Assembly: GCA_019241535.1 (NCBI GenBank)
Contig: JAFAWX010000286.1
Location: forward strand, 1-36,518
Direction: 5' to 3'
DNA from: Acidobacteriota bacterium
GTDB lineage: Bacteria; Acidobacteriota; Terriglobia; Terriglobales; Acidobacteriaceae
Length of the DNA stretch: 36,518 bases
Shown: piece by piece, positions 1-36,518 of the stretch
How positions within the stretch are numbered: the stretch's first letter is position 1
Layout of the letters: every line of letters begins with the position of its first letter
Notes under the pieces: model-generated
What the model saw: the letters and a program-made list of their open reading frames with translations, nothing else
Database searches by the model: none
What the model was told of the DNA's origin: nothing
Translations under genes and position numbers: made by a program

Positions 1-1
1 C

Positions 2-133
2 GAAATGTACGATTTGTTACGTAAACGCGATATAGCTTTGCGCCGTTACGAGGCGGCGCTTGCCGTCGACGCCGGCACTCCACTGGCCGAGACCGCGCGC
101 AAGCGAATGAAGTCTCCCTATACCGGCGGCTGA
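2..133 (+). CDS. C-terminal end of a TPR-repeat protein (partial, runs off the left edge)
   Basis: An open frame enters from the left edge and stops with TGA at 131-133, giving about 43 residues. The peptide has the helix-turn-helix spacing of a tetratricopeptide repeat: RRYEAALAVD followed by a second helix LAETARKRMKSPY. This ending is common at the C-terminus of TPR-containing secreted or peptidase-like proteins, but the catalytic part, if any, lies outside the window. The internal ATG at 5 is unlikely to be the real start because it would fall within the repeat. The identity of the full protein is unknown. Confidence 0.55.
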   Translation, partial: EMYDLLRKRDIALRRYEAALAVDAGTPLAETARKRMKSPYTGG

Positions 134-454
134 TCTGTTGACGGGACGCGTTGCGCCGATTGGCATGGCGAGTCAACCGACGGCGGACCCGGATGAGAGG
201 AGGATGCCGTAAACGGCGCCGCCGAAGGCGTCGTGGTGGCCACCCGCCTTTGACGATACAACACAAGACAATAAATTCTCCTGATGTGTGTTCGTCGGTA
301 TAGTTTGAGCCATTCTTCGGGATTACTCAGCAACCGTCCGGTTGAAATAAGTTAAACAGCTGCTGGGATGTCACTTCGCGCACAGGTGCGGCTATTCTGC
401 TAAGTGGCTGGCGTGATGTAGACCGCGTTGATCGAATCTGACACACTGAGTCAC
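134..454. other. Non-coding stretch, nothing recognised
   Basis: About 320 bases lie between the TPR protein and the antitoxin-like gene. A short minus-strand open frame is present but has low-complexity, proline- and serine-rich content typical of a chance frame. I see no RNA gene, repeat or convincing promoter. Confidence 0.4.
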
Positions 455-667
455 ATGAAGACGATCACGATTCGGGAGCTTCATCAAGCGACCGGTCGGT
501 GGGTCAGGTGGGCTTCGGCAGAGGAGATTCATGTCACCGAACGGGGTCGCCTGGTCGCCAAGATTGTTGCGGCGCCCGCTCGGCCCGATAGGTTCGACTG
601 GCGCATCTGTGTGTTTGCGGGCCACGTTGTTCTTTGCTGTGGCCCATTCGCAGCACGTAAATGTTGA
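455..667 (+). CDS. Phd/YefM-like antitoxin, orphan and probably truncated
   Basis: About 70 residues from ATG 455. The N-terminal half fits the Phd/YefM fold: MKTITIRELHQATGRWV, then EIHVTERGRLVAKIV, which is the DNA-binding and dimerising part of this antitoxin family. These proteins normally repress their own operon and neutralise a PIN, Doc or RelE toxin encoded just downstream through a C-terminal tail. Here the tail (from about residue 43) is cysteine-rich and unlike the usual acidic or charged one. No toxin gene follows; the next gene starts on the opposite strand. A TTG codon at 428 is an alternative start. It is most likely a remnant of a toxin-antitoxin module whose toxin has been lost. 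Confidence 0.55.
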   Translation: MKTITIRELHQATGRWVRWASAEEIHVTERGRLVAKIVAAPARPDRFDWRICVFAGHVVLCCGPFAARKC

Positions 668-764
668 CGCCGCCCGTTCGGGGCAGCCAGGGCTCCAATA
701 GCATCGGCTTCGGTTGGAATGGCCGGCAGATGAAAACGACGAGCGACGCAGGAGTGCGGGCGGG

Positions 765-2048
765 TTACTCGCCAATTGTCTGCGCAGCAGGTGGCGTTAG
801 CCGGCCGACAATGAACCAGTAGGCGAAGATTCCTGCAAAGAGAACGATTGAGCCGAGAGCGAATCCGGGGATGTAGGAGCCGGTCGCTTTGATCAGAAAA
901 CCAATGGCGAGCGGTGCCACCACGCCGGCGAGATTGCCGGCAAAATTCTCGGCTCCTGTCCATATCCCAACTGCCTCCGGGGGCGCGCAGGACTGCAGGA
1001 TGGCGATTAGATTGCCAGTAGCCAGTCCAACTAAGCAGGCTCCCATAAGCAGGGCCAGACACGATCGGGTGTCCTTCGAGTGGATTGCGACAATCAGCAA
1101 CAAACCAAACAAGAATGCCAGGGTAATGATCCCTTTGCGCGTGCTCGTCTCGTTCCACCCTCGAGTAATCAATCGATCCGCGATCCATCCGCCTAGAGGT
1201 TCGGTTACGCCGAAGATCAAGAATGCCAAAGATGCATAGAAGCCTGCCAGGACGATCCCAAGGTGGCGGACGGTTACTAGATAGTCGGGCAGCCAGGTAA
1301 CCAGAACGTACCAGTAATAGTCAAAACAAAAGAAACCCAAACAGATTCCCAGCAGGTTGCGATCCCTCAGCAGCTTGCGAATCGGAAGTTTAGGATCCCG
1401 CCTCACGCCTGTGCTTTTGTCTCCTTCCCGGCCGGCAGGAAAGACAAGGAACCAGGGGATAAGCCAAAGGAGGGCTGCAAAGCCCAGGATGACAAACGTG
1501 TGCCGCCATCCCAACCGCACCAGAAGGAAAGGAATCATGATTCCCCCCAGCACAAGGCCCATTCGCGTACCGCAGTCGAAGAGTCCGGACGGCAGGCCAC
1601 GTTCATCTCGAGCGAAGAGCTTGTTTACGATCTTGGTCCCGCCCGGGAGATAAATCGCCTCACCCATGCCCAGCACCGCGCGAAAAGCGATCAGCACCGC
1701 AAGACTTCCCGCGAGACCGGTAAAGCCTTGCGCCAACGACCAGATCGTGAAGGCTGCGGCATATAGCCAGTAAAGATCCAGCCGATCGACACACCAGCCG
1801 ATTGGAATCTGCAGAAGTGCATAGGACCAGAAAAAACAGGAAAGCAGCAGCCCCTTCGTGCGCGGCAGCAAATGCAGGTCTTGCGAGATGAGGGGCAGGG
1901 CGAAGGAGATGGTCGAGCGATCCAGGTAGTTGATCAGCGATGCCGCGAAAAGCAGGCCCACAATCGCCCACCGACGTTGGTTCGAGGGGGAAAGCTCAGG
2001 CCCTCCGGATCGTGTGCTTTCTAATGCAGTACCAGGAGTTTGATTCAT
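765..2048 (-). CDS. MFS transporter, anion:cation symporter (hexuronate/glucarate-type) family
   Basis: This is a 427-residue inner-membrane protein if begun at ATG 2048; the frame is open further upstream, but that would overlap the preceding gene. Twelve hydrophobic segments are apparent. The N-terminal part has INYLDRSTISFALPLI, a hallmark of the ACS branch of the major facilitator superfamily (ExuT, GudP, phthalate and sialate relatives), followed by FRAVLGMGEA in helix 4. Members import organic acids or uronates with protons or sodium. It sits 7 bases after the stop of the FucP-like gene on the same strand, so the two are probably co-transcribed. No clear Shine-Dalgarno is seen, consistent with translational coupling. 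The substrate cannot be read from sequence. Confidence 0.8.
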   Translation of the reverse strand: MNQTPGTALESTRSGGPELSPSNQRRWAIVGLLFAASLINYLDRSTISFALPLISQDLHLLPRTKGLLLSCFFWSYALLQIPIGWCVDRLDLYWLYAAAFTIWSLAQGFTGLAGSLAVLIAFRAVLGMGEAIYLPGGTKIVNKLFARDERGLPSGLFDCGTRMGLVLGGIMIPFLLVRLGWRHTFVILGFAALLWLIPWFLVFPAGREGDKSTGVRRDPKLPIRKLLRDRNLLGICLGFFCFDYYWYVLVTWLPDYLVTVRHLGIVLAGFYASLAFLIFGVTEPLGGWIADRLITRGWNETSTRKGIITLAFLFGLLLIVAIHSKDTRSCLALLMGACLVGLATGNLIAILQSCAPPEAVGIWTGAENFAGNLAGVVAPLAIGFLIKATGSYIPGFALGSIVLFAGIFAYWFIVGRLTPPAAQTIGE

Positions 2049-2055
2049 GCTGTTT

Positions 2056-3372
2056 TCAGGAAGAGACAAAAGGTGTCGCCGGAACAGCCGGCAGTCCGGC
2101 CCTGGCTCCTGCAAAGGCGTAGCCAGCAACGATGAGGTATGCCAGAAAGGGCACAAGGTATGCGGGGGCAATGCTGTGTCTTACCTCGGCAATCAGCCCC
2201 ATCATAGGAGTCAGGACGGCTCCTCCCACGATTGCCATCACCAGGAGCGATCCCCCGACTTTCGTATTCGGGCCCAGTCCTTTCAAACCGAGCGCAAAGA
2301 TCGTGGGGAACATGACCGACATAAAAAAACTCGTCGCAAACAGTGCCCAGAGGCCAGCCCAGCCTGGGTCCGCCACCCCGAATGCAACCAGGGCCACATT
2401 TGCAATTGCGTAAAAGCCGAGCAGCTTACTGGGCGCCACAAAACGCATCAGGTAAGCCGAACTGAACCGCCCCAGGCCAAAGGCTGCTAGCGTTCCCGTC
2501 AGCAGATAGCCGGCGATTTTCTCCCCCTGCCGCGTGAATTCCTGAACGTATTGGATGAAATAGCTCCAGGTGCCCACCTGCGCGCCGACGTACATGAACT
2601 GGGCTAGAACGGCCAGCAAAAAGTGGGGATGACGGAACAGCTGACGGAAGTGTCCACGGTCGCCCTCTGCTTCACGCTCGCCTTCGATGCGGGGAAACTT
2701 TGTGCGCCAAATCAATAGGGCCCAGAACAGCGCAATGGCTCCCAGACCGAGGTATGGTTTCACTACCCGCAGAGTCTCCGAGCGCAGATAGGCATCGTAC
2801 AGGTGCTGAGACCTCATGGCCCCGATCTGCGCAGAATCAAGCGCAACCCCCGAGAAGATGAAAACTGTACCAATAAGCACGCCGCTGATCGAACCCAGGG
2901 GATTGAATGCTTGCGAAAAGTTCAAACGTCTTTCGGCGCTGGCCGGGTCACCGAGCTGCGTTATGAAAGGATTCGAAGCGGTCTCAAGGAATGACAAGCC
3001 GCTGGCAATAACGAAAAGGGCGAACAGGAACAATCCGTATCTGCCCACGAGGGCCGCGGGCCAGAACATGAACGTGCCCAGGCTGAACAGAACCAGGCCG
3101 GTGACAAAGCCTGCTTTGTACCCCCGCCGGTCCATGAGGATGGCGGCCGGCATGGCGAGCAGGAAATAACCGATATAGAAGGCCGACTGCACAAGCCCGG
3201 CTTCAAAGCGCGAGATGGCGAATGATTTCATGAACTGCCGGATCAATACGTCGTTGAGATTGTTCGGAATGCCCCAGAGAAAAAACAGCGCCGTAATCAG
3301 GACAAACGGTGCCATATGCCTGGAGGGAAATAGGGGAGCCGGTTTTACGGGTGCTTGAGGTTTCGGCGGCAT
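2056..3372 (-). CDS. fucP: FucP-type sugar:H+ symporter (fucose/glucose/galactose permease)
   Basis: This is a 438-residue MFS protein from ATG 3372; about 65 extra codons are open upstream but look non-coding. It carries the FHS-family signature of L-fucose and glucose/galactose permeases: FFLWGIPNNLNDVLI in helix 1, FIASGLSFLETASNPFITQLG in the helix 4-5 region, and LNFSQAFNPLGS, which contributes to the sugar site. It should import a hexose or deoxyhexose across the inner membrane. It leads a two-gene operon with the ACS transporter. A broken fucose-isomerase-like gene lies 27 kb away, so uptake of fucose-like sugars is plausible, but the catabolic genes are not adjacent. The exact sugar is uncertain. 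Confidence 0.8.
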   Translation of the reverse strand: MPPKPQAPVKPAPLFPSRHMAPFVLITALFFLWGIPNNLNDVLIRQFMKSFAISRFEAGLVQSAFYIGYFLLAMPAAILMDRRGYKAGFVTGLVLFSLGTFMFWPAALVGRYGLFLFALFVIASGLSFLETASNPFITQLGDPASAERRLNFSQAFNPLGSISGVLIGTVFIFSGVALDSAQIGAMRSQHLYDAYLRSETLRVVKPYLGLGAIALFWALLIWRTKFPRIEGEREAEGDRGHFRQLFRHPHFLLAVLAQFMYVGAQVGTWSYFIQYVQEFTRQGEKIAGYLLTGTLAAFGLGRFSSAYLMRFVAPSKLLGFYAIANVALVAFGVADPGWAGLWALFATSFFMSVMFPTIFALGLKGLGPNTKVGGSLLVMAIVGGAVLTPMMGLIAEVRHSIAPAYLVPFLAYLIVAGYAFAGARAGLPAVPATPFVSS

Positions 3373-3939
3373 GGTCGCATCTGGAATCTGCACGTTAGAG
3401 CTCCCGGCGCGGAAATGCAAATCGAGCCTCCGCTCAACATCGATAGTGCGTAAGGTTAAAAACCCGTATCTTGGTGCATTCGTCCCTAGTTCCGATAGCC
3501 ATAAGGAGATACGCGCTTTATAGAGCTTCGCCGGCAACAGCGCGATAGTCGTCGATATAGATGCCATAGAAGCGCGATTTCGGCTACTTGCGAACGCCTC
3601 GGTAATAGCTCAAAAACTCGAAAACATTACGATTGCGCCCATCAGGTGCCCGGAAATCAAACACTCCCGGCGGGCAGGTTGTGCCCTGTGGCCTGGAATT
3701 CGCGAACCGCACGGATTAGGAAGTGCCCGCATCTTTCGGAACTTTCCGAATGTCATCGAGAGTTAGTGCCGACTCAAGCAGCAGATGGCATCGATTCATA
3801 GTTCCCGATCGGCTGTATTGCCCTTTACTGGGCTACTATGACGATTGCAAGGGCCGGCCGTCTTGCCGCATGGTGGTGGCCCGGCCAGCTGGCGGAGCTC
3901 GCAGTAAACCACACTGATGGTTGATCGATAAAGACCGAC
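3373..3939. promoter_or_regulatory. Divergent intergenic region between the transporter operon and the CoA ligase gene
   Basis: About 570 bases separate two divergent genes and must hold both promoters. The open frames crossing it have no recognisable family features. I found no operator palindrome or -35/-10 pair convincing enough to place. Confidence 0.4.
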
Positions 3940-5844
3940 ATGGATCACATCATTTCCTCGGCGGCGAAGCAGCTCAATCGTGTGCGCGCTGTTCGCCTGG
4001 GACCCCCTGGCATGATTTTCGAGCGGCGTAGTGATGGTTGTTTCATCGCACGGAATCCTCATCCTCTTGACAGATACCCGGAAAAGATTACTGACCGTCT
4101 GGTGCATTGGGCGCGGGCGGCGCCGGATCGCGTGTTTCTGGCTCAGCGCAGGGGGGATCAGACATGGCGCACCATCCGTTATGCCGAATTTCAGGCGAAC
4201 GTGCGAGCCATCGGCCAGGCTCTGCTGAGCCGCGGCTTGTCTGTCGAGCGTCCGATCGTGGTGCTGTCCGGCAACGACATCGAACACGCGCTCCTGATGT
4301 ACGCAGCCATGCTGGTTGGGATCCCTTATGCGCCTATTTCGCCCGCATACTCGCTGGCGGTGAAGGAGTTTTCGCGGCTTAGAGGTATTGTGGAACTGCT
4401 TCAGCCGGGAATGATCTTTACAGACAGGCTCGATGTCTTTGGAAATGCGTTGCGAGCGGTTTCTTTCTGCGGCGCAGAATTAGTTACTTCCGGAGACCCT
4501 TCGCCATTGCGCGCCACGCCTTTCGAGGTTTTGAGCAGGGCACAGGCAAGCGCTGCCGTGGATCGTGCCAATGCAGCCGTCAATGCTGATACGATCGCCA
4601 AGATTCTATTCACCTCCGGCTCAACCGGCGTCCCCAAAGGCGTAATCAACACCCAGCGCATGCTTTCGAGCAATCAGGCGATGATTCTAAGCGTTTTACC
4701 CTGCCTTGCGGATGAGCCACCGCTCACAGTCGACTGGTTACCGTGGCATCATACTTTTGGTGGGAATCACAACCTCGGCCTGATCCTTTATAACGGCGGA
4801 ACACTCTACATCGATGAAGGGCGTCCCCTTCCAGGCAGGTTCAACGCCACGGTGAAAAATCTACGGGAGATTGCCCCCACCATCTATTTCAACGTCCCCC
4901 GAGGATATCAGGAACTCATCGCGGCTCTCCGGCGCGATGAAGAACTACGTCAGCGCTTCTTCAACCGGATTCAAGTCATCTTTTTCGCTGCCGCTAGCCT
5001 TTCGCAGACCGCGCGCAATGACTTGGAGCGTCTGGCGCTCGAAACGTGCGGAGAACGCATCCCCATGGTGAGTGGTTTTGGGTCGACAGAGACAGCGCCG
5101 TCATCGCTCTGCCCGGTCCTCCAATCGGGCTGCTCCGGTTACATCGGAGTGCCGGAGCCGGGGGTCGAACTGAAGCTGGTGCCTTCTGGAAATAAACTCG
5201 AAGCGCGCGTGCGTGGTCCCCATGTGACGCCCGGGTACTGGAAGCACAACGAAATGACGGCCGCGGCTTTCGACGAAGAAGGCTTCTACCGGACGGGTGA
5301 CGCACTTGCACTCCTTGATAGGGATCATCCCGAAAAGGGGTTCATCTTCGACGGCCGTCTGGCCGAGGATTTTAAGCTCTCGACCGGGACATGGGTGAGC
5401 ACCGGGGAGCTGCGCACGAGCTTGGTAGCTCATTTTTGCCCATATGTACAGGATGCGGCCATCACCGGTCATGACCGCAGCGAGGTAGGTGCGCTGATTT
5501 TTCCTGATTATGAGGCGTGCCGCCGCCATGCCAGATTGCCCCGCGGCGCATCGGATTCGGAAATCGCCTCCCACTCGCGCGTGCGTGCTCTGTTTCGGGA
5601 GCTGCTCGAGAGCTTCGCCGCCCAAAGCACTGGCAGTTCGAATCGGCTTACACGGATCCTGCTCATGGTTTCAGGGCCTTCTCTTGAAGCCGGTGAGATC
5701 ACCGACAAAGGGTCGCTGAACCAGCGACTCGTGTTAAGCCATCGCGCCGAACTCGTCGAACGTTTATACGAAGTTCATCCGCCCGACCGCGTCATCGCGC
5801 TCCATGCTGCCTGTCCGGATACCGAAAAACAGAGTGGTCAATAA
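3940..5844 (+). CDS. fcs: Feruloyl-CoA synthetase-like AMP-forming ligase
   Basis: A 634-residue member of the ANL (acyl/aryl-CoA synthetase) superfamily. The ATP-binding loop [13 protein letters not shown] is at about residues 221-233, the A5 motif [10 protein letters not shown] at about 378-387, and the A7 motif YRTGDA near 450. The segments [16 protein letters not shown] and NVPRGYQEL, and a [14 protein letters not shown] hinge in place of the usual GYR-type core, are features of the feruloyl-CoA synthetase branch. That enzyme activates ferulate or related hydroxycinnamates with ATP and CoA in lignin-monomer breakdown. The length fits the family (about 600-630). No enoyl-CoA hydratase/aldolase or vanillin dehydrogenase gene is nearby, so the pathway role is inferred from the family only. 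Confidence 0.78.
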
Positions 5845-6004
5845 GACTGACAACGGCGTTTACGCCCAGTCTTTGATTGATGTGCCGTCGATGCTGCAAA
5901 TGAGTGGCCGGCAGTCGGCGTGGACCTGGGTTCGGATTCTCGTGTAGCCGACCATCTGCGAGCGGCCGATTTACTCGACTGTGCCAACGCTCCAAAAATT
6001 GTGC

Positions 6005-6880
6005 CTACATGCTCGAAAAACGACTAAAGTGTCTCAATACATCGTCAGAGAGTCGCTCCAATTGTTCCTCTTCGTCAAACACGGGATTCAGCAGCACCTG
6101 GTCCACACCGGCATCTTTGAGACGGGCAATTTCTTCCACAATCCGCTGTGTGGATCCCCAAACCGAAACTTGATCGGCCATGTCCGGCTTGCCGTAGAAG
6201 GCCCCGAACCATTCGCGTAGCCGCGGCAGATCCTCTCCCACGGCAACATAAAGACGCTTGGCTTTCGGGAACTTGGGCGGAAGTTTTTTGATGTCTTCGA
6301 GAAATGTGCCCGTGGGCGTCGACCCAGCGCCAATGTAGCCGTCGCCCAATTCTACCGCCCGTCGTAATGCTGCCTCTGCGCGGCCGCCGAACCAGATCGG
6401 CGGGTACGGTTTCTGAACAGTTTTCGGCGCCATAGGGGTGCTTTCAAGGTGCGAAAAACGTCCATCCAGCGTCACTTTTTCTTCTGTCCAAAGGCGCTTC
6501 ATAATGGCCAGATTCTCGCGGAAGCGGGCGACGCGACCTTCCGGAGGCAGGCCGTAAGCAGGGTAGAACCTTGTGCCGTGGCCGAGGCCGACGCCCACAA
6601 TTAACCGTCCTTTTGAAAGGACGTCCAAGGATGACAGCGCCTTTGCGAGATCAATAGGATTGCGGACAGCGATAATGAGGACGGCGATTCCCAAGCGCAG
6701 TCGCTTGCTCAGCGCGGCTGCATATGCCAGCGTAGTTACAGATTCCAGCACGGGTGCGGTTCCTATAACCTGTTCAATGCACCACGCCCCGGCAAATCGC
6801 AGTTCTTCGGCTCGTTTCAGAAACCGCTGAATGCGCTCAGGGTCAGGAAAAGTCTGGGGAATGGAAATGGAGAACTCCAC
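6005..6880 (-). CDS. LLM-class (luciferase-like) flavin/F420-dependent oxidoreductase
   Basis: A 291-residue TIM-barrel protein of the bacterial luciferase-like monooxygenase superfamily. Diagnostic segments are the N-terminal FSISIPQTF strand, LGIAVLIIAVRNPIDLAKALSSLD, GRLIVGVGLGHG and, later, PPIWFGGRAEAALRRAVELGDG. Members use FMN or F420 to oxidise or reduce small substrates; which cofactor applies is not decided by the sequence. It lies 38 bases downstream of the rhodanese pseudogene on the same strand and may share its promoter. A second, only distantly related LLM gene is on the other strand at 7.5 kb. The substrate is unknown. Confidence 0.8.
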   Translation of the reverse strand: MEFSISIPQTFPDPERIQRFLKRAEELRFAGAWCIEQVIGTAPVLESVTTLAYAAALSKRLRLGIAVLIIAVRNPIDLAKALSSLDVLSKGRLIVGVGLGHGTRFYPAYGLPPEGRVARFRENLAIMKRLWTEEKVTLDGRFSHLESTPMAPKTVQKPYPPIWFGGRAEAALRRAVELGDGYIGAGSTPTGTFLEDIKKLPPKFPKAKRLYVAVGEDLPRLREWFGAFYGKPDMADQVSVWGSTQRIVEEIARLKDAGVDQVLLNPVFDEEEQLERLSDDVLRHFSRFSSM

Positions 6881-6918
6881 GAGAACCTCGCTCGCGCTCT
6901 ACTTCTTGCAATATGCAT

Positions 6919-7286
6919 TCAACCGAGATAGTCAGCCATAGCTACGCTGCCGCCCCCTTGATTCGATGGGAGCCCGGCATCCTTCCAGGCTTAAAATCCG
7001 CCTTCAAGAGCCCACACCTTCTCATAGCCGAGGTCGCGGAGTTGTTGCGCCACGCTGGCGCTGGATACTCATCGGGTCACGTACAGTAGGCGACCGTTGG
7101 CCTGCTTTTTGGAATTCGCGGTAGGTTGCGCTCGAGCTCATCCGGCGGCACCCGAATGGACCGCAGAATCATTGTGTCCGACGGCGCCCAGGCCGCAGGA
7201 CTTCGAACGTCCATGATTGCAAAGTCTTCTCCGGATTTGATCTTCTTCTTCAGTTCATCAACGCTGATTCGTAAAGGAGCACTCAT
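6919..7286 (-). pseudogene. Rhodanese-domain protein, inactivated by a frameshift and two stops
   Basis: The gene begins MSAPLRISVDELKKKI with DVRSPAAW (the rhodanese CH2A-like motif) and reaches the active-site loop VAYCT, where the next codon is TGA (7077-7079). Four codons on, shifting by one base restores VSSASVAQQLRDLGYEKVW and ALEGGF, the usual rhodanese C-terminal half; this is followed by an in-frame TAA and then AWKDAGLPSNQGGGS, ending at TGA 6919-6921. One indel and two stops thus interrupt an otherwise well-preserved domain of about 120 residues. Rhodaneses transfer sulfane sulfur through the active-site cysteine. It is followed at once by the LLM gene on the same strand. Confidence 0.8.
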
Positions 7287-7494
7287 CGGGAAACTCTCCT
7301 ACATTTCGGACTGCGGATGGGTAGATGCAGAAACTGGCGAGAGCGGCGGGAAGCCCATCTGCGCAAGATAGCTGCTTGGCTCATCGCTAGATGCCGGACC
7401 GAGCGTCACGCCGGAGACTTAGATTTATTGGTGATGACAGCCATCCTTCTTCTGCCCGGTCGCCATCGGACGCCTAGGAGTGTAAGAGACGCAT
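7287..7494. promoter_or_regulatory. Divergent promoter region
   Basis: About 208 bases lie between the divergent rhodanese pseudogene and the second LLM gene. It must contain both promoters, but I could not place boxes with confidence. Confidence 0.3.
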
Positions 7495-8493
7495 ATGCCA
7501 GACAAGGTCGAAATCGGCTACAAACTTACCAGCGAAGAGTTTCCGGCTTCCGCGCTCGTCAGGTTTGCACGAGCGGCCGAAGAGCATGGCTTTACATTCG
7601 CCTCGATCTCAGACCACTACCACCCCTGGACAGATAGGCAGGGTCAAAGCCCTTTCGTCTGGAGCGTTATCGGCGGCATAGCCCAGGTAACAAGCAAACT
7701 CATCGTTGGCACGGGAGTGACTTGCCCAAGCTTCCGCGTTCATCCGGCGATTATCGCGCAGGCGGCGGCGACCGCGGCCGAGATGATGTCGGGCCGCTTC
7801 TTCCTGGGGGTGGGGACGGGAGAAAACCTGAACGAGCACATTTTGGGCCAGGGCTGGCCCGAGATCGAAATTCGCCAACAGAGGCTCGCTGAATCGATTC
7901 AGATCATTCGCACGCTCTGGCAACCAGGTCAGCACAGCTTCCACGGGAAATATTTCACGGTCGAGAATGCATGCATCTATAGCCTGCCGGACGAAGCTCC
8001 TCCGATCATGATCGCCGCCTCCGGCCCAAAGAGCGCCAAACTAGCTGCAGAATTCGGCGATGGCCTCATTGCAACCGAGCCGAATGGCGAATTAGTTCAG
8101 GAATTCCGGGGAGCAGCGGACGCGGAGAAACCCTGTTATGGGGAGTTAGCCGTGTGCTTTGATCCGGATGAAAGCAAAGCACAACAACTGGCGCATGAGA
8201 TCTGGCCGGTTGCAGGATTACCGGGACAGCTGTTTTCAGAACTGCCGCTTCCGTCCCTATTCGAAAGCGCTGCAAAGCTCGTCTCGGTTGATCAGATCGC
8301 CAAACTAATTCCCTGCGGACCGGATCCTGTCAGGCATCTCAATGCCATTCGGGAATACACCGAAGCAGGTTTCAGTCATGTATTTATCCATCAAATCGGC
8401 CCGAATCAGGAGGCCTTTATGGACTTCTACGCCAAGGAAATCCTTCCGGAGCTTGCGAAACAACGCCATGAACACTCTGAACGTGCGGCGTGA
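7495..8493 (+). CDS. F420-dependent G6PDH-like LLM oxidoreductase
   Basis: A 332-residue LLM-class protein resembling the F420-dependent glucose-6-phosphate dehydrogenase family. The opening IGYKLTSEEFP, the segment ISDHYHPW, GTGVTCPSFRVHPAIIAQAAAT, and GRFFLGVGTGENLNEHILG followed by W-P characterise that group, as does AASGPKSAKLAAEFGDG. Proteins of this group bind the deazaflavin F420 in a TIM barrel, but most are not true glucose-6-phosphate dehydrogenases. The start is ATG 7495. It is divergently transcribed from the rhodanese/LLM pair. Expected to be cytosolic. The substrate is unknown. Confidence 0.82.
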   Translation: MPDKVEIGYKLTSEEFPASALVRFARAAEEHGFTFASISDHYHPWTDRQGQSPFVWSVIGGIAQVTSKLIVGTGVTCPSFRVHPAIIAQAAATAAEMMSGRFFLGVGTGENLNEHILGQGWPEIEIRQQRLAESIQIIRTLWQPGQHSFHGKYFTVENACIYSLPDEAPPIMIAASGPKSAKLAAEFGDGLIATEPNGELVQEFRGAADAEKPCYGELAVCFDPDESKAQQLAHEIWPVAGLPGQLFSELPLPSLFESAAKLVSVDQIAKLIPCGPDPVRHLNAIREYTEAGFSHVFIHQIGPNQEAFMDFYAKEILPELAKQRHEHSERAA

Positions 8494-8772
8494 ATAGCTT
8501 CTACCGAGAGCGTTCAAGATTGACATGGCTGGGACAGACACATGCATGGCAGGCGCCCAGCTGCTGCTTTCGGGAGGAGCTTTGACTTACTGAGCCCGAG
8601 AGCTCGCCCCCGTTATTTAGGGCAAAATGTTAAAAGGGCTGCCAAACGGGCGGCAACGACATTTGCCCATGCAAAACTGCGGCTTCAGAGACTGTGAGTA
8701 GTTGGGTTTTCGCCGCGCTGTTGAAAACCACCGGTTCAGGTAGGTTTCTGTGAACTTGGGAACCGCCGGCGA

Positions 8773-9249
8773 TCACAGTGACAGAATCCGCCCTCCGGCC
8801 CTGTAGGTCCATTTTTGATCAGAATCGTTGATGCTGCAACTCACCTCGCCTAATTGCACCAAAGCACTCAGTGTGCGAACTATGGCGGTGACCCCGTTAT
8901 TGCCGGTAGCTGCAAAGGAAAAGGACCCCCGGCGCGCAATGGCAGAGTAGAGTTCTTCTGCAGTGGCCGTTCCCCCGAGATCCAAAAAGGCGATGCGGCA
9001 GGCCCGCCACAACTTCTCTTGCGAGCGGGACATTTCCCTGGCTTGCATACTTTCGGCCTTCTTCGGCCATCGGCGGGATGCTGCGTTCCGAGCAGATCCG
9101 GCCTGTAAAACGCCTAGGCGACGGCGGAGAGTCCGCATGCGCAGTTTGATTCTTGCTTTGTGCAGCAAAAGTTCATCCAATTCGGACTGTAGACTAACGA
9201 CGATGGAGGCGAGAGATCTCCGCAGTTCGTTCTGCTCGGTGCTGCTCAT
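8773..9249 (-). CDS. Uncharacterised coiled-coil plus winged-helix-like protein
   Basis: A 158-residue protein of no family I can name. Residues about 8-50 form an amphipathic, arginine-rich helix (LQSELDELLLHKARIKLRMRT) likely to be a coiled coil. From about residue 80 the pattern ACRIAFLDLGGTATAEELY, then TLSALVQLGEVSC and WTYRAGG, has the helix-helix-wing layout of a winged-helix domain. The gene at 9541 on the other strand has the same order and similar key phrases, so they are probably diverged paralogues. A DNA-binding role is inferred from fold appearance only. There is no signal peptide or membrane segment. Confidence 0.6.
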   Translation of the reverse strand: MSSTEQNELRRSLASIVVSLQSELDELLLHKARIKLRMRTLRRRLGVLQAGSARNAASRRWPKKAESMQAREMSRSQEKLWRACRIAFLDLGGTATAEELYSAIARRGSFSFAATGNNGVTAIVRTLSALVQLGEVSCSINDSDQKWTYRAGGRILSL

Positions 9250-9540
9250 CGTCGATGTCCGCTCTCTTCATATTGATGCGAAACGGTTGCACTAGTCTTG
9301 GGCAAGGGATAAAACCCATGTACACGAATGCCGATGCATTCTTGTTGTGCTTCAACCGTGCTCAACTTTGGGACGGGACTCGTCGCGGAACCGAACCGGC
9401 CCCGGCTGCTGGCTTTGCGAATCGACGCTAACGAGTAACGGTCAGCGGGACACCTCGTCCTGGCTCTGGTTTCCTTGTGCTCGTCCCTCACCGGCTTGTT
9501 TTGATTCCTAAAGAGCTGTAAGTAAGGAGAGTTGCGATCA

Positions 9541-10152
9541 GTGCGGAGGAGTCGCTTGCCTACTGTTTCCGGACAACCGCTCAAACCATCGAAGCCAGAA
9601 CATGGCCCAGAATGTAGCATCGAGAACCTTCAAATTGAATTAGCTTTGTTGTCACTGCACCGAGCCGAAGTTAGCCAACGGATTAGGCATTTACGGCACG
9701 CAGTCGCCGAATTGATACACGTCTTCGGGCCAGAGATACTCGAATGTAGGGAACGAACCGCAAAACCTAAAGCCCAGGATGGTCCACGAGGAGCCCCGAC
9801 GGTGATCGATCTGTGCCGTAACCTCCTAAGCCGATCTCCCCAGTGGGTGACCATGTTCCAGCTTGCTGAAATGATCCGACAGGAGTTTCCCAGCGCCTTG
9901 GCGGGTTACATAAACTCGGGCGCGTCTGTCTCGAATGCGCTGAGAGCATTACGGCGCAGAGGTGAAGTTCAAGTTTCTATGATTGCAGAAGCCGCAAGGT
10001 GGCGATGGATAGGAGCAACAGAGTGCATAATACCGATGCCCCAATGCGTGTCCGGCAGCACTTCTCCACAATCTCGTATTTCCTCGGCGCACAGGATTGC
10101 GGCTACAGGCAGCAAATGTCGGAAGCAAATGTATTTGTCACTGTCGAGCTGA
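9541..10152 (+). CDS. Uncharacterised coiled-coil plus winged-helix-like protein, paralogue of the 8.8-kb gene
   Basis: About 203 residues from GTG 9541, which has AAGGAG eleven bases upstream; TTG 9532 in the same frame lies only two bases from that box and is less likely. Residues about 27-60 are a basic amphipathic helix (LALLSLHRAEVSQRIRHLR), matching LLLHKARIKLRMRTLRRRL of the divergent neighbour. The second half (VIDLCRNLLSRSPQWVTMFQLAEMI, then NALRALRRRGEVQV and WRWIG) matches the winged-helix-like half of that protein. The last 40 residues look unrelated to the fold and may be a drifted tail. The gene may overlap or abut the next gene. Function unknown. Confidence 0.6.
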   Translation: MRRSRLPTVSGQPLKPSKPEHGPECSIENLQIELALLSLHRAEVSQRIRHLRHAVAELIHVFGPEILECRERTAKPKAQDGPRGAPTVIDLCRNLLSRSPQWVTMFQLAEMIRQEFPSALAGYINSGASVSNALRALRRRGEVQVSMIAEAARWRWIGATECIIPMPQCVSGSTSPQSRISSAHRIAATGSKCRKQMYLSLSS

Positions 10153-10192
10153 GCCGCCACCATCGCTGCATTTAGAGTCGCCCAAAAATGTT

Positions 10193-10960
10193 TTGTTTAA
10201 ATTGATTCGACGACGTGAACTGATCTGCGGAATTGGTGCTTTGGTGGTCGGAGGTGGCCCCAAGAGAGCGGCTGCGTTAATTTCTACCCCGGCAAGCATT
10301 GGTCTTCCGGATGTTAAAACGAAGCAATTGCCTTCCCCAGTGGCTGGGATTCGCATAGTTGACTCTCAAATCGCTCAAATTGCGACGTACCTGAGCCGCA
10401 GTGTTTCGCCTCCTTATTTATTCAATCACGGGGTAAGAACTTTCCTTTTTGCATCGCTCGCGGGCCGGGCGCGCAGGGAGAAGTTCGATGAAGAGATCTT
10501 GTATCTAGCTTGCATTCTGCACGACCTCGGTCTCACGGGTCAGTTTGAAGGCGACCTGCCATTTGAGATCCAAGGTGCACAAGCGGCTCGGCAGTTTCTT
10601 CAACATCAGGGGTACGATGGCAGCAAAACTGCGATCGTCTGGGATGGAATAGCCATGCATGCGTCCTTGATTGGAGAGTATAAACAGCCAGAAATCGCGT
10701 TGGTCGGTGTTGGTGCGGGAGCAGACGTGATTGGACCGGATCCGTCCGAAATAAACAGCGGCGACATACAAAGGCTGGTTAAAGCATATCCCCGTTTGAG
10801 TTTTAAAAAAGCCTTCGTTGAAACCTGCACAGACGTCGTCCGTAAGCACCCGCAGGGCGCTGCGCGCAATTTTATGCGTGATATCGGCGAGAGATATGTA
10901 TCAAGCTATCGGCCCCGAAATATCTCTGATCTAATTACGCAATCACCGTTTGCGGAATAG
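10193..10960 (+). CDS. HD-domain hydrolase, cyanamide-hydratase-like
   Basis: About 255 residues if started at TTG 10193; the frame is open back to 10097, overlapping the previous gene, and no ATG is available near the start, so the start is uncertain. The N-terminus (KLIRRRELICGIGALVVGGG) resembles a twin-arginine or hydrophobic anchor segment. The HD metal site is visible as FNHGVRTFLFA (first His) and LACILHDLGLT (HD), with further ligand candidates in WDGIAMHASL. The later EIALVGVGAGADVIG fits the fungal/bacterial cyanamide-hydratase-like subset of HD proteins. Biochemical function is not certain, because this subset contains many untested enzymes. Confidence 0.7.
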   Translation: MFKLIRRRELICGIGALVVGGGPKRAAALISTPASIGLPDVKTKQLPSPVAGIRIVDSQIAQIATYLSRSVSPPYLFNHGVRTFLFASLAGRARREKFDEEILYLACILHDLGLTGQFEGDLPFEIQGAQAARQFLQHQGYDGSKTAIVWDGIAMHASLIGEYKQPEIALVGVGAGADVIGPDPSEINSGDIQRLVKAYPRLSFKKAFVETCTDVVRKHPQGAARNFMRDIGERYVSSYRPRNISDLITQSPFAE

Positions 10961-10992
10961 ATTACCCGCGCGCTCTTTTTCCCCGTGGTAGT

Positions 10993-11757
10993 CTATAAGT
11001 TCTTGTCAACCAATTCCTGTAAGCCGGATCGGTAACCACGGCTACAAGATAGCTCCTTTCCATCTTTTAGAATGACGATGTATTCGCCACTATTTACCGG
11101 TTGAAGTGCCTTAATCTTATGTACATTAACAATGGTCGAGCGATGAATGCGAATGAACTGTAATGGGTCCAACCGCTCGGCAATCTCGCCGATGCCTTTG
11201 CGCAGGACGTAGGTTTCCTTACCTGCGTAAATCCTAATATAGTTGGCTGCTGCTTCAACCCAGTCAATTTCATCAAAGCTCAAAAACAAGACCCGTCCAC
11301 CAGCCTTAACAATTAACCTTCGAGTAACCGAGGGCTGTATTCCGGCGCTTTCCGATAATAGATGTAGAATGCGCTCAGTCACCTCGCGATCGTTGGCTTT
11401 AAGAAGTTCACTGCGGGCTCGGTTTACCGCCTGATGCAAACGCTCCTGATCGAAGGGCTTCAACAAGTAATCGAGCGCATGCGCCTCAAATGCACGCACG
11501 GCATGGCTGTCATAAGCGGTCGTGAAGATGACCATCGGCATATCCTGCACAGGTACCCGGCTCAATACCTCAAAACCATCCATATCGGGCATTCGAATGT
11601 CCATCAGCAGAATGTCCGGTTTGTAAGTCGCGAGGGCACGAACAGTTTCAGCTCCGTCTTGGCATTCAGCGACGACCTGGACACCTGGCTCGCAAGCCAG
11701 CATGAAACGCAGCTTCTCTCGAGCCAGCGATTCGTCGTCCGCAATAATCAGCCGCAT
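10993..11757 (-). CDS. LytTR-family response regulator
   Basis: A 254-residue regulator from ATG 11757, preceded by AAGGAG. The receiver domain (residues 1-120) has the acidic pair D7-D8, phospho-acceptor D53 in LLMDIRMPD, the conserved T in FTTAYD and K in LLKPF. A LytTR DNA-binding domain follows (about 150-250), with ANYIRIYAGKETYVLRKGI and FIRIHRSTIVN. It starts 8 bases after the stop of the sensor kinase gene, so the pair forms an operon. LytTR proteins bind direct-repeat promoter sites. The target is unknown, but the TonB receptor gene lies just beyond the kinase on the other strand. Confidence 0.92.
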   Translation of the reverse strand: MRLIIADDESLAREKLRFMLACEPGVQVVAECQDGAETVRALATYKPDILLMDIRMPDMDGFEVLSRVPVQDMPMVIFTTAYDSHAVRAFEAHALDYLLKPFDQERLHQAVNRARSELLKANDREVTERILHLLSESAGIQPSVTRRLIVKAGGRVLFLSFDEIDWVEAAANYIRIYAGKETYVLRKGIGEIAERLDPLQFIRIHRSTIVNVHKIKALQPVNSGEYIVILKDGKELSCSRGYRSGLQELVDKNL

Positions 11758-11765
11758 GTTGCCGC

Positions 11766-13115
11766 TTACTCCTTCACCCACATTTGACGAAACGGAATGC
11801 GAATAGTCACCTCCGTGCCGCCGTCAGGAGGCGTTGTGAAATTCAGGCTTTGATTGTTCCCGTATAAAGCCTGCAGTCTTGCCCGCGATGTCCCAATTCC
11901 AAGCCCAGACTCCTTTCTGGTCGCCTGCCTGGCATCGAATCCCGGCCCATTGTCCCTGATCGTAAGATAAAGGCGTTCCCCCTCCCGGCGACCGCAAATG
12001 CCAATCTTCCCATTCGAGGCCAGGCTAGATATCCCGTGCTGCACCGCGTTCTCCACGAACGGTTGTAGCAGCAGATGTGGAACCTGAGCGTCCAGGGTAT
12101 CGGCGGGCACATCAAGGGCAACGCTGAGCCGTTCGCCGAACCGTACTCTCTCGATTTCAAGGTAACCGTTGACGAAGTTCAATTCTTTGTTCAAGGTGGT
12201 CAGCTGTTCCGTGCCATCATCTAAGCTCATCCGAAGAAGCTCACTCAGGCGTGCCATCATTTTGTCGGCGGCGCGGACGTCGATAAACATCAGACTGGAA
12301 ATGGAATGCATTGTGTTGAAGAGAAAGTGCGGCTGCAACTGACTTTTCAAGGCTTTCAGATTTGATTTGACTAGTTCTGCTTCAAGTCGCGCCGTCAGCC
12401 TTTCTCGTTCTCTGAGCGTGGAGTAGTAGGACGTAACATAGGCCAAAAAAAGGATGGGTATGTAGCTGCTGGTTATATCGTCAAAAGCGTCAGCAATAAA
12501 CATATTTCCCAAAAGATGCCATTGAAGATCCAGCCGGTGAGCCTGATAATCCCATACGGCGGATTTCCATGATCGTGTTCTTGCGTCCCAAATTGCATAA
12601 GGAGTTACAGCCCGCATCGTTACGTGCGCCACAGTGAAGACGAGCCCACCCAACAAATAAACCGCTAAGCAGCGAATCCAATTGTTTCTTTGAATTGAAT
12701 ATCGACGAACCAACCCAAAAACAAACGGTGTTAGTGGAACAAATGGTAGCATCTGGCAGAACTGCATGGTGATAGATTGTCTAAACTCGAGGTGACGGCC
12801 TTCTGTTCTGTACATCTGGATAACAGCCACAGCTGCCAGCAAGGCCACGAAGGACCAAGCCACCAAGCTCGCGGCCCAGATCAACCATCGACGGCTCTGA
12901 TGGAAATCCTTCTGCCCAGCTATCAGTGCACCTCCGGTCCGAACGGTACGCCGGGGGCGGCGCGTCAGTTCACCACCGCAGAGGGAGCACATTCCATCCG
13001 CAGCGGAGCTACATTCCACACAATATGTGCACTCGTATGAGCAAACATACGCTTCGTCGGTCGCAGAAAGGCCTCTGCCGCACCGCTCACAACGAGTTTT
13101 CATTTCAAGCGCCAT
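11766..13115 (-). CDS. LytS-type sensor histidine kinase with N-terminal DUF1272 zinc-binding-like domain
   Basis: A 449-residue protein. Residues 1-57 carry eight cysteines (9, 12, 25, 29, 32, 35, 43, 46) in the DUF1272 arrangement, ending CSLCGGELTRRPRR, which probably binds two metal ions. Several membrane helices follow (about 80-240). The His_kinase (LytS/YehU) domain comes next, with the phospho-acceptor H263 in LQPHFLFNTMHS, and an HATPase domain at the end with FVENAVQHGI (N box), IRDNGPGFD and GLGIGTSRARLQ. It should sense an unknown signal and phosphorylate the regulator 8 bases downstream. The DUF1272 head is unusual for characterised LytS proteins and may be the cytosolic sensor. 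Confidence 0.9.
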   Translation of the reverse strand: MALEMKTRCERCGRGLSATDEAYVCSYECTYCVECSSAADGMCSLCGGELTRRPRRTVRTGGALIAGQKDFHQSRRWLIWAASLVAWSFVALLAAVAVIQMYRTEGRHLEFRQSITMQFCQMLPFVPLTPFVFGLVRRYSIQRNNWIRCLAVYLLGGLVFTVAHVTMRAVTPYAIWDARTRSWKSAVWDYQAHRLDLQWHLLGNMFIADAFDDITSSYIPILFLAYVTSYYSTLRERERLTARLEAELVKSNLKALKSQLQPHFLFNTMHSISSLMFIDVRAADKMMARLSELLRMSLDDGTEQLTTLNKELNFVNGYLEIERVRFGERLSVALDVPADTLDAQVPHLLLQPFVENAVQHGISSLASNGKIGICGRREGERLYLTIRDNGPGFDARQATRKESGLGIGTSRARLQALYGNNQSLNFTTPPDGGTEVTIRIPFRQMWVKE

Positions 13116-13664
13116 GCGAAGTGCTGTGCATCATAGTATCCCGAAAAGGCTCGCGACCGGAATAACTCCTGCTCAACATGTAACCAGTTAGCGGCAATCC
13201 AGGTTAAAAGTCGTTAGCTGCCGTGAATCGCAACCACGGTTGCACATCAGAAACGTCCAGCCGGTCACTACAAACTGTGTACTGGCAGTGTTTGTAGGGG
13301 ATTTCGTCCCTCAACGTGAATGGTACTGAATTCTGAGCACAAGTATTGCATGAGTGGCACTTGATGTTTCGCGCCAGTCTAGTCTCGACAAATCTTCCAA
13401 AAAGTGAATCAGCCAGCACGTTTCGGTACCAATTACCGTAGCGTTGTCGCTCTCGTAATGCTTCGACGCAGCCACCTTCACGGCAATATCCGTGTAGTTG
13501 AAGTTAGTATTCGTCGCCCAGTACCCGACCTTCCAGTACCAATCCCTCGGCAAAAGACCTAGGTAGTCAACGTGCATTTGCCAGCAAGAACTCAATCGTG
13601 GTCAGAAGCACTCTGTTCATCATTTACAGACCGGGAAAAGATGTTGATGTTCGAGGAGGCGACG
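13116..13664. other. Long intergenic region; possible decayed minus-strand frame, otherwise unassigned
   Basis: About 550 bases separate the kinase gene from the divergent TonB receptor gene. Two overlapping minus-strand frames between about 13204 and 13595 read protein-like stretches (WYWKVGYWATNTNFNYTDI; IKCHSCNTCAQNSV) without a family I recognise, so a decayed gene is possible. Promoters for the divergent genes must also be here. Confidence 0.3.
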
Positions 13665-16600
13665 ATGCCCAGGGATTTCCGAATGGCACGCAATTGCGGG
13701 TGGTTTTTGGCACTGAGCATGATTCTACTGTCCGCTTCAACAACGTTGTTTGCCCAGACGACCATTTCTACCGGCAGCATTCAAGGGACTGTGACCGACC
13801 CATCGGGAGCAGTCGTCGGGAGCGCAAGGGTCACGATTGCGAATAAGTTGACTGGGCAATCGCTCTCAACTTTGACCAGTTCATCTGGAACATACGCTTC
13901 AGGCGCTCTGATTCCCGGGGACTACCAGGTGAGAGTCGAGGTTGAAGGGTTCAAGACGGTTGAAATGTCTGTTACGGTAAAGGTGAACACTACCTCGGCA
14001 GCGAATATCATGCTGACGGTCGGAAAGGCCGCTGAAACCGTTGAGGTCGCTGGCTCGGCCTTAGCGGTCAATACCGAACAGGCAACCGTTCAGGGGGTGC
14101 TAACCGAGCAACAGATCCAGAACCTGCCGATCAACGGGCGCAACTTCCTCGACCTCGCACAGCTCGAACCTGGCGTCCAGATCCAGGACGGGGGTACATT
14201 CGATCCCACGAAGAATGGGTTCTCCTCGGTCTCTTTTGGCGGCCGCTTCGGCCGAACCGCACGCATAGAAGTAGACGGCATCGACATCAGCGATGAGAAC
14301 GTCGGTACGACAACCCAAAATCTTCCCATCGGTGCGATCCAGGAGTCAGCGCTACAGCAGTCCTCGCTTGACCTATCTACGGAGTTGACCTCGTCGGGGT
14401 CGGTCAATGTCACAACCAAGTCCGGCACCAACTCCCTGCATGGGGGAGCGTTTTATTACTTCCGTGACCAATCAATGAATGCCGCTCTTCCCGGTGCTTC
14501 GACCAACCCCTTTCAGAGGAATCAGTTTGGGGGCAACATAGGCGGTCCGATTGTTAAAGACAAACTCTTTTTCTTTCTGGATGGCGAGCGAACAAAACAG
14601 GATTTGATTGATCCAGTCATTCCGGGAGGCGCATTCTCCGGTCTCGTCGGAAACTTTAACTCACCTTTCCGCGAGCTGGACACCATCGGGCGCTTGGACT
14701 GGCAGGCCAGCCGATACAAGGTCTTTTATCGGTTTACCTTTAATCAGAACAAGAGTGTTCTACCCTTTATTCCCAACTCATTTCAACCATTTGCCAACTC
14801 CAATCACGCCCGCGACCATGTCGTCGGAGTGGACTTCAATAGCGGTTCTTTGACCAACAGCATCCGTTTTGGTTATACAAAATTCCAAAATGGAATTAAG
14901 GATGCTGTGACTGGGTCCAGTATTTTTGACCCCGCGCACGGTATCGAGTTGGCCATCGGGGCTGACCCTTTCTGTGTCACCGCAGGAGCAGACCCCTACT
15001 GCTCTGGAATTAACTTCCTGGCTCCCCAGATCACGGTGCAGTCTGACCATCAGATCAAGTACGACGGTAGCAAGCTTCATAAGAATCATGTCTTTCGATT
15101 TGGCGCGGGATACAATCACATTCACGGGGGCGGCCTGGCCGCATTTCTCGGACTGGCGCCTGCCGTGAATGCCGCCGCCAATGCCACAGCTTTCAATATT
15201 TTCCCCGGAGGGGCAGCCAATCCCCTCAACTACCCAGCCTCTAATGTCACCATGGGAAATGGACAAGGGTTTTCTTCTGCGCAGCCGGCCTTCGGGTATC
15301 CTGCCGGTGGCTTGGGGCCGGATGACCGCGTATCCTTTTACATTGGAGATTCATGGAAGATCAGGCGCAACTTTACCGTAACTGCTGGCCTGCGTTATGT
15401 GCGGGATACTGGTCGAACCGATAGCAATCTTGGCCCGCTTCCCGTCCTCAATCAATTCAATAATCAGTTCAATTCGAACTTGGGGTCTAAGATTCGCCAG
15501 CCCAATCGCAACTTCGCTCCCCAACTAGGTATTGCCTGGAGTCCACAGAACGACGGCAGAACGGTGATCCGGGCGGGCGTCGGACTGTTTTATGAGAACT
15601 CGATATGGAATAACATATTGTTTGATCCTCCAGGACGGCTGCAAAGAGGGCTTTTCCTGGGATTTGCGGGCGTCTGCTCAAATGGAGGTCCAACGCCGGT
15701 TCCTTTCCCGGATGGAACCGTGCGTACCGCAGCCTTTTGCGGACAACCTATCGGAAGCGTCGCATCGCAGATTGCCCAATTCCAGCAACAGTACCAGGCA
15801 GCAGTGGTCGCGGCCGGGCCGGCGATTAACCTTAATTATATTGGAAACATCCTTGCCGAGAATTTCAATACGAGCACGGCCCTGCTCGCTCCCAATTACG
15901 TGACGCCCAGATCGGTACAGATGAACATCGGCGTGCAGCACGAGATTCGGCGAGGTACGATGGCCAGCGTGGACTTCCTGCGTAACGTGTCCACTCACAA
16001 TTTCCTCATCCTTGACACAAATCATGTTGGCGATGCTCGCTTCTTCAATAAGGCCGCAGCGCAGGCGGCGATCGCCGCAACCAATACGCAGTTTGGCTGC
16101 GCAGATATTAACTGTGACATTTCTGCGGGTGCGCGAATCACCGATTTTGCAAAGAACGGACTTGATTCGGGGTATATCCTGTGCGGCGGCCGACCCTGCC
16201 CAGCGGCAGCTTTTCCGGGCATAAACAATGCAGTGGGATCGAATGAAATGCTCTTTCCCGTCGGGCGCTCGGTCTATAACGGGCTCCAGGCCACATTGAA
16301 GCAGGATGTCGTCGAACCCATTCATGGCATCAGGCATGCAAATCTTCAGGTGTCATACTCCTTCTCTCGGTATGTCGCCACAGCTCGAGACAACGATTTC
16401 AGCACAGCAGCGACCGACTTCGCCGACCCCACGCGTTATATCGGCCCTAATGCTCTTGATCGCACTCACCAAATTTCATTCGGTGGGTACCTTGATTTGC
16501 CGGCACAGTTTCAGGTGGGGGTGGCGGCACATTTTAGTAGCCCCTTGCCGTCAAACGTGACGTTGCCCGTGACCGCAGCGCCAGGCGGTATTTTCCAGAC

Positions 16601-17201
16601 GGACATCACGGGAGATGGTACGGGGGATGGCGCCTCGACCAACAATCGCGGTATAGGCGATCTTCTTCCCGGAAGCAATGTTGGCTCTTTCGGGCGCGAT
16701 TTTGGCCCCAATGGTCTGAACAAGCTGATTACAAACTTCAATAACAACCTTGTCGGTCAGCCCACCCCCGCAGGCAACGTACTGATAAGCAGTAGCTTGT
16801 TAACGTTGCCTCAGCTGCAGGCTTTGGGCGGCGTCATTGGGGGGAATACGCCTACCGCCACATCTGCCTTCGGGCCGTTGCAGTTGGCGCCGCCGGGGGC
16901 AATTGGCCAAGCCTGGATGCGCGCGTTCGATCTGAACCTGAGCTGGGCCTACAAATTAAAAGAAAGAGTTGAACTCCGACCGGGAGTTTCCTTTTTTAAC
17001 TTGCTCAATTTCGCAAATTTCGACGGCCCCGCCGTCCCCTTTAGCACCATACTGAACGGACAGGTCGGGTCGCCTAACGGCACCACCAGCGCGCTCGAGC
17101 ATAGTTCTGCCGGTAATTTCCTCCGACTCGGTCTCGGCTCGGGAGTAAACGCGCTCGGCGCTCCTCGGGTCATCGAGTGGCAATTGAGGCTCAGCTTTTA
17201 A
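13665..17201 (+). CDS. Oar-like TonB-dependent receptor with carboxypeptidase-regulatory-like N-terminus
   Basis: A 1178-residue outer-membrane protein. The start ATG 13665 has GGAGG five bases upstream, so the earlier in-frame starts are rejected. A signal peptide ends near ...STTLFAQ (residue 30). An Ig-like carboxypeptidase-regulatory domain follows (about 35-120: GSIQGTVTDPSGAVV). The plug comes next, with INGRNFLDLAQLEPGVQI and the invariant IEVDGIDISDE. A long beta-barrel ends in the aromatic terminus LRLSF. The family is strongly expanded in Acidobacteriota and is thought to import polymers or oligosaccharides using TonB energy. The ligand is unknown. The divergent LytS/LytTR system may regulate it, by position only. 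Confidence 0.9.
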   Translation: MPRDFRMARNCGWFLALSMILLSASTTLFAQTTISTGSIQGTVTDPSGAVVGSARVTIANKLTGQSLSTLTSSSGTYASGALIPGDYQVRVEVEGFKTVEMSVTVKVNTTSAANIMLTVGKAAETVEVAGSALAVNTEQATVQGVLTEQQIQNLPINGRNFLDLAQLEPGVQIQDGGTFDPTKNGFSSVSFGGRFGRTARIEVDGIDISDENVGTTTQNLPIGAIQESALQQSSLDLSTELTSSGSVNVTTKSGTNSLHGGAFYYFRDQSMNAALPGASTNPFQRNQFGGNIGGPIVKDKLFFFLDGERTKQDLIDPVIPGGAFSGLVGNFNSPFRELDTIGRLDWQASRYKVFYRFTFNQNKSVLPFIPNSFQPFANSNHARDHVVGVDFNSGSLTNSIRFGYTKFQNGIKDAVTGSSIFDPAHGIELAIGADPFCVTAGADPYCSGINFLAPQITVQSDHQIKYDGSKLHKNHVFRFGAGYNHIHGGGLAAFLGLAPAVNAAANATAFNIFPGGAANPLNYPASNVTMGNGQGFSSAQPAFGYPAGGLGPDDRVSFYIGDSWKIRRNFTVTAGLRYVRDTGRTDSNLGPLPVLNQFNNQFNSNLGSKIRQPNRNFAPQLGIAWSPQNDGRTVIRAGVGLFYENSIWNNILFDPPGRLQRGLFLGFAGVCSNGGPTPVPFPDGTVRTAAFCGQPIGSVASQIAQFQQQYQAAVVAAGPAINLNYIGNILAENFNTSTALLAPNYVTPRSVQMNIGVQHEIRRGTMASVDFLRNVSTHNFLILDTNHVGDARFFNKAAAQAAIAATNTQFGCADINCDISAGARITDFAKNGLDSGYILCGGRPCPAAAFPGINNAVGSNEMLFPVGRSVYNGLQATLKQDVVEPIHGIRHANLQVSYSFSRYVATARDNDFSTAATDFADPTRYIGPNALDRTHQISFGGYLDLPAQFQVGVAAHFSSPLPSNVTLPVTAAPGGIFQTDITGDGTGDGASTNNRGIGDLLPGSNVGSFGRDFGPNGLNKLITNFNNNLVGQPTPAGNVLISSSLLTLPQLQALGGVIGGNTPTATSAFGPLQLAPPGAIGQAWMRAFDLNLSWAYKLKERVELRPGVSFFNLLNFANFDGPAVPFSTILNGQVGSPNGTTSALEHSSAGNFLRLGLGSGVNALGAPRVIEWQLRLSF

Positions 17202-17265
17202 TGGGAATCGAAAATGCTGGCTAGAAATCTACATCAACAATCGCCACTCTTGAGGAGCGAGCCAT

Positions 17266-17871
17266 ATGGATAGATTTTCCTGGTTACTCATTGCAGTTGT
17301 CGTGAGCTGCATAATCAGCACGCGAGCGCAGAGTCCGACGGTTACCCGCGTCGCGGACAGTACGAGCCCAAGCTATGATCTCAAGGCGCAGTCGCTGTTG
17401 GATTTAGGGGCTCTACACAAGAAGTTTGTAGACCTCGCGATAGCTTTCCCCAATGATAAGCTTACGTGGCGTCCATCGGCTGATTCGCGCTCCTTTGCGG
17501 AAGTTTTATTGCATGTTTCTGGGGAGCGGTACGGGATTCTAGCTTTGATGGGGGCGGCTGCGCCTGCGGGGTTTGATGCCAAGGCGTACGAAAAATCCAC
17601 AACTGATCGCGATCGAATCATTGCGGAACTGAACAAATCCTGGGAGTTCACGCGAAAGACGATCGATGGAATGAGCAATGCAGAATTCGCAAAGCTGCTT
17701 CCGAAGCTTGGACCCACGGCGAATGCCGGCGACGTAGTCTACATCCTGGTCGCAGATGCGCATGAACACTTAGGGCAATGCGTCGCTTATGCACGCGAAA
17801 ACGGCATCGTGCCGCCCTGGACGGTAGAGGCACAGAAAAATCCGGGGAAAAAGAGTGAAGAAAAAAAGTAA
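17266..17871 (+). CDS. Secreted DinB-family protein
   Basis: A 201-residue protein with a signal peptide (WLLIAVVVSCIISTRAQS). The mature part is a DinB-like four-helix bundle: LDLGALHKKFVDLA, then WRPSADSRSFAEVLLHVSGERYG with a metal-ligand His, and the pair HEHLGQCVAYARENGI near the C-terminus, the classical second ligand region. DinB proteins bind a divalent metal; some are thiol transferases, but most are untested. The tail is lysine-rich. It begins 64 bases after the TonB receptor on the same strand and may be cotranscribed. Confidence 0.8.
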   Translation: MDRFSWLLIAVVVSCIISTRAQSPTVTRVADSTSPSYDLKAQSLLDLGALHKKFVDLAIAFPNDKLTWRPSADSRSFAEVLLHVSGERYGILALMGAAAPAGFDAKAYEKSTTDRDRIIAELNKSWEFTRKTIDGMSNAEFAKLLPKLGPTANAGDVVYILVADAHEHLGQCVAYARENGIVPPWTVEAQKNPGKKSEEKK

Positions 17872-18193
17872 TCTCTACGTTCGGAAATGTCCAATGTTGG
17901 ACGGCGATCCCGCCGGCGCCAGCCAGGCTCAGCCCTACCACAATAGGATGAATCACCCTCGCTGTTAGTCATGAAGTACGGCAAAGCCCGCTCTCTAGGC
18001 ACAGTGGACTACGGATTCATATTGAACTTGAGAATCAAAGGCGCTGCCTGTCCAGGCAGTCTGTTCCGTTCAGCGGTGTCTTGATTCAAGAGCGAGTTCG
18101 CCATGCGCCTTCGGCCACCAACCCTTGGCAGCGCAGAAGGTGTCCAACTATCTTCGGAGACAAACAGCTACGCGACGTGTCAAGGAGGAGAGA
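17872..18193. other. Intergenic region with one short hairpin
   Basis: About 320 bases lie between the DinB gene and the metallo-hydrolase gene. A 7-bp hairpin (CTGCCTG/CAGGCAG) with a two-base loop is found near 18045-18060; it has no T run, so it is not a clear intrinsic terminator. An AGGAGGAG box at 18182-18190 belongs to the next gene. Nothing else is recognised. Confidence 0.35.
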
Positions 18194-19462
18194 ATGCTGC
18201 GAATGATTGGTACAGTAGCCGTACTGTGTTTGGAATTTGCAATAACCGCGTACGCGACCGACAAGCCCGAGCCAAAAGTCGTGAAAATCAACGACTCTAT
18301 TTATATGGCGCCATTGGCCTCGAACGTTTATCTGGTAACGACACCTGATGGCACTGTGATCATTGACACGGCTCCCGACCGGCAAGCTGAGGAAGCGAAA
18401 GCTCTCCTGGCGCCATACAGTCATTCCTCGGTAAAGTACATCGTCTTGACCCATGGACATGCGGATCATATTGGTGGGATCGGTCTTTGGAAAGAATCGG
18501 GAACTCAGATCATCGCTCAAAGAAATTACTACGAATTGGTTAACTACGTGACAAGGCTCGACGCTTTTTTTGCCCCCCGCAATGCGGCCGCCTTCAATCG
18601 TCGTCCAGAAACCGTGGGACCGTGGGCCGGCAATTACGGCGCCAAGATTGATCCCAACATCCTGTTCGACGAACATTACGAGTTTAGCCTCGGCGGCGTT
18701 GAGTTCCAGTTGTTCAGCACCCCGGGAGAGACACCCGACCATCTTACGCTGTGGATTCCGAGTTACAAAGTTGCCTTCATTGGCGACAATTACGCGGGAA
18801 TTGGCATGCCTGAACCTATATCCTTCCCTAACCTTTATGCCATCAGGGGGACTAAGCCACGATGGGCCCTCGAGTGGGTTAAATCGCTCGACAAAGTCCT
18901 GGAACTGAAACCAGAGATTGTGTTGAATGGGCACGGCGACCCGATCTTTGGCAACCAGGAAATTGGCCGGCGCCTGACGCGATATCGCGATGCGATACAG
19001 TACGTCCACGATCAGACGGTGAAAGGAATGAATGCAGGCAAAGATGTGTTTACCCTGATGCAAGAAATAAAACTTCCCGCCAGTTATGATTTGAGTCAGG
19101 TATTTGGGAAAGTGAGTTGGTCAGTACGCGGAATTTACGACGGGTATGCGGGCTGGTACGACATGAATCCAGCGAGCATGTACGAGTTGCCGCCAACTTC
19201 GGTGTATCCCGATTTGGTAAAACTCGCTGGAGGACCGGAACCCGTTGCGCATTTGGCATTAGAAAAGGTGGCAGCGGGAAGGCCTGTTGAGGCTCTGCAC
19301 CTCACGGATGTGATCCTGGCATACGACGACAACAACAGTAGTGCATTGAATGCCCGAATTGAGGCTTTGGAATATCTGCAAAAACGTTGTGAAAACGTCG
19401 TCGAAGAAGGCTGGCTGGCATATGGGATAGCGAAAGCCAAGGGGAAGCTGGCGTCACGATAG
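18194..19462 (+). CDS. Secreted metallo-beta-lactamase-fold hydrolase with alkylsulfatase-like dimerisation part
   Basis: A 422-residue protein from ATG 18194, directly after an AGGAGGAG ribosome-binding site; the longer frame from 18125 is rejected. A signal peptide ends near AITAYA. The metal site LTHGHADHIGG gives H87, H89, D91 and H92; further ligands are likely in GETPDHLTLW, FIGDNYAG and LNGHGDP. The C-terminal third (YDGYAGWYDMNPASMY, then LALEKVAAGRPVEALHLTD) matches the dimerisation domain of Pseudomonas SdsA1-type alkylsulfatases. It probably cleaves an ester or sulfate ester outside the cytoplasm; the substrate is unproven. Confidence 0.82.
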   Translation: MLRMIGTVAVLCLEFAITAYATDKPEPKVVKINDSIYMAPLASNVYLVTTPDGTVIIDTAPDRQAEEAKALLAPYSHSSVKYIVLTHGHADHIGGIGLWKESGTQIIAQRNYYELVNYVTRLDAFFAPRNAAAFNRRPETVGPWAGNYGAKIDPNILFDEHYEFSLGGVEFQLFSTPGETPDHLTLWIPSYKVAFIGDNYAGIGMPEPISFPNLYAIRGTKPRWALEWVKSLDKVLELKPEIVLNGHGDPIFGNQEIGRRLTRYRDAIQYVHDQTVKGMNAGKDVFTLMQEIKLPASYDLSQVFGKVSWSVRGIYDGYAGWYDMNPASMYELPPTSVYPDLVKLAGGPEPVAHLALEKVAAGRPVEALHLTDVILAYDDNNSSALNARIEALEYLQKRCENVVEEGWLAYGIAKAKGKLASR

Positions 19463-19792
19463 GCCAATGAAGAAATATAAATCCTGAACCTCCACTGTAC
19501 GGCGCACACGCACGGCGCTGCCTTTTTCTGCATTCGTGATGAGCAAAGACGAGCACCTACGTTCATATGCGGATCTGTAAGACGCGCACGGCGTTCTGGT
19601 TGCAAACCTTTTCGCGAATGGATCGCGGCAAGCCACGCCATTATGTGGCGAGAAAAGCCGCGACCTCAGTGTCCTCTCTGGGCATACGGCAATATTGCCG
19701 AGGGCGGACACCATACCTGCGGAGCTCTTATAAGATTCAACGTTGCTGGTTCAGAACTGGCATAACCCCGGTTAACGGGCCTGCGATATTGG
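19463..19792. other. Intergenic region with a possible amidohydrolase C-terminal remnant on the minus strand
   Basis: About 330 bases lie between convergent genes. On the minus strand from about 19640 down to 19567 the reading is WRGLPRSIREKVCNQNA then VRVLQIRI and a stop. This closely resembles the C-terminus of metal-dependent amidohydrolase-2 family proteins. Upstream of it the frame is closed by a stop, so only a tail of about 25 residues is recognisable. The call is tentative. Confidence 0.35.
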
Positions 19793-21295
19793 TTAGCTTC
19801 GGTCCATCGCAGCGCGCCAAAGATGCATGGCTGCATACCCCCGCCACGGTCGCCATGCCTCAGCTCTCATTTCCAACTCGCTCGCCGACAATGGTGCTCG
19901 TCCTCCTGCGGCCACCGTGCGGAGGACACGGTCGGAGGCCGGAAAGGCATCAGGTTCTCCGAGTGCGCGCAAGGCAATGTACTGCGCCGTCCACTCGCCG
20001 ATCCCCGGAAGCGCAACGAGGGTAGCGCGAATGTCTGCTGCAGCAGCCTCGAAATCCAGTTTTCCTTCCGCGACGACCCACGCCAGTGCCCGCAAAGCCT
20101 TAAGCTGTGGCACGGTGAGTCCCAAGCCCTCGAGGTTTGCCTCTGCCAGTTCAGCGGGAGTCGGAAATAAGTGCTTCACACGCGCAGTCGACGTGTCGAG
20201 GGAACAGCCAGCGCGCACCACCAGCCGCGCCGTAAGCCTGCGGGCTTCCGCAGCCCCGATCTGCTGACTCAACACCGCAAGCACTGCACATTCAAAAGCA
20301 TCCCATGCGCCAGCAATGCGCAGGCCCGGATGGCGGTGCACCAATGGTGCGAGTAGCGGATCGTATCGGAATGCAGCGGCGACCAGGGCTGGGTCCGATG
20401 CAACGTCAAAAGTCCGGCGAGCGTTCGCCGAAATGTGCAGAAGCGCTGCTGGCTCGGCATCCCGTACCCGCAACTCCAGTGCATTCTCGCCTTCCGCAGG
20501 GTAAACACTGATTAACGCGGCGCTCCTTCCGACCCTTGCGGTACGCACGTACCGGCACTCGCTTGCAAGCTCAATTCCGGGCACGGCTCGGTGAGCCAAA
20601 AAGTCCCGGACCTGTGCCCAGTCATAAGGTGGACGAAAGGCAAGTCGAAGCACCACCTCGTCTTCATCACCTCTAATCGCTGACCGTTGTCGTCGCAACT
20701 CGCGCGGTGCGCGACGGAAAGTCTGCCGGAATGCACTGTTAAATCGTCGAATACTTTCGAAGCCCGCGGCAAAAGCGATCTGTGTAATCGGGAGCTGCGT
20801 CTCGTCTACCAAGCGCTTAGCGAAATGCAGCCGGCGTGTCTGTGCCATCGCGACCGGCGGTGCGCCCACGTGCCGCAAGAATAGCCGGTGCAGATGACGG
20901 GACCCGATGCCGAGCCGTGCCGCCAGTTCGTCGATCGAGTTGTGGTCCAGAAAGCCAGCATCGATCAGGCGCAACGCGCGTCGCACGACCGCCGAGGTTC
21001 CCAACCAAGCCGGCGTTCCAGGGGCCGCTTCGGGACGGCAGCGCAAACAGGGGCGGTAACCCGCGGCTGCCGCAGCCGCGGCACTCGGGTAATAACGCAC
21101 ATGGGGTCTCTTGGCGTGAGGCGAAGGACAGATGGGACGGCAGTAAATCCTGGTCGAGGTAATGGCGATAAAAAACTTACCGTCAAAGCGTGCATCGCGG
21201 CTCATGCGAGCCCGGTCCAGAGCGCGCACACTCAGGCCAAGAGTCTCCCCCATCGTGGGCGACGATAGCTCCGGCTCCGTCCGTCGACTCGCCAT
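19793..21295 (-). CDS. alkA: Ada-type zinc domain / AraC regulator / AlkA 3-methyladenine-DNA glycosylase fusion
   Basis: A 500-residue protein from ATG 21295, with AGAGGT upstream; a downstream ATG at 21253 is possible. Residues 33-90 are an Ada metal-binding domain, with C52, C56, C83 and C86 in YCRPICPS and CLRCRPE. An AraC-type helix-turn-helix region follows (about 95-190: ELAARLGIGSRHLHRLF, then FAAGFESIRRFNSAF). The rest is AlkA: an N-terminal AlkA domain, then the HhH motif LPGIGEWTAQYIALRALG and the catalytic Asp in DAFPASDRVLR. There is no Ada methyltransferase (PCHR) domain. It should sense methylphosphotriesters and excise alkylated bases. Known architecture in several phyla. Confidence 0.9.
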   Translation of the reverse strand: MASRRTEPELSSPTMGETLGLSVRALDRARMSRDARFDGKFFIAITSTRIYCRPICPSPHAKRPHVRYYPSAAAAAAAGYRPCLRCRPEAAPGTPAWLGTSAVVRRALRLIDAGFLDHNSIDELAARLGIGSRHLHRLFLRHVGAPPVAMAQTRRLHFAKRLVDETQLPITQIAFAAGFESIRRFNSAFRQTFRRAPRELRRQRSAIRGDEDEVVLRLAFRPPYDWAQVRDFLAHRAVPGIELASECRYVRTARVGRSAALISVYPAEGENALELRVRDAEPAALLHISANARRTFDVASDPALVAAAFRYDPLLAPLVHRHPGLRIAGAWDAFECAVLAVLSQQIGAAEARRLTARLVVRAGCSLDTSTARVKHLFPTPAELAEANLEGLGLTVPQLKALRALAWVVAEGKLDFEAAAADIRATLVALPGIGEWTAQYIALRALGEPDAFPASDRVLRTVAAGGRAPLSASELEMRAEAWRPWRGYAAMHLWRAAMDRS

Positions 21296-21475
21296 TTTCA
21301 GACCTCTTTGTTTGGCCTTGATTTTAACGGCGATCTGCCCTTCGCACGCAGGGGATGCAGAGTGCGACGAGTCTATAAAGTCCGAAACCGGCGAGTACGC
21401 ATGTTCGGTTCGACTTACGGTGACTAGCGATGTGGAACCGAGTTGAATTTTTAAACGTTTCCTCAAGGAGGGCAG
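21296..21475. promoter_or_regulatory. Divergent promoter region of the AlkA fusion and HAF-repeat genes
   Basis: About 180 bases lie between divergent starts. It contains the AGAGGT box of the glycosylase gene at one side and AAGGAGGG at 21465-21472 for the other. Promoter boxes are not assigned. Confidence 0.35.
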
Positions 21476-22774
21476 ATGAAATTCAAGCCTTTGGCAACTG
21501 TGCTCGCAATAACCCTGCTGGCTGCATTTCCAGATTGGCTGCCCGCGCAGACGAGATATAAGGTGGTGACTCTCCCGACACTCGGCGGCAGCGTTGGAGC
21601 TGCTAACAGTATCAACAACCGTGGCTGGGCGAGTGGGCTCGCCAACTTTGCTGGAGATACCGTTGGTCACGCCTCCCTGTGGTTGAACTCCTCGCGTGTC
21701 CTCGATCTCGGCGCTCTCGGTGGGCAGACCGCAAACAGTGCCGTAGCCTGGCCAGTAAAGAATGACCGGGGGCTAATCGTAGGCATTTCAGACACTGCCG
21801 ATGACAATCCCCTCGGAGAGGCGTTTTCCTGCTGGCCATTCTTTACTCCAGGCAGCCCGACGGGCAAGATCTGCAAAGGTTTCCGCTGGAGAGACGGCAG
21901 GATGGAGCCCCTGCCACCCTTTGCCGGAGGCTACAACAGCTATGCGACGGCTGCTAACAATCGCGAGCAAATCGTCGGTTGGGCGGAGAATGGTGTTCAT
22001 GACCCCACTTGCAACCCCTCGTTTCAGATCCTGCAGTTCAGGGCGGCGATCTGGCAGCCGGATGGTGAGATGCGGGAGCTACCGCCCTTGCCCGGTGACT
22101 CTACCAGCGCGGCGACTGCGATTAACGATCGGGGAGATGTCGTCGGCATCTCCGGCGCGTGCGGCATAGCCGTTGGCGGCGTCAGCGCCGCTCATGCTGT
22201 ACTCTGGCACGAGGGTGTACCTATTGATCTGGGCAGTTTCGGTGGACATTCCTGGAATACACCCACGGCGATCAACAATCAGGGCGTGGTGGTTGGATTT
22301 TCGTTGCCCGCAAGTCAGGACGGTACGAGCAACTTTCGGGCATTCATCTGGACCGCTGAAAGCGGCATTCGTCCACTCGGCATGCCTGCCGATGATATTC
22401 GTAGCGAGGCCTTGGGAATCAATGAAAAGGGCCAAGTTGTTGGTTTGTCGCGATCACGGTCGGGGTTGCGGGCAATTATTTGGGAGAACGGTACCTTCAC
22501 CGATCTCAACACCTTGACGCAGCCGGGATCTCCCTACCTCATTTTTGCCAACGACATCAATAATGAGGGCCGGATTGTGGGCGAAGCCGCGATTCCCAAT
22601 TCGACTGCCTCCCCCGCATACGTCGCTGTTCCAGTACATAAGGTAGAGGACGATTTAACAGCCATAGAGGGGCGGCGAACCCCTCACGATGCGCAGCCAT
22701 TAAACCTTTCCCGAGACCGCGAGAAGCGCATCGAACATCGCGCCTTCCGCTTTGGATTTGATCCAGGAGACTAG
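21476..22774 (+). CDS. Secreted HAF-repeat protein
   Basis: A 432-residue protein with a strong AAGGAGGG ribosome-binding site and a signal peptide ending near DWLPAQ. The mature part is built of repeated units of the type AxxINNxGxVVGxS (for example SINNRGWASG, AINDRGDVVG, AINNQGVVVG, GINEKGQVVG, DINNEGRIVG), separated by segments of the form AxLWxxGxxxDLG. This is the extracellular HAF repeat family, probably a beta-propeller-like surface or periplasmic protein of unknown role. The last 40 residues (after VPVHKVEDDL) are charged and non-repetitive. The stop overlaps a possible GTG of the next frame by one base. Confidence 0.85.
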   Translation: MKFKPLATVLAITLLAAFPDWLPAQTRYKVVTLPTLGGSVGAANSINNRGWASGLANFAGDTVGHASLWLNSSRVLDLGALGGQTANSAVAWPVKNDRGLIVGISDTADDNPLGEAFSCWPFFTPGSPTGKICKGFRWRDGRMEPLPPFAGGYNSYATAANNREQIVGWAENGVHDPTCNPSFQILQFRAAIWQPDGEMRELPPLPGDSTSAATAINDRGDVVGISGACGIAVGGVSAAHAVLWHEGVPIDLGSFGGHSWNTPTAINNQGVVVGFSLPASQDGTSNFRAFIWTAESGIRPLGMPADDIRSEALGINEKGQVVGLSRSRSGLRAIIWENGTFTDLNTLTQPGSPYLIFANDINNEGRIVGEAAIPNSTASPAYVAVPVHKVEDDLTAIEGRRTPHDAQPLNLSRDREKRIEHRAFRFGFDPGD

Positions 22775-22830
22775 TGGGGAAAAGAGGAGCAAAACTAGAT
22801 CTTCTCCTTGTGCACTGGAGGCAATGTCAT

Positions 22831-23760
22831 ATGACATCAAGCTGTTCGGTGAGGATTTGTGTCGCCATTCTTCTGGCACTTTCTAACGAGAGGGTGTTCA
22901 CGCAGAGCAACGCGGAGTGTGCTTCTCCGGGGTATCAGGAGTTTGACTTCTGGGTTGGTGACTGGGACGTATTTGAAACAAACGACAAAATCAGTGCTGC
23001 GCATGTTCGGGTCGATCGCATTCTCGGCGGCTGTGTCCTGCGTGAGCACTATGAGGACAGGACGGGCGCGGTCGGGGAAAGCTTCACCACTTACGATATC
23101 GGACGGAAACTTTGGCACCAGACCTGGGTCACGAATCGCGGTCGCCTGCTGACGATCGAAGGCGCGCGAACGAACGGCTCGATCGTCCTCGCAGGAGCCT
23201 ACTACCTGGCTGGCGGCCAGCAAGTTCTCGTCCGGGGCTCCTGGACACCGATGGGCAGCAATGTACATGAATCGGCTGTCACGTCATCCGACGCTGGAAA
23301 AACATGGAAGCCATGGTTTGATCTTTCATTCCGGCCACGAACGCACATTGACGGGATGACCGGGACCGCGAATGCCGAAGCCGCGGATGCCGAAACCGTG
23401 GCTCACTTAGATGAGCAGTTCCAGGCCGCCGTGAAAGCCAATGATGCGGAGGCAATGGCCAAAATTCTGGCTGACGACTTTATTCTCGTGACCGGTTCAG
23501 GAAAGGTCTTCAATAAACAGGAGTCACTCGCGGAAGCGCGCAGCCACTCTACGATCTACGAACATCAGGAGGACAGCGAACGCACAGTACGCGTCTGGGG
23601 CGATACTGCGATCGTTACAGCAAAGTTGTGGATTAAAGGCATGAGCAATGACAAAGCGATCGACTACACCTTGTGGTTCAGCGATACCTATGTGCGTACT
23701 CCGTCTGGGTGGAAGTATGTTTTTGGACAGGCATCATTGCCCATGATTAAAGCGCCTTGA
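22831..23760 (+). CDS. Secreted DUF1579-like plus DUF4440/SnoaL-like two-domain protein
   Basis: A 309-residue protein from ATG 22831, with GGAGG upstream and a signal peptide directly after. A GTG at 22774, itself preceded by AGGAG, is a possible alternative start but would put 19 residues before the signal sequence. The N-terminal domain (about 25-175) has YQEFDFWVGDWDVFET, characteristic of a family of small lipocalin-like proteins. The C-terminal domain (about 190-305) is a DUF4440/NTF2-like fold: LDEQFQAAVKANDAEAMAKIL and DDFILVTGSGKV, ending WKYVFGQAS. The NTF2-like cavity may bind a small ligand. Function unknown. Confidence 0.72.
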   Translation: MTSSCSVRICVAILLALSNERVFTQSNAECASPGYQEFDFWVGDWDVFETNDKISAAHVRVDRILGGCVLREHYEDRTGAVGESFTTYDIGRKLWHQTWVTNRGRLLTIEGARTNGSIVLAGAYYLAGGQQVLVRGSWTPMGSNVHESAVTSSDAGKTWKPWFDLSFRPRTHIDGMTGTANAEAADAETVAHLDEQFQAAVKANDAEAMAKILADDFILVTGSGKVFNKQESLAEARSHSTIYEHQEDSERTVRVWGDTAIVTAKLWIKGMSNDKAIDYTLWFSDTYVRTPSGWKYVFGQASLPMIKAP

Positions 23761-23871
23761 CAAAAAAGCAAACGAAAGTCACCTTTCGCTTGGGAAATGG
23801 ATGAACAAATCACCCGGCAACAGAACGTTTGTTAACTAGTTTGAATCAAGTGTCCAAATAAGCCGATTTTT

Positions 23872-24159
23872 ATGAACTCTCGCATTCGCCATTGTGTGGA
23901 ATGTCCCAGATGCCGCACGCGATATCTACTAACTATGAAGCAGTATGCCAATGGCTCACATGTGCTAATTCAGCAGCAGGGCGATTTGGAAGAATATACG
24001 CTGTATTGCTCCTGCGGCCAGCCGGCGACGATTAGTCGATGGAGTTGGAGCGATCTAGCAAAATACGCGGTCTCGACTGGAGCTCATCTTCGAGGGTACG
24101 GATCCGCAGAAGAAATCGTCTTACGTGGGCCGGCAATCGAGACCAAATTTGGGCGGTAG
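23872..24159 (+). CDS. Small conserved protein with CxxCPxC and CSC zinc-ribbon-like motifs
   Basis: A 95-residue protein beginning ATG 23872. Cysteines are at residue 8 and in ECPRC, and a second cluster is in YCSCG near residue 47, suggesting a one-zinc ribbon. The second half (SRWSWSDLAKYAVSTGAHLRGYG, then EEIV) looks conserved; I recall similar small proteins in acidobacterial genomes, but no function. No signal peptide. It stands alone before the decaying island region. Confidence 0.6.
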   Translation: MNSRIRHCVECPRCRTRYLLTMKQYANGSHVLIQQQGDLEEYTLYCSCGQPATISRWSWSDLAKYAVSTGAHLRGYGSAEEIVLRGPAIETKFGR

Positions 24160-24469
24160 CGATCAGTTCCAGAGAGAGAGGCGAACTCTCGAGGAACAAC
24201 CAAGAAACGTTGATGGCGATGCCGAGCAATCTGACGTAATGCTCGCAGAAGGCGCGAGGGCTAGCGACATTATTTAAGTTCCCTGAGGCGCCGGCCCAAG
24301 CTCTGCGTTGTCGCAACTGGTAAGCAGTTCCGCGTGCCACGATTTGCCAAATGGTTGCAAAAAATTCGTGCAACCGCCCGACCCAGTCGATTCATCGTAC
24401 TTACCCCCATTAATCCGCATACAATCGACGATAGGCTGGCCTGGTTCATTCCTGCCTCGTGAGTCGCGC
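24160..24469. other. Intergenic stretch, nothing recognised
   Basis: About 310 bases lie upstream of the GH2 pseudogene. A short plus-strand frame near 24168-24275 (RRTLEEQPRNVDGDAEQ) is open but too short to assign. No repeat or RNA was seen. Confidence 0.3.
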
Positions 24470-26365
24470 GTGAATTCGCATCTCCCTCTGCATTTTTCCG
24501 ATAACGCCCAACGTGTCGAACTCGAATACGGATGGGAGCTGCTCGTCGACCCTAGCGGCCGGATGCAGCGCGAAGAAGCAGAGGCGTCGTTGGCATGGCG
24601 TTCTGCGCGCGTGGGGCTTTCGTGGAATGCGCAGTTTGACGATCTGCGTGACTACAGGTGCAGCGTGGTACCGCCTAAAGTTCGATCTTCCGACCTTTCA
24701 GGACACACGCCACGTCTTGCTCAAGTTCGGTGCAGTCGATTATTTCTGCGATGTTTTTCTGAACGCCGTCTCCATCGGCACTCAAGAGGGAGGATATAAC
24801 ACCTTTTAGCTTTGAGATCACGAACGCCGTGCATCCGGGCACGAACGCGCTTTTCATCCATGTGATTGATCCACCTATGGACGAGGTACAGAACCGCGAG
24901 CTTTTCCCCGAGATGATGTACAACGAGATTCCCCACGGAAAACAGAACTGGTATGTGCAGAATTCTGGGATATGGCAAGGCGTGCGAATTGAGCTCTGCC
25001 CCAGTATCTACATCGAGCGCCTGGACATCGTTCCTGATGTAACTGGCGAGTTCGAAGTGATCGCCAGGCTCGCGGGCGTCGGCCTGACTTCAGATAACGG
25101 AGCAATAGCGGCGGCTACGCAGCTTGAGATTGAAATTCTCGACTGGAGCAGACGCTCGGTGTTCTCAGAGGGAAGAATGCTGGTTCCTGGGTCGCACACC
25201 GAGCATATAAAAGGGAAAGTAAAAAATCCCAAGTTGTGGGAACCGGACAATCCAGCGTTGTACGTGTTGAACGCTTCGCTTCGGGGGCCGATCGAATATC
25301 ACAGGCGAACCCGATTTGGCTTCCGCTCATTCGAGGCCCGCCATGGCAAAGTGTATTTGAATGGCAAACCATTCTTCATGATCGCGGCCCTCGACCAGGA
25401 CTTCTATCCCGAGACCGTGCACACCCCTACCTCCGAGGAATTCGTCCCGCGACATGATGACAAAAGCCAAGCGGCTGGGGATCAATCTACTACGTTGTCA
25501 TCTCAAAGTTGCGCATCCGGTTTATCTCGATGTCGCCGACGAAAGCGGAATGCTGATCTGGACCGAGTTGCCCTCATGGAGCGACTGCTGGTTCCCCGCC
25601 GATCATTTTTCTACTATGGCCGCGGTGCGTGCGGAAAGAATGTTCTGGGAGATTCTCATTCGCCATTGGAACCATCCCTGCATCGTTTTGCAAACGATTA
25701 TCAATGAGTCGTGGGGGATCAATCTCCAGGAGACGTCACAACGGCAGTGGTTGCTCGCGATTTTCGACCATATTAAGTCCTTGGTCGGTCCCCTCGGTCG
25801 GCTGGTAGTGGATAACAGCGCATGCGAAGGAAATTTTCATCTCAAGACGGACATCGAGGATTTCCACCAGTACTATTCGATGCCAGACCACGTCGATAAA
25901 TGGGACAAGTGGCTGGCCGATTTTGCTGCGCGACCGGAATGGACATACAGTACTTATGGCGATGCACAGCGAACTGGGCGCGAGCCGTTGCTGGTTTCCG
26001 AATTTGGAAATTGGGGGTTGCCTAAATTACCGGAGGAGTTGCCCTGGTGGTTTGAACTCGGATTCGGCACTCACGAGGTTGCCCGACCCCGAGGCGTTTT
26101 GGACAGGTTTCGTACTTTTCGCTTTGACGAGATTTTTGGCACTTTCAATCAGCTGGCGGAGGAGACCCAGCGGCACCAATTCAGTTCCCTGAAGTACGAA
26201 ATCGAGAGCATTCGCTCCGCGATTGATTGTGCACTCCGCTCCAGCCCAGAGTTCCAGGTGGGCAGGGGCTTCATCAACTTTCAAACAGCACGTCCTTGCG
26301 CCATCGTGCGTGAGCGGCTGCTTAACTTAGATGCTTGTCAATTTCCCGAGTTGGTCAGGTTGTAG
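24470..26365 (+). pseudogene. Glycoside hydrolase family 2 (beta-galactosidase/glucuronidase-like), multiply frameshifted
   Basis: Stitching three frame changes gives a GH2 enzyme. An N-terminal jelly-roll (ELEYGWELLVDPSG, then GAAWYRLKFDLP) breaks near 24655, again near 24805 (a TAG that a one-base change would turn into FSFEITNAVHPG), and again near 25447 (an extra C before RDMMTKAKRLGINLLRCH). The catalytic barrel is recognisable, with the acid/base Glu in IINESWG (25706-25708) and the nucleophile Glu in VSEFGNWG (26000-26002). After YEIESIRS the sequence no longer follows the family, so the C-terminus is also lost. The gene abuts the block of unknown proteins. It would have cleaved beta-linked sugars; now presumed inactive. 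Confidence 0.85.
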
Positions 26366-26408
26366 TTTAGGCGCTTATCGCCGAACGTGAAAAATTTGTT
26401 GTCGCTGT

Positions 26409-28046
26409 TCATGCCGCCACCCCAAGCTCGTGGAAGACGTTCTGCATGACGGTTCGGAGCGCGGCGTAATGGGCATCTAGCGGTGTGGGGTTTTGGGGTT
26501 GGCGGCTTGGCCGAACGGGCTGTACAGCGGCAAGTAGAGGCTTGATGGCTTTGTCGCGGAGAACGACGAGGGCAGCGATGGCTCTGAGTCCGTGGGCAAG
26601 AGGCTGGTATCGGACAGTTTGGCCGATGCGCTGGATGATCTGTTTACCCCGTAGCTTTTTGAGATCGTAGGCGGCGCGACGTGGGCCATATTCTGTTTCG
26701 TTTTGCCGGCTCAGTTTGCGTACATGTTCGGCCAACTGCGAGGCGGTAAAGCCGTTTGGTGTCGCGGAAAGCGCCAGGACTGCTTGGACGACCCAACGCA
26801 TCCGAGTTCTATTGAAATCGATACCACCCACCTTAGTCTTTCCTACTCGGACGGGTAGTGGAAGTTGTTCCAGCGTTTCATCGGCGATAAAGCACTGATC
26901 GATACATGACAGCGTAGTCATAAAGCGCTCGAGAATAGCCTTTAACAGGCAAACAATCGTGGGAAACTTCTCCAGCGAGCGCCCACACTGCAATTCCTGA
27001 GTATTGTGCGCAATGGCCTCGATGCGAAGTACACGTTCGCCTTTGGTATAAATCTTCAGAGTCAACTTCCCGCAGTGAAGCTTGAAGATCGTCAGATCAT
27101 ACGTAGGTCTCTCGACAGTTACTTCCCATCGAGCTGAAGGCCCTTTGCGTTTGTGATATTTTGGGCGGCGCTGGTATCCGAGGATAGTTCTGATGGTTTT
27201 GAGGTCAAGCCGGGTACGGCTGCGGTCAATGAGGGCTTGAAAGACTTGTTCCATCCGGCCGCCCAGTTCAAAAATGAGATTCCGGCTGTATTCGATCTGA
27301 TAATTTGAGTATCGATAATGAAATCCGCTACTCTTTTGCTCCTCCAGGTCGAGGGCAAAACAAAGGCAGGTGGTATAAATCCAACGCTCGCAGGCTTGGC
27401 TTAGCCGCCCTATAGTCTGAGATTCAGACAAGGTATCTGCGATCCTCGCCAAGCCTGCGGCGTCAGAAATATGTGTAAAGCAGTTTCCTTCCTTGGTAAA
27501 GTCAATTCCCGCCGTGCGGGCCTGGCAGGCCACATATTCATGGCCGTTTAGGACCACTTGGGCGGGGAACGGAGGATGCCCACTGATCTTGATGGTGATG
27601 TGGCCCCACTCGGGATCGAGAATGTGAAATGAGTAGTGGTTGACGTACGGCATCGGTTTTTTGCGCTGAAGATGGCGGGATCGGCTAACGTCCCATACGG
27701 GGGCCTGGGCTCGGCCAATCAGGATCAGAAACAGACCTTGTTGGACTTGAGTCTTGGCCAGATATTCCTCGGCGATTTCATGCTTTCGTTCCCCTACTCG
27801 ACAATCGAGCAATGGAATGTTGTGGGCTTTGGCATAGCCGCGAATACGACGGCTGAAGCGGCCAGCTAGCCGCATCAAGTGAGTGTTGTCGAGCGTGCCT
27901 TCTGAGCCCGTCAGTGCTCGCCACCAGACCCGGAACCCACCCGGCGAGTGCCCTATCCGGAAGTAGCCATTGAGGACAATCCGATCGACGCAATCGTAGC
28001 TGCCGGTGAGGAGATCTTGGTAAAGCTCACAAAGTCCGTCCGCCAT
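26409..28046 (-). CDS. Uncharacterised 545-residue protein with C-terminal winged-helix-like region (paralogue A)
   Basis: No enzyme motif I know is present: no reverse-transcriptase, recombinase, helicase or nuclease signature. The N-terminal region contains YDCVDRIVLNGYF. The central region has DPEWGHITIKI, then VVLNGHEY, AGIDFTKEGNCF and YQIEYSRNLIFE. The C-terminal third has a winged-helix-like pattern (FTASQLAEHVRKL, then AAYDLKKLRGKQII and RYQPLAHGLR). The next gene upstream has the same order and matching phrases, so the two are paralogues. It starts at ATG 28046 and lies 168 bases downstream of its paralogue, with a hairpin-rich spacer between. No signal peptide. Nucleic-acid binding is inferred from the C-terminal part only. 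Confidence 0.75.
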   Translation of the reverse strand: MADGLCELYQDLLTGSYDCVDRIVLNGYFRIGHSPGGFRVWWRALTGSEGTLDNTHLMRLAGRFSRRIRGYAKAHNIPLLDCRVGERKHEIAEEYLAKTQVQQGLFLILIGRAQAPVWDVSRSRHLQRKKPMPYVNHYSFHILDPEWGHITIKISGHPPFPAQVVLNGHEYVACQARTAGIDFTKEGNCFTHISDAAGLARIADTLSESQTIGRLSQACERWIYTTCLCFALDLEEQKSSGFHYRYSNYQIEYSRNLIFELGGRMEQVFQALIDRSRTRLDLKTIRTILGYQRRPKYHKRKGPSARWEVTVERPTYDLTIFKLHCGKLTLKIYTKGERVLRIEAIAHNTQELQCGRSLEKFPTIVCLLKAILERFMTTLSCIDQCFIADETLEQLPLPVRVGKTKVGGIDFNRTRMRWVVQAVLALSATPNGFTASQLAEHVRKLSRQNETEYGPRRAAYDLKKLRGKQIIQRIGQTVRYQPLAHGLRAIAALVVLRDKAIKPLLAAVQPVRPSRQPQNPTPLDAHYAALRTVMQNVFHELGVAA

Positions 28047-28095
28047 ACGGTGAGCAGGTTAGTGGTACGGCGTAACAATAGGCAAGTGTGTGCGG

Positions 28096-28131
28096 ACTCC
28101 TGACTCCTCACTCCTGCTGCCCCGAAGGGGC
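28096..28131. repeat. Heptamer repeat tract followed by a GAA-loop hairpin
   Basis: Three tandem heptamers ACTCCT(G/C) occupy 28096-28116. Two bases on, GCCCC-GAA-GGGGC (28119-28131) forms a 5-bp hairpin with a GAA loop. A similar order (period-7 CTTCCGG/CTCCTAA units, then a hairpin with a GAA loop) follows the four-helix-bundle gene at 30252-30310, so the two may share an origin. Confidence 0.55.
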
Positions 28132-28133
28132 CA

Positions 28134-28204
28134 CTTTTTCGCAACGCAGTCTGCGAAAAAGCGTAGACCGTTAATGGGGCCCCAACGAGAATTTTGCTCT
28201 CGTT
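28134..28204. promoter_or_regulatory. Two stem-loops in the spacer between the paralogues
   Basis: A 10-bp perfect stem pairs CTTTTTCGCA (28134-28143) with TGCGAAAAAG (28152-28161) around an 8-base loop. A 7-bp stem pairs AACGAGA (28184-28190) with TCTCGTT (28198-28204), just past the stop of the upstream gene. GGGGCCCC (28176-28183), a perfect palindrome, lies between. They could terminate or attenuate the minus-strand transcript or form a structured RNA; no U-run clearly follows, so a standard terminator is not certain. Confidence 0.5.
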
Positions 28205-28213
28205 AGGACGTCG

Positions 28214-29833
28214 TCAAGCAGCAACTTTCAGCCCGGTCGCGGCGACCAATTCATCCAGAGCGGCAACGACAGACTGGTAGAGTTTGTCGAGTTGATGTAG
28301 CCGCTCGGCTGTTATGGTTCGGTCCGCGGAATAGGGATGTAGGAGGCCGGCGGTCAGTGGTGCGTAGATCTTATCAAAGAGTTTGAGAAACAGCAGACAG
28401 ATGCGATATCCGTTGGGAAGGAGCCGATAACGCCGAGAGTGGGGCAGTTTTTCAATGAGACCTTTCGCTCGGAGTTTCCACAGTTCGTAGCGTAGTCCGC
28501 CTAGAGGAACCCTCTCAATAGGTATGCCAAGCGCCTCGGCCGCAGCCGCTTGTAATTCGGCGGTGGTGAAAGTATCGCCTGCAGCGACATGGGAGAACCG
28601 TACCAGAGCACTCATGACAGCCAGTTGCCGAGGATGATCCAGTTTGAGTCCGGGAATCCTCTTGCCATTCGGTCGTAGAGTTGGCTCGCCTAACTTTCTA
28701 AGCTCTCCTCGATCGAGAAAAGTTTCCAAGATATCCTGTTGTACACATTGATAGCGCTCCGTGATGCCCTGCAGTTTCTCTCGCAGAGGGACAAGGTTCT
28801 CTACAGCCTTATTGATGCCGTAGTCTCCTTTCACATCGTTGCTGGCAGTTTCGAATCGGAGTACATCATGATCACGCACATAATGTTTGGCGAACCCATT
28901 TTTGTAATAGCTTCTCATCACGGGGTTTCCCAGATGCAAATCTTCGATCTCGGTTTGTAGTTTGCCCGAATATCGTTTGCTGATCCGTCGGCCGAAGATT
29001 ACCGTAAGCTTGTCGGGTCGACCGAGATTGCGATTGGCATCCAGGAGTCGATCGCCCAGTTGGTCGAGCGCTGCGCGACGGCTGAAGATCAGGTTGTCGC
29101 AGTATTCCACTTGGGCGAAGAACAGTTGATGCCAGCAACCGTGCTCACGCCGTTCTGAACTGCGAAAGAAAGGCACCAGACGGTTGATCCATTTGTGACC
29201 ACAGCGCAGGAGGTCCTTGGCGGTTAGGGAATCAGCGATCTCCTGGAGAGCGGCGGGATCACCGCAGCGGCGAAAGGCATTGCCGCATTGGGTAAAGCGA
29301 ATCCCGGCTCGCTTCATCTTCTCGGCCAGCCAGGAGTGCTGGTTCAGGCAGATCCTGGTGGAGAAAGGAAAATACGGGCATACCCGAACGAATATTGGCC
29401 CCCATTCGGCATCCTGCAGATAAAAGTTATATTGCTTGACCCAGCGATACTTGGTTTCTAAATGCCACTTTTTCCCGGCACCGATGGCCGTCATAATGCC
29501 GGCGGGTTCCCGGGCCTTGATGATCACCACCGCTTGATCGGGTTGTGCCTTTTCAAAATAGGGATGAACGAAGTCATCGCGCCGACCTTTTGGGTCGTCG
29601 ACGATTTCTACGCCCCATGTCTGAGCGCTGTGCTCCACCCAGTTGTGATACTGGCTCGCCACCTCTCGCAAGATGTTGCGGCTCACCGGATAAGTGTTTC
29701 GATGGACCCAGAAAAAGCCTTGTGCTCGGGCTCCGTCCAGGAAGGCCTGAATACAGCCATTCAAGAGAAGACGGTCGAAGCAGCGGTAGCGCAACCGGAT
29801 GTTATTCTGATGATGCTCGAAAAAGGCGTTCAT
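28214..29833 (-). CDS. Uncharacterised 539-residue protein with C-terminal winged-helix-like region (paralogue B)
   Basis: The start is ATG 29833, with GGAGG seven bases upstream; the TTG at 29839 is rejected. The N-terminus has YRCFDRLLLNGC, the centre DAEWGPIFVRVCPYFPF, then RICLNQHSWL, AGIRFTQCGNAF and VEYCDNLIFSRRAALDQLG, and VIFGRRISKRYSGKLQTEIED. The C-terminal part is winged-helix-like (FTTAELQAAAAEALG, then LRYELWKLRAKGLIEKL and RRYRLLPNGYR). I recall similar full-length proteins in many soil bacteria, often annotated only as hypothetical; no function is known to me. The start codon lies inside a 13-bp inverted repeat. The reading frame is intact, in contrast to its broken surroundings. 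Confidence 0.78.
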   Translation of the reverse strand: MNAFFEHHQNNIRLRYRCFDRLLLNGCIQAFLDGARAQGFFWVHRNTYPVSRNILREVASQYHNWVEHSAQTWGVEIVDDPKGRRDDFVHPYFEKAQPDQAVVIIKAREPAGIMTAIGAGKKWHLETKYRWVKQYNFYLQDAEWGPIFVRVCPYFPFSTRICLNQHSWLAEKMKRAGIRFTQCGNAFRRCGDPAALQEIADSLTAKDLLRCGHKWINRLVPFFRSSERREHGCWHQLFFAQVEYCDNLIFSRRAALDQLGDRLLDANRNLGRPDKLTVIFGRRISKRYSGKLQTEIEDLHLGNPVMRSYYKNGFAKHYVRDHDVLRFETASNDVKGDYGINKAVENLVPLREKLQGITERYQCVQQDILETFLDRGELRKLGEPTLRPNGKRIPGLKLDHPRQLAVMSALVRFSHVAAGDTFTTAELQAAAAEALGIPIERVPLGGLRYELWKLRAKGLIEKLPHSRRYRLLPNGYRICLLFLKLFDKIYAPLTAGLLHPYSADRTITAERLHQLDKLYQSVVAALDELVAATGLKVAA

Positions 29834-29883
29834 GGCCAACCTCCAGTGTGGTGAGACACCTGAAGCTTAAGCCATGAACGCCT
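29824..29883 (-). promoter_or_regulatory. Inverted repeat enclosing the start codon of paralogue B
   Basis: AGGCGTTCATGGC (29824-29836) is the exact complement of GCCATGAACGCCT (29871-29883); allowing one mismatch the match extends to 16 bases. In a minus-strand transcript the leader arm would pair with the start codon and first codons of the gene, with the GGAGG ribosome-binding site in the 34-base loop. This could block translation unless melted. Alternatively it is a scar of an inverted duplication. The divergent four-helix-bundle gene starts 8 bases beyond the outer arm. Confidence 0.6.
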
Positions 29884-29890
29884 CTTGGGT

Positions 29891-30265
29891 ATGTCTTCCG
29901 ATCGCTCTCCGGCGCGCAGTTTCCGTGACCTCACAGTCTGGCAAAAGGCACATGAGTTTGTGTTAGCGGTTTACCGTTATAGTGAATCGTTTCCCGAACG
30001 GGAGAAGTTTGGGCTGGCGCACCAACTCCGTCGTGCAGCCGTTTCCATTCCGGCCAACATTGCCGAGGGGTTCGGCAAGCGTAGCCAGGCTGAGAAAGCT
30101 CGATTTCTGAATATCGCCGAGGGTTCCGTGGAAGAGTGCCGGTACTATTTGATTCTGTCCCAAGACTTGGGCTACGGCCAGAACAGGTCACTGACGAGCA
30201 CTCTGGAAGAAACCAGCAAATTGCTCAACGCCTACGTGCGAACGATCCTGGCTTCCGGCTCCTAA
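29891..30265 (+). CDS. Four-helix-bundle protein of the S23 / 23S rRNA intervening-sequence family
   Basis: A 124-residue protein from ATG 29891 (TTG 29885 is an alternative). It has the family pattern FRDLTVWQKAHEFVLAVYR, then FGLAHQLRRAAVSIPANIAE and GFGKRSQAEKARFLNIAEGS with VEECRYYLIL. Known relatives form pentameric four-helix barrels; the diversity-generating retroelement accessory protein Avd is homologous. No reverse transcriptase or template/variable repeat was seen here. It is divergent from paralogue B with starts less than 60 bases apart. Its stop codon lies within a period-7 repeat. The role is not known. Confidence 0.88.
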   Translation: MSSDRSPARSFRDLTVWQKAHEFVLAVYRYSESFPEREKFGLAHQLRRAAVSIPANIAEGFGKRSQAEKARFLNIAEGSVEECRYYLILSQDLGYGQNRSLTSTLEETSKLLNAYVRTILASGS

Positions 30266-30310
30266 CTTCCGGCTCCTTATCCCGGAGGGATATCAAGGGC
30301 GAAGCCCTTG
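30252..30310. repeat. Period-7 repeat at the end of the S23-family gene plus a GAA-loop hairpin
   Basis: CTTCCGGCTCCT is repeated directly at 30252-30263 and 30266-30277 and can be read as four heptamers, overlapping the stop codon of the gene. CAAGGGC-GAA-GCCCTTG (30294-30310) is a perfect 7-bp hairpin with a GAA triloop. It lacks a T run. The hairpin could end the transcript or mark the end of an inserted unit. Confidence 0.5.
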
Positions 30311-30770
30311 CCTAGTTAGTCGTAGGAGATAGCAGAAACTGGCACGCTACGGAGTCCCTCGGAGAAGAGGTGAATCAAGGTGGGCATTATGAGCGGAATC
30401 TGTTGGTCGGCGGGGAAATCATGGGGTTGGTCCCCGTGGTCCACGCAGCCAATCGATCTGTCCGCACCGGAACTTCCTGGGCACCCCAATTTGCGCGAAG
30501 TGTTCGGCCAATTCCACCAACAACTTGGCAAGTTAACCACTTGCCATGTTCTGGAGCAAACACCTTCGGCTTGAGGCTGGCCAAAGTTCGACCGAGGAGC
30601 AGCGCTCCAACCTGAGCTGAAACTGGCTCGAGGCCGTGCAGTTCCGGACTCTGAGCAATTGACGATTCGAAAAATACCTCAACTTTCGTGGTGCAGAGCG
30701 CATCCCGGACAATGAGAACTGTATGGAAGATGAGACCTTGTGTATAGGCTCGTGTGTGCACAATTTGCCG
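30311..30770. other. Unassigned stretch between the S23-family gene and the isomerase remnant
   Basis: About 460 bases. Short frames occur on both strands but none shows a family pattern I trust. Part of it may be heavily eroded upstream sequence of the fucose-isomerase-like gene or an insertion junction. Confidence 0.35.
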
Positions 30771-31304
30771 GAGCCCCGTTTGTGGCGCAAGTGTTCACGC
30801 AACAGGATTCTTGCTGAAAGCGCTCAATGCGCTGCAATTCGCATCGGGCAAGCCGAGTGGCTTGGTGGACTGGAACAACAACTATGGGAAGGATCCCGAC
30901 AAGTGCGTTTTGTTCATTGCGGAAATTGGGCGTAAGATTTTTTTTGCCCGATATTCGCATCGCTACGGTTCCGATTCTCAGGACAGTGCTGGGAGAAGAA
31001 AACACGGTCGGAGCGCTCGCAGGCCGGACTTCGGCGGGCCGGTCACGTACGCGCGTATCAGCACGAACGATTTGTCAGGAAAGATTTACGCCTACGCGGG
31101 CGAAGGAATGTTCACCGATGATCCTCTGAACACTTTTGGGACGAAGGCCGTGGTGCGTGTGCCCCGACTGCAATTACTCATGCAGCCGATTTCCGCTCGG
31201 GATTTGAGCACCACGTCGCAATGAATGGTTCACATTTGGTGGAGAGCGTTGCTGAAGCGTTGCAATTGTATTTTGGGCGGAATGTGTACTTCCATCGAGC
31301 TTAA
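30771..31304 (+). pseudogene. L-fucose isomerase-like protein, C-terminal remnant with frameshifts
   Basis: Across three frames the C-terminal third of a COG2407-type fucose/arabinose isomerase-like enzyme is readable: LKALNALQFASGKPSGLVDW, then NNNYGKDPDKCVLF; FVHCGNWA; IRIATVPILRTVLGEENTVG; GPVTYARISTNDLSGKIYAY and DPLNTFGTKAVVRVPRLQ. A final shift gives EHHVAMNGSHLVESVAEALQ and the terminus VYFHRA, stopping at TAA 31302-31304. Frame changes cluster at about 30910-30960, including an 8-T run, near 31020 and at about 31195. The N-terminal two thirds are missing. The stop overlaps the AAGGAG before the next gene. Such enzymes isomerise aldoses to ketoses after uptake. Confidence 0.8.
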
Positions 31305-31334
31305 GGAGAAAGGAAAGACATCACGAGGAACAAA

Positions 31335-33008
31335 ATGGCGCGAACAATTTGCGCTTTGATGACCACTGTGTTGTTGCTCACACTCGGTGTTTGCGCAGCT
31401 CTTGTCCAGCAGCGAGAAGAGTCTGTGCAAAAGCCCAGGGTTGTTATTACAGCAGACCCCGAACTCGATGACAACAACACACTGATCCGTGCGATTCTGT
31501 ACAGCTCGGATTTTGATGTTGAAGGCCTTGTCTACGTCAGCAGCCAATTCCATTGGACAGGCGATGGCAAAGGCACCACGCAGTACATCCCCGGCCGCGA
31601 ATACACCCGCATGGGTCTGTGCCCATGCACCTCCTGGAGATTTGCTCGCCACGAGCACTTCATCGACAACATTGTCGATAGTTACGCGAAGGCGTATGCA
31701 AATCTGAAAGTTCACGCTCCGGATTACCCGCCTCCAGCGGTATTGAAGTCGAAGATCAAATGGGGGAATGTAGAATTTGACGGTGATTTCTCAAAAGACA
31801 CCGACGGTTCGAATCTCATCAAGTCCCTTCTGCTCGATGATCAGCCTAACCCATTGTATGTTACCGCACAAGGAGGAGAGAGCACGATCGCTCGCGCACT
31901 GAAATCCATCTACGACCTGTATGCGCACAGTCCGGAATGGAATGCGATTCGCGAGAAGGTCTCCCGCAAGCTCATCATTATTCCTTCGGGAGATCAGGAC
32001 GGCACCGCCGCTGGATACATCAGACCGAACTGGCCAGACGTGAAGGAATGGCAATTTGAGGGTGGACCAAATTTTGGTTACGGAGCGCAAATCAGGATTG
32101 CGCCAGAAGATGAGGAGTATGTCAGCGCCGCTTGGACGCAGGAGAACATCCTGAGCCGAGGGCCATTGGGCGCGCTCTACCGAGTTTGGGGCGACGGCAA
32201 GCAGATGGTCAAGGGAGACCGGGCCGATTATTTTGGCCTGACGGGTTACACAGCTGATCAGCTTAGACAAATGGGATACATGGTCTGGATGCCACCGCAG
32301 GAGAAAGGGAGCTTTCTCGGCGAGGGAGATACGCCAACATTCATCAACCTCATCGACATAGGATTGCGTGAATATGAGAATCCATCTTGGGGTGGCTGGG
32401 GCGGACACCTGCATGCTGGGAATGAACCACGCATAGATTTCTTCAGTGGCGGGTATCCTGTGCCTAAGTTGCCTCCGGACACCTCAGGTGTTGCGAGAGG
32501 TTTGGCGCCGGCAGGAAGCAACGCGAACACTCCCAGTACAGAAAAGAAAGTTGCGCCTCCTGCTCCCATCGATTTTTCCAAATTGATGCCGAAGATTTCT
32601 CCGCGCAGCGCGGCGATTTCTGCCTCTTTCTTTGCGGCGGCCCAAAATGATTTCGCAGCTCGGCTGAAGTGGGCTGTGACACCGAAATTCAGTGACGCCA
32701 ATCACCCGCCGATGGTGAGCATTGCCGCGCCGCTAGATCTTTCCGCTCGTCCCAGTAGCGAAGTTAATCTTCGCGGAGAGGTTTCAGATCCCGATCGAAA
32801 CACAGTAACGGTAAAGTGGTGGCAGTATAACGATGCGGGCACTTACCCCGGAAATGTCACGTTCTCTGCGCCGACAGCACTCACAACTACGTTTCGAGTG
32901 CCCGATGATGCTAAGGCCGGTGAGACAATTCACGTCATCTTGGAAGCTACCGACGACGGCACGCCACGCCTCACCCGATATCAGAGGGTCATCATCACGA
33001 TCAAATAG
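31335..33008 (+). CDS. Secreted DUF1593 (nucleoside-hydrolase-like) protein
   Basis: A 557-residue protein with a signal peptide (LMTTVLLLTLGVCAALVQ) and an intact frame. The N-terminal domain (about 33-380) fits DUF1593, whose fold resembles inosine-uridine nucleoside hydrolases: VVITADPELDDNNTLIRAIL carries the acidic metal-binding cluster, and YVTAQGGESTIARAL and WGGWGGHLHAGNE are typical. The C-terminal part (about 465-557: NHPPMVSIAAPLDLS, then EVSDPDRNTVTVKWWQYND) is an Ig/fibronectin-like beta-sandwich. It probably acts on a sugar conjugate outside the cell; the activity is not established. It is the only intact catabolic-looking gene in the decaying region. Confidence 0.82.
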   Translation: MARTICALMTTVLLLTLGVCAALVQQREESVQKPRVVITADPELDDNNTLIRAILYSSDFDVEGLVYVSSQFHWTGDGKGTTQYIPGREYTRMGLCPCTSWRFARHEHFIDNIVDSYAKAYANLKVHAPDYPPPAVLKSKIKWGNVEFDGDFSKDTDGSNLIKSLLLDDQPNPLYVTAQGGESTIARALKSIYDLYAHSPEWNAIREKVSRKLIIIPSGDQDGTAAGYIRPNWPDVKEWQFEGGPNFGYGAQIRIAPEDEEYVSAAWTQENILSRGPLGALYRVWGDGKQMVKGDRADYFGLTGYTADQLRQMGYMVWMPPQEKGSFLGEGDTPTFINLIDIGLREYENPSWGGWGGHLHAGNEPRIDFFSGGYPVPKLPPDTSGVARGLAPAGSNANTPSTEKKVAPPAPIDFSKLMPKISPRSAAISASFFAAAQNDFAARLKWAVTPKFSDANHPPMVSIAAPLDLSARPSSEVNLRGEVSDPDRNTVTVKWWQYNDAGTYPGNVTFSAPTALTTTFRVPDDAKAGETIHVILEATDDGTPRLTRYQRVIITIK

Positions 33009-33104
33009 GCATCTGCCCGAAGCCGGCGGCACCGCTTGACCAGCAGGCAATCACTTAACCAGCCGAAACCATCCGTGTAGCTTCGCCGTTGAGTCTTCGC
33101 CGAC

Positions 33105-34245
33105 TCAGATATCAAACTGCTCCGGTTCGATAACCCACCGTTTGCTCAATGGACTCCAGAACTGAAGTTCGGTTTTGCGCAACGTAAAATGCACACTTTG
33201 CGTCGCGCCTGGTGTCAGGTTCACTCGCTGGAAGCCTGCGAGTTGCCTCACTGGGCGCGATGCGCTTCCCGCTCGTTGGTGAATGTAAAGCTGCACAACC
33301 TCATCTCCGGAATGACTGCCGGTGTTGGTCACGTCAACCGATACTTCGATGTTGCTTCCAATCTTTGCTTCGGGTCGGCTTACTACAAATCCTTTGAAGT
33401 TCCATTCATCTCGCAGTACCTCATGCAGAAGCCAACGGTTGCCAGTCGCGGGAACATCATTCAAATCCATGTACGCGCTCATTACGGTTTCGGCACCCGC
33501 ATCTATCGCAGCTTTAAACGGAGGCAGATATACGTTCCACATCAACTCTTCCGGAATGTAGGAAGCATCGGAGTCACGGCCCCCTCGGCAGCACCGTATC
33601 CGGCAAAATGCTTCACGCTGGCCAGCACGTGATCTAGTCCTCCCAGTTGCGTACCTTGAAAGCCCAGCACCTGGGCGCGGGCCATTGCAGCACCTAGGTA
33701 CGGGTCTTCTCCCGCGCCTTCCATCATCCGACCGCAGCGAGCGTCGCGCGCTATGTCGACCATCGGGCCAAACGTCCAGGTAATACCGCCCGCACGGGCC
33801 TCGCGGGCCGCCACAGTTTGGACGTAGTTTGGACAGCCTCAACCATCTTCGGATCCCAAGATGAGGCCATCGCCAGAGGATCGGGAAAAATCGTGTGATA
33901 CTTGTGAATCATATCCAGGCCATATGATTGGAATGTGCAGCCGTGACTCATTGACACTATGTGTTGCCAGCGATTGATCTCCTTGGGATCGGAGACCCAT
34001 CGCACTGAGCCTGCACCGTACTTGCGCACGGCATCTTCAGGCTTGATCCCGTTCTGTTGCATGAATTCAGGAACAGGGAACCCCGGCATTTGTGAAAGTT
34101 GACCGATTTTTTCTTCGAGAGTCATTTGCCGGAGCAGGTCATTGGCCTTCAATTGCATTTGAGCCAATAAATTTGCAGCGCAAATCTCCAGGAAGAAAAT
34201 TGCCGCGAGCACACGGACTGTAAGCTTCGAGGTCTCAAGTAGCAT
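33105..34245 (-). pseudogene. Glycoside hydrolase family 3 (periplasmic beta-glucosidase-like), frameshifted and internally deleted
   Basis: It starts at ATG 34245 with a signal peptide and TLEEKIGQLSQMPGFP. At 33815-33834 an 11-bp tandem duplication (two copies of AGTTTGGAC) shifts the frame; removing it joins AVQT to VAAREARAGGITWTFGPMVD. A second shift at a G run near 33585 separates KHFAGYGAAEG from RDSDASYIPEELMWN. The gene then jumps from FKGFVVS, where the family continues with the nucleophile Asp in SDW, straight to RPEAKIGSNIEVSVDVTNTG of the C-terminal fibronectin-like domain, so the nucleophile and the whole second catalytic domain are deleted. It ends WVIEPEQFDI. It cannot be active. 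Confidence 0.88.
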
Positions 34246-34814
34246 AATTGGCCCTTTTTATTGGAGTTCGCGGCGCGGTACTATTCCGAAAACAAGATAT
34301 CATTCTGAGCTGGCTCGCTCAGCGCCATTAAAGAGGCGCGGCGCAAGATCCACCAGGCTCTTGCGCCAATAGCTCCACTCCGCCGCCCTTCTCCGAATAC
34401 GTGCGCGTAACCCGGAGTCTCTACATCTACAAAGTGAATGTTTTTTGCGAACACACATGCCCAGAGTCTGAGCTCGCCGCTGGCAAGGATGGCAAACGTG
34501 TTCTTGGCGTGATCGCAAAAATGAAAACCATTAATGGGCGCCATGCTTCACCTTGTGGCCTTTTGCAGCATCCGCTGCTTCTTGGATTCAAGGACTGGTT
34601 CCAGTATTTCGTCGGTCTGCCATCCACTTTCATTGCCGTCAAAGGATCGTCTACGAAGTGATCCAATGGCAACAGTGTAAGTTATGTTATAGCCCGCAAA
34701 CCTGGGAAGCCGAGACCGTGACGCGTACCAGTCACCGACCCAGCTGCAGCAGGTTCGCAACAACAGCCAATTCATCGCCATTCCCGCATCTCAGCGATAA
34801 TTGCCAGCAGTTCG
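34246..34814. other. Eroded stretch, unassigned
   Basis: About 570 bases. On the minus strand one frame with a single TGA (near 34545) reads TDEILEPVLESKKQRMLQ then MAPINGFHFCDHAKNTFAI and GELRLWACVFAKNIHF, which looks protein-like but matches no family I recognise. It may be a dead gene. Nothing intact is seen. Confidence 0.3.
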
Positions 34815-35543
34815 GGGCTCAAAGGAGGGTCAATCCCGGTTCTGCAGATCAAGGCATATGTGAAGCAAATTGCTGAGGCAGTCGAACAAAACTTTCTCAC
34901 CAAGGATCCGGCGCGCAACATTGCCCTACGGCTCACTTGCGCCAAACGGACCAGACTACGCTCAGGTGGTGAGCAACTGCGCAACGCCCTCTCCCGCGCT
35001 GCGCGATCGTATCTTGCTGGAGCTAGACATCACGATGCCTTGCGTCCGAGCGAACTGTTTGCCCTCCGATGGGAGCTGCTTCAAGTACGAAGAATCCACA
35101 ATGAAGCTGGACGAAACCGTTTAAAAAAGGCGCGATGCGGCCATGGGGCAAGAACAAGACAAGGCTGGTTTTGGTGCACCTGCCGAAGGAGCTCGCGTAA
35201 CACTTCCGCTCTGGAAACAGGAGTGTCCCGTCCCTTCACGCAGAAGCGTTCATCTTTGCGGGCCAAGGGCAGGTTTATGAGCACCGGAAATTATCGAAAA
35301 CGGGTGCTGCATAAACTCGCACGTGAGCTCGAACTGCCGAAGCTCACGTTCGAGGTGATCCGGCGAACGATACCCAGCCACGCTCGCGCAGAAGAAAGGA
35401 ACCGTGATTTAGGCACTTTTACGGCATTCACGAGCGGCGACAACTACCGACGTATAACATGCAAGAGATCCCGGACAGCGTGCACCGTCAACGCAATTGA
35501 CCGGGAACTGAGAGTTAGGCGGGAGAATTTGAGCAGAGTCTGA
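34815..35543 (+). pseudogene. Tyrosine recombinase / phage-type integrase, multiply frameshifted
   Basis: Pieces of an integrase catalytic domain are spread over all three plus-strand frames: QIAEAVEQNFLTKDPARNIA; LRDRILLELDIT; ALRPSELFALRW with the first catalytic Arg; CFKYEESTMKLDETV; LVLVHLPKELA; then FMSTGNYRKRVLHKLARELE and LPKLTFEVIRRTI with the second Arg region; and MQEIPDSV near the tyrosine box. An extra A in GTATAACATG (about 35451-35460) breaks the tyrosine motif. The N-terminal core-binding half is absent or unreadable. Tyrosine recombinases integrate islands, commonly at tRNA 3' ends; such a fragment lies 70 bases downstream. Confidence 0.85.
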
Positions 35544-35610
35544 AAATGTCTAAAATTTGGACCAAATGCTGCCAACCGATTGGTCGACAAGTCGTAAACG
35601 ATTCAAAGGA

Positions 35611-35651
35611 TGGTGGACCTGGTCGGGATCGAACCGACGACCTCTTCCATG
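35611..35651 (-). other. 3' fragment of a tRNA-Ala gene, probable attachment-site scar
   Basis: Read on the minus strand this is CATGGAAG AGGTC GTCGG TTCGATC CCGAC CAGGTCC A CCA: the end of the anticodon loop, the 3' half of the anticodon stem, the variable loop, a perfect 5-bp T stem with a TTCGATC loop, the 3' acceptor strand, discriminator A and encoded CCA. The 5' half (acceptor, D arm, 5' anticodon stem CTTCC) is missing; beyond 35651 the sequence cannot pair. The GGAAG stem plus acceptor fit tRNA-Ala(GGC) as I know it, but the isotype is inferred. The break in the anticodon is typical of integrase crossover sites. Confidence 0.75.
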
Positions 35652-36211
35652 GCATTTCCCTTAACGAATTGTCGCGGCAAGGCACCGAGCGAGAGCCAGC
35701 GATACCGAAGGGCAGTGTTCATGCGGGTTTGACCGCTTTCGCTATTCCGCATGTGATCGCAAGCGACAACGGGAAATATGGCGCGACACAGGCAGGGATC
35801 TGAGGGTTACGAGGCAAGTCATGTCACAACTGTTGATCCAAGCAGCCGAGAACCCGCGGGGGTCTATCTAGATTTCAACTCGCGTGGACAATTTTCCCCA
35901 GAATTTCGGATTTACAGGGGCATTTGAGTGATATCGAGATTTCGCAACAACTGACGTTCAGTTTCCGGATGGCCGACCATCCACTCGGAGCCTGCCGACG
36001 CCACGACGTCAGGGCGAAGCAAACGTCGAGCACTCTAAAAATCAGAAATGGGCGTTTCCAGTGAATTGAGCCGTCGTGCCATGTTGGAACCCGTGGACTG
36101 ACCGTTGTGGCACCTGTTGGGCAATTGGGTCCGCGTCGCTCACGATACCGAATGATCCGGCGCTCTGCGAATCGCTTGGCCCGCAGTCGCATCTAATTAG
36201 CGGGAAACGAC
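35652..36211. other. Intergenic stretch, nothing recognised
   Basis: About 560 bases lie between the tRNA fragment and the right-edge gene. Frames on either strand are short and without family features. No matching second copy of the tRNA fragment was seen in the window. Confidence 0.35.
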
Positions 36212-36518
36212 ATGGCACATTACCTGGTGACCGCGAAACCGAAGTCCGACCTGGAAGAGCTTCTGGGCAATCTGCGAAAGAACAAATACGCATCAATGCG
36301 GCCTTTTGGCAAGGCACTTACTTATTCGCTCCGAAACGCGCGTCTTCGCGAGGATGGTTATGCCACATGGGAGGAAGAAGACTATTGCTCGCCTCCGTTG
36401 GCGGAGGAAAGGGCCGCCGCTCTGGATGAATTCTTCGAGGAGTTGAGTGTCGCGTCCGTCCGATCCGGAGCGGGTTGGCAGGAGATAAACCAACTCCCGC
36501 CGCTGTTCCCGGAACTGG
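36212..36518 (+). CDS. Conserved hypothetical protein (partial, runs off the right edge)
   Basis: An open frame begins ATG 36212 with GGGAAACGAC upstream and continues through the right edge for at least 102 codons. The peptide begins MAHYLVTAKPKSDLEELLGN, then MRPFGKALTYSLRNARLRED, and continues with WEEEDYCSPPLAEERAAAL and GWQEINQLPPLFPEL. It reads as a well-folded small cytosolic protein. Similar proteins with a central EEDYCSPPL motif occur as conserved hypotheticals in several phyla as far as I recall. Function unknown. Confidence 0.65.
   Translation, partial: MAHYLVTAKPKSDLEELLGNLRKNKYASMRPFGKALTYSLRNARLREDGYATWEEEDYCSPPLAEERAAALDEFFEELSVASVRSGAGWQEINQLPPLFPEL

Follow-up and report, generated by a model that had tools for sequence, protein, structure and literature searches.

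The question raised by this locus is what kind of entity is formed by two large tandem genes and a small divergent gene that stand in a partly degraded region of an Acidobacteriota genome (Acidobacteriaceae; contig JAFAWX010000286.1, positions 1 to 36,518, the stretch of 36,518 nucleotides hereafter called the window). The sequence-only reading described the three genes as an intact block and considered a mobile element, a defence system and an RNA-binding system. The two large proteins, A and B, are indeed encoded by open frames and, as proposed, are paralogues (23% identity over 548 columns, E 3e-36) that carry no family name: searches of Pfam, NCBIfam and PADLOC with both proteins produced no match at E<=1, PHROGs gave only two weak matches for protein B (E 0.14 and 0.35), and the protein libraries searched do not name the family, which spans several bacterial phyla with members of about 480-570 aa. 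The suggested decay on both sides holds in part: the GH2 gene seems to be split over two frames (one of the two pieces matches at E 0.02 only) and the GH3 gene is truncated, but the Sde182-like gene that adjoins the block (31335-33008) looks full length. Between close relatives, dN/dS is 0.07-0.11 for protein A, 0.09 for protein B (compared with L042 and L043) and 0.06-0.08 for the four-helix-bundle gene, a range of 0.06-0.11 overall that reflects purifying selection.

Comparison with other genomes resolves the block into two abutting mobile elements, namely a B element and an A element that is inserted in the right-end CTA of the former (Table 1). The B element aligns with L042 (88.8% identity over 2,157 bp) and L045 (85.9% over 2,158 bp), the flanks being unrelated in both cases, and all three loci have both ends and the four-helix-bundle gene in common. 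The A element recurs without B, between other flanks, in L005 (76.9% identity), and its final 99 bp are found at 100% identity on another contig of the host (C18), where the match stops at 26367 and thus represents a second A right end. Junctions of the same kind as the A/B junction are present in L043, L010 and L104, and in four of the six A-type loci altogether, the A element adjoins the right end of a further element; an empty site for the insertion in the window was not found in 20 relatives. The hairpin-rich spacers pointed out from the sequence are the termini of the elements, although the minimum-energy fold of 70 bases at the B left end favours pairs other than those of the hairpin listed in Table 1. 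The exact ends shared across genomes, the second A end and the dN/dS values support the earlier suggestions of recent arrival or selection and of a mobile element. In contrast, the proposal that the block is a single unit stands only for B and the four-helix-bundle gene, which move together; A is separate.

Table 1. Features of the two elements in the window
Feature	Position	Strand	Description
A element	26367..28166	-	1,800 bp; from the CTA shared with the B right end to the CTAA right end
A right end	26367..26382	-	GGCG-ATAA-GCGCC hairpin, then TAA; identical on C18, similar in L005
Protein A	26409..28046	-	transposase-like, 545 aa; open frame
A left-end hairpins	28119..28163	-	CGCTTTTTCGCAG..TTGCGAAAAAG; GCCCC-TTC-GGGGC; similar in L005, L043, L010, L104
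Shared CTA	28164..28166	-	common to B right end and A left end; insertion point of A
B element	28164..30319	-	CTA to CTA, 2,156 bp; same ends and content in L042, L045
B right-end hairpin	28176..28203	-	ACGAGAG..CTCGT and GGGGCCCC
Protein B	28214..29833	-	transposase-like, 539 aa from ATG; open frame
S23/IVP four-helix-bundle gene	29885..30265	+	ATG at 29891; within B element, divergent from B
B left-end hairpin	30295..30309	-	AAGGGC-TTC-GCCCTT; from sequence

The small gene of the B element belongs to PF05635 (23S_rRNA_IVP; E 5.8e-38, 129.8 bits against a cut-off of 33.8) and more weakly matches Avd, in agreement with its initial description as a divergent S23/Avd-like gene; no other PF05635 match was found in the host genome. 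Other B-type elements contain this gene at the same position, and S23/Avd-type four-helix-bundle proteins are also encoded in one C-type and one D-type element. The same four-helix-bundle family includes proteins of 23S rRNA intervening sequences and the Avd proteins of diversity-generating retroelements, but here the gene lies beside a transposase gene in a transposon rather than in an rRNA gene or next to a reverse transcriptase. S23/Avd-like proteins probably bind nucleic acids, and this property, along with the presence of three intact genes side by side, would fit a system for defence or RNA binding that relies on joint action of A, B and the four-helix-bundle protein. Such a system is highly improbable: it is contradicted by the separate occurrence of A (L005) and of B with the four-helix-bundle gene (L042, L045), conflicts with the exact ends and mobility of the elements, and finds no sign in the PADLOC search, which was negative for defence.

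The relatives of A and B are typically elements of 1.7-1.9 kb with one gene each, and the family as a whole consists of elements of 1.7-2.2 kb that carry one transposase gene and conserved, asymmetric, hairpin-bearing ends. A single Thiosymbion genome contains five full chromosomal copies, four of which are 99.8-100% identical over their common 1,799 bp and differ in their flanks, as well as 231-bp miniatures that retain the ends, of which at least 41 copies are near full length. A search of 639 kb with the left-end pattern recovered 17 matches upstream of the gene, one elsewhere on the same strand and none on the opposite strand. The Mycobacterium SM1 copies L090, L092, L103 and L105 vary at their ends by one or a few bases and were therefore omitted from the table of ends. 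L119 and L121 have 56 extra bases in common on the left.

Relatives are also present in 20-24 plasmid records, and the nearest enzymes by fold, discussed below, are initiators of plasmids, phages and ICEs, so that the family might be viewed as integrated rolling-circle plasmids or mobilizable replicons, with the protein functioning as a replication or transfer initiator and the chromosomal copies produced by another integrase. We consider this explanation quite unlikely given that the elements have exact ends at 1.7-1.9 kb, leaving space for one large gene and no integrase, and that the five chromosomal copies and the miniatures in Thiosymbion keep these ends. Furthermore, both plasmid copies compared (L009 and L012), which share the same element ends, are insertions within large plasmids; none of 50,697 phage records contains a relative, and viral contigs searched with protein B as the only query yielded none either.

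The leaders of many one-gene elements appear to be structured, with a closing stem that includes the GGAG preceding the transposase ATG. Rfam recognized no family in the block of the window or in the leaders supplied from 12 sources, nor in the L009 leader at a relaxed threshold. An RNA-guided role of the leader, modelled on the bridge RNA of IS110, was set aside on the grounds that identical copies have no common flank beyond CTA and that this GGAG lies within the closing stem.

Gain of an element is precise at a CTAG-like tetranucleotide, as demonstrated by the one insertion with empty sites, L072, whose insertion point is empty, with a CTAG-like tetranucleotide, in 17 of 117 Paraburkholderia genomes. 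The most common empty site, also found in the nearest relative, is CTAG; the filled site has CCAG on the left, which may be a later change because CTAG prevails among the empty sites and in the nearest relative. This insertion fits both a target duplication and insertion 3' of the tetranucleotide, and in the part of the tabulated elements that have CTAG as both the left and the right tetranucleotide, a 4-bp target duplication is indistinguishable from insertion 3' of CTAG. Joining the flanks of 40 loci gave an open frame across the junction in 21, many probably by chance; the frame at L051, in a methylase-like gene, looks genuine, the one at L071 was dropped as a fusion of two different genes, and the one at L072 led to the empty-site comparison above. 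For the Thiosymbion loci L074 and L076, no other genome among the four searched matched across either junction, the flanks being repeat-containing.

Precise insertion and the CTAG on both sides would also be expected of an ordinary double-strand cut-and-paste or copy-paste IS with an unrecognised DDE-type transposase and CTAG target duplication, for which three invariant acids (D151, E252 and E336) are available; the TBP-like fold described below would then serve only for DNA binding, as TBP-like folds do in, for example, RNase H3 (PMC4132731, available part). Nevertheless, this alternative appears unlikely: terminal inverted repeats are missing in all 16 elements tested, the two termini carry different hairpins, 11 of the 41 tabulated elements combine a left CCA or GTA with a right CTA, and KxYx[KR]..RxE is near-invariant.

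Structural modelling was performed on a relative, the L074 protein (24% identical to A and 28% to B), which stands in for both; single-sequence prediction for protein B itself reached a pLDDT of 34. The L074 model (pLDDT 86) consists of a TBP-like saddle and a winged helix, so that the winged helix suspected at the C-terminus is borne out on the relative rather than on A or B. Residues 2-376 of the model match archaeal TBP with Z 9.7 (179 residues, rmsd 3.8), modestly above the best Z of 7-8 typical of models without a clear match; the comparison with 2z8u gave Z 8.6, and the winged helix part reached Z 10.7. Foldseek against the PDB found nothing at E<=0.001 (best 9e-3), no Rep_trans structure is among the 50 best structural matches, and the profile search against PDB sequences returned only weak matches, including MarR-type proteins at the C-terminus. 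The top viral Foldseek match, A0A2N9QVX7, is also the top viral match reported for a Rep-Arvir protein (PMC13107129, available text).

The aligned family members share D22 (59/59), D151 (62/62), K324 (62/62), Y326 (61/62), K328 (58 K and 4 R), R334 (62/62) and E336 (62/62), for which protein B has D20, D141, K316-H-Y318-x-R320 and R326-x-E328 and protein A has K-I-Y-T-K ... R-I-E; E252 is likewise invariant. In the portions of PMC4797284 and PMC5714925 available, the Rep_trans family (PF02486: pT181-type Rep, ICEBs1 and Tn916 relaxases) is described as likewise having a TBP-like fold, Asp/Asp/Glu and a Tyr in an [RK]xYxK strand followed by RxE; the catalytic set of RepDE is D46, D142, R189-x-Y191-x-K193 and R212-x-E214 (PMC4797284). 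The L074 model shows a TBP-like fold in the putative nuclease domain, and in the aligned sequences the candidate catalytic Tyr and three acidic, putatively metal-binding residues likewise follow one another as D, D, Y and E, accompanied by [RK]xYxK and RxE. Thus, although A and B had been described as free of motifs that mark an established class of enzymes, their invariant residues match the Rep_trans catalytic set in kind and order, but not the full motifs I RxD, II [TS]x[YE]xG and III YxKxxE (PMC5714925): the A5 consensus lacks the RxD of motif I and the E of motif III, and motif II is indistinct. At the sequence level there is no match: PF02486 hit none of the 62 members at E<=0.1 (in hmmscan, where HMMER filters can drop weaker ones), and hhalign of the A/B family against five Rep_trans proteins, a set that left out a sixth match below the family cut-off, gave Prob 0.05% and E 0.85. 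The A/B proteins further differ from Rep_trans in the fused winged helix and in their genetic setting: a short element encodes them as its transposase, whereas Rep_trans genes are part of a plasmid, phage or conjugative replicon.

The predicted domain layout also resembles that of Rep-Arvir (DUF7845/PF25227), initiators of archaeal viruses and plasmids, which likewise combine a TBP-like nuclease domain with a MarR-like winged helix and recognize a hairpin site (PMC13107129, in the text available); the L074 model shows the same fusion, and the PF25227 profile matched none of the 62 members at E<=0.1. In contrast to the A/B family, Rep-Arvir proteins belong to archaeal replicons, not transposons, and the available text of that source reports no short element, two ends or CTAG target for them. 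Taken together, the KxYx[KR]..RxE signature, the two aspartates and the modelled fold appear to resemble the Rep_trans/Rep-Arvir rolling-circle nucleases. Among the papers listed for the terms used in the library searched, no title or abstract opening names a Rep_trans-like or TBP-fold transposase.

With respect to the organization of the ends, there are counterparts elsewhere. IS200/IS605 and TnpA-REP elements have subterminal hairpins, no inverted repeats, a fixed short insertion sequence and miniature derivatives, and they encode a small HUH transposase (Y1 in IS200/IS605). The A/B elements are similar in their asymmetric hairpin ends, lack of terminal inverted repeats and miniatures but encode a protein of 530-550 residues without the HUH motif: HxH is absent from the A5 consensus, and there are no transposase families among the Pfam matches of the 62 members. 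IS91/ISCR and Helitrons use other target sites. According to the available text of PMC5714925, they employ a rolling-circle-type tyrosine nuclease, as proposed here for A and B, lack inverted repeats, as the A/B elements do, and make no target duplication; their enzymes, unlike those of the A/B family, are of the HUH type.

We consider it probable that A and B are transposases of an undescribed transposon family and, from the model and the conserved residues, that each is a TBP-fold tyrosine nuclease, in place of an HUH or DDE enzyme, that probably acts via single strands. We infer the chemistry as follows. A TBP-fold tyrosine endonuclease, kin by fold to Rep_trans and Rep-Arvir, would nick one strand beside a CTA-type tetranucleotide at each end, with the terminal hairpins recognised by the winged helix; the element would then be rejoined and would enter, in single-stranded form, 3' of a target resembling CTAR, much as IS200/IS605 or IS91 do but without an HUH enzyme. 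The four-helix-bundle protein might be an accessory nucleic-acid-binding partner of the B transposase, and in many one-gene relatives, the structured leader could mask the ribosome-binding site in front of the transposase gene. The chances are about even that these features define a bacterial superfamily characterized by a single-strand TBP-fold nuclease, repeated recruitment of S23/Avd proteins as dedicated co-factors, structured leaders that often control translation of the transposase and, in A-type elements, a preference for related CTA right ends.

Transposases employ a handful of chemistries, and to our knowledge, as well as in the available text of PMC5714925, single-strand and rolling-circle transposition involves HUH enzymes only. 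If correct, the present reading would add a new transposase class, present in several phyla and based on the second of the rolling-circle nuclease folds. It would account for some of the families annotated as 'hypothetical protein' or as miniature repeats and would provide a small insertion system that targets CTAG with precision. The S23 family would gain a recurrent partner, and with its S23/Avd-like four-helix bundle found repeatedly beside a transposase, the function of this old orphan family becomes testable.

The window proteins A and B belong to a transposon family, a finding that is real and goes beyond the first description of this DNA. Each lies in an element of its own, with exact ends and second copies (see the table; L-numbers denote loci with relatives of A or B). 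The start of another contig of the host assembly matches the window at 100% over 99 bp, up to position 26367, and then continues into other DNA, indicating a second copy of the right end of A in the host genome. Among the options left by the sequence-only reading, the mobile element is borne out by this second end and by the ends of B that recur in L042 and L045 between unrelated flanks. The proposal that three genes form a unit, with the recurrence expected of one, stands for B and the four-helix-bundle gene, which lies within the B element and recurs with B in different loci (L042, L045), but not for A, a separate element that recurs on its own (L005). The two tandem paralogues are indeed intact, with open frames and homologous sequences, whereas the claim that the genes on both sides are broken does not extend to the Sde182-like gene beside the block; because this gene is seemingly full length, not every neighbor has decayed.

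Coordinates of the elements and genes in the window
Feature	Position	Strand	Remarks
A element	26367-28166	minus	relative L005 with other flanks
B element	28164-30319	minus	same left and right base as L042 (88.8%) and L045 (85.9%), unrelated flanks
Protein A	26409-28046	minus	intact frame, paralogue of B
Protein B	28214-29833	minus	intact frame, paralogue of A
Four-helix-bundle (S23/IVP) gene	29885-30265	divergent from B	PF05635 match
Sde182-like (nucleoside-hydrolase-like) gene	31335-33008	plus	adjoins block, seemingly full length
625-aa protein	19796-21670	minus	Ada-type metal-binding, AraC-type HTH and AlkA N-terminal domains; open frame

At the protein level, A and B are the two family copies in the host genome, and the PF05635 gene is the sole one found there. 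Pfam, NCBIfam and PADLOC gave no hit to A or B at E<=1, and B has two weak matches in PHROGs (E 0.14 and 0.35). Relatives were detected in 3 of 61 genomes with B as the query and, with an eight-sequence profile, in 34 of 396 genomes of the host's phylum (host counted in both), the latter count taking in many fragments, several at contig ends. Scanning genome contigs with one pattern gave 296 candidate stretches, of which 155 were confirmed and 80 kept (L042-L121), from Acidobacteria, Gammaproteobacteria, Betaproteobacteria, Actinobacteria, Planctomycetes, Chloroflexi, Verrucomicrobia, Armatimonadetes and others. Among 72,556 plasmid records, 20 matched B and 24 a central relative; no relative was found in 50,697 phage records or, with B the only query there, in seven stretches of viral contigs. 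A tree of 21 sequences, with 4 of its 18 inner branches open, yields four groups, the A-, B-, C- and D-types, and places L020 next to A on a long branch. The two halves of a B-type gene in L047 (304-5476) lie ~3.4 kb from each other, probably separated by a further insertion; in L045 (4968-6617), the B gene is broken over three frames and the four-helix-bundle gene of that element is intact.

The A element starts within the CTA that closes the B element. A like junction, B then A, exists in L043, and like junctions with C-type neighbors in L010 and L104, so that an A-type element adjoins the end of another element in four of the six A-type loci; no second family member was found within L005 or L018. 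The window and L043 could share one inherited A-B pair, but their A proteins diverge more than their B proteins (dN 0.197 versus 0.128), and repeated insertion of A would therefore seem to fit better, on sequence divergence between proteins whose rates may differ.

Mobility, ends and target are directly observable in relatives. The Candidatus Thiosymbion genome contains five full copies; four copies are 99.8-100% identical across a common 1,799 bp and different beyond, and Caballeronia and Paraburkholderia plasmids (L009/L012) have in common an element of like shape at 92-94%. In both cases the ends are fixed independently, by copies whose flanks differ. In a table of 41 elements, from which the less clean Mycobacterium SM1 copies were excluded, end motifs were picked by eye and the right motif was always chosen with CTA, so that the right-end CTA is there by construction. 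C-type elements begin with CTAR (or CCAR, GTAG), and in many of them a GAGGC..GCCTC hairpin and ACCGACGAG come next; at the other end, a CTTGACTC-like stretch precedes CAAGGA-like letters and a closing CTAG. Over 639 kb, a strict left-end pattern, built from the same loci, has 17 hits immediately upstream of the gene, a single further hit on the same strand (a miniature copy in L075) and none on the opposite strand; the corresponding right-end counts are 22 at the gene's end, 6 and 1. No terminal inverted repeats were found in any of 16 elements tested, the window A and B included (two 40-base ends; in each, at least 26 of 300 shuffles matched equally well). The Thiosymbion genome also harbors a 231-bp miniature that retains these ends; at least 41 of its copies are near full length (84-100%), a lower bound with 40 of 548 first-look candidates scored, and the copies often lie head to tail, with a CTAG common to neighbors. 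In the Thiosymbion sequences L075, L078, L150 and G450, ~231-bp miniatures are joined in this way to full copies and to each other.

When the flanks of L072 (Paraburkholderia elongata) are joined, 17 of 117 genomes from this genus match them across the junction. Any match at all was seen in 22, the others being the host of L072 and four with short pieces. The empty site is CTAG in 8 of the 17, CCAG in 3, CGAG in 3, and TCAG, TTAG and CTAA in 1 each, and the filled site has CCAG on the left and CTAG on the right. Thus, this single insertion was precise: the element was gained at a CTAG-like tetranucleotide, or on its 3' side, and the sequence is otherwise unaltered. In 11 of the 41 tabulated elements, the left trinucleotide is CCA or GTA, unlike the right one, which would argue against plain target duplication. 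In L051 (~4868-6580), an element interrupts a methylase-like gene whose frame is restored in the joined flanks.

The four-helix-bundle gene, divergent and adjoining B, is present in six of eight B-like loci (the window, L042, L043, where its end falls in another frame, L044, which is one contig with L004, L045 and L025). None was found in ~1 kb upstream in L046, and none was counted in L047, where upstream DNA is just ~300 bp. The gene occupies the same position in C-type L058 and D-type L026, where in both a CTAG hairpin resembling a left end lies on its far side, and L039 has a fragment of it beside a transposase fragment; overall, it occurs in 5 of the 80 genome-contig loci. The dN/dS ratios (Nei-Gojobori) are 0.06-0.08 for this gene, 0.08-0.09 for B among the window, L042 and L043 (0.16 for L043-L044), and 0.07-0.11 for A, with dS up to 2.7, near saturation. 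The protein presumably has a role in the B element.

Many C-type elements possess a ~100-nt leader ending just before the start codon. Among 21 sequences selected because they carry it, two-sided changes occur at 11 of 15 pairs. Of five measures, four were above every one of 500 shuffles and the fifth (further pair types) was reached in 36 of them; every slid version scores lower. At E<=0.1, the leader model has sense-strand matches in 30 of 80 loci; 20 of these supplied the sequences it was built from, and several of the remaining 10 are near-identical to one of the 20; four extra matches are on the opposite strand at the same places. The window has no match at this threshold, and no Rfam family matched the leaders searched. 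The leader would have its role in the transposase gene: given GGAG in its 3' strand, the simplest reading is that it hides the ribosome-binding site. In five C-type elements (L070, L077, L089, L065, L087), an inverted copy of the own left end was seen by eye within the leader region.

Folding B alone gave a poor model, and the Thiosymbion L074 protein was modeled instead with a 62-row alignment including A and B (pLDDT 86, pTM 0.69). A winged helix is predicted at residues 403-505 (best Z 10.7), and residues 2-376 are predicted to contain a TBP-like saddle (179 residues aligned at Z 9.7 and rmsd 3.8; the tool's usual best Z is 7-8 for models without a clear match). Foldseek matches of the model were weak in PDB (best E 9e-3); in a viral set, the best was A0A2N9QVX7 (1.2e-6), then giant-virus TBPs among others. 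A0A2N9QVX7 is also a reported match of RepSNJ2, an archaeal Rep-Arvir initiator in which a TBP-like nuclease is joined to a winged helix of MarR type (PMC13107129); RepSNJ2 and the L074 model have this match in common. In Rep_trans (PF02486) rolling-circle nucleases, the metal ligands are D46, D142 and E214, with R189-x-Y191-x-K193 and R212-x-E214 (PMC4797284). The family has like residues in the same order, by alignment counts: D22 (59/59, with gaps in three rows), D151 (62/62), K324-x-Y326-x-K328 (62/62, 61/62, and K in 58 and R in 4 of 62) and R334-x-E336 (62/62 each), all within predicted strands of the L074 model; five Rep_trans proteins read RxYEKGxxxG...WVRxE, which looks similar by eye. 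No profile match to Rep_trans was found, and the RxD of motif I and the E of motif III (motifs as in PMC5714925) are absent; thus, the family enzyme probably works like, rather than is, a Rep_trans enzyme. Its chemistry would be that of a nuclease, and the elements may transpose by a single-strand route. What is new here is a transposon family with an enzyme type so far not reported for transposition in the literature searched.
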